Virus record (IMG/VR): IMGVR_UViG_3300022682_000027
Span: 1-40,370 of that record
DNA from: a virus
Direction: 5' to 3' (one strand)
Length of the DNA: 40,370 nt
The position numbers and the translations under genes were made by a program. The notes under the pieces were generated by a model that worked only from the letters and a program-made list of their open reading frames with translations, had not been told where the DNA came from and searched no databases. This document shows, piece after piece, positions 1 to 40,370 of the stretch (the stretch's first letter is position 1; each line of letters begins with the position of its first letter).

Positions 1-1
1 G

Positions 2-337
2 GAGGCCCGCCTGCAGATAGGACCGGATCGAGGAGTATCTGCTGCGATTAATGAAGTGCTTGACAGGTACCAGTATCTTATCGATACCGAAAGAGGAAAG
101 CTGCGAATGATGTTTTCCAAAGAAGAGTGGGATGGGATGCTCTCCGCTACCTGGTCTACTCTCTGGCAACCAGCCGGGATCATCCGCGGCGGGGTCCTTG
201 CTGATGTCGAGGATTCCCTTGATGAGGAGCTCCAGGGAGCCGATAAAAAAAAGCTGGTAGGGAAGCTTAGGGAACTTACACCGATCCAGCAATTCGCACT
301 GGTAGAGATGCTGGAAGAAAAGAAAGCCAGCATGTAA
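2..337 (+). CDS. Small ribbon-helix-helix-like protein, 5' end missing
   Basis: The frame is open from the first bases of the window to TAA at 335-337, so the true start lies outside. The visible protein has about 111 residues. Its beginning (EARLQIG, then GVSAAINEVLDRYQYLI) looks like the two helices of a ribbon-helix-helix DNA-binding fold. The missing strand is probably encoded at the other window end (40343-40370, MGRTSFYLS); joining the two needs one extra base. A GTG at 56 is possible but would cut the fold. The C-terminal half is acidic and helical, with no family I recognise. It is followed directly by a strong terminator. It probably lies in one operon with the gene at 39928 and may autoregulate the palindromic promoter at 39823. 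Function is inferred from fold only. Confidence 0.6.
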   Translation, partial: EARLQIGPDRGVSAAINEVLDRYQYLIDTERGKLRMMFSKEEWDGMLSATWSTLWQPAGIIRGGVLADVEDSLDEELQGADKKKLVGKLRELTPIQQFALVEMLEEKKASM

Positions 338-346
338 TCACAATCA

Positions 347-369
347 CCCCGCTCCGGCGGGGTTTTTTT
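347..369 (+). terminator. Rho-independent terminator
   Basis: The stem-loop CCCCGCTCCGGCGGGG is followed by seven T, ten bases after the stop of the small gene ending at 337. The same 16-base stem-loop occurs at 40307-40322 without the T run. The stop codon of the convergent lysis gene (368-370) overlaps the T run. Confidence 0.9.
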
Positions 370-835
370 ATGGTATCATGACGCCAATAGCGATCCCCCC
401 GAATAGGCACGCTACCCCAGTAATGATTTGATCACGGATCTTCTTCCTGGAGTAGGCTTTCAATGATGCTTTCGCCTTCTCCAATGAGTCCGTCAATGCG
501 TCCAGCCGCTCCCTCGCTTGCTGCAATGCTATCCTCAAGCTCTCTGAGGAGGCTTCGCTCTCGCTCAAGCTGTGCTGTAAGCTCTCCAGCTCGATCGATA
601 GCTGCCTGAGCTTCTCCTCTCGCTCTGACAAGAGCCGCTGCAAGGCGTCCTTGCTCATCTTCTGCTGCTGCAAGCTCTCTTGCAAGATCCCCAGCTCTAT
701 CCTCTGCTGCTTGAAGATCTCGGCTAACCTGAGCAGTTTCTCTCGATCCGATCCAGGTTCCGACCCATAGACCACCCAGGAAGATTGAAAGAGCAGTAAT
801 AATGATAATAACCCAGCCGATAATCTTCTCCACAT
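368..835 (-). CDS. Signal peptide/coiled-coil/C-terminal TM protein, spanin-like, out-of-frame partner
   Basis: The ATG at 835 overlaps the stop of the holin-like gene (TAATG) and gives 155 residues. Visible parts are a signal peptide (MWRRLSAGLLSLLLLF, likely cut after VYG near residue 24), a long E/Q/L/S-rich coiled coil (about 30-125) and a hydrophobic C-terminal segment (about 134-154). There is no lipobox cysteine, so it is not a classical Rz1 lipoprotein. A signal peptide plus C-terminal anchor recalls single-chain spanins. It is read over nearly the same DNA as the 432-833 gene, in another frame, with starts two bases apart. Codons look natural in both frames, and only this frame uses 368-431. 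Likely role: outer-membrane disruption at lysis. Confidence 0.6.
   Translation of the reverse strand: MWRRLSAGLLSLLLLFQSSWVVYGSEPGSDREKLLRLAEIFKQQRIELGILQESLQQQKMSKDALQRLLSEREEKLRQLSIELESLQHSLSESEASSESLRIALQQARERLDALTDSLEKAKASLKAYSRKKIRDQIITGVACLFGGIAIGVMIP
432..833 (-). CDS. Rz-like inner-membrane spanin
   Basis: The GTG at 833 starts a 133-residue protein with one N-terminal membrane anchor (about residues 4-28, rich in I/L/V/W) and a long Ala/Glu/Arg-rich coiled coil. This is the layout of inner-membrane spanin subunits, which span the periplasm and help fuse the two membranes at lysis. It shares the ribosome binding site (AAAGGGAAG, the end of the holin gene) with the ATG at 835 in the other frame. 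Codons show the G-rich first-position pattern of a real gene. It is last in the lysis cassette after the endolysin and holin-like genes. Spanins imply a Gram-negative host. Confidence 0.7.
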   Translation of the reverse strand: MEKIIGWVIIIITALSIFLGGLWVGTWIGSRETAQVSRDLQAAEDRAGDLARELAAAEDEQGRLAAALVRARGEAQAAIDRAGELTAQLERERSLLRELEDSIAASEGAAGRIDGLIGEGESIIESLLQEEDP

Positions 836-1131
836 TACTTCCCTTTGATCCCTTCGCCTATATTTCCGGTGGCCTCCCGGAGCCCGTATCGGGCAATGAC
901 AGCAGTGACAATCCCGGCTATCCCGGCACTCCCTGGGATTCCAAAGAGAATTTCAGCAACCCGCTGGAGGGCCGTGATTCTGTTCTCCTCGGCCACGGAG
1001 AGTAATCTGGTAACCCACACTCCGATTCCGTAGGCGGCAATCTGAACGATAATAATTGCGGCGATCCCGATAACGGCAAACTTGATGATCCGGCTATCTC
1101 CCAGTCTGTTGGTTGTTGGTTTGTAATCCAT
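835..1131 (-). CDS. Holin-like two-TM protein
   Basis: 98 residues with two hydrophobic segments: about residues 15-40 (IIKFAVIGIAAIIIVQIAAY) and 62-83 (a Gly/Ala/Ile-rich helix), and a basic C-terminal tail (EGIKGK). Size, topology and position between the endolysin and the spanin genes fit a class II holin or antiholin that permeabilises the inner membrane. The start follows the endolysin stop within three bases and its stop overlaps the next start (TAATG). No named holin family was recognised, so the call rests on topology and context. Confidence 0.6.
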   Translation of the reverse strand: MDYKPTTNRLGDSRIIKFAVIGIAAIIIVQIAAYGIGVWVTRLLSVAEENRITALQRVAEILFGIPGSAGIAGIVTAVIARYGLREATGNIGEGIKGK

Positions 1132-1132
1132 A

Positions 1133-1579
1133 TCATGCCTCGAATCCTATCAGTGCAAAATTGCCATATCCCCGGTCTGTTCCAACCGCAAGGATAGTTC
1201 CATCCATACTCCTGTTCCAGAAAATCACTGGGGGAGAGTTTTCAATCACAATGTCATATCCAAGGTGTACCTTCCCAAGCTGCTTGAAGTACTCCCGGTC
1301 ATTGTATTCAGTGGTGACTCGGATCCTCTTCCAATCTGCAAGTTCATTGTCTATGAAGTAGTGGATCTGCCGGTGTGCAGGGACAACGATGTTATCCTCC
1401 ATATCCTTGAGCCTCCAGAGGGAAGTCTGCCATCCTTCCACACAATCGATGTGTAGATGTGGTCCCGTTGACTGTCCGGTACTTCCCATCTCCCCGATCA
1501 CTGATCCCCTCTTGATCCTGTCCCCTGGATGCCAGATAACGGGGTGCTTCAAGTGTGCATACCTCACCGTGTACTTCAT
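1133..1579 (-). CDS. Endolysin, apparently circularly permuted M23 (LytM-type) peptidase
   Basis: 148 residues. ATG 1579 is chosen over the GTG at 1582 because GGAGG lies six bases upstream and the TGA of the previous gene overlaps it. M23 enzymes are zinc endopeptidases that cut peptidoglycan cross-bridges. Here the motifs are in swapped order. The usual second half comes first: YAHLK (H9), GDRIKRGSVIGEMGSTG, then GPHLHID (H41, H43). The usual first half comes last: HLGYD (H105, D109), ENSPPV, DGTILAVG and GYGNFALIGF near the C-terminus. All expected zinc ligands are present. The middle (about 50-100) would be an added linker. No signal peptide is seen, so export depends on the holin. It sits in the lysis cassette. 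Confidence 0.85.
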   Translation of the reverse strand: MKYTVRYAHLKHPVIWHPGDRIKRGSVIGEMGSTGQSTGPHLHIDCVEGWQTSLWRLKDMEDNIVVPAHRQIHYFIDNELADWKRIRVTTEYNDREYFKQLGKVHLGYDIVIENSPPVIFWNRSMDGTILAVGTDRGYGNFALIGFEA

Positions 1580-1923
1580 CACACACCTCCCAGGTTTGCA
1601 ATTGCAGAGATAATTAGGGAACCGGCAGACAATAGACTTGATACAACAATCCCGATGATCACAACATTCATCCGCTTGTCCCCCGACCGTTCCTCTTTCA
1701 TTTCTTTCAACGCATTCTGAATAACCAGAAACTCTTTCTCAACTTGCCTATAATCCTCAACACGATTTCTCCTACATTCTCCCTTCTCAACAAAGTTCCC
1801 CTGGATCATGTCTACTTCTTTCTCCACATCATCCATCCGTACAAGAAGCCCCTTACCGCCATTACCCCTGACATGATGTCTAAGGCTCTGTACTTCCTGT
1901 TTCAACTCAAGCGCATCTTCCAT
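1579..1923 (-). CDS. XhlA-like coiled-coil protein with C-terminal TM
   Basis: 114 residues. An N-terminal helical, charged region (about 1-85, heptad-like, VEKEVDMIQGNFVEKGE) is followed by a basic patch (EERSGDKRM) and one membrane segment (about 89-110). This is the layout of hemolysin XhlA-type lysis accessory proteins, which stay at the membrane and help the holin and endolysin. GGAG lies seven bases before the ATG at 1923. Its TGA overlaps the endolysin ATG, so translation is coupled. No enzymatic motif is seen. Confidence 0.55.
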   Translation of the reverse strand: MEDALELKQEVQSLRHHVRGNGGKGLLVRMDDVEKEVDMIQGNFVEKGECRRNRVEDYRQVEKEFLVIQNALKEMKEERSGDKRMNVVIIGIVVSSLLSAGSLIISAIANLGGV

Positions 1924-1935
1924 CGTTGTGCTCCA

Positions 1936-1989
1936 TTATAATGTAGTGATCACGGCAAGTATTGATATGATTATAGCAACAATCCCCAT
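1936..1989 (-). CDS. Possible tiny membrane peptide or gene remnant
   Basis: The 92 bases between the flanking genes hold an open frame ending at 1936-1938 whose last 17 codons from ATG 1989 encode one hydrophobic helix. Upstream in the same frame are codons for KENWTRW, preceded by a stop and no start codon. AAAGGAG lies well upstream (about 15 bases) of the ATG. It could be a real small lysis protein with an unusual start, or a decayed gene. The short length makes the call weak. Confidence 0.25.
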   Translation of the reverse strand: MGIVAIIISILAVITTL

Positions 1990-2029
1990 CCACCTTGTCC
2001 AATTCTCCTTTACTTGATACTGATATAAT

Positions 2030-2344
2030 TTACGCTACACTAAACCCAATACTATTATTGACTATTGGCGCTGTTTGTACCTCAATGCCATCTTCTCCAA
2101 TAGTATTGGCATCATCTATTGTATAGTTGTATCTCATGAATAAACACATATCGAATGTATCTATGATAGAAGTCCCATCATCTTGGAATAACTCAATCTT
2201 ATAGATTGTTTTTTCAGGTGTTTCGCTTAATAACCCGCCTTTAAGTTGTAATGACAATACTTTTTCTTCACTGAGATAATGAAAGATTGCTACATCAAAC
2301 TCCATTGTCGTGCTGTCCTTTAATTTTGTTGCCTTTGCCTTCAT
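2030..2344 (-). CDS. Unknown small protein downstream of the tail fibres
   Basis: 104 residues, not recognised. The start at 2344 has AAGGAG eight bases upstream. The sequence is mostly alternating hydrophobic and polar, suggesting beta structure (TTMEFDVAIFHYLSEEKVLSL, KTIYKIELFQDDGTSIIDTF). There is no signal or membrane segment. Like its neighbour at 2358 and the end of the 7306 gene, it is visibly richer in A+T than the rest of the late region, which suggests it travels with an exchangeable receptor-binding module. It may be a fibre assembly factor or accessory subunit; neither can be shown. Confidence 0.6.
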   Translation of the reverse strand: MKAKATKLKDSTTMEFDVAIFHYLSEEKVLSLQLKGGLLSETPEKTIYKIELFQDDGTSIIDTFDMCLFMRYNYTIDDANTIGEDGIEVQTAPIVNNSIGFSVA

Positions 2345-2357
2345 TTCTTTGTCTCCT

Positions 2358-2852
2358 TTATTCTGTTGATACTCTACCAGCGTTTACTAATGATGCTGTT
2401 ATTTCTGTCCCCACCGATACACCACTAGATAATCGTTCTGACGTACTCCATGCGGTAGTATTTGTTCCATATATTTTTAATTTATTACCTACTGTTGCAT
2501 AACCTCTGCCATGTCTGGTTCTTGCATGAACCTTCCAATCAACAAGGGCTTGGTCTTCCACTAGCTTGACTACCCAACTACCACTTTCATACCGGGAAAT
2601 CTTTCCAAAACGGTTACCAGAAGCAGTCCAGTACTCCCATCGATACCCCCCACTACCAGCATTGACACTATGCCAATCACTAGAACCATCATATAGCTGT
2701 ACAGAACAGTTTGATGAGTTATTAGAAACAAAATATATATATCGATAAACAACACTGTCAGGAAAAAATCCAAGCTCTATAACACCTGCTACATATTCAT
2801 CGATACCATTAAGTGTTGAAGCGTATATTTTATCTCCTATATTTATTGCCAT
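2358..2852 (-). CDS. Tail-associated accessory (receptor-binding-like) protein
   Basis: 164 residues, rich in Ser, Tyr, Trp, Gly and Asn, with repeated short beta-strand-like stretches (YIYFVSNNSSNCSVQLYDGS, GGYRWEYWTASGNRF, GSWVVKLV), as in phage lectin-like or fibre-tip domains. Its ATG at 2852 overlaps the stop of the giant tail protein (TAATG), so the two are translated together. It is A+T-rich compared with the head genes. The family was not recognised; a role in host recognition is inferred from position and composition. Confidence 0.55.
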   Translation of the reverse strand: MAINIGDKIYASTLNGIDEYVAGVIELGFFPDSVVYRYIYFVSNNSSNCSVQLYDGSSDWHSVNAGSGGYRWEYWTASGNRFGKISRYESGSWVVKLVEDQALVDWKVHARTRHGRGYATVGNKLKIYGTNTTAWSTSERLSSGVSVGTEITASLVNAGRVSTE

Positions 2853-5800
2853 TATTTTATCCTCACTAGTTGTCTTTTATTTACTTTTACATCATTCCAT
2901 TCTTTTACATTCATTGATTTATAATAAGTTGCTATTACTCTTTCCGGATGTAGTATTCTTGTTAATAATCTTGCTTTGGTTAATTTTCCGTTTTTTGTCA
3001 CAGTTAATGGCGTTCCAGATGAGTATTCTTTATCGACATAAGCAAGAACAAATCCTGCTACAGATATAGGCAAATTATCGTAACTATCTACACCAATAAA
3101 CTCAGTGTTATCTTTGACAGCTTTGGTAGAGGAAGCCGTAAAAGTAGAGGTATCAGTTGTTATTCCTATGATTCCTTTTTCAGCATATTTATCCGCTTTC
3201 CTTGTAATTCCATTTTGGTCTCTCACATAACAATACCCATATTCTACGTCTACTCTATTATCTATTTCAATAGCATCTGCATAATCATTCCCCACTGCCC
3301 CAGTTATACCATTAGAAGTTGTAGATGCTTTTACGCTGCCATTATAGTAAAGTTGAAGCGATGAATTCTGAGTGTATTTAATGGCCCATTTACCAGTTTC
3401 ATCATCATACAATCCTGCTTGTGTGTCACTTCCCATAAACGACCAATGATTTCCTGTAGAACGGGTTATCTGAATACCACTCCAATCTGTTGAGCCAAGT
3501 TGATTTATCTCCAGCAAGCCACTTCTATCAGCAGCATCTCTGAGTAGAATACCATCAACTGTTGCTGAACCTCCTACAGTTAAGTCATTGGTTATACTTA
3601 ACCCGCTTTCTCTCAAGATCATTTCTTGATCTAAATCCACGGACACGTCTTCTGTAACATCACTTTTTAATTCAAAGGACATGTAAGCGCCAGTAGATGA
3701 ATCGACATTAACTTCTATTCTTCCAGCGTTCCCAGATCGATCCGGTATTTTACCAACATGATTAAATGTAAGATTAGCGTTACCACCACCATCGTTGATA
3801 GTCATCCCTACAGAGCCACTGCCATTCCCAGCTACGAAATAAGATGCTTCAACAGCATCGTCTACATATAAAGCTCCAGTAAGGGTTCCACCACTTAATG
3901 GCAGATAATCTCCTGTTATGCCTATATCTTCAGGTGCTACTTTTTTATGTGACGAGGTAGAAGCATCATAGATAATCAAGCTGTCATTTACTTCGTCAAC
4001 CGTATCTATAAGTGTTAAACCACTTATATCTGGAACGGTTGTCCCAGGGTCACCTTGATCACCTTGAGGCCCTTGAATACCCTGTGGCCCTTGTGGGCCA
4101 GTATCGCCCTGTGGCCCTTGTGGGCCTTGAACTCCCTGTGGTCCCTGTGGGCCTGTTGCTCCTGTTGGGCCAGTGGGACCAACAATTTCTACTGTATCAT
4201 TTATAAGTCCATTAAATGCAACAACCTTGCCATTCGGCCCCGGCTTGAGAATGATATCTTCTGCGGTATAGTCGGCTATCCATGGTTTCCCGGAGAGGTA
4301 ATGTTGGACAAACAGGTCAGCATTGCAACTACTATCTGTGGAAAAAAGAATATCATCTTGATAGCTTATATAATTTTCACCAGAAAATTGATTCCATGCG
4401 TAGATATATAGCTGATTTGTCGTTATTGTTCCTGATAAACTCAAATCATCAATCGTTGCAGTTTGCACAGTATCATTTACTATAAGCTTCATAATGTTAT
4501 TGGGAATATCAAGAATGAGACCTACCATATCCTCCAAAGATGCGGTTGCGTAGAGGTATTTGCGTTGAACATCTGCTCCTGATGCAAACTCCCAAAACTC
4601 TAAGGCATATTGATTTGTAGCTTCTCGATACTGGATAGAAATTTTATAAAAATCTGATCCATAACTGACACCCCAACCAACTATATCTCTATAGTTTGCT
4701 TGTGTGCCTGATCCAGTAACATATGAACAATAACTAAGCTGAGAAAACTCATCAGTGATGTCATAAATAAGTTTACCATCTTGACCAGAATTCCCGCCAA
4801 GTCCATATGCCCCGAACTTTTTCCATGCGGTTGTACGTACAGCTTCATCTACTGTATCAGGCACATCTCCATGTTGGTTTTCGAAAGTTGCACTTTCACA
4901 ATCAACTATCGAATAATTGCTGTTTGGCAATGGCTCAGCAGCGGGAGGATCACCTAAAGTGTTATAGATCCCCCCGCACCCGATAAAGGGAAGAAAATTA
5001 CCATCATCATCAGTGCCGCCAATCTTAATGCTCTTGACCGTTGTCCATGCACTGTTTGTGTAGACTCGTAATCCGATCTCATCTCCATCAATGTAAATCC
5101 TCCTATCTCCCTCGTCTGGGGAATCTATTGTTCCGGTTCCTTCGAAACCAACAGTTAGGGATCCGGATATATCACCAAAAAGTGCCTGAAGGAATCCGGT
5201 TACCATCCGGTTTGCGGCAATACTCCCAGCCGGAACCCACTCAGAAGGAAGTAGTGAAGTAGTCGCCGAAGCGTAAGTCCATCCAGACAGGTCTCCAAGT
5301 TTCGTGAGCTGCCGAAGCCGGTAGAACAATTCTCTTCCTTGCGGATCATTGGCATACGCTTCTTCTCCAGTGAGAGCCCCTACCGGCGGGATGTTAGGAT
5401 GGTAAAACCGACTTATCCGGTAATCGATTGCTGTCACCGCGTCCTGCACATCATCTCTCCAGTGAGTCCCGTCCATCTTGAGGCTATACCAGGGACCGCC
5501 GGATGAGGCTGCGACTTGGATTTCATACTGGTAGCCATTTGATAGTGACGCCTGGGGCGTCCAGGATAGTTCTATAGCACTGGTACCGAATGCCTCAGCA
5601 GCAATCGTGACGTCAGCTGGTGTGGTCGTGACTCCAGAAGTTGGGTTATCATATCCATCTTCCAGATCAGAATAGGTAGGTCTGTCATCAAGCTCTTCAT
5701 TCAATGTATCGGAAGATTCAGGGGCAGCAGACCCGGTATTTATCTCGATCGTATCCCCGGTAACTGGCGAGGGTTTCTCGACCACTTCAACGATCTCGAT

Positions 5801-7306
5801 TTCAGTGTACGCGTTCACCATAGGTCCACTCGGTGAGTGATGCTTATAACCGATGATTTTTCCGGTAAAGCTTTCCTCAGAATGTGGATCGTTGAAGGTG
5901 ATCCAAGCTCCGCGCTGGATATGCGGCATCCAGTAGGTACCGAACCGGACCGTCCGCCTGGCGGCTTTCCCTTGCTCAACTACGTACTGACAGACGTAAT
6001 TCGATATCTCACCGTCAGTCATCCACCGGCCATCGATCGGCTTTTCTACCAGGTCAACTTCGTCGACAAGAGACTCTGTGAACTCTACGCGATAGCGCTT
6101 ATTAATCCGGTAGGGAGTTCCGCGGATCTCAAACTTCGTAATTGTTATCGAAGATCCTCCGTTATTACGAAGGATGATCTCACAGCTTCCCGGCTTTTGG
6201 GCTGTTGCTGATGTAGACCCGTTGAATGATACAAGCTCCAGATTCGCGGGAGAATCGCACTCAATGTCAGAACCAGATCCAGTAGCTCCGATCGTGGGAG
6301 TCGTGACCGGCGTCGCGTACTCCCACCTCTCTCCAGAGTCAGGGTCTTTGAACTCAAGTCGGCCGATGGCAGATGAAGAAGCGCCACCTGGCCAGTATTC
6401 ACCTGCAGCAATCTCTATTGATATCTGTTTCGTGTAGGCGTTGTAGCTTTCAACACTTTTCCAGATCACCCTCGGCGCAAGGTTTTGGTAAGCGTCGTAT
6501 TCCACATAAGCTTTATTCGCCCGGATATCAGTCCGGTTGATCTTTAGCCGTGGGCTTTTGAAGATGTTATTGTACCCAGTAACGCCGAAAGTCCATTCCG
6601 AGGATGGATCTGAATATCCATCAGAGACCGGAGAACGGAACCTAAGTTTCCCATCATATCGCCAGTAAAGCTCACCGGCGAACGCTTCTTTCAGCTTCTT
6701 CAGTTCATCCCAAGCAGGCTTGTCACCGATCTGGATCACATCCTTCTCAACCGAAAGGGTATCTGCGTCCACATCACCTGAGGCAAGCCCGAGTTCGGAG
6801 GCGAGACGATGCACGATGCTGGTTGAAGGAGATGAAGGGTTACTGATCGCGAATGAAGAGAGAATTGCAGGGGATGGCTTTCTTCTAATGCCTTTCATTC
6901 TTGTGAGATCAACCAGGCGGAGCGATGCAGTCCGGTCGTAAGGCTCTCCCCCCTCTACCTGGATACCTTCCTCGTCAACATAACCGGTGAATACTCGTAT
7001 CCATGAAGTACTCCCAAGCTTCGCTTCAACTGCCGCAAGGAGCCCGGAATGCTGACCGTTGGAGAAAGAACCGTCGGTATTCCTGAGCTTGATCGTCCAC
7101 TGCTGGTAGTCCTGACGTGCTTCTCCGGCTATCTGATTATTGTCGATCGATGAGGTGAGGTTCTCTGACGCTTCGGAGAAATCTCCATCATCGTCTGTAT
7201 CGATAAGGAGCCGGTATTGACGTGAAGCGGTAAGGTCGGAAACGAGGTCATTAAATCCTGCATCGGTTGGAATGAAGTATGGCACCTTACGCCCCCAACC
7301 ATTCAA
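2852..7306 (-). CDS. Giant tail tip/central fibre protein with collagen-like stretch
   Basis: 1484 residues. The N-terminal ~480 residues read like a tail-hub protein (RQYRLLIDTDDDGDFSEASE, RDDVQD-type strands). A fibronectin-III-like domain follows around 565-650 (ELSWTPQASLSNGYQYEIQV). A jelly-roll or LamG-like stretch lies at about 800-980, then a collagen-like Gly-X-Y run at about 1042-1087, then a fibre domain with GGTLTGAL repeats. The last ~120 residues (ISVAGFVLAYVDKEY) somewhat resemble self-cleaving or trimerising fibre ends. It combines hub and fibre in one chain. The 7306 start is TTG and overlaps the tape-measure gene by 20 bases; a GTG 24 bases further in is an alternative. The last third is clearly more A+T-rich, suggesting exchange of the receptor-binding end. 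Confidence 0.8.
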   Translation of the reverse strand: MNGWGRKVPYFIPTDAGFNDLVSDLTASRQYRLLIDTDDDGDFSEASENLTSSIDNNQIAGEARQDYQQWTIKLRNTDGSFSNGQHSGLLAAVEAKLGSTSWIRVFTGYVDEEGIQVEGGEPYDRTASLRLVDLTRMKGIRRKPSPAILSSFAISNPSSPSTSIVHRLASELGLASGDVDADTLSVEKDVIQIGDKPAWDELKKLKEAFAGELYWRYDGKLRFRSPVSDGYSDPSSEWTFGVTGYNNIFKSPRLKINRTDIRANKAYVEYDAYQNLAPRVIWKSVESYNAYTKQISIEIAAGEYWPGGASSSAIGRLEFKDPDSGERWEYATPVTTPTIGATGSGSDIECDSPANLELVSFNGSTSATAQKPGSCEIILRNNGGSSITITKFEIRGTPYRINKRYRVEFTESLVDEVDLVEKPIDGRWMTDGEISNYVCQYVVEQGKAARRTVRFGTYWMPHIQRGAWITFNDPHSEESFTGKIIGYKHHSPSGPMVNAYTEIEIVEVVEKPSPVTGDTIEINTGSAAPESSDTLNEELDDRPTYSDLEDGYDNPTSGVTTTPADVTIAAEAFGTSAIELSWTPQASLSNGYQYEIQVAASSGGPWYSLKMDGTHWRDDVQDAVTAIDYRISRFYHPNIPPVGALTGEEAYANDPQGRELFYRLRQLTKLGDLSGWTYASATTSLLPSEWVPAGSIAANRMVTGFLQALFGDISGSLTVGFEGTGTIDSPDEGDRRIYIDGDEIGLRVYTNSAWTTVKSIKIGGTDDDGNFLPFIGCGGIYNTLGDPPAAEPLPNSNYSIVDCESATFENQHGDVPDTVDEAVRTTAWKKFGAYGLGGNSGQDGKLIYDITDEFSQLSYCSYVTGSGTQANYRDIVGWGVSYGSDFYKISIQYREATNQYALEFWEFASGADVQRKYLYATASLEDMVGLILDIPNNIMKLIVNDTVQTATIDDLSLSGTITTNQLYIYAWNQFSGENYISYQDDILFSTDSSCNADLFVQHYLSGKPWIADYTAEDIILKPGPNGKVVAFNGLINDTVEIVGPTGPTGATGPQGPQGVQGPQGPQGDTGPQGPQGIQGPQGDQGDPGTTVPDISGLTLIDTVDEVNDSLIIYDASTSSHKKVAPEDIGITGDYLPLSGGTLTGALYVDDAVEASYFVAGNGSGSVGMTINDGGGNANLTFNHVGKIPDRSGNAGRIEVNVDSSTGAYMSFELKSDVTEDVSVDLDQEMILRESGLSITNDLTVGGSATVDGILLRDAADRSGLLEINQLGSTDWSGIQITRSTGNHWSFMGSDTQAGLYDDETGKWAIKYTQNSSLQLYYNGSVKASTTSNGITGAVGNDYADAIEIDNRVDVEYGYCYVRDQNGITRKADKYAEKGIIGITTDTSTFTASSTKAVKDNTEFIGVDSYDNLPISVAGFVLAYVDKEYSSGTPLTVTKNGKLTKARLLTRILHPERVIATYYKSMNVKEWNDVKVNKRQLVRIK
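4044..4180 (-). repeat. Collagen-like Gly-X-Y coding repeat
   Basis: About 15 consecutive Gly-X-Y triplets (GPTGPTGATGPQGPQGVQG and onward to GDQGDPG) inside the giant tail protein. The DNA is a degenerate 9-base repeat rich in GGNCCNCAR. Such stretches form trimeric rods in phage fibres and are recombination-prone. Confidence 0.9.
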
Positions 7307-9806
7307 CCGTTCCGCCGGAACGGATGTATTGCCCGATTATCGTCTGGAGGATATCTCCAAGGCGCGGGGCTGTCTGATCGTCAATCACATTGACACCGGT
7401 CTCTCCGATGTGCACATGAACCTCAAGGGTGATGTCCTGAACGGTAGTAGAGCCGCCATGGACCGATGCTGGGCTCATGCCGCCTTCGATTCCTGAATAA
7501 TTCCCGATATCTGCCTCAGTGATGTCTCCAGGATTCAGAGAAGAGTCAATTCCGTAGTTCGATTGAGTGTCCCAGAGAGCCGCAAGATTCCTGCCGGTGA
7601 TCCTGCTTAACTTCGTGTCCTTCCCGCCAGCTTTCCACTTCCATGGTTCTAATGGACGCTTGGCAACGCTCGCGAAGAACTTCCCGATATTGTACAAGAT
7701 ATTGCCCATCCATTCGAACACCGAGACAACCATGATCACTGGGGTCATGATGAGTTTCAATGCAAAGGCAAGCCCTTCCATGAGGGGGGCGATTATCTCA
7801 AGGATGGGAACTATTACCGAGAGGATGGACCCGAACATCTGCAGGAAGGGAGTAAGCACCATAGCCACTATCTCGATAAGCGGAGCGATAATCGTGAAGA
7901 GCTGCTGAAAGATCACAACCGCAACCTGCACAATATTGGCCACCGCCAACCAGAGGGGAAGGGTATTCTGAATAAGCTGACCAAACATCTTGATAACCGG
8001 GAGGAGAATATCGGCAACATTCCCGACGAGTACCAGGACGATATCAATTAGAGGGCGAAGCGCCTCAATGAGTGGACCGATCAGCCCGGAGACTGCAGCC
8101 TGCAGCAGTTCGTTTACCGCTCCCATTACTTCCTGGAACTCTTCGGTGGAAGTGATTAGATTCATAAACCAGCTCACCGCAGTGCTTATTGCTCCGGAAA
8201 GCCCCATGATCATGTTGTCGAGGGTTATGAAAGAAAGGTTCTCGAATTGAGTTTTGATCCCTTCAATCATATCGCTTACCTGATGCTGGACACGATAGAG
8301 TGGATCTTCTTCCATGCTTCTCTCATGCTCAGCCTGCTTTCTCTGCCGTTCGAGATCCTGATAGTGCAGGATGAGCGCTTCAAGTTCTCTGTAGGCTGCT
8401 ACTGCCTCCTGGATCTTATCTCTCTCGATCTCGTGTTTCGCTTTACCGGAGACCTGGCTTTTGGTCCAATCAGTTTTGGTGCTTTCTTCGAGGGCTTCAA
8501 GTTGCTCATAGAGCATCTCAAGGATAGGCTCGAACATATGAGCGGTTTTTACTGCTTCTGCCTGAGCATCTTTGAACCATGCGATTTGAGCTTGTATTGC
8601 TGCTCTTCTTCCCTCATCAGTCTGCGCATAGGCCCCGTTTACCTTATTCAGCCAATCAACCAATGCTTTTGCATTAGCCTCTTCTTTTTGCCTTTTAGCT
8701 TCCTTTTCCGCAGCAATCTCAGCAAGCCTCTCAGCTTCTTCTTTTAACCGTTGCCTCTCTTCTTCAGAATAGGCTGAGTTCATCGCCTGGTACTTCATCT
8801 CGGCAGTGTGCGCAACTTTCTTCGCCTCCATCTCTTCCTTTAGAGCAGAGATATAAGCTTCTGTATCCTTGAGACCGGCATGATTACTGGCCTGCATGAT
8901 CTGCAGGGCAGTTGTAGCCGATTCAAGCTTCGATTGCAGTTCGGCATATCCAAGCCCGGAGAGAGAATCAGAGCCTTCATTTTTGAAGTCTTTCATCGCG
9001 TCCCGAAGGTCGAGAATCGCGGTTCTTCCTTCGGTCGCCTTGGTAATGATATCCGTAAGCCCCTGGAGGAACGGCTTGATCCCCTCCGCTACCGCCCTAC
9101 CAATGGTCTCTTTGTAGTCCCCCATCGCGTTGTCAAACTGCACGATTGCTGCAGCACCGTTATCAGCTTTCGCCTTTGCCACTTCGAAACTGTTTGCAAG
9201 AGCATCTTGGGCGATCCTCTGCTTTTCAGCTTCGGAATTTGCCGACCTCATGGCAGGGATAAGCTCCTGGAGGGCAGCGTAATCCCCTTGCATCGCCCTT
9301 GCTACCTTGCGGATATTCTCCTGCAGGCCGCCACCATAGGCCTCTGTGAGGCCGATAGCTGCTTTTGCGGCATCATCCAGGCTGTCGGCAGCTACGCCTT
9401 GACTACGGGCCATCTGCATAAGCGAGAGTACGGCCTCATCGCCGTACTTGGTCATACTCTGGATCTCGGAAGCTGCGGCTTTTAGACCCGGGAGAAGATC
9501 TCCTGCAGCATCCCCGGAGGCCCTAAGGGCTGCTTCAAGGCCCTGCTCGGCCTCGATCTGCTTCCCGTAGAGATCAACACTTTCTTTTACCGCTGCAGCA
9601 ACGGCTTTTATCGTTCCAACTGCAGCCTGATACGCCGCCATTGCCCCAGCTACCGCTCCGGCAACACTGGCCCAGTTATCCTTCAGAGAAGAGGCTACGT
9701 TTTTCCCGGACCCCTCCATCCCCTGGAGCGCTTTCGTCGCTTTTCCAGTGGCATCAGAGACGGTCTCTTTTCCAGCTATTTCAACGGTGACTTTTCTTGC
9801 TGGCAA
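7287..9806 (-). CDS. Tape measure protein
   Basis: 839 residues. It has a helical N-terminus (ETVSDATGKATKALQGMEG), an Ala-rich segment at about 45-75, a long charged coiled coil (about 270-520, EEERQRLKEEAERLAEIAAEKE) and a hydrophobic Leu/Ile/Val region (about 550-690) typical of the part that enters the host membrane. It sits directly after the chaperone pair and overlaps the frameshift product by 26 bases, the usual position. In siphophages this protein sets tail length at about 1.5 angstrom per residue, which would give a tail of roughly 125 nm. No lysozyme or peptidase motif was seen in it. Confidence 0.9.
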   Translation of the reverse strand: MPARKVTVEIAGKETVSDATGKATKALQGMEGSGKNVASSLKDNWASVAGAVAGAMAAYQAAVGTIKAVAAAVKESVDLYGKQIEAEQGLEAALRASGDAAGDLLPGLKAAASEIQSMTKYGDEAVLSLMQMARSQGVAADSLDDAAKAAIGLTEAYGGGLQENIRKVARAMQGDYAALQELIPAMRSANSEAEKQRIAQDALANSFEVAKAKADNGAAAIVQFDNAMGDYKETIGRAVAEGIKPFLQGLTDIITKATEGRTAILDLRDAMKDFKNEGSDSLSGLGYAELQSKLESATTALQIMQASNHAGLKDTEAYISALKEEMEAKKVAHTAEMKYQAMNSAYSEEERQRLKEEAERLAEIAAEKEAKRQKEEANAKALVDWLNKVNGAYAQTDEGRRAAIQAQIAWFKDAQAEAVKTAHMFEPILEMLYEQLEALEESTKTDWTKSQVSGKAKHEIERDKIQEAVAAYRELEALILHYQDLERQRKQAEHERSMEEDPLYRVQHQVSDMIEGIKTQFENLSFITLDNMIMGLSGAISTAVSWFMNLITSTEEFQEVMGAVNELLQAAVSGLIGPLIEALRPLIDIVLVLVGNVADILLPVIKMFGQLIQNTLPLWLAVANIVQVAVVIFQQLFTIIAPLIEIVAMVLTPFLQMFGSILSVIVPILEIIAPLMEGLAFALKLIMTPVIMVVSVFEWMGNILYNIGKFFASVAKRPLEPWKWKAGGKDTKLSRITGRNLAALWDTQSNYGIDSSLNPGDITEADIGNYSGIEGGMSPASVHGGSTTVQDITLEVHVHIGETGVNVIDDQTAPRLGDILQTIIGQYIRSGGTVEWLGA

Positions 9807-10110
9807 ACTTCTCCTCCATCTCCCGGTTTCTCAAGGTGTTCCACTGGCCCCGAATGAGCTGGTAGATCACCACATCCCGCATCGGCTGCGATCCATAACC
9901 GCCGTCGTATTTCCAGGACCCTGAAAACGCGCCGTCTGCATCCATGAACGTGAGTGCTTCATTCACCCACGATTCCCACAATCTCATGAGCTCCCAGGGG
10001 TTCCGCCCGTCTGGGAGCTCGGAATCCTCTACGAACTTGGCTCTTCGGTAGCACCACTCTGTGACGTCTCGGATATTCCGGACGTCGCATGCGCTAAAGG
10101 GCGGTTCCAC
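9781..10110 (-). CDS. Tail assembly chaperone, frameshifted extension (GT-type)
   Basis: This frame carries about 109 codons and has no convincing start of its own; the GTG at 10110 lacks a good ribosome binding site. It overlaps the end of the 10556-10029 gene and lies in the -1 frame relative to it. The overlap contains a slippery heptamer and stem-loop (10063-10101). The likely product is a fusion in which the upstream protein continues as SACDVRNIRDVTEW after the slip. The extension is Trp/Tyr/Arg-rich and ends at 9781, inside the tape-measure start. By analogy with lambda gpGT it recruits the tape measure for tail-tube assembly. Confidence 0.8.
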   Translation of the reverse strand: MEPPFSACDVRNIRDVTEWCYRRAKFVEDSELPDGRNPWELMRLWESWVNEALTFMDADGAFSGSWKYDGGYGSQPMRDVVIYQLIRGQWNTLRNREMEEKFASKKSHR

Positions 10111-10556
10111 CGCATGATGGCTTCAACCATCTCCTTTGCTACCTCAGGAAATTGCAGGATCTCTGCGACCTGTTCGTCGGTCAGGCCGCTCTTTACTACC
10201 TCAGATCCGTTCTCATCGGGCCCTTCGTAGTTATGCTCAGCAACACCGTGCTTGATCCGAAGACGGATCAGATCAGACGCGGGACGCCCCTGCACATCGG
10301 TAAGCTCTGCGATCTCCTCATCGGTAAGCTCCGCAATCAGATCGCCCTCATCAAGGTCGGGATTCTCCTTCATGAGTTTTGCCATCTTGGTCTTGATCTT
10401 CGTAGGAACAGTTCCCGCACTTCGCATTGACTCAGCGTTGATATCATCTGCAGCAGTGACCGAGAACTTCCGGGGCTTGAACCAATACCCCGGAATACTA
10501 CTCATCGTATGTTTAGGCCCTGCTACCGTGCGGGAAGCAACGTCTTTCCAACTCAT
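10029..10556 (-). CDS. Tail assembly chaperone (G-type)
   Basis: 175 residues, acidic in the middle (NPDLDEGDLIAELTDEEIAELTD), with no membrane segment. It lies between the tail-tube gene and the tape-measure gene, where siphophages encode their chaperone pair. Its ATG at 10556 overlaps the stop of the tail-tube gene. Its natural end is the TAG at 10029; a fraction of ribosomes should shift -1 at 10095-10101 to make the longer form. Identification comes from position and the frameshift signal rather than sequence similarity. Confidence 0.75.
   Translation of the reverse strand: MSWKDVASRTVAGPKHTMSSIPGYWFKPRKFSVTAADDINAESMRSAGTVPTKIKTKMAKLMKENPDLDEGDLIAELTDEEIAELTDVQGRPASDLIRLRIKHGVAEHNYEGPDENGSEVVKSGLTDEQVAEILQFPEVAKEMVEAIMRWNRPLAHATSGISETSQSGATEEPSS
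10063..10101 (-). promoter_or_regulatory. Programmed -1 ribosomal frameshift element
   Basis: On the minus strand the zero-frame codons CGC CCT TTA contain the heptamer C CCT TTA, matching X XXY YYZ in the right register. After an 8-base spacer (GCGCATGC) a stem-loop follows: GACGTC and CGGA pair with TCCG and GACGTC, with an ATA loop and one bulged A. Heptamer, spacer length and stem are all as expected for -1 shifting. It joins the two chaperone frames. Confidence 0.9.
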
Positions 10557-12046
10557 TATGAAACCTCCGTGCTCATGATCATGTGGATTGTTACCGGGTC
10601 ATCGTAGGGGCTTCCGAGAGGATTCACCGCCTCGAACTCGATCGATGCATCATAGACCCCTTCGTTTTCCGGACGGGTGAAGGTTTTCAGCTCACAGGAT
10701 GGCATATCGACGATCACCATCTCAGGGATAGAGTCGGCAATGGTTTTCCCTTTGAACTCGAAACAGATCGCGGCGTTCTGGCCGTTGAATACCTGCTCTC
10801 TATGCTCGTAGGTATCCTCATCGAGCCGGAGCTGCAAGCTTCCTGTCGCCTGGAACTTCCCTTTCTGGTGGTACTGCCGGTCTTCCGAGCCCTGGCCATA
10901 CCCGGATTCCCGGGAATTGTTGGTCATCTCTACCGCCACATTCGACACGTAGGAGTAATCGCTGCCGCCGAGGCTGGTAGATCCCTTGTGGAATAGAAGC
11001 GGATCCACATCTTCCAGGGAAAGCGCGCTCTTCTCAGGAAGCTCGAAGGTGAGAGTATTGCTTCCGGTGGCGGTCGCCGTAGCAGAAAGCTCCAGCTCAC
11101 CGGATTCGGCAACGGTGGTGATCGAAGATATCGTGGTATCTGTAGGAATCCCCGTCCCTGATACCTCCATGCCGGCTACCAGTCTCCTGGTATCAACCCC
11201 GGTTACCGTCGCATCCCCGGAGGTAATGGTTGCTGAAAGGCTTTTCGGCCCGATCTCGTGGAGCGAGAGCATCCCGCCGTCGCTTTCTGCCATTGCCTGC
11301 AGGGCTGCCGAGATCCCCAAAGAATTGACCACAGAGCCCACATAGGCTTCCGACTTCTCCCGGCCGTCTACCTGCAGGGTGAGGGTAGGGCGCTCAGTGT
11401 CAGTGAGATCAACAGGCAGAGAGTAGAGATACACCCCGCTGTCTGCAGAGGTGAAGAACAGGTATACCCAGTGATCTTTCCCCTGGCTTGCGGCAACACT
11501 GATGATGAGTCCGGCATCAACATCATCTTCCCCGAACACCTTCTCGCATTCGTAGTCGTCATAAGCATCGATGGTTGAAACGAGCTCTCCGACTGTATCG
11601 GTGCCCGCATCTGCAAGACTGATCGAACCGGCGGTACCGAAGTTTGTATCACCGCTTTCAGACCCTTTCGCCCCAATACTTGCAGCAAGGGTGTCCCCTG
11701 AAGTATTAGCAACGACCTTACAGCTTGCAGAGGCTCCGTTGTACCGAAGCCGGATTGCAGCCCCTATCTGAATCGCGGATATATCCGCACCCAGAAGGCT
11801 GTACAGCATCAGCAAAAACGCAGGCGTTGGCCTGGTGGTGATGGGGACATTCCCACCGGCTGCTTTTGAGGTGAGAAAGAACCCGCTGGTCATGTTCCGA
11901 CCGGTAATAACCGGATCCTCCGATTTGTTCGCGACCGTGTCCAGATCGGCCACCCCTCTGATGGGGAGGACGTAGGCAGGGGTAGCGAACTGTCCCGACG
12001 AAGCTTCTTTAGCTACCGTCACTTTGGTTTTGTTTGTACTTGGCAT
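10556..12046 (-). CDS. Major tail tube protein
   Basis: 496 residues beginning MPSTNKTKVTVAKE, with a strong site (GGGAGG) before the ATG. The N-terminal ~110 and C-terminal ~200 residues look like tail-tube strands (GKFQATGSLQLRLDEDTYEHREQVF; FEFKGKTIADSIPEMVIVDMP). The middle (about 260-330) contains a Thr/Ser/Gly/Val-rich repeat-like domain (TSGDATVTGVDTRRLVAGME, TTISSITTVAESGELELS), possibly an Ig-like or surface decoration insert. It is longer than usual tube proteins, consistent with that insert. It lies immediately upstream of the chaperones. Confidence 0.8.
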   Translation of the reverse strand: MPSTNKTKVTVAKEASSGQFATPAYVLPIRGVADLDTVANKSEDPVITGRNMTSGFFLTSKAAGGNVPITTRPTPAFLLMLYSLLGADISAIQIGAAIRLRYNGASASCKVVANTSGDTLAASIGAKGSESGDTNFGTAGSISLADAGTDTVGELVSTIDAYDDYECEKVFGEDDVDAGLIISVAASQGKDHWVYLFFTSADSGVYLYSLPVDLTDTERPTLTLQVDGREKSEAYVGSVVNSLGISAALQAMAESDGGMLSLHEIGPKSLSATITSGDATVTGVDTRRLVAGMEVSGTGIPTDTTISSITTVAESGELELSATATATGSNTLTFELPEKSALSLEDVDPLLFHKGSTSLGGSDYSYVSNVAVEMTNNSRESGYGQGSEDRQYHQKGKFQATGSLQLRLDEDTYEHREQVFNGQNAAICFEFKGKTIADSIPEMVIVDMPSCELKTFTRPENEGVYDASIEFEAVNPLGSPYDDPVTIHMIMSTEVS

Positions 12047-12058
12047 CTTCTGCCTCCC

Positions 12059-12517
12059 TTATAAGTTTTCCCGGCAAACGAGAATCTGCTCGATCGCCTG
12101 TATGAACTCTCTCCGGTCCCGGTATTCTCCGAGTGGGGAGGGATCTCCATCTCCCAGGAGGACGCGGTTCAGCGCTCCCCAAAAGGTAAAATCATCTTCC
12201 ACGATCCTCTTGATCGCTTCGCGGTAGCACAGAAGGTACTTCTGGATCTCCTCAGGATCATTCCCTTCGATCTCAATCAGCACCCTGAGGTCCATCTCGT
12301 CGAACCCGACAGGGTGCGGGCCTTCTGTATCCCCGTAAAGCGTCTGCCATGACCCGGGGAGAATGAATATCCTCGGACTGGCATTCGTATCAGACTCATA
12401 GGTCTCCATGTACTCCCAGGTCGGGATCGTGATTCCTTCCTCTGTCCCGATTGTTGTGAGCTGGGCTGGCAACTGTGCTGAAAGGTAGGTTTTTACCTTG
12501 CTCGCTGTTTTGTACAT
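12059..12517 (-). CDS. Tail terminator/head-tail joining protein candidate
   Basis: 152 residues (MYKTASKVKTYLSAQLPAQL...), mixed alpha/beta. It lies between the gpG-like gene and the tail tube, where phages keep the tail-completion protein. It contains an alternating strand (EMDLRVLIEIEGNDPEEIQKYLLCYREAI) like the gpU/minor tail family. The ATG at 12517 overlaps the upstream stop. No direct family signature was recognised; the role is inferred from gene order. Confidence 0.6.
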   Translation of the reverse strand: MYKTASKVKTYLSAQLPAQLTTIGTEEGITIPTWEYMETYESDTNASPRIFILPGSWQTLYGDTEGPHPVGFDEMDLRVLIEIEGNDPEEIQKYLLCYREAIKRIVEDDFTFWGALNRVLLGDGDPSPLGEYRDRREFIQAIEQILVCRENL

Positions 12518-12984
12518 CAGATAAGCTCCTGGGCTTTCTCATAGGCCCACTTATGAATCTTCTGCGCCCATCGTCGCTTTCTTACCTCGGTAAGCTGCAC
12601 GACCTTCCGCTGCGGCATTCCCATCGTCCCTTCTTGGTGTCTATGCGCATAAGGAACAACGGTACCAAATACCGCCTTTTGCCTTCTGATTTCCCGGACT
12701 GAATCAGCGCCTTTGTTACCGGTAAGGGAAGCCTTCAATCTCCCGAAGAGCTGCATGATCTTCCTCCCCGGGTAATGTCGTTCTTTCCATTCCCTGTACC
12801 TTGGGCTCAGCGCTTGGAACTTCTCAGGGTCTCCCTGGGAGGAGAAGATACGCTTCTCCATCTCGGTGAAATCGTCGTACAGGGTCTCAAAGATCTCACT
12901 CATATCACCCATAGCCTCACCGTATCTGGTGAAGCCACGGACAAAACGCTGGGTTCCGACTGTATCAATCGACACGACTACCAT
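12517..12984 (-). CDS. Mu gpG-like virion morphogenesis protein
   Basis: 155 residues from ATG 12984, chosen because it overlaps the stop of the upstream gene; the longer open frame would intrude into that gene. It has the features of the phage virion morphogenesis (gpG-like) family: an N-terminal helix, a region with SPRYREWKERHYPGRKIMQ followed by LFGRLKASLTG, and a His/Tyr segment (VVPYAHRHQEG) near a basic C-terminus. It is thought to act at the head-tail interface. Confidence 0.8.
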   Translation of the reverse strand: MVVVSIDTVGTQRFVRGFTRYGEAMGDMSEIFETLYDDFTEMEKRIFSSQGDPEKFQALSPRYREWKERHYPGRKIMQLFGRLKASLTGNKGADSVREIRRQKAVFGTVVPYAHRHQEGTMGMPQRKVVQLTEVRKRRWAQKIHKWAYEKAQELI

Positions 12985-13379
12985 GCTGCTTCCCCCCGCT
13001 TGTATTCGCGATCGATCTTTGCACTGGAAGAAGGCTTCGAGGCATACGATTGAGGGGGAGCCAATACAGAAGGATTCTTCATAACCCGATCCAACATCTT
13101 GTTGAACTGACTCTGATAGGTCGCCGCGTAATCGCTTTCCATCCGCTGTGACCGGTAGAACTCGGCAACGCACCAGAGAATCGCCATCTCTTTGAGATAC
13201 GCGATACCAGAGGTATCAGTGACTGGCAGGGTGACAACGGTTCTTATTTCAGGATCGATGATCGAATCAGAAACATGAGAGCACCATGCGGTCACATCGG
13301 CCGTCGATGGGCTGCTCGTTGCGCTGATCGTCATCTTGGGAAGTCTTTCTGTCACATCTGCCAGTGCACAATAGGGCAT
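12978..13379 (-). CDS. Mu gp36-like (DUF1320) head-tail connector
   Basis: 133 residues starting MPYCALADVTERLPKMTIS, the usual beginning of DUF1320/gp36 proteins (an ADV-RL start and a helical bundle: VTAWCSHVSDSIIDPEI, MAILWCVAEFYRS). These form the connector ring under the portal. The end is a low-complexity Ser/Lys tail. It lies in the expected Mu-like order: capsid, small protein, gp36, gpG. It overlaps gpG by 7 bases. Confidence 0.85.
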   Translation of the reverse strand: MPYCALADVTERLPKMTISATSSPSTADVTAWCSHVSDSIIDPEIRTVVTLPVTDTSGIAYLKEMAILWCVAEFYRSQRMESDYAATYQSQFNKMLDRVMKNPSVLAPPQSYASKPSSSAKIDREYKRGEAAW

Positions 13380-13382
13380 CGG

Positions 13383-13544
13383 TTATTCCTCTTCTCTCTC
13401 AGGCTCTACCGGCTTTACAGCCCGTTTCTCCTGCTTCTCGATGCGCCTCTCGACGATCTTCGCGATCCCTTTCTCTTCCAGGGTTTTCGCATAATCATCG
13501 GGAGCCTTTGCAACTCTCCCGTTCCGGTACTTCACGATGCACAT
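13383..13544 (-). CDS. Small capsid-module protein
   Basis: 53 residues from ATG 13544, a few bases after the previous stop and preceded by GGGGG; TAA at 13383-13385. It begins MCIVKYRNGRVAKAPDDYAK and continues as a highly charged helix (VERRIEKQEKRA). Small proteins with this kind of start (KYRNG..., then DYAKTLEEKGIAKI) are common next to capsid genes in Mu-like phages; their role is unknown. Gene order and tight spacing on both sides support it. Confidence 0.75.
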   Translation of the reverse strand: MCIVKYRNGRVAKAPDDYAKTLEEKGIAKIVERRIEKQEKRAVKPVEPEREEE

Positions 13545-13547
13545 CGC

Positions 13548-14411
13548 TTAAACCCCCGCGTCCTTGGCGAGAGCTTCGAGCTCATCCATGTTGTAGTTGT
13601 TGATGTGCTTCAGTTCTACCTCAGCTTCTTTCAGCTTTTCATACAGCTCTTTTTTGCTGGGCTTATCGTCATCGCCACCTTTTTCTTTTTTGAGGATTTT
13701 AACCTCGCCACGTTCGGCAAGGATTGAGGCGATACCTTCGTTGTATTCGGTCTCGAAGCCAACCTTTGTTCCTCTCAGATACTTCACCTTTACCATATCT
13801 CCGTCTCCTATTACCCGGACAGCTTTCTCCCCGGTGTGCTTCTCAAACGCCTGGTAGTAATCAGCGTCTGGGATATGCGGACGATTCCGCTTGTACCTGT
13901 TTTGGTACTCGTAATCCGGCCTATCACTGAGTATGTACGGTTTATGGTCAAAACCGATAAACTCAATCCGTTCAAGACCCCACTTATTCGCAATCGCTCT
14001 CCATCTGCGTACCCAACTTCTCTTGTCCTGCATTGCCATATCAGGGGAGAGCACATCAGGCCCCCCGAGGTCGAACCCGCAACATACGATCTTCTCGAAA
14101 CCCTCATGGAGGGCCTGTGCAACATGGGTGGTACCTGAGTCCTTTCGGTACTCATGCGGGCAAGTAAAATCCTTATCCACCACACTAAGCTTTCCCAGGT
14201 GACCGCCCCATATCTGGTATGAATGCCCATCCTTTTTACGAGCTTCTGCAGCTGCTTTCATCGGCTCAATGTGCCCGTTCAAGCGGGTGAGGATCTCCCC
14301 GTATTCGGTGAATATCCAGTTCGACCCCCACACCTCACCATCCCAAGACCGTATGAAGCCGTCGTAAGACAACCTGCTTATTCCGTTACCAAGGATGAGC
14401 ACCTTCTTCAC
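13548..14411 (-). CDS. Sialyltransferase/MptE-like (GT42/DUF115-type) enzyme with C-terminal helical tail
   Basis: 287 residues. It starts with a nucleotide-binding-like strand and turn (KKVLILGNGISRL, residues 2-14). Then comes VWGSNWIF (27-34) and, at 91-118, DSGTTHVAQALHEGFEKIVC followed by CGFDLGG. This S-G-x-x-x...G-x-D pattern is shared by GT42 sialyltransferases and DUF115/MptE-like proteins. A Lys/Asp linker leads to a C-terminal helix-turn-helix-like segment (about 250-287) resembling HeH/LEM DNA- or protein-binding tails. It sits between the capsid gene and the connectors, an unusual place for an enzyme. It may modify a surface or virion component; the substrate is unknown. Confidence 0.55.
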   Translation of the reverse strand: MKKVLILGNGISRLSYDGFIRSWDGEVWGSNWIFTEYGEILTRLNGHIEPMKAAAEARKKDGHSYQIWGGHLGKLSVVDKDFTCPHEYRKDSGTTHVAQALHEGFEKIVCCGFDLGGPDVLSPDMAMQDKRSWVRRWRAIANKWGLERIEFIGFDHKPYILSDRPDYEYQNRYKRNRPHIPDADYYQAFEKHTGEKAVRVIGDGDMVKVKYLRGTKVGFETEYNEGIASILAERGEVKILKKEKGGDDDKPSKKELYEKLKEAEVELKHINNYNMDELEALAKDAGV

Positions 14412-14421
14412 ATGCTACCCC

Positions 14422-15291
14422 TTAGCTGTTGACCACTTTCGCAGCCAGCTGAGGGAATCCATAACCAGCATTGCTTCGCCCGTGAGCGAAAAACAGCATC
14501 TGGCGGCTGGATTTCTTTTCTTCCAGCTCAGGCTTCGGCTCTTCTCTGGTTTGCAGGATGAAAGGCTTTATGGTTCTTCCGGTGCAAACTCCATACCAGT
14601 CGGTGGTATCATCTTGAGCAGGCAGAGGAATTACCTCTTTGATGAACATGGAGGGTACGTTTTTCGACGTCGCTCCCTGCACTTCGGTTACAGCCTCAAG
14701 AACCTTGCCATAGATCTCGACAGGACACACGATGGTATCCATCTTGATCCTGAGCTTACGACCGGTGTCGCTCTTGTAGTTGTACATAGCTGCGTAGGTC
14801 GAAAGAATATCGGCCTGGATGTGAGCAACCGTGTCGGCTCCTGACCCTGCGAGAAGGTTGTCGTTTACCGATCGGTTCGCAAAGAATGCACTGCCATCGT
14901 AGGCAAGCTTGGTTGTACCGTCTGAGAAGAGATCTTCGATCATCTCCCAGCGGTGCTCAAGCAGCGCTCTCGGAAGCTCTTTTATGCGGTCCATGAGCAT
15001 TCCGTACTGATCGTCGTCAAGGCTGTTTTTGTCGACCGGGATCGACGCCTGCCAGTTCTTGTTCGTGATCGAGTAATCGTACTCTTCGAGCTCTTTTGCT
15101 ACGATTTCCCCGAGCCATTCAGACACATCGGGGATGTCGCCGAGCCAGCCGTACTTTTCCGACGCATTGTTGGAAGGCGCCATCATGGCAACCCTCTTTA
15201 TCTGGTCGAAATCAGGGCTTTTGGTGAGCTCGGCGTATGCTTTCTGGAACGCAACCTTTAGGCCGCGCTCAAGTCCAATTGCAAGTGCCAT
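14422..15291 (-). CDS. Major capsid protein, Mu gpT family
   Basis: 289 residues. The segment MMAPSNNASEKYGWLGDIPD followed by VSEWLGE is characteristic of Mu-like major head subunit gpT. ITNKNWQASIPVDKNSLDDD and the helical spine region around 85-110 also fit. The ending (LFFAHGRSNAGYGFPQLAAK) matches the usual gpT end. Length is normal for the family. It forms the icosahedral shell after removal of the scaffold by the gpI protease. Confidence 0.9.
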   Translation of the reverse strand: MALAIGLERGLKVAFQKAYAELTKSPDFDQIKRVAMMAPSNNASEKYGWLGDIPDVSEWLGEIVAKELEEYDYSITNKNWQASIPVDKNSLDDDQYGMLMDRIKELPRALLEHRWEMIEDLFSDGTTKLAYDGSAFFANRSVNDNLLAGSGADTVAHIQADILSTYAAMYNYKSDTGRKLRIKMDTIVCPVEIYGKVLEAVTEVQGATSKNVPSMFIKEVIPLPAQDDTTDWYGVCTGRTIKPFILQTREEPKPELEEKKSSRQMLFFAHGRSNAGYGFPQLAAKVVNS

Positions 15292-15300
15292 ATGCTACTC

Positions 15301-15720
15301 CTATCCCAGGTATACCGGGTTTGCAAAGTCGACTAAGACATATCCTGTCTTGAAACCGACACACAGAAGAGCCCAGGTTTTTGAGCCTGCGGTCTGTGTT
15401 AGGGTATTGTCGTCGGAGAGATAGAAGAGCTCCCCCACATCCGACTGAACTGCACCAGTATGGGCAACCCAGCATTTCCCGCGTTTTACTTCGATTTCGT
15501 CATGGTCGCCATTGTCGACCTCAAACGCCTGCCCTTGCCTGCCTGTATAAACCCCAGCAGGAGGAAGGCTCGCGGTATCCGAAGGGACATCCGCATAACC
15601 ATCGGCGTCAATCTGAAGCAAGGCACCCTCATAGTAGGTGTCATTACCTGCGGTTTTGAGCTTGAGGATGCTCTGGTCTCCTACAAACTCGCGTTTCGTA
15701 GCTGCTGTTAATGCTGCCAT
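15301..15720 (-). CDS. Capsid cement/decoration protein (DUF2190-like)
   Basis: 139 residues, Gly/Thr/Val-rich beta structure (GNDTYYEGALLQIDADGYAD, ASLPPAGVYTG, GKCWVAHTGAVQSDVGELFY). This resembles DUF2190-like head decoration proteins that trimerise on the capsid surface. It lies between protease/scaffold and capsid genes, the expected position. Its ATG overlaps the stop of the upstream gene (TAATG), coupling translation. Confidence 0.8.
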   Translation of the reverse strand: MAALTAATKREFVGDQSILKLKTAGNDTYYEGALLQIDADGYADVPSDTASLPPAGVYTGRQGQAFEVDNGDHDEIEVKRGKCWVAHTGAVQSDVGELFYLSDDNTLTQTAGSKTWALLCVGFKTGYVLVDFANPVYLG

Positions 15721-16199
15721 TACTCAACACCTCCATAGGTTTCGAGATCCTCTTCGGTGAGTCCGAGCTTATCGAATGTTTCCCTCTCTTCATCAGAGAG
15801 CACGATTCTATCGCTCCCACCTTCGCCGGTCCCGTGGCTGCCGTAATCGACTGCCTTCGGAAGATCGGCGAGAACCGTCTCGGTGAAGTCCGGGTTCTCA
15901 TCGAACCGGCCTTCCCATTTCTCCTTGTCCTTCGGAAGAATCCTTCCATCGGAGAGAGCTGCCTCAATGACTTCCTTCTTTCGCCGTGCGACGGAGTCAC
16001 CCTGAAGCTTCTTCACCTTCTCGGACAGGTCTTTGTTGGTTTCCTCAAGGACGCTCTTTTCGCCCTCAAGCCGTTTCACTGACTCACCAAGCTCTTTGAC
16101 CCTGGTGGCCGTTTCAGCAAGACCGAGTTCCCGGACCAGGAGCGCGCGTTCCTCGTCGGTAGCCTGCGGAATTACTTTCAGCACTTCTGCAAAGTTCAT
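15720..16199 (-). CDS. Nested in-frame scaffold protein (Mu Z-like)
   Basis: Within the protease gene, ATG 16199 (MNFAEVLKVIPQ) is preceded by AAGGAGG with a 7-base spacer, a far stronger site than expected inside a coding region, and it falls exactly at the protease/scaffold boundary. The product would be 159 residues: a coiled coil plus an acidic C-terminal end (DFTETVLADLPKAVDYG). This matches the known I/Z arrangement, where scaffold is made in excess from an internal start. Confidence 0.85.
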   Translation of the reverse strand: MNFAEVLKVIPQATDEERALLVRELGLAETATRVKELGESVKRLEGEKSVLEETNKDLSEKVKKLQGDSVARRKKEVIEAALSDGRILPKDKEKWEGRFDENPDFTETVLADLPKAVDYGSHGTGEGGSDRIVLSDEERETFDKLGLTEEDLETYGGVE

Positions 16200-16895
16200 A
16201 CCTTTGCCTCCTTGTATGGTCTCCCGATCCGTATCGGCCGGGGATTTTCCTTTATCACTCAGCTCCACGTTGGGAAGCTGCTTCATCACTGGGCTATTGG
16301 TGAGTGCGCATCCTACGAAAACCGGATACACATAATCACCAGAATCGATATCGCGAACCATCCAGATTTCAGCTGAGTAATACCGATAGCGCCGTGCCTT
16401 CACGAGGTCCTTCCCTCGTTCGGTCCAGTCCCATTTCACCTCAAGCCCGGATTCACCAACACGCATATCAGAAAGCCATCCATTTGCCTCACCACGATCG
16501 TGATCGGTATCTAGGAAGGGGATGGTGTTCTTGAGGGAATCCTGGTTCTTCACCATGGACTCACAGAAAGTCCGGGTGATTACGATATCTCCGTACTTAT
16601 CACTCCGGGTAAGTCCGATCGGGATTACCTGCTGCCACTTGTCCGAAGCCTCGGAAGGCACCTCAGCCAGAGAAAGGCACACTGGATCTGAATCAGCTGA
16701 GAAGTGATATCCATTACCGTCCTTCTGTCCGAACATCGCGTTCGCTTTCAGGACTGCCTCGATCTCGGCATCGATGATGTCCGCACCGTCGGTTAGAAGC
16801 TCTTCAATCGCCTTATTAGCTACTGCAAGCCACTCATCGATCTTGTCCTCAGGGAGGAACTTATTAAACTTCGGTACGTCTTCTCTTACGAACAT
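15720..16895 (-). CDS. Mu gpI-like prohead protease with C-terminal scaffold
   Basis: 391 residues. The N-terminal ~220 residues match the style of Mu I proteases (PIGLTRSDKYGDIVITRTFC, TIPFLDTDHDRGEANGWLSD, WDWTERGKDLVKARRYRYYS, FVGCALTNSPVMKQLP). The C-terminal part is a charged coiled coil (KELGESVKRLEGEKSVLEET) typical of scaffolds. It matures the prohead by cutting scaffold and itself. AGGAGAG precedes the ATG at 16895. A strong internal start at 16199 gives a separate scaffold, as in Mu I/Z. Confidence 0.9.
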   Translation of the reverse strand: MFVREDVPKFNKFLPEDKIDEWLAVANKAIEELLTDGADIIDAEIEAVLKANAMFGQKDGNGYHFSADSDPVCLSLAEVPSEASDKWQQVIPIGLTRSDKYGDIVITRTFCESMVKNQDSLKNTIPFLDTDHDRGEANGWLSDMRVGESGLEVKWDWTERGKDLVKARRYRYYSAEIWMVRDIDSGDYVYPVFVGCALTNSPVMKQLPNVELSDKGKSPADTDRETIQGGKGMNFAEVLKVIPQATDEERALLVRELGLAETATRVKELGESVKRLEGEKSVLEETNKDLSEKVKKLQGDSVARRKKEVIEAALSDGRILPKDKEKWEGRFDENPDFTETVLADLPKAVDYGSHGTGEGGSDRIVLSDEERETFDKLGLTEEDLETYGGVE

Positions 16896-16904
16896 ACTTC
16901 TCTC

Positions 16905-19007
16905 CTATGCGCTCTCGGCTTTCATAACGGCGATAACCATGCACCGGCAGCGGGCAGGGGTGCCTTCGCATTCAGGATCCGGTACTATAAAGTCCTCTTC
17001 CCCAGGTGAAACAGTCCTTCCGTCCTTTGGCCTGCAGATCATGCAAGCATTGCCGTCGAGAATTGCTGACCGGTAGTAGTAATCAACTCCGTCGTCAGCC
17101 TTCTCAAGGGCCTCCTTCCGGCCGTGCCCCCATCCCTGATTGACTGCAGTTGATGCGAGGGCTGCCCAGGTAGCGTCGGTGATCCTCTCTCCTACCTTCA
17201 ATTCAAGCCGACTTCGAAGCTCATCACCGGCAATACCTTCTTTCCGGAGGTCCAGATACATGGAGAAAATCATCGTCTTGAGCTTGTCTGCAGCTCCCTC
17301 AACCTTCATGGAGATCTCTTCGTCCATGATATCGAAAAGGGTCCTCTGGCCTGGAGGGTCTGCGAAGGAGAACGCGGAAGAAGCCTGACGGTTGACTTCA
17401 CTCAACACCTCATCAGCTCCCCTCTCGTAATTCTCCTTGTAGGCGGCCATGAGGATAGAATGCATATCCTTCTTCCCGGGAACTGCTATGTTCTGGATCT
17501 TTTTCCCGCCTACAGCCTGTATGATGATTGATTTCTTCTGATCGGCTGCAATCGCAAGAAGCTTTTCCTTGACTGACCCCTCAGAAGCGTCAAGGTTTAT
17601 CTGGATGGTTGGAATATCCGAAAGGCTTTCTTCCTTCGTGAGTTCACGATCTGCGAATTGCCATCCGGTACGATGCTCGTGATCATGGTGCTTTTTCTTC
17701 TTGGGATCATCTTCTTCGTCCTCTGTCTCCTGATCCTCTTCGGCCTCTTCGTCCTCAGGGGGCTCTTCATCGTCCTTGGATTCTTCATCCTCCGTGTCCT
17801 CATCGTCAGGCTTGAGCCCTGGAGGAAGTTGTCTGGCAGCTTCCCGCTCCTCAGGATCAATTTCAGGGAGTCCGAGAATCTTTCGAACTGAGTTCTCAAG
17901 CTCAGCGTCAGAGGTGATGATACCAGCACCTTTGAGGCTTGCGATCGTGGCAAGGTCAAGCTCTTTGATGTTCCCGACTTTCAGAACAGGGTAATCTTCA
18001 ACATCCCAGTTGTAATCGACCAGCTGGCGAATAACGAACCGGTTCAGCGTCTCACAGATATACTCCGCATCCTCCTGCAGGGAGGTGAGGAACACATCGA
18101 TGAAGCTCCCGCCAAGGGCGCGACTGCCGGTCTCTGTAGAACCAAGGTCAAGCCACTGAGCAAGGACTGAGCGGCTTATCATCTGGTCGTAGTACTTAAT
18201 CGCCGAGAGCATGTCAGGCATGCCTTTCAATCCGTCGGTAAGAAGTTTGATGTCAAACCCTTCCGGAAGCGTTCCGTAGGCTTCTTCGTTGCTCTGTATG
18301 GAGAGAAGGAGATCAACCAGTGCCTCATGCTCAGGAGATCCCTGTTTCGTGTCCCGCGGGTGGGTACCCAGGGGGAAGCCCACACCGTACCGTTCGAATG
18401 CGATCGCCTGCAGTTTCTCAAGGTCGTTCTTAATCTTCCAGGGCTTATACGCCGCCCGAAGTTCACTCACCCCTTCCCAGTTATCCCCTTCGCGGTTATT
18501 GGTAAACACAACAAGCTTTTCAATCGGAATATCGAACCGTTTCCCGTCGGTATCCTCCTGGATCATGAACTTCAACCGGTGTTTATCCCTGTCAAAGTCC
18601 CACTCGACTATCGACTGGGGGAGGCGAGGGTCAAGCTTATGGATTCCAATCTTCCCATCTTCTCGTTTCACAAAAACCTTCTCGAAGGGGCTGAACCCGA
18701 AGGAGTTCTTCAGCTCAACATGGCGAAGGAAGTCTTTCCAGGTGATCGACATTTTCCGGAAAAGCGCTTCTGATACGAAGTCTGATATCTCCTGATCCTG
18801 GCCTTCATCACTGGCAGGTTCAATGAAGAAGTCAGCACCGATGATCGGGAGGCTCAATGCTCGAAGGACAGCCTTAATCTGTGGCTCACTCCTGCGCATC
18901 TCGTTGTAGATAACCCTTCCGGTCCTTCCCTGGAGCTTGCGAAGGTATTCCCCAGTCTCCATCTCCCGCCAGAGGGGGGAGTTACCGGCAACACCAATAA
19001 CGGCCAT
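16905..19007 (-). CDS. Portal (DUF935-like) fused to MuF head morphogenesis protein
   Basis: 700 residues from ATG 19007, which overlaps the terminase stop (TAATG). The first ~400 residues are a Mu gp29/DUF935-type portal (LRALSLPIIGADFFIEPASD, RSVLAQWLDLGSTETGSRAL). An acidic linker (about 405-450, mostly D/E) and a Lys/His patch (KKKKHHDHEH) follow. The last ~220 residues are a MuF domain with its usual end (YYRSAILDGNACMICRPKDG ... CEGTPARCRCM). In Mu and SPP1 these are separate genes. The portal is the DNA channel and MuF is a minor head protein, so the fusion would fix a 12:12 stoichiometry or be cut later. Confidence 0.85.
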   Translation of the reverse strand: MAVIGVAGNSPLWREMETGEYLRKLQGRTGRVIYNEMRRSEPQIKAVLRALSLPIIGADFFIEPASDEGQDQEISDFVSEALFRKMSITWKDFLRHVELKNSFGFSPFEKVFVKREDGKIGIHKLDPRLPQSIVEWDFDRDKHRLKFMIQEDTDGKRFDIPIEKLVVFTNNREGDNWEGVSELRAAYKPWKIKNDLEKLQAIAFERYGVGFPLGTHPRDTKQGSPEHEALVDLLLSIQSNEEAYGTLPEGFDIKLLTDGLKGMPDMLSAIKYYDQMISRSVLAQWLDLGSTETGSRALGGSFIDVFLTSLQEDAEYICETLNRFVIRQLVDYNWDVEDYPVLKVGNIKELDLATIASLKGAGIITSDAELENSVRKILGLPEIDPEEREAARQLPPGLKPDDEDTEDEESKDDEEPPEDEEAEEDQETEDEEDDPKKKKHHDHEHRTGWQFADRELTKEESLSDIPTIQINLDASEGSVKEKLLAIAADQKKSIIIQAVGGKKIQNIAVPGKKDMHSILMAAYKENYERGADEVLSEVNRQASSAFSFADPPGQRTLFDIMDEEISMKVEGAADKLKTMIFSMYLDLRKEGIAGDELRSRLELKVGERITDATWAALASTAVNQGWGHGRKEALEKADDGVDYYYRSAILDGNACMICRPKDGRTVSPGEEDFIVPDPECEGTPARCRCMVIAVMKAESA

Positions 19008-20401
19008 TACCAAGACTCCTTGCGGTAGCCAGCCATAACTCTGCGGCTCGACTTTGTTTTCCGCTTAACAGGTAGAATCTTCGGAGGCGAAATGTCTGCT
19101 ACACAGAGAGCAAGGCCATCTGCCCGGTCAGGGCTGGTGATCCCACGCTTTTTCATATCATCCTTCGACTCAAGGATCACTTTCCCGTCGGGCTTCACCT
19201 TGTAGTTCCGGCTGGTCATCTGCCCAACGAGATCCGCATCATCAGGAAGCTGCAGCACCGAAAGCCGGTCCTTCATGTCGGCCCATATCTTGGTACCTGC
19301 GTTCGCGTAGTCATCATCGCCAGCCCCCCCAAAATTGAAAGCTATCACAATGATATTTAGCTCCTGCTCAAGAAGGCGAAGGAAGTCCACGGGAGAAGAT
19401 CCGACGCCTGTCTCATCCACTCTGACCTGAATAGTCTGCTCATAGCCTGCAGCACGGTAGCTTTTCACAATCCTGGCAACCTCACCGGCGAGAGTAGGCC
19501 CGTCAAGCTGATAGAAACCCTCTATCGGGAAAACATGATTACCCTTCCGGTGACAGACTACGGACTCATCATCCCCGAACCGAGCAGGGTCAACCCCGAT
19601 AAACACCATACCCTCCGGATCCACTTCCTGGGTAATGGCAGCTTCGACCAGGTCAAGCCGGATAAACTGGGAAGGGCTCCCCAGGGGAAACTTACCCTCA
19701 ACACGAACCCGGTAGACATCAGATTCCTTGCCGTACTTCCTGGCGATCCTGTCGGCATAGGCGGGAGACACATTGTCGCTTTCGGTCGAACTGAAGGTAA
19801 ACCGCACATAGAAAGCAGCATCCCGGTGAAAGGCGTTGTAGAACGATCCTGAAAGGATGGTCGGGTTTCCAGCCATCAGGAGCTTTGCCCCATCATTGGT
19901 GAGAGCTCCCTCTACAACCTCCATGACGTTCTGGGCAACACCAGATGCCTCATCGATGACAAAAAGCAGGTGATCCGCATGGAACCCCTGCATATTCTCT
20001 GGCTTATTACTTGATCTCGGGACGGCAAACCAGGTATCGGCATACCCCTTGATGGCAAACCGTGTCTTTGTCCAGTCGTAGTCCTCGGCATTGATACTCT
20101 GGGCCGACCACTTACGAAGCTCCGGCCAGAGAAGGTCCTCAAGCTGGTGACCGGTTGGAGCGGTTGCGGGGACCCTACTTTCCGGAAACATGGTGAGAAA
20201 CCACTGGATCAGCCATGCTTCCATTGCGGTTTTTCCGGTGCCGTGACCTGACTTAACCGCTACTGCAGGATGTTCACCAATCGCCCTGAGGGCGTCACGC
20301 TGCTGGCTGGTAGGTTTTACCTCGATGATGTCTTCGACGAACCAATCAGGGTGTTCCTGATACTGCAGAATCTCGTGGTCACTCAGAAGATCGATCAGCA
20401 C
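19007..20401 (-). CDS. Terminase large subunit
   Basis: 464 residues from GTG 20401, which overlaps the end of the small subunit by 23 bases; GGGAG lies about 8 bases upstream. Further upstream the frame stays open, but only as a shadow of the small-subunit gene. Visible motifs: Walker A GHGTGKT (about residue 50), Walker B LLFVIDEAS (about 150) and the RNase H-like nuclease acids (VFIGVDPARFGDDES, VRVDETGVGSS, SPDRADGLAL). It packages DNA into proheads and cuts it. The type resembles enzymes of Mu-headed, non-transposing phages. A basic end (PVKRKTKSSRRVM) may contact the portal. Confidence 0.92.
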   Translation of the reverse strand: MLIDLLSDHEILQYQEHPDWFVEDIIEVKPTSQQRDALRAIGEHPAVAVKSGHGTGKTAMEAWLIQWFLTMFPESRVPATAPTGHQLEDLLWPELRKWSAQSINAEDYDWTKTRFAIKGYADTWFAVPRSSNKPENMQGFHADHLLFVIDEASGVAQNVMEVVEGALTNDGAKLLMAGNPTILSGSFYNAFHRDAAFYVRFTFSSTESDNVSPAYADRIARKYGKESDVYRVRVEGKFPLGSPSQFIRLDLVEAAITQEVDPEGMVFIGVDPARFGDDESVVCHRKGNHVFPIEGFYQLDGPTLAGEVARIVKSYRAAGYEQTIQVRVDETGVGSSPVDFLRLLEQELNIIVIAFNFGGAGDDDYANAGTKIWADMKDRLSVLQLPDDADLVGQMTSRNYKVKPDGKVILESKDDMKKRGITSPDRADGLALCVADISPPKILPVKRKTKSSRRVMAGYRKESW

Positions 20402-20846
20402 CGCGCTTCTCCCGAATCTCCTTGAGTCGGTCGAGGATACTCTGATCTGCAGAATGGTTGATGTTGACGGTCTGCTTGTAGATTCCTTCGAGCTCTGCGA
20501 GGTAGCGCTTTTGCTCCCTGAGCTCGGTGTAGAGCTTTCCGATTGCCTGGCTAAGGCCGACAAGTGGGGAGTCCTTTGGCCCCGCCTTGGGAGCATGATC
20601 GATGTCGCGTTCGGTTTTCTTGATTCTCCGCTCGATGCGGGTGATGTCATCACGGAGATCTGCGATCCGGTCCTCAAGCTCCCGGGATAGCTCACGGATC
20701 CCAACGCGCTGACTTCGGCACCAAGCAAGACCGCGCTCAACAGTGCGAGAAGAAACATCGTACATCTCGCCGATCTGCTCAAGAGTCTTCCCATCCTTGT
20801 GGTGGAAGTAATACTCGATGTATTTTTGTTTGGCTGTTGAAAGCAC
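20379..20846 (-). CDS. Terminase small subunit
   Basis: 155 residues from GTG 20846, preceded by GAGGAAAGG; a GTG at 20870 would add eight Arg-rich residues but lacks a site. It has an N-terminal helix-turn-helix (DGKTLEQIGEMYDVSSRTVE), then a long coiled coil (ELEDRIADLRDDITRIERRI) for oligomerisation, as in small terminases that mark viral DNA for packaging. It lies directly upstream of, and overlapping, the large subunit. Confidence 0.8.
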   Translation of the reverse strand: MLSTAKQKYIEYYFHHKDGKTLEQIGEMYDVSSRTVERGLAWCRSQRVGIRELSRELEDRIADLRDDITRIERRIKKTERDIDHAPKAGPKDSPLVGLSQAIGKLYTELREQKRYLAELEGIYKQTVNINHSADQSILDRLKEIREKRGADRSSE

Positions 20847-20891
20847 ACCCTTTCCTCTTCGCCTCCTCACGCGTGGGGCTTGGACACTCTT

Positions 20892-20910
20892 GGAAAGCCA
20901 GAGGCTTCCC
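20892..20910 (-). promoter_or_regulatory. Dyad upstream of terminase, possible activator site
   Basis: On the minus strand GGGAAGCC and GGCTTTCC pair over 8 bp around TCT, in the 73-base gap between the Mor-like gene and the terminase. There is no T run, so a terminator is unlikely. Mor/C-type activators bind dyads just upstream of late promoters, which makes this a candidate site; no clear -10 was assigned. Confidence 0.35.
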
Positions 20911-20918
20911 GAAACTAC

Positions 20919-21263
20919 TTACCCCGATAATCCACCCGAAACGTCTGAACTTTCAAGGAAGTTTTGTTCACTTTCGTATTCTGGGTAGATAATTTTGCGA
21001 ATCCATCGGGTTGAGAGCCCCCATTTCTCCGCCAAACGGTCAAAAACAGCCTCCATGCTCACCCCGTACCCGGATTCCATGATGTTGTCGAACTCGGCTC
21101 TGATAGCCTCATTGCGCTCTTCGACAGCTGGAGCTATCGGAATCCACCACTTTTGGCCGCCATATTCGGTGCAAAATGCAACCCATGCATCGAACCCGAA
21201 GTGGTCGATCATCCACCTGCTGATCGTTCCCGGATCTCTCCTGTTCCCCTCCCGACTTTCCAT
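20919..21263 (-). CDS. Mor/C-family transcription activator, likely late gene switch
   Basis: 114 residues from ATG 21263, two bases after the previous stop. The pattern FDAWVAFCTEYGGQKWWIPI, then ERNEAIRAEF, then a helix-turn-helix (MEAVFDRLAEKWGLSTRWIR, KII) is that of the Mu Mor/C family: a dimerisation strand with GG-x-x-x-x-I-P and a DNA-binding helix pair. In Mu these activate middle and late promoters. It sits at the end of the replication block and immediately before terminase, so it probably switches on the late genes. Tail residues 95-114 are Ser/Glu/Gly-rich. Confidence 0.75.
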   Translation of the reverse strand: MESREGNRRDPGTISRWMIDHFGFDAWVAFCTEYGGQKWWIPIAPAVEERNEAIRAEFDNIMESGYGVSMEAVFDRLAEKWGLSTRWIRKIIYPEYESEQNFLESSDVSGGLSG

Positions 21264-21264
21264 C

Positions 21265-21870
21265 TCAACCTGCCTTTTTCTCTTTCGAAGCGGTAACCGG
21301 ATCAAACACTTTCCCGGTCTCAATCATCTTCCCGAACATCTCAGGATCTTCCTTGAGGATTCTCTCGTCTTGACAGCATCGTCGACACTCACACATCTTG
21401 CAGGACTCAGGGTCATCAGGCCTCTTCCCAAACCGTTTACACACTGGGCCTAGAGCAAACTTGCTGTAGAGACCACATTGCCAGCACGAGTGCTGCACTC
21501 TCACTGCTGATCGTTTCTGCTCATCAGTGAGATCCAGATAATTCACCACGGTAACCTCGGTCATCTTCCGGCATTCAGGGCAGCCATTGCTCCTCATCGG
21601 GTAGATCGTCCCGCACTCTGCGCAGATGTAGGCATATCGCGCTTTTGGCCTCCTGTAGGAAATACCAAGTTTTTCGATAGCCTCCCTGAACCATTGCCGT
21701 CTTGGCAAATAATTCTTGTCGTAGTAATCCCGGTAATGCTCCCAAAGCGCTTCTAAGCCTGATGGAGAAAGCTGCTCGAGAAGATCCTTGATGTCTTTGA
21801 GTAGCGCAGTATTGTCACCTCTCGATGGATGTCGCACTTTCACCCCTTGTACGAATGTTTCAGAAGTCAT
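21265..21870 (-). CDS. Zinc-ribbon protein of unknown function
   Basis: 201 residues from ATG 21870, nine bases after GAGGAGG and overlapping the end of the initiator gene. After a helical start (KDIKDLLEQLSPSGLEALWE) comes a zinc ribbon (CAECGTIYPMRSNGCPEC) and two further Cys clusters (CWQCGLYSKFALGPVC; CKMCECRRCC), at least ten cysteines in all. It might bind DNA or act with the initiator, but there is no enzymatic motif. It is translated with the initiator and precedes the late activator. Confidence 0.65.
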   Translation of the reverse strand: MTSETFVQGVKVRHPSRGDNTALLKDIKDLLEQLSPSGLEALWEHYRDYYDKNYLPRRQWFREAIEKLGISYRRPKARYAYICAECGTIYPMRSNGCPECRKMTEVTVVNYLDLTDEQKRSAVRVQHSCWQCGLYSKFALGPVCKRFGKRPDDPESCKMCECRRCCQDERILKEDPEMFGKMIETGKVFDPVTASKEKKAG

Positions 21871-22810
21871 CGTCATCGTCCTCCTCGAAATCGTCGAATC
21901 CTGGTTCCCTGGAAAGCTGCTCATCGATCTCAGCCTCCCTTCGCTTTTCCGCCTCCCGGTTTATCGCATCGAAGGTCACAATTTTACATCTCTCGAACGG
22001 GTGAGCGTCGTCGGTGTATTTCTCAACCCCGCTTTTAAGAAACCCCTCCAGTCCTGAGTAAACCGGCTTCGCCGTGTACTCCGTTGGGCTCGATACGATC
22101 AGGGCATAATTTTCCATGGCCTTCGCAATCTCATCCGGTTCGAAAAATCCAAGTGTTTTCCCGATGCCTTCGGTCTGTGAGAGGTTTACCTCCAGGTACC
22201 GGTAACGGGGGAGTGGGTGTTTCTTGGAGAGTTCGTTCCACCGATCGATGTGAGGCTGGATGCGGCTGGTTGGATTTTTGGAAGAATCTTCGTTTTGAGC
22301 CACAGAAGAAGAATTCTTTTCTTTACTCTCCTTTACTTTACTTTTCTTTACTTTACTTTGTGTACTTTCTGCTGACATTAACGGGGTTTCTGTATACATT
22401 AACTCCGTTTTTTCAGGGTTTATGTATGCAGAAACGTCCACTAAGAGGTAGTTTCTGTCTACATTAATTTTAATCCGTCTATCGATCGCTTTGAAGAATC
22501 GCTTTTGAATGCCTGAACTTGTGAGGATACCGTAGGTTTCGTATAGGTTTTTGTTGAATAAACCCAGGTTTATGCACTCATTAATCACGCAGGAAAGGTG
22601 GTTATTGTCAACATTAATCCTGTGTGAGAGGAGTTTCTGCTTACGGTAATTCCACTCAAGGTAGTAGTTTTCGGCATAAATCATCTTCAAAATCTTGAGA
22701 AAAATCATATGCCCCTCGAGGCCGTACTCGACCTCAAGGAGTAATAATTTCTCATCTTCATGTACATCCATCGGGAAATAATCGAGTCCAGTTTTTGTCG
22801 GTCGTGCCAT
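21860..22810 (-). CDS. Replication initiator, DUF4373 (Lin1244/Lin1753-like) family
   Basis: 316 residues. The start MARPTKTGLDYFPMDVHEDE, then KLLLLEVEYGLEGHMIFLKI, is the hallmark of the DUF4373 N-terminal domain found in phage replication proteins. A Ser/Lys linker (about 150-170) follows, then a second helical domain (ERWNELSKKHPLP-like, FEPDEIAKAMENYALI) as in DnaD-type initiators, and a very acidic tail (FEEDDDDDF). Several copies of a 16-base repeat lie inside the gene (22366-22649), as with lambda O. It likely binds these and recruits the host helicase. The linker DNA is a short AAAGTAAAG repeat. Confidence 0.75.
   Translation of the reverse strand: MARPTKTGLDYFPMDVHEDEKLLLLEVEYGLEGHMIFLKILKMIYAENYYLEWNYRKQKLLSHRINVDNNHLSCVINECINLGLFNKNLYETYGILTSSGIQKRFFKAIDRRIKINVDRNYLLVDVSAYINPEKTELMYTETPLMSAESTQSKVKKSKVKESKEKNSSSVAQNEDSSKNPTSRIQPHIDRWNELSKKHPLPRYRYLEVNLSQTEGIGKTLGFFEPDEIAKAMENYALIVSSPTEYTAKPVYSGLEGFLKSGVEKYTDDAHPFERCKIVTFDAINREAEKRREAEIDEQLSREPGFDDFEEDDDDDF
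22366..22649. other. Iteron array, putative replication origin inside the initiator gene
   Basis: Seven 16-base copies resemble TTTCTGTNTACATTAA on the plus strand: 22366, 22387, 22419 (inverted), 22452, 22569, 22602 and 22634, with a weak one near 22537. Most lie 32-33 bases apart, about three helical turns. They are read in different codon frames (INVDRN in some, LMYTET in others), so selection is on the DNA and not on a protein repeat. The arrangement is that of lambda-like origins lying within the initiator gene. A/T-rich DNA lies nearby. Confidence 0.75.
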
Positions 22811-22858
22811 TTATTGTAAGTCCTCCCAGCTTATCTAAGGTCAATTTTATACATGTTT

Positions 22859-23257
22859 TCAGAACGGAATATCGTCCTCAAAATCGTCTTCCCAGCTACC
22901 CTGATCCGGTTCACTCTTCTGTTTTGACGATCCTTTCGGACTGGAAAGAAGCTGTAGGGAATTGCAGTGAATGAGCACCTTGCTGTAGTTTTTCCCTTCG
23001 TGCTCCCACCGGTCCTGCCGCAGCTCCCCGGAGATTCCTACCTGTTGTCCTTTCGAGAGATACGGTGCTACCCCTCCTGGACTCCACTTTTGGACGTCGA
23101 AAAAGCTCACTTCGGTGGACCATTGGTCGCCTCGTTTTACCGACCTGTTTACCGCAACCGAAAAAGACGCGATCTCTTTCCCGCCGTTCGTGCTTCTTAT
23201 CTCAGCATCCCTGGTGAGTCTGCCGATGATCATTACCTGGTTGATATCCTGGGCCAT
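22859..23257 (-). CDS. ssb: Single-stranded DNA-binding protein
   Basis: 132 residues from ATG 23257, with AGGAGG seven bases upstream; the longer frame would start within the previous gene without a site. It has the OB-fold pattern of bacterial/phage SSB (INQVMIIGRLTRDAEIRSTN, GGKEIASFSVAVNR, GISGELRQDRWEHEGK), a Ser/Lys/Gln linker and the conserved tip DDFEDDIPF that recruits partner proteins. It protects single strands during replication and recombination. It lies between the fused nuclease and the initiator. Confidence 0.95.
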   Translation of the reverse strand: MAQDINQVMIIGRLTRDAEIRSTNGGKEIASFSVAVNRSVKRGDQWSTEVSFFDVQKWSPGGVAPYLSKGQQVGISGELRQDRWEHEGKNYSKVLIHCNSLQLLSSPKGSSKQKSEPDQGSWEDDFEDDIPF

Positions 23258-23414
23258 ACATTCCTCCTGTGATGGGGAGCGCAAGGACTCCCGCTGCTTT
23301 GGTTATTCCTACTTCCCACGCTCGCCTGATAGCTTCGGCGGCCGAAGCCGCCTCAACTGTCCCGAGAAGGACGTCGCCATCCTTCCTGGTGTCCCATATT
23401 TCGCATAACATCAT
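23202..23414 (-). CDS. Small unknown protein overlapping ssb
   Basis: 70 residues. The ATG at 23414 overlaps the TGA of the nuclease gene. It begins MMLCEIWDTRKDGDVLLGTV, followed by EAASAAEAIRRAWEVG, a strand-strand-helix start like small phage proteins that carry an AAEA-type helix. The last ~18 codons overlap ssb in another frame and include its ribosome binding site, so the C-terminus may be tolerated filler. Function unknown. Confidence 0.6.
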   Translation of the reverse strand: MMLCEIWDTRKDGDVLLGTVEAASAAEAIRRAWEVGITKAAGVLALPITGGMYGPGYQPGNDHRQTHQGC

Positions 23415-26400
23415 GCTGCTCCCTTTGCACTCGCCTCGGTGAGCTCATCCATGACAATCTTCTCGATAAGCATCTCCTGGATCTCCCGGGAATGGGTGAT
23501 GATGATCGTGTGGCTTCGTCCGGACTGCCGGTGAGCCTCTTCGATCATCCGGTAGAACCTCTCTTTCGCTTCCGGATCCAGGGCACCATCTGCCTCATCC
23601 TGTATTGCCGTGAGAAACTGAATGCCGGTGTTCTTCGCACGAATGATACCGAACGCGTCATAGATCGCTTTCTTTATCCAGACGCCTTCACCTCCTGAGA
23701 GGGTACTGAGCTCCTGCTCGCTTCCGGATTCGGTGTCATGGATGTAGATAAGAAAGTCCTCGATCTGCTTCGTTTTCTTTCCGGATCCGCCGATCCTTGT
23801 AGTTCGGAATTCAACCCGGAAACGGCTGTCGTACGCTGCCTGAAGGAGGCTATTTGCTACCTGGGCGATAGACGGGGCGAGGTTGTCCAGCTCAAGTGCC
23901 TGAATCCCGTCAGGACCGCACGCCCTTGAGAGTAATCCCCATTCGTCAGCATCGTGTTTCTGTTTCACTGATTCTGATCGTATCTTCTCAGCCTTCTTCC
24001 CGGTTTCTTTGAGCTCATCAATTGCCCTGGTGTAGTAATCAATATTGTTCGTGATCTGCCGGACCTCTTCAGTTACTCGCTCAATTTCGATCTGCAGCTC
24101 CTCACGGGCCGTGGTGGCATCCTCAAGCGCTCCTTGAAGTCCATGTACCAAAACCGCCTCTTCAAGCTTCCTGACGGCACCACTGAGCTCTGCTTCCTGT
24201 TTTTCGAGCATGCCGATCTTTTCTTCTGCTGCTTCGATCTTCGCATGGGCGACCTCAGCCCGGCTTACCACTTCCCGTTCTGCATCCGGTTCGATCCATT
24301 CAAGGTCAGCGTTAATCTGTTCCAGCTCCCCCTGGCGTGGGAATAGAACAGGATACACTTCTTCAGGGTCTTCGACCCCTTCAATCTGAGCATCGTAAGC
24401 ACCGATCGCTTCATTGATGCCGATAAGCTCTTTCTGGTGCCGGTCTCGTTCTTCCTCAAGCTTTTTCCGTTCGTCCATCCATGCTTCAAGGCGATCAGCA
24501 GGCCAGCTCTGCCCGCAAGTAGGGCAGGAATCAGACACTTCCTCGGAAAGCTTCTCGCCGATTGTGTTGATCCTAGTGTTGAGTGCATTCTGTCGGATTA
24601 CCTTTTCTGTCTTGAGTTTCTCTATTCTCTTCCGTTCATCATTTGCTTCCTTCTGTTTCCGGTAATACGCGTCCTTCTGATGGGATATCTTTTCTTGATA
24701 CCTAGAGAATTCCTTTTCAATCTCCTGCTTCTTAGAAGTGAGATCCCGATATTCACTCAATGCTTTTTCGGCTGATCCCTTCTTCTCAACAGCCCTCTCG
24801 TAGGTTCTGATCTCATCTCTAAGCTCTCCGATTTGATGGATCACTTCTCCGAGCTTGTACTCAGCTTCCTGACGCTGCTTTTGGGCTTCCTCCTGTTTTT
24901 CCATGCGCTTGAGAAGGTCAGCCTCTTTTGCAGTGATAGCTTCGTATCGTTCCTGCAGCGGTGGGATGGCTTTCTTTTTCTCAGCTTCATCCTCCTTGGC
25001 CTGGGAAAAAGATCCTTCAAGGTCAGCTTTTTTGGAGAGCTGCTCATCAAGTACATGCAGCTTACCAGCATTGAGATTCACCTCTGCCATGATTGATTTC
25101 TCTTTCTCCCTTGCCGTATCGCTAAAGCCCTGCAGGTAATCAAGTCCTGCCAGCTCACGGAAAAGACTCTTGCGCTCTCCCTTGGTTGCGTCAGAGAGGT
25201 CAGGGTTTCCTTTCGTCGATCGCTGGGAGATGAATGCACTTCTGAGGTACAGAGAGAGGGACCCGAATAGCGAATCAATCGCGATCATGTAAGGCTCTTT
25301 CCTGCCATTGATCTCAGGAAGGGGAGCCCACTCGCTATTGCCTGACCTGCTGTAGAGGTAGTATTCGACCGATCCTGATTTGTTCTGTCCATCGATCTTC
25401 ATGATTGACCGGTACTGGACGCCGGTCCTCTCGTCGGTAAAGTCAATCTCTCTCCAGCTGTCCCGAAGAAAAAAGTGATCCTGGAGCTTCCCGTCGCGGG
25501 TAAGAAGGCTCGGCCATGGGTGCATATTCTCAATGAGGGTAGTTTTCCCTTTCCCGTTCGAGCCGATGAGTCCGATCAACCCAGGGGAATAATCCCGGAA
25601 ATCGATCTCAATCGTCTCAAGGCCGGTGCCTCGATTGATCCCGATTGCTCCCCGGAGGCTAAGACGATCTAGCCTGATCGCAGCCCCCCCATGGCCGGAA
25701 GCGCCTTTTTCGGCCTCAGCTTCCAGCTCATCCGCCTTTTGTAGTATACTTTTTGATACATCTTGAGATGAGTTTTCAAGGTAAATCTTGAGTTTATCCT
25801 TGAGGTGCTCAGCCTCGGCAATCTCTCCGGCCCGAACTGTCTCGGTCGGGAGGATGTTCAGGGTTACCCGGGAACCAGGAAGCGCTCCGCGGGAAGTGGT
25901 AAGGTCGTCAAGAATGTGATCGATATTCGGCGCGTCCTCCGCTCTGCAGGTAATCTCTACCCAGGTAAGCTTTCCGGACACGTCGGATTCATAACTCCAC
26001 ATCGAATTGGTGGTAGCTTCGATCTTCACCCGCTGAGGCTGGGGGAGCTGGATCCGCTCGACAGATACCTTGTGATCTTCGAAGAGATCGTCACCGTCCT
26101 CGATGGTAACCAGGTTAAACCCAGCCTGATGAGTCTCCCCCCAGTTCGTTGGATAGATAGATCCCGGGTAGTAGGCTTGCAGGTCTCCGATCCTCTGGGG
26201 CTCGTGGATATCTCCCAGGGCGATATAGTCAGCCCCAACGGAGGCCAGTTCGTCATAGGTAACCGCCATTCCAGAAGAATCAGCGGTCCAGCCGGTTGCA
26301 CTCTTGCTTCCAACTACCTGCCCGTGGTATAATAACAGCGTCGGTAAGTCTTTTTCCTTTGTGGCTGCCAACCCAAGAAACAGACTTTTTAACGCCGATC

Positions 26401-26857
26401 GGGCCGCCTCACTGGCGGCTTCTTTCATTTCAGCCATGATCCACTTCTTCGATGGCTCTGGTACACCGAAAATCTGCAGTGATGCGGAGGGCCCGCGATT
26501 TGCAACGACCCGCTCTTTCTCCAGGTAGTAACTTACGCCCGGCTGCAGGATGGTTATTCCCCAGCGGCTTTCGACCTGACTAAAGATATCAAGGCTACCT
26601 GCTGCATCATGGGAAGGGGTACCGTAGATCATCACCACAGGGGCGATATCAGCAAGTAGCCTAATCCTCTCGACAAACTCGTTGAACATACTTCCTGCTG
26701 AATTTGCAATCGGTCCGTCCCAAGTATCCCCTGCAATTGCGATCACATCAGGGTTCTGTTTTTTCGCTTCTTCCTGGATAGTCTCGAGACTCCTGAAGCA
26801 TTCTTCTGCCCGGGAGGCACGAAGGTGTAAGTCTGCTGTGTGAAAAATGGTGATCAT
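23411..26857 (-). CDS. Fused SbcD-SbcC (Mre11-Rad50) nuclease/ATPase
   Basis: 1148 residues, one chain for what is usually two proteins. Residues 1-~390 are the Mre11-type phosphoesterase: TADLH (D9, H11), AGDTWDG (D44), YGTPSHD, LLYHGQVVG and YIALGDIHEP. From about 405 comes the SbcC/Rad50 ATPase: Walker A GSNGKGKTT (about 430), two long coiled coils, the zinc hook CPTCGQSWP (about 775), the signature LSGGEG (about 1050) and Walker B TAIQDEAD (about 1090), ending with the ITHS switch. It trims DNA ends and hairpins. The ATG at 26857 overlaps the previous stop. It is the largest gene of the replication block and probably feeds a strand-annealing pathway. Confidence 0.93.
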   Translation of the reverse strand: MITIFHTADLHLRASRAEECFRSLETIQEEAKKQNPDVIAIAGDTWDGPIANSAGSMFNEFVERIRLLADIAPVVMIYGTPSHDAAGSLDIFSQVESRWGITILQPGVSYYLEKERVVANRGPSASLQIFGVPEPSKKWIMAEMKEAASEAARSALKSLFLGLAATKEKDLPTLLLYHGQVVGSKSATGWTADSSGMAVTYDELASVGADYIALGDIHEPQRIGDLQAYYPGSIYPTNWGETHQAGFNLVTIEDGDDLFEDHKVSVERIQLPQPQRVKIEATTNSMWSYESDVSGKLTWVEITCRAEDAPNIDHILDDLTTSRGALPGSRVTLNILPTETVRAGEIAEAEHLKDKLKIYLENSSQDVSKSILQKADELEAEAEKGASGHGGAAIRLDRLSLRGAIGINRGTGLETIEIDFRDYSPGLIGLIGSNGKGKTTLIENMHPWPSLLTRDGKLQDHFFLRDSWREIDFTDERTGVQYRSIMKIDGQNKSGSVEYYLYSRSGNSEWAPLPEINGRKEPYMIAIDSLFGSLSLYLRSAFISQRSTKGNPDLSDATKGERKSLFRELAGLDYLQGFSDTAREKEKSIMAEVNLNAGKLHVLDEQLSKKADLEGSFSQAKEDEAEKKKAIPPLQERYEAITAKEADLLKRMEKQEEAQKQRQEAEYKLGEVIHQIGELRDEIRTYERAVEKKGSAEKALSEYRDLTSKKQEIEKEFSRYQEKISHQKDAYYRKQKEANDERKRIEKLKTEKVIRQNALNTRINTIGEKLSEEVSDSCPTCGQSWPADRLEAWMDERKKLEEERDRHQKELIGINEAIGAYDAQIEGVEDPEEVYPVLFPRQGELEQINADLEWIEPDAEREVVSRAEVAHAKIEAAEEKIGMLEKQEAELSGAVRKLEEAVLVHGLQGALEDATTAREELQIEIERVTEEVRQITNNIDYYTRAIDELKETGKKAEKIRSESVKQKHDADEWGLLSRACGPDGIQALELDNLAPSIAQVANSLLQAAYDSRFRVEFRTTRIGGSGKKTKQIEDFLIYIHDTESGSEQELSTLSGGEGVWIKKAIYDAFGIIRAKNTGIQFLTAIQDEADGALDPEAKERFYRMIEEAHRQSGRSHTIIITHSREIQEMLIEKIVMDELTEASAKGAA

Positions 26858-27027
26858 ATTCTCTCCTCTCTCAGTAGTTTGACATGGACATAAGCTAAAG
26901 AATCGAGCCCATGCCTTCGTCTTATGCTTCTTCGTGCAACGCCGTACGCCGCATCACGATTAGCTGCATAGATATCAATCTCCCCGGAGAATCCCTCCGA
27001 GGAGTAGGTAAAGGTAAACTTCCTCAT
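26854..27027 (-). CDS. Small unknown basic protein
   Basis: 57 residues from ATG 27027 (MRKFTFTYSSEGFSGEIDIY). It overlaps the upstream stop by four bases (ATGA) and the nuclease start by four. The pattern is strand-strand-helix (ANRDAAYGVARRSIRRRHGL) with many Arg. It has the proportions of small phage DNA- or protein-binding factors; no family was recognised. Confidence 0.65.
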   Translation of the reverse strand: MRKFTFTYSSEGFSGEIDIYAANRDAAYGVARRSIRRRHGLDSLAYVHVKLLREERI

Positions 27028-27998
27028 GCCGCACCTGCGTACTTTTCGCATCGCTTCACAAGGTTCTTAAGGTCGTCGATACTTTGGTTCTCAAGATCAT
27101 CGAGAGCAGATTGGACTATCTGCTTTCCTTTCCCAGGGAGGGAGCCAGATTCGAGAAACCCTTCCAGTGAAACAACCAGGTCCTGCCGTTCGTTTGAGGG
27201 TTGCTCATCAATCTCCGGAAACTCATCTTCTGGAACCTCTTCCCATTGAGTAACATCCATGAGCGCAGCATCGTCAACATTTGGAGCCTCGATCTGCTGT
27301 TGCGCGACGTTCCCGCCATAAAGTGCCCTGACACCTCCGGTGAGAGAGTTTGCCGCAGCCTGGAGGACCATCTTATTTTTGCTGTTGATAATGATCCGGC
27401 TGGTGAGAAACTCTACCTCACTGTCTGGAGAGTCATTTTTTTCGAAGAGGCCGGCGAATCCACGAGGCATCCCGAGCATTGAGGTAATCGCCCTGGCTCT
27501 TGCGCCGGTGTTTGCACGCTGTCTCCCGAATTTCATGAACTCGATCCGGGTCTTGGCAAGCTCTTTCTCGGTGTACTCCCGAGTGGTTTTCTGTTTGTTT
27601 TTCCACTCAGTCTTCCCGTTGATCTTCGCCTCTTCGGTTCTGATATCCGCGTCCCATTCGTATTCACAGACATCGCCGAGCTCGTAGTTGCCGTCAGGAC
27701 TCATCCTCATTCCCTGGCTTGTACCGACCCAGCATGCTGGACCTTCTTTCCGGGTAACGTCCACACGGGGAGGGAAGCTGATACCAGCGGCCTCTCCGAT
27801 CCTGCAGATTACGAAGTCCTTCGGCATGTAGGTTGACTGCTTTGGGCTCCACATCTCGTGGCATTCGTCCTTGCGGACCTTCGTGACTTCCACATGGACT
27901 TCCACCAGGGGGGAGAGTTCACGAAAGTGGCTCTCCTTGGTGAGGTCCACCGCGTAAGGGTGGGCCTCTTTGAACTTCTTCGCTTCACTGATCGTCAT
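27024..27998 (-). CDS. Putative single-strand annealing recombination protein
   Basis: 324 residues. It has a metal- or substrate-like core (KDECHEMWSPKQSTYMPKDF, CRIGEAAGISFPPRVDVTRK) and FGRQRANTGARARAITSMLG, similar in style to the RxxAxTGAxxRAIR segment of phage recombinases. A Gln/Glu/Asp-rich linker and a C-terminal helical domain (DLVVSLEGFLESGSLPGKGK; ALDDLENQSIDDLKNL) follow. It lies just upstream of the SbcDC fusion and ssb, which fits an exonuclease/annealing set. The exact family (RecT, Erf or Rad52-like) cannot be settled by eye. Confidence 0.55.
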   Translation of the reverse strand: MTISEAKKFKEAHPYAVDLTKESHFRELSPLVEVHVEVTKVRKDECHEMWSPKQSTYMPKDFVICRIGEAAGISFPPRVDVTRKEGPACWVGTSQGMRMSPDGNYELGDVCEYEWDADIRTEEAKINGKTEWKNKQKTTREYTEKELAKTRIEFMKFGRQRANTGARARAITSMLGMPRGFAGLFEKNDSPDSEVEFLTSRIIINSKNKMVLQAAANSLTGGVRALYGGNVAQQQIEAPNVDDAALMDVTQWEEVPEDEFPEIDEQPSNERQDLVVSLEGFLESGSLPGKGKQIVQSALDDLENQSIDDLKNLVKRCEKYAGAA

Positions 27999-28001
27999 GA
28001 C

Positions 28002-28187
28002 TTACGCCTCCGTCAGTTGGTACCCGGCTTTCTCTATCCGGGCTCGTGCCTCCTGTAGGGCCCCTTCAAGGAGCTCTCCAGCCTGCTGGACAGTGGGAGC
28101 CTCTGCGGTGCAATCCAGCTGCATTGCTCCCTTTGCTGATTGCTTCACGTTCATCCGAACGCGAGTGTTTGGTGTGGTCGCTTCCAT
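28002..28187 (-). CDS. Small unknown early protein
   Basis: 61 residues (MEATTPNTRVRMNVKQSAKG...). The start overlaps the upstream stop (TAATG) and the end lies three bases before the annealing-protein gene. One strand (RMNVKQSAKGAMQLDCTAEA) is followed by a helix (QQAGELLEGALQEARARIEK). The proteins in this stretch look like accessory factors of the recombination operon. No family was recognised. Confidence 0.65.
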   Translation of the reverse strand: MEATTPNTRVRMNVKQSAKGAMQLDCTAEAPTVQQAGELLEGALQEARARIEKAGYQLTEA

Positions 28188-28429
28188 TATGCGATCCTCC
28201 TGTCTCTGAAATATTCCGCGGTCTCTTTTATGACGCGGTCTTGAAGTTCTGAATCGAGGACCTTGTCCCGGTCAAAGACGTCGGTCATATCAATTCCCAA
28301 TACCGTTACCCTCCAGTCGTCAACCAATCCGAACTCGGTAAGCTCGACATCTACCTCGACTGTTACCGGATCGCCGGTCTTTTCGGTAAGCATGTGCTCT
28401 GTTTCGTACCTAAATCCGAATCCTTTCAT
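28187..28429 (-). CDS. First gene of the recombination operon, unknown
   Basis: 80 residues beginning MKGFGFRYETEHMLTEKTGD, acidic and strand-rich (PVTVEVDVELTEFGLVDDWR), ending in a basic helix (VIKETAEYFRDRRIA). AAGGAG lies eight bases before the ATG at 28429. It is first after the consensus promoter at 28466-28494, so its level should follow that switch. Function unknown. Confidence 0.65.
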   Translation of the reverse strand: MKGFGFRYETEHMLTEKTGDPVTVEVDVELTEFGLVDDWRVTVLGIDMTDVFDRDKVLDSELQDRVIKETAEYFRDRRIA

Positions 28430-28456
28430 GGTTTACTCCTTGCTTTGTATTGTATC

Positions 28457-28505
28457 TGCAAATACATAATACATCATATAACAATGCATGTCAAATGTAT
28501 TTGCA
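28457..28505. promoter_or_regulatory. Inverted-repeat operator between two divergent promoters
   Basis: TGCAAATACAT (28457-28467) and ATGTATTTGCA (28495-28505) form a perfect 11-bp inverted repeat. Each arm overlaps one promoter: the left arm runs into the -10 of the leftward promoter, and the right arm covers the -35 of the rightward one. A dimer pair or looped repressor bound here would control both directions. The adjacent ribbon-helix-helix protein is the obvious candidate. Confidence 0.75.
28466..28494 (-). promoter_or_regulatory. Leftward sigma70-type promoter for the recombination operon
   Basis: Minus strand: TTGACA (28494-28489), a 17-base spacer, then TATTAT (28471-28466). It stands 37 bases upstream of the first gene. 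Spacing is ideal and the -35 is consensus. Confidence 0.85.
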
Positions 28506-28529
28506 TTTTATTTGCTATGCGTGTATATT
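28501..28529 (+). promoter_or_regulatory. Rightward promoter giving a leaderless message
   Basis: TTGCAT (28501-28506), 17 bases, TATATT (28524-28529). The ATG of the ribbon-helix-helix gene begins at 28536, exactly where transcription should start, and there is no ribosome binding site. The message is therefore probably leaderless. Confidence 0.7.
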
Positions 28530-28535
28530 GTTAAT

Positions 28536-28709
28536 ATGAAGAAGAATAAGAAGAACTATACTTTTAGATTTGATCCAGAGATGATAGACAAGGTTGAAGA
28601 GGTGGCGAAAAGAGAAAAGCGATCCAGAACTAATATGATCGAAGTGATGGTTGATGCTTATCTTGAGAAAAGCGATCCCGGATATACTGATCAACGGCCT
28701 TCTCAATAA
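28536..28709 (+). CDS. Ribbon-helix-helix regulator, likely autorepressor
   Basis: 57 residues (MKKNKKNYTFRFDPEMIDKV, then EEVAKREKRSRTNMIEVMVD). The strand YTFRF and two helices separated by RSRT match Arc/CopG-type DNA-binding proteins, which act as dimers or tetramers on short inverted repeats. It is the only plus-strand gene of this region. A longer frame starting at 28488 would cross the promoter and is rejected. Its last 80 bases run antisense to another ribbon-helix-helix gene of the same length (28630-28803). It probably represses the two promoters at 28457-28529. Confidence 0.75.
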   Translation: MKKNKKNYTFRFDPEMIDKVEEVAKREKRSRTNMIEVMVDAYLEKSDPGYTDQRPSQ

Positions 28710-28803
28710 TCGCAGTCCTGCTGGTTTTTTCTTCTTTTGCCCGTTCGTCCAGAAAAGAAATCAGAACTGGCGACATTCTCAATGTAAACGGTCTCTTCTT
28801 CAC
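28630..28803 (-). CDS. Second ribbon-helix-helix protein, convergent and overlapping
   Basis: 57 residues from GTG 28803, with AAGGAGGTGAT just upstream; the GTG overlaps the stop of the helicase gene (GTGA). It begins VKKRPFTLRMSPVLISFLDE, then RAKEEKTSRTAIIEKAVDQY: the same strand/helix/SRT/helix plan as the opposing gene, but with different residues. It ends the helicase operon. A longer start at 28845 would lie inside the helicase gene. The tail-to-tail overlap means each transcript covers 80 bases of the other message. Confidence 0.7.
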   Translation of the reverse strand: MKKRPFTLRMSPVLISFLDERAKEEKTSRTAIIEKAVDQYIRDRFSQDKHQPSLRSY

Positions 28804-30314
28804 GCTATCACCTCCTTGAATCTCTCTCTTACCCTCTCTAAGCACCTATAAAGCTCGTCCTGATTCATTTCATCAAGTTTCTTCCCTTCGGCCTTCACCG
28901 TCGCTGAGAAGATCCGTATCTTCGCCCGTTCAGATCCTGCTCGTGTCCTGGACAGTACGAGCTTTCTTATAGCGCTTATCTGGTCCCGGATTGCTTTCTC
29001 TCCGTCCGAAGGGGTGAAGAAGGGAAGGGGATCCACGCCGGTGATCCCTTCCGCCTGACTGCGGATCGGATTAATCCACGGCTTTCCTGATCCATTACCC
29101 CCTTCTGCTACCTCACTTTCACCGGATCCTTTTTTCTCACCCTTATCAGTTGCCCTGACCTGTTCAGATTCGATCTGTCCGATCGCATCGAGAAACCGGG
29201 GATCTGCAGGGCCGTAGACGTAGCCGGCGGTTTTCCCAGGACAAAGCCGGTTCGCCCGGGCAAAGCACTGTTCCAGCCAGGGGACTGATCTGATATGCGT
29301 AAGGCATGCGATGTGAGTGATCGCCGGGACGCTCAAACCTTCGTATGCCATGGCAACGGTCACAAGGGCAGGGTGGACTCCCCGCTTATATTCAGCTATC
29401 GCCTTCCTGGCCCCGGGGGTATCAGCACTGGTGGCGATAGGTACCGGGATTCCCATTCGTCGCCTCATGACCGACTGGTATCGTTTCGCCTCCTCGATGT
29501 TCGGAGATACGATCAGGAGTTGCGATCTCTCGTTGCGCTTCCGCTCCTCGATCCAATCGGCATAGCACTGATCAAGGAGCCCCTCGGCATATTCAGTCCT
29601 GAGGGCAGTGAAAAGTGCCTGAGCTGCGTAATCCCCTGACTCCTGGATACTGGAGACACTTCCCGACGATCCGTCTTCATTCTCCCATTCCGCCTCCCCG
29701 TCCAGGGTTCGGAAGTGGACCGGGGCAATCGCACCATCTGAAAGTGCATCGCTTCGGGAATAGGTAACCACTTCGGTATCATCGCGATACTTGTACTCAT
29801 CCAGAAAAGCCACCGGCTTCCCGTCTGCCCGGATGAATGTTCCGGAGGCAAGAACTACCAGGGCGGCAGCATCAACCAGCGGTGAGAGAGCCCTATGCCA
29901 GAGACTCCCCTGTGAAACATGATGAGGCTCATCGAGAAAGAGAATGTAGCGGTGATGAGAAGCTTCATGCCGGTGGATGTTCGCATCCATGCCGATTGCC
30001 TGATAGGTAGTGATGTATCCATCGCTCCCCCTGGTGAGGTCACGACTATTCCCATCGGCGGCTCTTATGCGATATGGTGATTCCCACCTCGGATCAACAA
30101 ATTCAGCCTCCCCCTGGTATTTCAGGCTATTCCGTGGGACAACCCAAAGGAGACGATCTGCAATCGTTCCGAGGAGATACTGCGCAATGATCACCGGAAG
30201 GGCGCTTTTCCCTCCCCCCGGGGTAACCGATGCAATGATGGTTTTGACCCGTTTCCCGGAAAGGATATCCCGGCAGATCCGGTCTACTTCTTCCTGATGC
30301 TTCCTTAGTGTCAA
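28800..30314 (-). CDS. SF2 (DEAD/DEAH-like) helicase
   Basis: 504 residues from TTG 30314, coupled to the previous stop (TTGA). Motif I is TPGGGKS (about 31-37), motif II LFLDEPH (about 126-132), motif III-like LASGTFIRAD, and motif VI-like EQCFARANRLCPG. The second RecA-like domain starts near 265 (RSQLLIVSPNIEEAKRYQSV). This is the general layout of phage ATP-dependent helicases such as UvsW or RecG-like proteins. The C-terminal ~100 residues are charged and helical. It may unwind replication forks or recombination intermediates. Confidence 0.85.
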   Translation of the reverse strand: MTLRKHQEEVDRICRDILSGKRVKTIIASVTPGGGKSALPVIIAQYLLGTIADRLLWVVPRNSLKYQGEAEFVDPRWESPYRIRAADGNSRDLTRGSDGYITTYQAIGMDANIHRHEASHHRYILFLDEPHHVSQGSLWHRALSPLVDAAALVVLASGTFIRADGKPVAFLDEYKYRDDTEVVTYSRSDALSDGAIAPVHFRTLDGEAEWENEDGSSGSVSSIQESGDYAAQALFTALRTEYAEGLLDQCYADWIEERKRNERSQLLIVSPNIEEAKRYQSVMRRRMGIPVPIATSADTPGARKAIAEYKRGVHPALVTVAMAYEGLSVPAITHIACLTHIRSVPWLEQCFARANRLCPGKTAGYVYGPADPRFLDAIGQIESEQVRATDKGEKKGSGESEVAEGGNGSGKPWINPIRSQAEGITGVDPLPFFTPSDGEKAIRDQISAIRKLVLSRTRAGSERAKIRIFSATVKAEGKKLDEMNQDELYRCLERVRERFKEVIA

Positions 30315-30487
30315 AACTCAGCCTCCTTTTCCAGTCTGATTACCTCCCGGGCGAGGGTCTCCAGTGCCGGATCGATGAATACCCTGCGAAGATCATCTCC
30401 CCGGGATGAGCCAGCTTTCAGAATAGACTTGATCTTCTCGCTCTTTATCTCTTCGATGAGTCTTTCAAGTTCTTGCTGTTTCGCCAT
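30311..30487 (-). CDS. Small helical protein before the helicase
   Basis: 58 residues from ATG 30487, preceded by GAGGAGAAGCA; TGA at 30311-30313 overlaps the helicase start. It starts MAKQQELERLIEEIKSEKIK, then SSRGDDLRRVFIDPALETLA, and is mostly charged helix. Tight coupling suggests it is made with the helicase and may bind it. No family was recognised. Confidence 0.7.
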   Translation of the reverse strand: MAKQQELERLIEEIKSEKIKSILKAGSSRGDDLRRVFIDPALETLAREVIRLEKEAEF

Positions 30488-30597
30488 TGCTTCTCCTCAT
30501 CGATTGTCCGAAACCCCGCCGCGATAGCAAGGGTGCCGATTATTACCACCATAAAAACCATGGTTAAAACCGATGCGATAATTGCCAATATTCTCAC
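30445..30597 (-). CDS. Small single-TM protein
   Basis: 50 residues from GTG 30597, seven bases after AAGGAGG. One hydrophobic segment (about 3-27, ILAIIASVLTMVFMVVIIGT) with Arg on the N side is followed by a basic cytoplasmic-type tail. The last 43 bases overlap the next gene in another frame, covering its ribosome binding site. Small membrane peptides like this in early phage operons often affect host division or superinfection; nothing more specific can be said. Confidence 0.6.
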   Translation of the reverse strand: MRILAIIASVLTMVFMVVIIGTLAIAAGFRTIDEEKQWRNSKNLKDSSKR

Positions 30598-30613
30598 CTT
30601 TTCCCTCCTTGTA

Positions 30614-30730
30614 GTCGGCCCGGACGGATTTGAACCGCCGACCTTCCCGCAGCTCTCCCTGCTTGGCGCCTTCTGTGAGTGATTGCTGTTGTCGGTGTGA
30701 CTGGGTGCTCTTCCGCTGAGCTACAGGCCG
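30614..30730 (-). tRNA. tRNA-like element with abnormal anticodon region
   Basis: The minus strand shows a perfect acceptor pair (CGGCCTG with CGGGCCG, then A), a good D arm (GCTC AGCGGAA GAGC) and a good T arm (GGCGG TTCAAAT CCGTC). Between them, where 17 bases of anticodon arm should be, lie about 60, with no 5-bp stem and 7-base loop. CCCAG and CTGCGGG can pair around a 48-base insert. It could be a decayed tRNA, an intron-bearing one or a tRNA mimic. The CDS at 30721-30843 stops inside its first bases. CCA is not encoded. Confidence 0.45.
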
Positions 30731-30843
30731 AGTTCGATATCGATCAGAAGATTGAGAACAGCGTGAAGATCTATCAGCCAGAACCCTTCTCCTGGATCGA
30801 TGCCTGTTAATTCAATAATGTCTTTTTGTGAAAACAGTCTCAT
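30721..30843 (-). CDS. 40-residue protein with hydrophobic C-terminal half
   Basis: ATG 30843 follows TAAGGAGGAACGC, an excellent site. The protein begins MRLFSQKDIIELTGIDPGEG and then has a Leu/Ile-rich helix (FWLIDLHAVLNLLIDIELGL). The TAG stop lies inside the 5' side of the tRNA-like element, an unusual join. It may be a small membrane-active or interaction peptide; the family is unknown. Confidence 0.6.
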   Translation of the reverse strand: MRLFSQKDIIELTGIDPGEGFWLIDLHAVLNLLIDIELGL

Positions 30844-30908
30844 GCGTTCCTCCTTACCCTGTATAGATACGGAAAACGCACGTATGACTGACTTTTTGAG
30901 AAACTTTT

Positions 30909-31229
30909 TTAAAAAAGGTGCATTTGCATGGAACTTAATAGTGATGCCTCAATGCTTTCGCTTGGATTATCCTTAAGATACTTCTCTACTTCCTTTCTTG
31001 CCTGCAAGATTGCCTCATCTACCGTACTGAAACCTGGGCACTTCGTCGTTACCTGATGGGCATGCCCACCGCATCGGCTGATGTGGATATCCCAGGTCAT
31101 GTAAAACGTTCCTTCCTTTTCGGATACCTTCACCTTCGCATAGTCCCGGCCGTCTCCCCAGCGCATCACTTCATGCTGATCAGAGAAATTGCCATAGAGA
31201 TCGATCATGCCACCGTTAAGAGGATGCAT
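30909..31229 (-). CDS. Small unknown early protein
   Basis: 106 residues from ATG 31229 (MHPLNGGMIDLYGNFSDQHE), with GAGGTG five bases upstream, preferred to a GTG five codons earlier. A strand region (DYAKVKVSEKEGTFYMTWDI) with His and Cys (HISRCGGHAHQVTTKCPGF) is followed by a helix with DEAILQARKEVEKYLKDNP. The HxxxCxxHxH stretch could bind a metal. Unknown family; it belongs to the run of small early genes. Confidence 0.65.
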   Translation of the reverse strand: MHPLNGGMIDLYGNFSDQHEVMRWGDGRDYAKVKVSEKEGTFYMTWDIHISRCGGHAHQVTTKCPGFSTVDEAILQARKEVEKYLKDNPSESIEASLLSSMQMHLF

Positions 31230-31287
31230 AAACTCACCTCTCAATCATCACCGTTTGTAAAATGATTTGTCTCTCCATGTTTATGAC

Positions 31288-31812
31288 TCATACCAACGTC
31301 CTCCAAGCATCCCTCGCCCACTGCGGCCATTCCTCGGCGGGGATCATGCGGTAATGGTCGTAATGTACACAGTCCCTACTACCATTAAAATGGAATGCAC
31401 CTTGATTTAAGTTATCAAAAAACCTTAACACTCTATGGTGTGTGTCATTATCATCCCACATCTCGCAAAGCCACTTATCGGGTATCTCTTCAAGGTCGTG
31501 CTCATCTTTGGAGAAGTCTATTCCATGCGGGTTTTCCAGCTCCCACGGTTCCAGCCATTTGGGGATGACACGGTGAAATTGGTTTTTTACCCATTCATCA
31601 TCTTCTTCGAGGTAAGAAAAGCCCTCTGTTATCACACCTGTAAAACATTCATTGTCTGCACCTACAGGATTTTTACACACCACTACAAGACCACCACTTT
31701 TATAAAACTCTCCCCGCTTAAACTCCACCTCTTCCCGTAGAGCCTTAATCTCATCGGCAAGTTTTCGTTGCCTCGCTTCTAAATCTTTCAGCTTTTGTTC
31801 TTTAGTCATCAA
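31288..31812 (-). CDS. Unknown acidic early protein with N-terminal coiled coil
   Basis: 174 residues; ATG 31812 overlaps the upstream stop, and a second ATG at 31809 is equally possible. Residues 1-30 are coiled coil (KEQKLKDLEARQRKLADEIK). The rest is acidic and rich in Trp, His and Asp (LCEMWDDNDTHHRVLRFFDN, CVHYDHYRMIPAEEWPQWAR). The pattern resembles phage proteins of unknown function that keep a WP-x-W end. Base composition is more A+T-rich than its neighbours. Confidence 0.7.
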   Translation of the reverse strand: MMTKEQKLKDLEARQRKLADEIKALREEVEFKRGEFYKSGGLVVVCKNPVGADNECFTGVITEGFSYLEEDDEWVKNQFHRVIPKWLEPWELENPHGIDFSKDEHDLEEIPDKWLCEMWDDNDTHHRVLRFFDNLNQGAFHFNGSRDCVHYDHYRMIPAEEWPQWARDAWRTLV

Positions 31813-32012
31813 TCCACCTCCTCAATCCTAATATGCGGCAACCTCCACTTACCATGATCCGGCCTGGTATCCTCCGGCTCATTGCTCATGTGCTCCACTC
31901 CGGCTCGAAATCCTTTCTGGTACTGCGAAAGGGATATCACTGTTAGATATCCAAGCGATACGAAGATCACTAGGCATAGAGCAGCTAACCATTTGACGTC
32001 TTTTTCTTCCAT
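31809..32012 (-). CDS. Small single-TM protein
   Basis: 67 residues from ATG 32012 with GGAGG seven bases upstream. One membrane segment (about 8-28, WLAALCLVIFVSLGYLTVIS) is followed by a polar tail (EHMSNEPEDTRPDHGKWRLP). Its end overlaps the start of the next gene by four bases. Its 5' part overlaps the zinc-finger gene in another frame by 134 bases, which is more than usual. Confidence 0.65.
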   Translation of the reverse strand: MEEKDVKWLAALCLVIFVSLGYLTVISLSQYQKGFRAGVEHMSNEPEDTRPDHGKWRLPHIRIEEVD

Positions 32013-32145
32013 TATAAGCCTCCATCAACTCGATTGTACTGCGGCAACAGCCAGTTTCTATAGCTTCACTCATAATTCTCAGGTAACACCAAGGGTGGTG
32101 AAACTTCCATTGGAATTCCTCACTTCCGCAAAAGTGGCACTTCAT
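31879..32145 (-). CDS. Small zinc-finger protein, possibly frameshifted at its end
   Basis: 88 residues from ATG 32145, which overlaps the upstream stop (ATGA). It starts MKCHFCGSEEFQWKFHHPWC: Cys-x2-Cys, His and Cys that can form a zinc site. After about residue 45 the frame runs under the TM-protein gene. A stop in the +1 frame (TGA just before GGAGG of the next gene) would give a natural end. Either the overlap is real or a small shift has occurred. Confidence 0.5.
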   Translation of the reverse strand: MKCHFCGSEEFQWKFHHPWCYLRIMSEAIETGCCRSTIELMEAYNGRKRRQMVSCSMPSDLRIAWISNSDIPFAVPERISSRSGAHEQ

Positions 32146-32528
32146 ACATACCTCGCTTTGTATCCGGCTTTCGATCCGCCGCCACGGAGCCAACCGTTCA
32201 CAGCACTATCGCTGTATCCGATCCTCTCTGCTGCTTCCACGATTGAATCGTATCGCTTCACTTTTCCATCAGGAAACGTGATCTGAATAGGCTTCTTTTC
32301 TGTTTTCTTTGGTGCTGACTTTATTCTGCGCCGATCTTCCTGGATGATTGGCCGTGGTCTCCTTTTTACCTTTTTCCCAAATGGATCTTTGTAGTCTCCT
32401 CTCTCCACCTTTTTCACTTTCGGCTTTACGTTTCCAAGCCATGCGGAAAGACGGGTAGGGGCTGGACGGTCTGTGTAGCACGAAAGATTGAGATCGACCG
32501 ATTCTCTTCCTACAATCACTTCCATCAT
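32142..32528 (-). CDS. NUMOD1-like DNA-binding protein
   Basis: 128 residues from ATG 32528, overlapping the stop of the Cys-rich gene; a longer frame from 32645 lies over that gene and is rejected. The N-terminal part is basic (VKPKVKKVERGDYKDPFGKK). The C-terminal ~45 residues (FPDGKVKRYDSIVEAAERIG, YSDSAVNGWLRGG) match the NUMOD1/HTH modules attached to homing endonucleases, which contact DNA. No HNH or GIY catalytic domain is present here; the HNH protein at 36186 is separate. Confidence 0.65.
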   Translation of the reverse strand: MMEVIVGRESVDLNLSCYTDRPAPTRLSAWLGNVKPKVKKVERGDYKDPFGKKVKRRPRPIIQEDRRRIKSAPKKTEKKPIQITFPDGKVKRYDSIVEAAERIGYSDSAVNGWLRGGGSKAGYKARYV

Positions 32529-32659
32529 GAAGCCCTCCCGAAAAACCTTCCAAGCTTCCCGCCTACCGTGCATTTCCCATTCTTCTGGTAGGGGCAGTTC
32601 GGTTTTTTCGCTGCGCATCCTTCCGGCGCCCGATAATAAATACAACTGTCTTTGCTCAC
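32525..32659 (-). CDS. 44-residue Cys-rich protein
   Basis: GTG 32659 follows AAGGAGGAGAAT at good spacing; the TGA at 32525-32527 overlaps the start of the next gene. It starts MSKDSCIYYRAPEGCAAKKP, then NCPYQKNGKC: four cysteines at 6, 15, 22 and 30, which could bind zinc. It ends in a basic GGKLGRFFGRAS tail. Such small Cys-rich proteins are frequent in phage early operons. It is read in a different frame from the longer open frame over the same DNA. Confidence 0.65.
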   Translation of the reverse strand: MSKDSCIYYRAPEGCAAKKPNCPYQKNGKCTVGGKLGRFFGRAS

Positions 32660-32710
32660 ATTCTCCTCCTTGTGGCTGCCAACCTTTGGTTTGTTTTGTC
32701 TCTGAAAGAA

Positions 32711-32764
32711 TTAGTAACAGCCCTTTTCACGTGCTACCTTTCCGCCCGTGCCGAGGGGGCGCAT
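32711..32764 (-). CDS. 17-residue micro-ORF with consensus ribosome binding site
   Basis: AAAGGAGGTGAT precedes ATG 32764 by four bases, the best ribosome binding site in the region, but the frame ends after MRPLGTGGKVAREKGCY. It could be a real micropeptide, a leader peptide controlling the genes after it, or the start of a decayed gene. It lies between tRNA-Met and the Cys-rich gene. Confidence 0.4.
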   Translation of the reverse strand: MRPLGTGGKVAREKGCY

Positions 32765-32875
32765 AATAATCACCTCCTTTATGATTAAGTTTGCGCCACG
32801 CTTCCCCGGCGCCCGGTAGCCGCACCTCTACCCATGAACTCAAGGTCATGTCCTCAATGCAGCCCTAAGGGTGTT

Positions 32876-32947
32876 TAGCGGGGGCCGGAATCGAACCGGC
32901 GACCTCCTGGTTATGAGCCAGACGAGCTACCGCTGCTCTACCCCACG
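32876..32947 (-). tRNA. tRNA-Met (CAT)
   Basis: A full cloverleaf on the minus strand: D arm GAGC AGCGGTA GCTC, anticodon arm TCTGG CTCATAA CCAGG, variable AGGTC, T arm GCCGG TTCGATT CCGGC, and an acceptor ending CCCCGCT then A, paired except at position 1. The anticodon is CAT, so Met (or Ile if modified). CCA is not encoded. The ~130 bases on its 5' side (32948-33075) hold only unconvincing short frames. Confidence 0.88.
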
Positions 32948-33075
32948 TCGTAAGGCGAAGAGTGTCGCCCTACACATCCTGATTTCCTTCCCTTCCCCAC
33001 GACACGACAACCCGTCGCCGTCACCCGGACTTACGGGCGCCGTGCCGCTGCTTTTCAAAGATCGATCTACTCTGG

Positions 33076-33630
33076 TTATCTTCCCGGGAAAGCGGTTACT
33101 TTCTCCGGCTCTCTTCTCTGCCCCTGGAACATGGAGTTCACTTCTTTTCGCTGCTCTTCTGCAAAGTTGAATTCCAACTGTCCTGCGCCATGCTGAGCGT
33201 AATAAGTGAGCTCTTCTTCCAGCTTTCCAATAATTTCAACAGCGGTCATATCGCAATAGATAGGGATAATTCCTTCTGAGAACTCGCCGGTTGCCGGGTT
33301 CTCAATGAATCCAACTTTTTGACCAAAAGGGGGAAGCTCAACCTTTACTTCCCGTCCGTCCTTTGCGACCGTGTGTCCGGATACTTTGATGGTTTTACTT
33401 TGGTACTTCTGGTCGCGTTTCCACTCGATCCGTTTGATGATAAGCCCGGAAAGTCCTGCGATCTCTGTGGCTGCATACCGGCAAAGCTCGGAGAAATACC
33501 GCATCAGATCCGGTCGAGCATCTTCGTTGCTCCCGAACCTGAGAATGTTCTGCCCGTAGGTGAAATGAATATCATGCTCGTACTGCTGCCCGCCCTTCGT
33601 GTACTTAATCAGCTCCATCTTCTCGTTCAT
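33076..33630 (-). CDS. Unknown early protein
   Basis: 184 residues from ATG 33630, which overlaps the RusA stop (TAATG); the longer frame from 33717 only shadows rusA. It begins MNEKMELIKYTKGGQQYEHD. It has strands (YGQNILRFGSNEDARPDLMR), a helix with CRYAATEIAGLSGLIIKRIE, a pair of strands (TIKVSGHTVAKDGREVKVEL) and a C-terminal helix (EIIGKLEEELTYYAQHGAG). No catalytic motif is seen. It is translationally linked to the Holliday-junction nuclease, so a role in DNA metabolism is possible. Confidence 0.7.
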   Translation of the reverse strand: MNEKMELIKYTKGGQQYEHDIHFTYGQNILRFGSNEDARPDLMRYFSELCRYAATEIAGLSGLIIKRIEWKRDQKYQSKTIKVSGHTVAKDGREVKVELPPFGQKVGFIENPATGEFSEGIIPIYCDMTAVEIIGKLEEELTYYAQHGAGQLEFNFAEEQRKEVNSMFQGQRREPEKVTAFPGR

Positions 33631-34061
33631 TAGATCCCCTCCAATTCTTTGATCTCGATCCATGCCCCCGGCCGTCCGGTCTTTTCGTGATAAGCCTTCT
33701 CTACATAGAGCTTGCAAACCTGCGTATCATCTACCCAGAGACCGATCTGCGTCAGGGCGTCCATGGCTGCTTTCGCGAGGTTGTCGGCATCTGGTTTCTT
33801 GGTGTGCAACATGGTTCCTTCCGGGTCTTTCTTTCTCATGTACTTCTTTGGCCTTGGCATGAGGAAAGATATTTTCAAAGCGACCGGTCCAGTTATGGGA
33901 GGGCCAGACTCAACCACCTGACGAAAAGAAAGAGCGATATTCCCTTTCCATGCCTCTGCTGTTCCCTGCTCGTATATCCGAACCTTCCTACTTCCAGGAG
34001 GAACAAACGCCCGCGGTCTCTGCTGTGCTTTCGGGATTCCAGGTACGAATAGTTTCATCAC
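33630..34061 (-). CDS. rusA: RusA-type Holliday junction resolvase
   Basis: 143 residues. The start MMKLFVPGIPKAQQRPRAFV and the segment KKPDADNLAKAAMDALTQIG followed by LWVDDTQV are characteristic. The three metal acids correspond to D91, D93 and D112, with the same 2- and 19-residue spacing as the known catalytic Asp of E. coli RusA. It cuts four-way junctions as a dimer. It overlaps the methyltransferase stop by four bases. It supports a recombination-based replication scheme with SbcDC, SSB and the annealing protein. Confidence 0.93.
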   Translation of the reverse strand: MMKLFVPGIPKAQQRPRAFVPPGSRKVRIYEQGTAEAWKGNIALSFRQVVESGPPITGPVALKISFLMPRPKKYMRKKDPEGTMLHTKKPDADNLAKAAMDALTQIGLWVDDTQVCKLYVEKAYHEKTGRPGAWIEIKELEGI

Positions 34062-35701
34062 GCGGCCCCCGATATAAGTTTGATGCTTGACGGAATGAGC
34101 TTCTTATTCGATCCGAAAACAGAAGCAGCATCTCTCTCCGGTATTCCCATTTCAGTAGCAGCTTCCTTCGGGGACTTTACCCAACCGTTCAGCCGTCCGG
34201 CTTCCACATTCAACTTTTTCATGAACAGCTGGTTCACTTTCACGTGAACCGTACCTTTCTTGTAGGCACGCACTTCCATGAATTCAGATCCATCTTCAAG
34301 GAAGAATGTGTTTTTCTTCCCCGGGTCCCATTCAAGATCACGGCTGTTGTTCGACACATCGAATCCAAGATTCTTCCCTACCGTGCAGATATCATTAAGA
34401 AGATCGTGAGTCCTGTTATGCATTCCGTTCGGGTATTCGTAGGTTTCCCATGAATTACGGCTGAAGACGCTCCACTGCTGAATGATGAGACGATAATCGA
34501 GAGCAAAATGGTGCTGTTCGTTTTTCTGGTACCGCCATCCATCCTCAACCAAATGAGAATTAGATTTGTACAATCGAATATTTTCTTTATCCGCAAGGGA
34601 GAAATAGACATCAGTAAGCTGACGGTCGAGATATTCGTTTGCATTTTTCACCGCCCAGATAACAACCGAATAGGCATTCTCAGAAGAAAAGTCTATTGAG
34701 GTGTGACTGGTGAGTTTTTCCAGGAGCTTTTCCCGGCTTTTCGATGTGAGACGGGAGGTGATAGAGTCCATGTTATCGAAGAGCTCTTTCCAGTACAGAT
34801 CCTTGAGACCTTTGATTTTCATCTTTAACCCTTCCCGGACCTGCTTCAGATCAACATTCAATTCCTTGAAAAGTGAAAAATCCAGTTCTTCCAGTGACTT
34901 GTAGGTTCCAATGAGCTTATCCAAGTCCTCACGGTACAGCTCCTCCAGCCGCTCTATAAGGTTCTGGCCCTTTACCATCTCGTGGATCTTTTCTGCTCTA
35001 CTTTTATTTGCGGTGAAGGAGGGTGCTTTCTCTTGAGCATCGATAGTGAAGTGCTTCTCAAACCATATATCGAACGGATCGGTCATGATCTCACTGTTCC
35101 AGTTCCCCCTCAGCTTCATCTTGATCTTTACGATCTCAACCTTTGCCCGGGCCTTTCGGAATTCCGAATCCTCAAAGTCAAATTTTCCAAGGGATCTTAC
35201 CCTTGTCGACTCTTCCAGGCTCTGGTCAGTTCGTCGCTCGACCATTTTCACGATCTCTTTGTTTTCTCTCCACCTGCGAGGTACTACAAGATAAAGGTAT
35301 TTCGCGTTCGCCTCAGAAACGATCCTGTTCATCCAGTGGTCGTACTCCCGGTATGGAGGGTTGCAGAAGATCACGTCCACCTGTTTATCGATAAGGGTTT
35401 GCTGGTGAAAATCTGTCCCGATAACGAACACGTCAGAAGGAAGCATGTCGACCAAAATCTTTGATTTCTCAATCGCGTATTTGCTTACCTGGGAATACTC
35501 GCTGAGGTCGACAAGTTCCTCGATCATCCTTAAGGCGCTTCCATCTCCAGAACCGATATCGAGAATGGAAAACCCGTTATCTCTTCCAATCTCCATCTTG
35601 ATGTCAGCGCAGATCGGTTTGAGAATCTCCCTGGTCGTTGGGTACCACTCAAAGTCCTGGTCGGATTCCTTTAGCTTTTCGACAATTGCATTGGTACTCA
35701 T
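34058..35701 (-). CDS. DNA methyltransferase-like protein with DUF4942 domain
   Basis: 547 residues. The N-terminal ~200 residues are a class I SAM-dependent fold: motif I FSILDIGSGDGSALRM (about 45-60) and motif IV VIFCNPPYREYDHW (about 105-118), the NPPY of adenine-N6 enzymes. A helical middle part follows, then a DUF4942-like domain from about 340 (VWAVKNANEYLDRQLTDVYF, DKENIRLYKSNSHLVEDGWR). No partner endonuclease is next to it, so it may be an orphan enzyme that protects phage DNA from host restriction. It is more A+T-rich than rusA. Confidence 0.8.
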   Translation of the reverse strand: MSTNAIVEKLKESDQDFEWYPTTREILKPICADIKMEIGRDNGFSILDIGSGDGSALRMIEELVDLSEYSQVSKYAIEKSKILVDMLPSDVFVIGTDFHQQTLIDKQVDVIFCNPPYREYDHWMNRIVSEANAKYLYLVVPRRWRENKEIVKMVERRTDQSLEESTRVRSLGKFDFEDSEFRKARAKVEIVKIKMKLRGNWNSEIMTDPFDIWFEKHFTIDAQEKAPSFTANKSRAEKIHEMVKGQNLIERLEELYREDLDKLIGTYKSLEELDFSLFKELNVDLKQVREGLKMKIKGLKDLYWKELFDNMDSITSRLTSKSREKLLEKLTSHTSIDFSSENAYSVVIWAVKNANEYLDRQLTDVYFSLADKENIRLYKSNSHLVEDGWRYQKNEQHHFALDYRLIIQQWSVFSRNSWETYEYPNGMHNRTHDLLNDICTVGKNLGFDVSNNSRDLEWDPGKKNTFFLEDGSEFMEVRAYKKGTVHVKVNQLFMKKLNVEAGRLNGWVKSPKEAATEMGIPERDAASVFGSNKKLIPSSIKLISGAA

Positions 35702-36189
35702 ACAGCCCTCCCATGATTCCAGGTGTATTCATCAAGAATCATCTGGATATTCTCAGGGAGCTTCCCCGCAGTTGACTGCTCGATGAGCTCAGCAAGAACA
35801 CCGTCAGAAACGTCCGGACGTGACAGAAGACTCTCGTAGTAACCAGGGCGCTGCTCGCTCGTAACCCGGGACCATTCTTCGACTTGCTGATCAGTCCAGT
35901 AGCGCTTCGACCATTCGGTGTGATTCGAGAACCCTGCCAGGGGCTGGAGGTGCCTGTTTGCTGACACACTCCGATAGTTGACCCCCTTGTATTCACACGC
36001 GGCTTTCAGATCGTAGAGCTTCCGCTGTGGTTTGATCGCTTCTGCTACCTCATCTGATAGCAACTTCACGGCCTCAACCAGTGAAGCGAAGGCCTCCTCG
36101 ATTTTGTGATCTACGTCCTGCAATGGACTTTCTTTCTGTTTTCCTTTCTCATTCATGGCTGCCAACCTCTTTTTGATTTCGTTACTCAA
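35698..36189 (-). CDS. Unknown early protein
   Basis: 163 residues, overlapping both neighbours by four bases. It has a charged start (MSNEIKKRLAAMNEKGKQKE; a second Met at 12 could be used), a helix (IEEAFASLVEAVKLLSDEVA) and a helix-turn-helix-like segment (KLYDLKAACEYKGVNYRSVS) that resembles an excisionase/MerR-like fold. Then comes WTDQQVEEWSRVT and a C-terminal helical end. A DNA-binding role is possible but unproven. Confidence 0.65.
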   Translation of the reverse strand: MSNEIKKRLAAMNEKGKQKESPLQDVDHKIEEAFASLVEAVKLLSDEVAEAIKPQRKLYDLKAACEYKGVNYRSVSANRHLQPLAGFSNHTEWSKRYWTDQQVEEWSRVTSEQRPGYYESLLSRPDVSDGVLAELIEQSTAGKLPENIQMILDEYTWNHGRAV

Positions 36190-36545
36190 ACTGCTTCTCC
36201 GAGCTCCACATGGGAGTTCATGAAGTATTTATGTGATTCGTTTTCTGACCGGGTACACCACTCCAGGTTGTCTGCTACGGTGTTCATCTTGTTGCAGTCC
36301 AGATGATTTACTTCCGGTTTCCATTTTGGATTCGGCACGAAGTGAAGTGCTACCAGGCGGTGGACATCGATGCGGATTCTCGTCCCATAACGGTAGAGAT
36401 CAACGCAAGGGTAGGTGCCTTTTCTCTGTCCCCGGAGGAACGGTTTCAGAATGCGCCCACTCTTGTTTCTTACCCTTCCGAGATTGCTCACCTGGTAGGG
36501 GTAGGAGAATCGATCAAGAACAACCGACTTCCAGACTTCCTTCAT
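36186..36545 (-). CDS. HNH endonuclease with NUMOD4 domain
   Basis: 119 residues. The NUMOD4 start (EVWKSVVLDRFSYPYQVSNL, GRVRN) is followed by an HNH core: VHRLVALHFVPNP, then VNHLDCNKMNTVADNLEWCT, ending RSENESHKY. This is the homing-endonuclease type often placed beside regulatory genes in phages. Here it stands alone in the early operon and its start overlaps the AbrB-like stop (ATGA). It could be a mobile gene or help in packaging or recombination. Confidence 0.9.
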   Translation of the reverse strand: MKEVWKSVVLDRFSYPYQVSNLGRVRNKSGRILKPFLRGQRKGTYPCVDLYRYGTRIRIDVHRLVALHFVPNPKWKPEVNHLDCNKMNTVADNLEWCTRSENESHKYFMNSHVELGEAV

Positions 36546-36724
36546 GCCGACTGTTCCTCTCTTTGTTTTGGCTCAATAATGAGCCTGTTTTTCTCATCAA
36601 TAGAATAGACAAGGATATCCCCACCCCTTACACCGTTCTCCGAGGCCCACATCTTCGGGATAATCATCCTCAGAGCCGGACCATGCTGGGTAGCTTTGTA
36701 TTCGTTGATTTTTATTTCCACCAT
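36542..36724 (-). CDS. AbrB/SpoVT-like DNA-binding protein
   Basis: 60 residues from ATG 36724, with AAGGAGG upstream. A start at 36766 would lie inside the promoter and is rejected. The pattern MVEIKINEYKATQHGPALRM, then IIPKMWASENGVRGGDILVY and DEKNRLIIEP, is the swapped-hairpin AbrB fold (strand, then IPK, then G-V..GD). It is the first gene of the leftward early operon, so it probably regulates early genes. It could also be an antitoxin-like protein, but no toxin is adjacent. Confidence 0.8.
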   Translation of the reverse strand: MVEIKINEYKATQHGPALRMIIPKMWASENGVRGGDILVYSIDEKNRLIIEPKQREEQSA

Positions 36725-36742
36725 TTCAGGCCCCTCCTTAAC

Positions 36743-36816
36743 ACTTGCTAAGATTATACTTTGCATATGCTAAGTTGTCAATAAAGAATGTAATAAAATG
36801 TTGCAATAGCTAAGTA
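36743..36816. promoter_or_regulatory. Three repressor operator copies
   Basis: GCTAAG occurs at 36747, 36769 and 36809. The second and third copies are longer: TTGCATATGCTAAG (near 36761) and TTGCAATAGCTAAG (36801). The middle copy is nearly palindromic around GCATATGC. One operator lies in the leftward promoter spacer, one just downstream of its -10, and one covers the -35 and early spacer of the rightward promoter, as expected for a CI-like switch. Confidence 0.75.
36753..36781 (-). promoter_or_regulatory. Leftward early promoter (perfect sigma70 consensus)
   Basis: Minus strand: TTGACA (36781-36776), 17 bases, TATAAT (36758-36753). Both boxes are perfect consensus with ideal spacing. The start point is near 36746, 22 bases before the AbrB-like ATG. 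Confidence 0.93.
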
Positions 36817-36829
36817 GTATGTGTATATT
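36801..36829 (+). promoter_or_regulatory. Rightward promoter for the repressor
   Basis: TTGCAA (36801-36806), 17 bases, TATATT (36824-36829), 33 bases before the GTG start of the repressor. The operator copy at 36801-36814 covers its -35, suggesting self-regulation. Confidence 0.8.
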
Positions 36830-36861
36830 CGTAGTAGGGGACTGGGGGGAAAGGTGATCTG

Positions 36862-37272
36862 GTGCACGAAGATATCAAAGAGGATATCAAGGAAAGGATT
36901 CGATATATCCTCGATAATGAGGTCAAGGCTTCTGATGTTGCTAAAAGCATCGGTGTGTCTCAAGCTTCTGTATCGAATTGGAAAACCAGAAACCTGCCAG
37001 CTCTTATTGAGGCATATTTATTTTGTCGATTCCTGAATAAGCCTGTTGAGTGGCTCGTTACCGGAGAGAAGAAGCAAGAAGACGATCAAGGTTTAATCGC
37101 AGCCGAACCGGTTACACAATACCAAACAAAAGACAAATACATCAAAGAAATCATAGAACTGTTGAAAGGACAAAGTGATGAGGTTAAAATCCAAGTACTG
37201 GGAATCGCCAAGGGAGTTGTGGCGACAGCGAAACCAAAAGGGGGAACCGGATACGAGACCAGAACCGGGTGA
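36862..37272 (+). CDS. CI-like repressor with HTH_3 domain
   Basis: 136 residues from GTG 36862, with AAAGG seven bases upstream. An N-terminal helix-turn-helix (VKASDVAKSIGVSQASVSNW, KTRNLPALIEAYLFCRFLNK) of the XRE/CI type is followed by WLVTGEKK, a common end for this fold. A polar linker and a helix (YIKEIIELLKGQSDEVKIQV) for dimerisation follow; there is no LexA-like self-cleavage domain. It divides the right-hand genes from the early operon and should bind the three operators at 36743-36816. Confidence 0.85.
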   Translation: MHEDIKEDIKERIRYILDNEVKASDVAKSIGVSQASVSNWKTRNLPALIEAYLFCRFLNKPVEWLVTGEKKQEDDQGLIAAEPVTQYQTKDKYIKEIIELLKGQSDEVKIQVLGIAKGVVATAKPKGGTGYETRTG

Positions 37273-37369
37273 TCCCTTATTCGGTTTTTCGGCGAGAACG
37301 GGAGAAATCTAAAGTCAACCGGTGAGTAGCCGGATTATTATAGAAAAACCAAGATATAAAGGTGTTTGT

Positions 37370-38188
37370 ATGAAAAAAGCGATATCCATTCTCATGCTGT
37401 TTTTAATAACCATCAATATCTATTCTGAAAGGACTCAAATAAACATAGATGAACTTTTTACGCAAAGAAAATCGGAGCAAGAAGAAGTAGTAAATCTCAA
37501 TAGTGAGATTGAACGACTCAGCCACGACTATAAATGGTACCAAGAACAGTCCGAGAAAAATAGAGGTTATGCAAAATCTTCATTTCTTATTGGCGCACTC
37601 TTGGGTGCAGCGGTACCAGTGAGCGCTCTTTTTGCTGGAGGTACTTCATATTTATTGGAAAACAGTTTGTATGGCGCTGGGATTCTTGCTGCTGGTGTCG
37701 GATTTGGGTTATATTTTAACAGTCTTGGAAAAGAATATAAAACAATGGCAACCGATAGCTATAACCTAAAAATAAGAAAAATGGCAATGGTCGATAGTTA
37801 CAAGGAATCAATACGGCAACTTGAGAACCAAATAGATTTGGCGAAAGAAGAAAGAAGAGAGGAAGAAAGGCAGAAAGAAGAGGCGAGACTGCGAGAGGAA
37901 GAAAAGCGCAAGCAAGAAGAAAGAAGGCGAATAGCAGAAGAGGAAAAAAAGAAAGAGGAAGAAAGGGTTGCCAGAATCAAAAGTACCTATGACGAAAGAA
38001 CGGCCAACGCTATCCTTGAAGGTGTAATATTTATCGGAATGAGTGAGGCGGCATTGCTCGAGAGCTGGGGTCTTCCTGATGATATCAACACGACAATAAA
38101 TAAATACGGAACATCAAAACAGTTTGTTTATCCTTTTGGTGATTACGTCTACACAGAGGATGGGATAATCACCACAATCCAACAGTGA
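37370..38188 (+). CDS. Exported coiled-coil membrane protein with BamE-like end (lysogeny moron)
   Basis: 272 residues from ATG 37370, with AAAGGTG upstream; the longer frame from 37322 has no site. It has a signal peptide (MKKAISILMLFLITINIYS), one or two membrane stretches at about 75-125, and a very long E/R/K-rich coiled coil (about 160-210). The C-terminal ~55 residues (GMSEAALLESWGLPDDINTT, then GDYVYTEDGIITTI) have the G-x-x-x-x-x-x-x-W-G-x-P plan of BamE/SmpA domains. It is A+T-rich and expressed away from the lytic genes, beside the repressor, so it is likely active in the lysogen: envelope change or superinfection exclusion. Confidence 0.65.
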   Translation: MKKAISILMLFLITINIYSERTQINIDELFTQRKSEQEEVVNLNSEIERLSHDYKWYQEQSEKNRGYAKSSFLIGALLGAAVPVSALFAGGTSYLLENSLYGAGILAAGVGFGLYFNSLGKEYKTMATDSYNLKIRKMAMVDSYKESIRQLENQIDLAKEERREEERQKEEARLREEEKRKQEERRRIAEEEKKKEEERVARIKSTYDERTANAILEGVIFIGMSEAALLESWGLPDDINTTINKYGTSKQFVYPFGDYVYTEDGIITTIQQ

Positions 38189-38195
38189 GGAAACC

Positions 38196-39461
38196 TTATA
38201 CAAGGTTACTCATCTTTACCGTGGAAGATTCGAATATCGCCTGGATGGGATCAAGAAGAGCTCTAAGCTTCTCCACCTGGCTCTTCTTGTACCTGCTCTG
38301 AACCCTGGTAAGTGACCGTTCCCCGGATCCGTGAGAGTGTCCCACATATTCCCGGACCAGAACCGGATCGGCCCCTCCATCGATCAGATGGGTGATGAGC
38401 GAATCCTTGAGAGAGTAGGGGGTCCGCTTCCGTCCATCCGCATCGTTTGCCGGTAGCTCCAGGACTTTCATCATCCGGGAAAATCGTTTCTCGAAAAAAC
38501 TGTAGGTGAGCCGCTTCCCGGTATCGTCGTGACAAAAGATCGGATCAGTCGCCCCAATCCTCACCATTGCGTCCGAAAGCTCTTCGATGGCTCCAAGTAC
38601 CACTGGAGCCACAGGGACGCTCCTGTGTGCCCTGGTCTTCGTCAGGGGGAAGGTTACAACATCCTCGGACAGATCGCCCCAATTAAGGCGAAGAATAGCA
38701 GACGGTCGTTCCCCGGTACCGGCCATCATGAGCGCGAAGGTATAAGGAACGATCGGGTGCAGTTTACCCCCGGAGGGGGAGCCGTGATAGTTCTTGTCGT
38801 AGCCCCATACATGGAACCCGTCCGGGTAGGCGAACATGCGCCGCAGCTCATCGATAGAGAAGATCCCCCGCTCCTGCTCTTCTTCCCTGATATTCCCGAC
38901 CCCTATCATGGGATCGCGCTTCAGCTCCCCCCTGTGGATCCCCTCATTGATCGCCGTCCGGATTGCCCCTATCGTGAGATTGACTGTACGGATTCCCGTT
39001 CCCTGGCGCCGTAGGTCCTGTTTCAGATCCTCGAAATCCCCCGGGGTGATCTGGTCCATCGGTATCGCTGCTATCGGATGAGTGATGACCAGGCGGTCCA
39101 GCCTGGAGCGTTGATCCTTTCGGAAATCTTCCCGGTATCGCTTCCTGTCGGCGCGGATCCGCGCGATGTGCGGACAGTTTTCCGTGAAGTAGGGCGCAAG
39201 ATATTCTACCAGAGTAGGGGAGGTGGCCTGGCTTTCTGTCTTGAGTTCCCGGATTCGCGACATGCAGAACCTTACGATCCGCTGCTCGCTGGATCGTTTC
39301 GCCTTCCCGGAGGCATCAAGTTCCGCCTCAATCCCGCTACTCTTCCGGTTTTCGCACAGATCCACCGGCACCCCGGAGACCGTAGAGATCGAATAATACC
39401 AGATATTTTTCCCATTTATGGAGCGAATATAGTACTTATACGGTTTAGGCTGCCTACCCAT
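38196..39461 (-). CDS. int: Tyrosine recombinase (integrase)
   Basis: 421 residues from ATG 39461 (MGRQPKPYKYYIRS); the frame extends 20 codons upstream but that part crosses an arm site. The N-terminal arm- and core-binding region runs to ~200. The catalytic part has Arg in TGERPSAILRLNWGD (about 248), Lys in FPLTKTRAHRSVPV, GHSHGSGE (about 377) and Tyr in QSRYKKSQ (about 390). The usual H-x-x-R of box II is YSLKDSLITHL instead, so both key residues are changed. Integration is probably into tRNA-Val, next to the gene. The gene points away from attP and converges with the moron. Confidence 0.9.
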   Translation of the reverse strand: MGRQPKPYKYYIRSINGKNIWYYSISTVSGVPVDLCENRKSSGIEAELDASGKAKRSSEQRIVRFCMSRIRELKTESQATSPTLVEYLAPYFTENCPHIARIRADRKRYREDFRKDQRSRLDRLVITHPIAAIPMDQITPGDFEDLKQDLRRQGTGIRTVNLTIGAIRTAINEGIHRGELKRDPMIGVGNIREEEQERGIFSIDELRRMFAYPDGFHVWGYDKNYHGSPSGGKLHPIVPYTFALMMAGTGERPSAILRLNWGDLSEDVVTFPLTKTRAHRSVPVAPVVLGAIEELSDAMVRIGATDPIFCHDDTGKRLTYSFFEKRFSRMMKVLELPANDADGRKRTPYSLKDSLITHLIDGGADPVLVREYVGHSHGSGERSLTRVQSRYKKSQVEKLRALLDPIQAIFESSTVKMSNLV

Positions 39462-39493
39462 GAGAGCTACTATAACACAGGTATGACGTTTTT

Positions 39494-39515
39494 TGTACAC
39501 ATATCGTACACAGTA
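39494..39515. repeat. Integrase arm-type site, left copy
   Basis: TGTACACA followed by a second half (CGTACACAGTA) 4-5 bases on. A matching bipartite copy lies at 39717-39739 on the other side of the tRNA core. Paired repeats around the core are typical of arm sites bound by the N-terminal integrase domain. Confidence 0.6.
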
Positions 39516-39525
39516 GAGCATAAAA

Positions 39526-39554
39526 AAAGCGGTAACCTTTTGAGTAACCGCTTT
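39526..39554 (-). terminator. Terminator downstream of the tRNA-Val 3' half
   Basis: Minus strand: AAAGCGGT pairs with ACCGCTTT around a 13-base loop, followed by seven T. It lies about 30 bases after the tRNA 3' end, where a host tRNA terminator would be, so the phage probably restores both tRNA and terminator on integration. Confidence 0.75.
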
Positions 39555-39582
39555 AATTCCTTGTATTGCAAAGATTTATTGA

Positions 39583-39625
39583 TGGGCGATATAGGACTTG
39601 AACCTATGACATCCTGCTTGTAAGG
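39583..39625 (-). other. attP core: 3' half of tRNA-Val(TAC)
   Basis: From the anticodon loop CTTACAA onward the sequence is a perfect tRNA 3' half: GCAGG, a variable loop ATGTC, T arm ATAGG TTCAAGT CCTAT, acceptor ATCGCCC and A; no CCA. The 5' side does not supply a D arm or a matching anticodon stem (CCTGC is absent), though a GGCGAT at 39655-39660 could pair with the acceptor. This is the form expected of phage attP, with the crossover in or near the anticodon loop. Confidence 0.85.
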
Positions 39626-39674
39626 CCGTCCATAGTGCCGTACAGGGTGCTTTATCGCCAAAAGACCACTATAT

Positions 39675-39710
39675 ATAGGCTATCGGGTTATCTCCGATGC
39701 CCTATTTTTA
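39675..39710 (+). terminator. Strong hairpin with T run beside attP
   Basis: ATAGGCTATCGG pairs with CCGATGCCCTAT (one mismatch, one G-U) and is followed by TTTTTATT. No plus-strand gene runs directly into it; it may isolate the rightward promoter at 39823 from readthrough or form part of attP. The remaining ~110 bases to the promoter hold an arm site and A/T-rich DNA only. Confidence 0.7.
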
Positions 39711-39716
39711 TTATTC

Positions 39717-39739
39717 TGTACACAATTTCATGCACAGTA
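39717..39739. repeat. Integrase arm-type site, right copy
   Basis: TGTACACA, then ATGCACAGTA, in the same orientation and nearly the same spacing as the copy at 39494-39515. Together they frame the tRNA-Val core. Confidence 0.6.
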
Positions 39740-39822
39740 ACTTTTTCAAACTTTTTTTCATACACACCAATTTCAAGACTGTAACATAGCGAAAAAAACT
39801 TTGCAATCTGGAAAACTTTTCC

Positions 39823-39851
39823 TTGACGTAGTACCACAAGTGTGGTACGGT
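39823..39851 (+). promoter_or_regulatory. Promoter with 18-bp palindromic operator in its spacer
   Basis: TTGACG (39823-39828), 17 bases, TACGGT (39846-39851) with TGG before it (extended -10 type); TATAAG five bases further is another -10 candidate. GTACCACAAGTGTGGTAC (39831-39848) is an 8-bp inverted repeat around AG that fills the spacer, so a bound dimer would block polymerase. Confidence 0.75.
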
Positions 39852-39927
39852 ATAAGAGTAAGGCAGCCGTATGGCAGCCTAAAAAACCAAGAAGCCACCC
39901 TGCGGGGAAGGCAACAGGAGAAAAAAG

Positions 39928-40296
39928 ATGACCAGAAAAGAAGCTATCGAATGGGTAGAAAATCAGGATGCAAAGTATTTTTCTTTCGGCTATGAAGACC
40001 TTGATATCCTGGTATTGAAAGAGGACACGCTGGCGGATTTCGAATCTCTCAGTGATGATCAATTCGGCAGCTGCGAAGTTGGTAAAAGTATCATCGCCCA
40101 TGATGATAAAGAGCCTGTAGGTGCGATTCTTCGGCGTCTCGGTTGGGACTACTTCGAGAACCTTCAAGGAGAAGGATGGGAAGTAGACCAGCTTTTCGCA
40201 GACGGGGCCAGGATGCTCGAGCAGGGCGGATCTTACAATGCTGACCATGGCTACATCGTGTGCCTCGATGGTGATGAGTACAGAAAAGTGAAATAG
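39928..40296 (+). CDS. Acidic small protein of unknown function
   Basis: 122 residues from ATG 39928, with AGGAG seven bases upstream. The sequence is strongly acidic (DLDILVLKEDTLADFESLSD, DDQFGSCEVG) and ends GYIVCLDGDEYRKVK. No signal, membrane or catalytic motif. It is driven by the palindrome-controlled promoter and followed by a hairpin and a second small gene. Acidic early phage proteins are sometimes DNA mimics or inhibitors of host defence, but no family was recognised and this is speculation. Confidence 0.7.
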   Translation: MTRKEAIEWVENQDAKYFSFGYEDLDILVLKEDTLADFESLSDDQFGSCEVGKSIIAHDDKEPVGAILRRLGWDYFENLQGEGWEVDQLFADGARMLEQGGSYNADHGYIVCLDGDEYRKVK

Positions 40297-40306
40297 AATA
40301 CCGAAG

Positions 40307-40322
40307 CCCCGCTCCGGCGGGG
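40307..40322 (+). terminator. Stem-loop between two genes, attenuator-like
   Basis: CCCCGCTCCGGCGGGG is identical to the stem of the terminator at 347-362 but lacks a T run (CGTTTCC follows). It may partially stop transcription or protect the upstream message, reducing the next gene. The identical stems suggest duplication of a gene-terminator unit. Confidence 0.55.
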
Positions 40323-40342
40323 CGTTTCCAAAGGAGAATGCA

Positions 40343-40370
40343 ATGGGGAGAACGAGTTTTTACCTTTCCA
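40343..40370 (+). CDS. Start of a small ribbon-helix-helix-like gene, cut by the window end
   Basis: AAGGAG lies six bases before ATG 40343; the nine codons visible read MGRTSFYLS, a short strand like the first part of ribbon-helix-helix proteins. The window start carries EARLQIGPDRG... in an open frame without a start, so the two probably form one gene of ~121 residues if the molecule is circular. One base is missing for the frames to meet. An ATG at 40338 in another frame is too close to the binding site. Confidence 0.6.

Follow-up and report, generated by a model that had tools for sequence, protein, structure and literature searches.

The window, a complete IMG/VR record of 40,370 bases, belongs to a temperate tailed phage with a Mu-like portal and protease, a terminase and an integrase. 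At its left end, two long reading frames share almost all of their DNA, which raises the question of whether both encode proteins and what a phage would do with such a pair. A Spirochaetales genome, at 58% identity, is among the closest relatives of the terminase, and the phage is a virus of spirochaete bacteria. The two frames belong to the lysis module, which lies at this end of the window on the minus strand and has the following features.

1579-1923, minus strand: small coiled coil with a C-terminal transmembrane segment, 114 residues, a neighbor in the lysis cassette (comparable small proteins are present in other cassettes).
1133-1582, minus strand: M23 peptidase, putative endolysin (Pfam PF01551, E 1.6e-13; PHROG endolysin, E 4e-13).
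835-1131, minus strand: holin-like protein, 98 residues, two hydrophobic segments (assigned by size, hydropathy and position; no family match).
838-846, minus strand: Shine-Dalgarno-like AAAGGGAAG, common to both starts, 6 and 8 nt from them in a scan.
833-837, minus strand: TAATG, the stop of the holin-like gene overlapping the ATG of frame A, read from the sequence.
368-835, minus strand: frame A, start ATG 835-833, 155 codons, stop 368-370; a hydrophobic, signal-peptide-like N-terminus, a long coiled coil and a C-terminal hydrophobic anchor.
764-835, minus strand: signal-peptide-like region of frame A, residues 1-24 (hydropathy; helix break at 24-29).
432-833, minus strand: frame B, start GTG 833-831, 133 codons, stop 432-434; an N-terminal transmembrane segment and a long coiled coil, nested in frame A.
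747-824, minus strand: N-terminal transmembrane segment of frame B, residues about 4-29 (hydropathy).
441-746, minus strand: dual-coded coil with heptads in both frames (z 4.2 for A and 5.9 for B), phase difference -2 degrees.
371-427, minus strand: C-terminal anchor of frame A, residues 137-155, IITGVACLFGGIAIGVMIP, coded entirely 3' of the frame B stop.

Frame B starts at +2 nt relative to frame A, and its codons begin on the third codon positions of A. The initial annotation had described two coding frames that overlap almost totally and are served by one ribosome site, the second product being no lipoprotein. The layout agrees: the Shine-Dalgarno-like sequence precedes both ATG 835 and GTG 833, B is wholly nested in A, and neither product has a lipobox, B having no cysteine at all and A only one, within its C-terminal anchor and far from the N-terminus. 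The TAATG overlap likely couples translation of the holin-like gene to that of frame A, and the signal peptide of A is likely cut near VYG/SEP. AlphaFold predicts helices at residues 2-23 and 30-153 of A, with a break at 24-29 (pLDDT 91.6), and a continuous helix at residues 2-131 of B (pLDDT 95.1); the long helices would have 124 and 130 residues and measure about 190 angstrom. The stop codon of A falls inside the T-run of a terminator-like hairpin (347-370) that serves a convergent plus-strand ORF at 56-337. Elsewhere on the minus strand, 23411-26857 encodes a 1148-residue protein with SbcD-like and SbcC-like halves joined in a single chain, and 2852-7306 a tail protein with collagen-like GPQGPQG repeats. 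About 150 N-terminal residues of the terminase ORF (20402-20848, minus strand) have no counterpart in its relatives, and the true terminase start is probably near 20401.

Single-sequence searches with frame A or B found no matches in IMG/VR and 50,697 phage records, nor did the endolysin and the terminase as single queries, and relatives were reached through alignment of terminases. A related virus record found in this way has lysis-region frames of 156 and 135 residues, their starts separated by 4 nt. Their register is that of the window pair and their 3' overhang is 67 nt (64 nt in the window), although the proteins are less than 20% identical to those of the window. Further pairs came from a second virus record and from Spirochaetota genomes. 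A frame A profile was then searched over genomes of Spirochaetota (393), the class Negativicutes (350), Desulfobacterota (247), Clostridia (255) and Synergistota (188). Because the profile also attracts long ORFs of coiled-coil type in every phylum, a match alone does not indicate membership, and pairs were called by a mechanical detector that requires a second-frame start within 40 nt and hydrophobic ends correctly placed. Its yield was 67 distinct pairs, every one of them in a single register, with none in the alternative control register. Among the best frame A loci, chosen blind to B, frame B is present at 21 of 23 in Spirochaetota and at 28 of 30 in Negativicutes, the 28th of these (L266) read by eye. 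No pair was detected among the 30 best loci in each of Clostridia (monoderm), Desulfobacterota and Synergistota, a sample short of a full census. Desulfobacterota and Synergistota are both diderm, so an outer membrane alone does not predict the pair. Confinement of the family to Spirochaetota was dropped as an idea, as a non-spirochaete "control" locus in Phascolarctobacterium (L252) has the pair. The trees of A and B agree on most well-supported groups. One Treponema genome (G311) carries at least four copies (L207, L213, L222 and L224), in which the A signal peptides are identical but the A tails differ.

Both frames are under selection. When the window's A protein is kept and its codons are redrawn, B remains open with an N-terminal transmembrane segment in 1.2% of draws; when B is kept instead, an A frame with both hydrophobic ends persists in 1.0%. 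Survival is also low in the other pairs (0.03-5% for B given A, 0.1-12% for A given B). Against family HMMs built without the window, its B scores 39.3 bits, while the best of 300 A-preserving controls reaches 25.9, and its A scores 65.1 bits, the best of 300 B-preserving controls reaching 51.2. With a transition bias of 3, B shows fewer or milder changes than expected given A in 44 of 46 moderately related pairs, and A is likewise over-conserved given B in 38 of the 46, counts that are not independent events since the compared pairs share ancestry. The picture is unchanged without transition bias, and most exceptions come from comparisons that are very close or very small. Stops in one frame among relatives had been set beforehand as evidence against two genes, as had constraint confined to a single frame; no such stops were found except in a few visibly broken copies, and constraint is seen on both sides in most related pairs. 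Conservation, profile scores and codon-redraw controls thus bear out the reading of two coding frames, and dual coding of two conserved proteins is very nearly certain.

The heptads indicate how the genetic code accommodates such an overlap. Heptad periodicity is present and in phase in both frames of all 67 pairs (mean z 4.6 for A and 5.5 for B), with an A-B phase difference of 1 degree and a resultant of 0.98. The first two bases of an A codon are the last two of a B codon, so a TTR leucine in A always writes Phe, Leu, Ile or Val in B. TTR accounts for 614 of 1008 leucine codons (61%) in the frame A coils, so the "natural codon use" first ascribed to the frames is not quite right. The amplitude of the B periodicity is 0.144, against 0.104 with A kept and codons redrawn, and part of it comes free with the code; the excess is significant in 46 of the 67 pairs, the window not being one of them (P 0.10). 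When 27 ordinary coiled-coil segments are shifted in this way, their periodicity is weak and stops arise at 5.9 per 100 codons. In-phase heptads, with TTR leucines forcing hydrophobic residues in the other frame, explain why this kind of dual coding is feasible. A profile match between A and B was not accepted as homology, as it covers only the coil, and matches to solved structures are to generic coiled coils only.

The arrangement of the starts is restricted as well. The spacing is -4 nt (ATGAATG) in 25 and +2 nt (ATGTG) in 14 of the 67 pairs, together 39. Where the starts lie within 10 nt, 48 of 58 pairs have a Shine-Dalgarno match of at least 4 nt located 2-13 nt before the first start. 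We infer that both frames are translated and that ribosomes at one site choose between two start codons; if true, this choice would fix the proportion in which the two are made.

Seven unrelated endolysin families (M23, M15/VanY, CHAP, C39-like, Amidase_2, Amidase_3 and GH25) are represented among the genes that precede the pair, which by this position behaves like an accessory lysis function. Small transmembrane proteins accompany it in lysis cassettes. In four Mu-like Treponema prophages (L236, L237, L238 and L242), a C39-like peptidase (tested for L237) and a transmembrane protein of 85-97 residues stand directly before the pair; the latter has no family match and looks like a holin. A canonical lipobox (LSGC, LAAC, LSSC, FSGC or CTGC) is found in B of 12 Treponema-type pairs in two tree groups. 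The net charge after the A anchor is +3 to +4 in exactly these 12 pairs, at most +2 in 54 others and 0 in one pair with a doubtful lipobox. This fits B being an outer-membrane, o-spanin-like lipoprotein in the lipobox pairs, and A a type I inner-membrane protein with a positively charged anchor. Candidate lipoboxes in L156, L180, L183 and L184 were rejected or left doubtful, as hydrophobic residues continue past the cysteine. In lipobox-free pairs, a basic-aromatic stretch (FWR, RTQRN-W) recurs just before the A anchor (for example in L161, L180, L182, L264 and L281). Near-threshold matches to Rz-like spanins were obtained for window B (phrog_214), window A (phrog_312) and two B relatives (phrog_739), and are weak in a setting where coiled coils match one another promiscuously.

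The pair shares features with several known systems. As in lambda Rz/Rz1, a single stretch of a lysis cassette with endolysin and holin (the holin by size and hydropathy only) carries two envelope genes out of frame with each other, and A relates to B by the +1 register, as Rz1 does to Rz. B resembles an i-spanin, with hydropathy and the modeled helix predicting an N-terminal, type II transmembrane domain and a periplasmic coil. In embedded spanins of the lambda class, however, the o-spanin gene starts inside the i-spanin gene, at 0.4-0.5 of its length in about 70% of pairs (Kongari et al. 2018, PMC6139136); here the starts are within a few bases, the overlap is almost full, and both products are long coils. 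The cysteine content of the window pair leaves no place for intermolecular disulfides. The overlapped or separated spanins of P2 and T4 are also two-part systems next to holin and endolysin, but their overlap is partial or absent, in contrast to one nearly complete from the start codons. T1 gp11, a unimolecular spanin, has an exported N-terminus and a C-terminal transmembrane segment, as does A, but it is an N-terminal lipoprotein working alone, and A has no lipobox and always occurs with B. The C-terminal half of TIGR04211 (SH3_and_anchor) matches the coil and anchor of A (residues 39-155 only) at 36.1 bits, below the curated cut-off of 65, and A lacks the SH3 domain. The pair is called spanin-like, not spanin, because the window and most relatives have no clear lipobox in either product. 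The initial label "spanin-like" is supported, though not proven, by the place in the lysis cassette beside seven endolysin types and by the lipoprotein B of 12 relatives; the window pair fails the strict two-component definition.

The favored reading, with a probability of about three in four, is that the pair is a two-component spanin-like system, co-initiated and overlapping almost in full, for outer-membrane disruption in phages of diderm hosts. Once the holin had released the M23 endolysin, two envelope proteins would be needed to disrupt the outer membrane. A single ribosome site would serve both, with initiation at either ATG 835 or GTG 833. B would be held by its N-terminus, and A would be exported by its signal peptide and held by its C-terminus, and their helices of 100-130 residues would run alongside each other in the periplasm and form a coiled coil in register. 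Peptidoglycan would cage the helix pair until cut by the endolysin, and its collapse would then join the membranes, as proposed for Rz/Rz1. Computation shows the two conserved frames, the in-phase heptads, the common start region, the place in the lysis cassette and the absence from the monoderm sample; the pairing, the topology and the outer-membrane disruption are inferred. The register kept in 67 pairs, the two-frame constraint, the endolysin neighbors, the lipoprotein variants of B, the presence in diderm Spirochaetota and Negativicutes with none in 30 Clostridia loci, the Rz-like matches and the predicted helix length all point to this role. Counting against it are the general lack of a clear lipobox, the empty best loci of two diderm phyla, the near-threshold level of those matches and a copy in the Treponema pallidum group outside any visible prophage.

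That copy (L233:5974-7569, genome G091) follows genes for a VanY-type D,D-carboxypeptidase and RsbU/RsbV-like proteins; within 14 kb no phage genes were seen, and the copy is possibly a domesticated lysis cassette. Its frame A is TP0222 by position and by a published polymorphism, E46D at position 228259 (PMC10013896), which fits residue 46 of frame A; one frame had thus been seen before without the other. Frame B at this locus is apparently unannotated.

A real pair with another envelope task, such as holin/antiholin control, an endolysin brake, superinfection exclusion or non-lytic protein release, is unlikely. It would suit the many members without a lipobox and the persistence of the TP0222-frame copy beside a D,D-carboxypeptidase, but it sits poorly with the constant place after so many unrelated endolysins, with the lipoprotein variants of B and with two predicted helices of a length suited to crossing the periplasm and not to a small membrane regulator. 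That A acts as a unimolecular-spanin-like protein with B as its regulator is very improbable: A is u-spanin-like in outline, with its exported N-terminus and C-terminal anchor, but it has no lipobox, and in relatives it is B, not A, that becomes a lipoprotein. Hardly credible, and regarded as already refuted by the two-sided conservation, is the notion that only one frame is a gene and the other is open as a side effect of low-complexity coiled-coil sequence; the heptads of A do impose some periodicity on the shifted frame, the window's B periodicity does not exceed that null, and the window by itself yields a P of only about 0.01 in codon redraws, but none of the 27 ordinary segments is both open and strongly heptad when shifted, and the profile scores, the fixed register and a true lipobox in B of 12 pairs also argue against it.

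Within the spanin-like reading, a more specific and tentative possibility, itself rather doubtful, is a lipoprotein-free class of spanin in most lineages, including that of the window. B would sit in the inner membrane and the C-terminal helix of A, after its basic stretch, in the outer membrane. The roles would be swapped in Treponema denticola-type lineages, with B an outer-membrane lipoprotein and A bearing a cytoplasmic positive tail. Either way there would be two in-register rods with each heptad encoded twice.

Spirochaete phages are absent from the spanin survey of Kongari et al. (2018, PMC6139136), and a 2025 survey of lytic proteins (PMC12596118) does not mention spirochaetes. No description of spanins from spirochaetes or Negativicutes was found in the largely open-access literature searched. 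We think that the near-total, co-initiated overlap is new in detail among two-component spanin-type lysis systems. More than 100 codons of two structured proteins held in two frames across two bacterial phyla are an unusual case of dual coding. Kongari et al. named a type I, C-anchored topology as conceivable for an i-spanin, only as speculation, and the pair supplies a concrete candidate for it. At many annotated loci, TP0222 of Treponema pallidum among them, frame B is predicted as a missing gene, and the pair offers a candidate outer-membrane disruption system for the phages of spirochaetes and Negativicutes.
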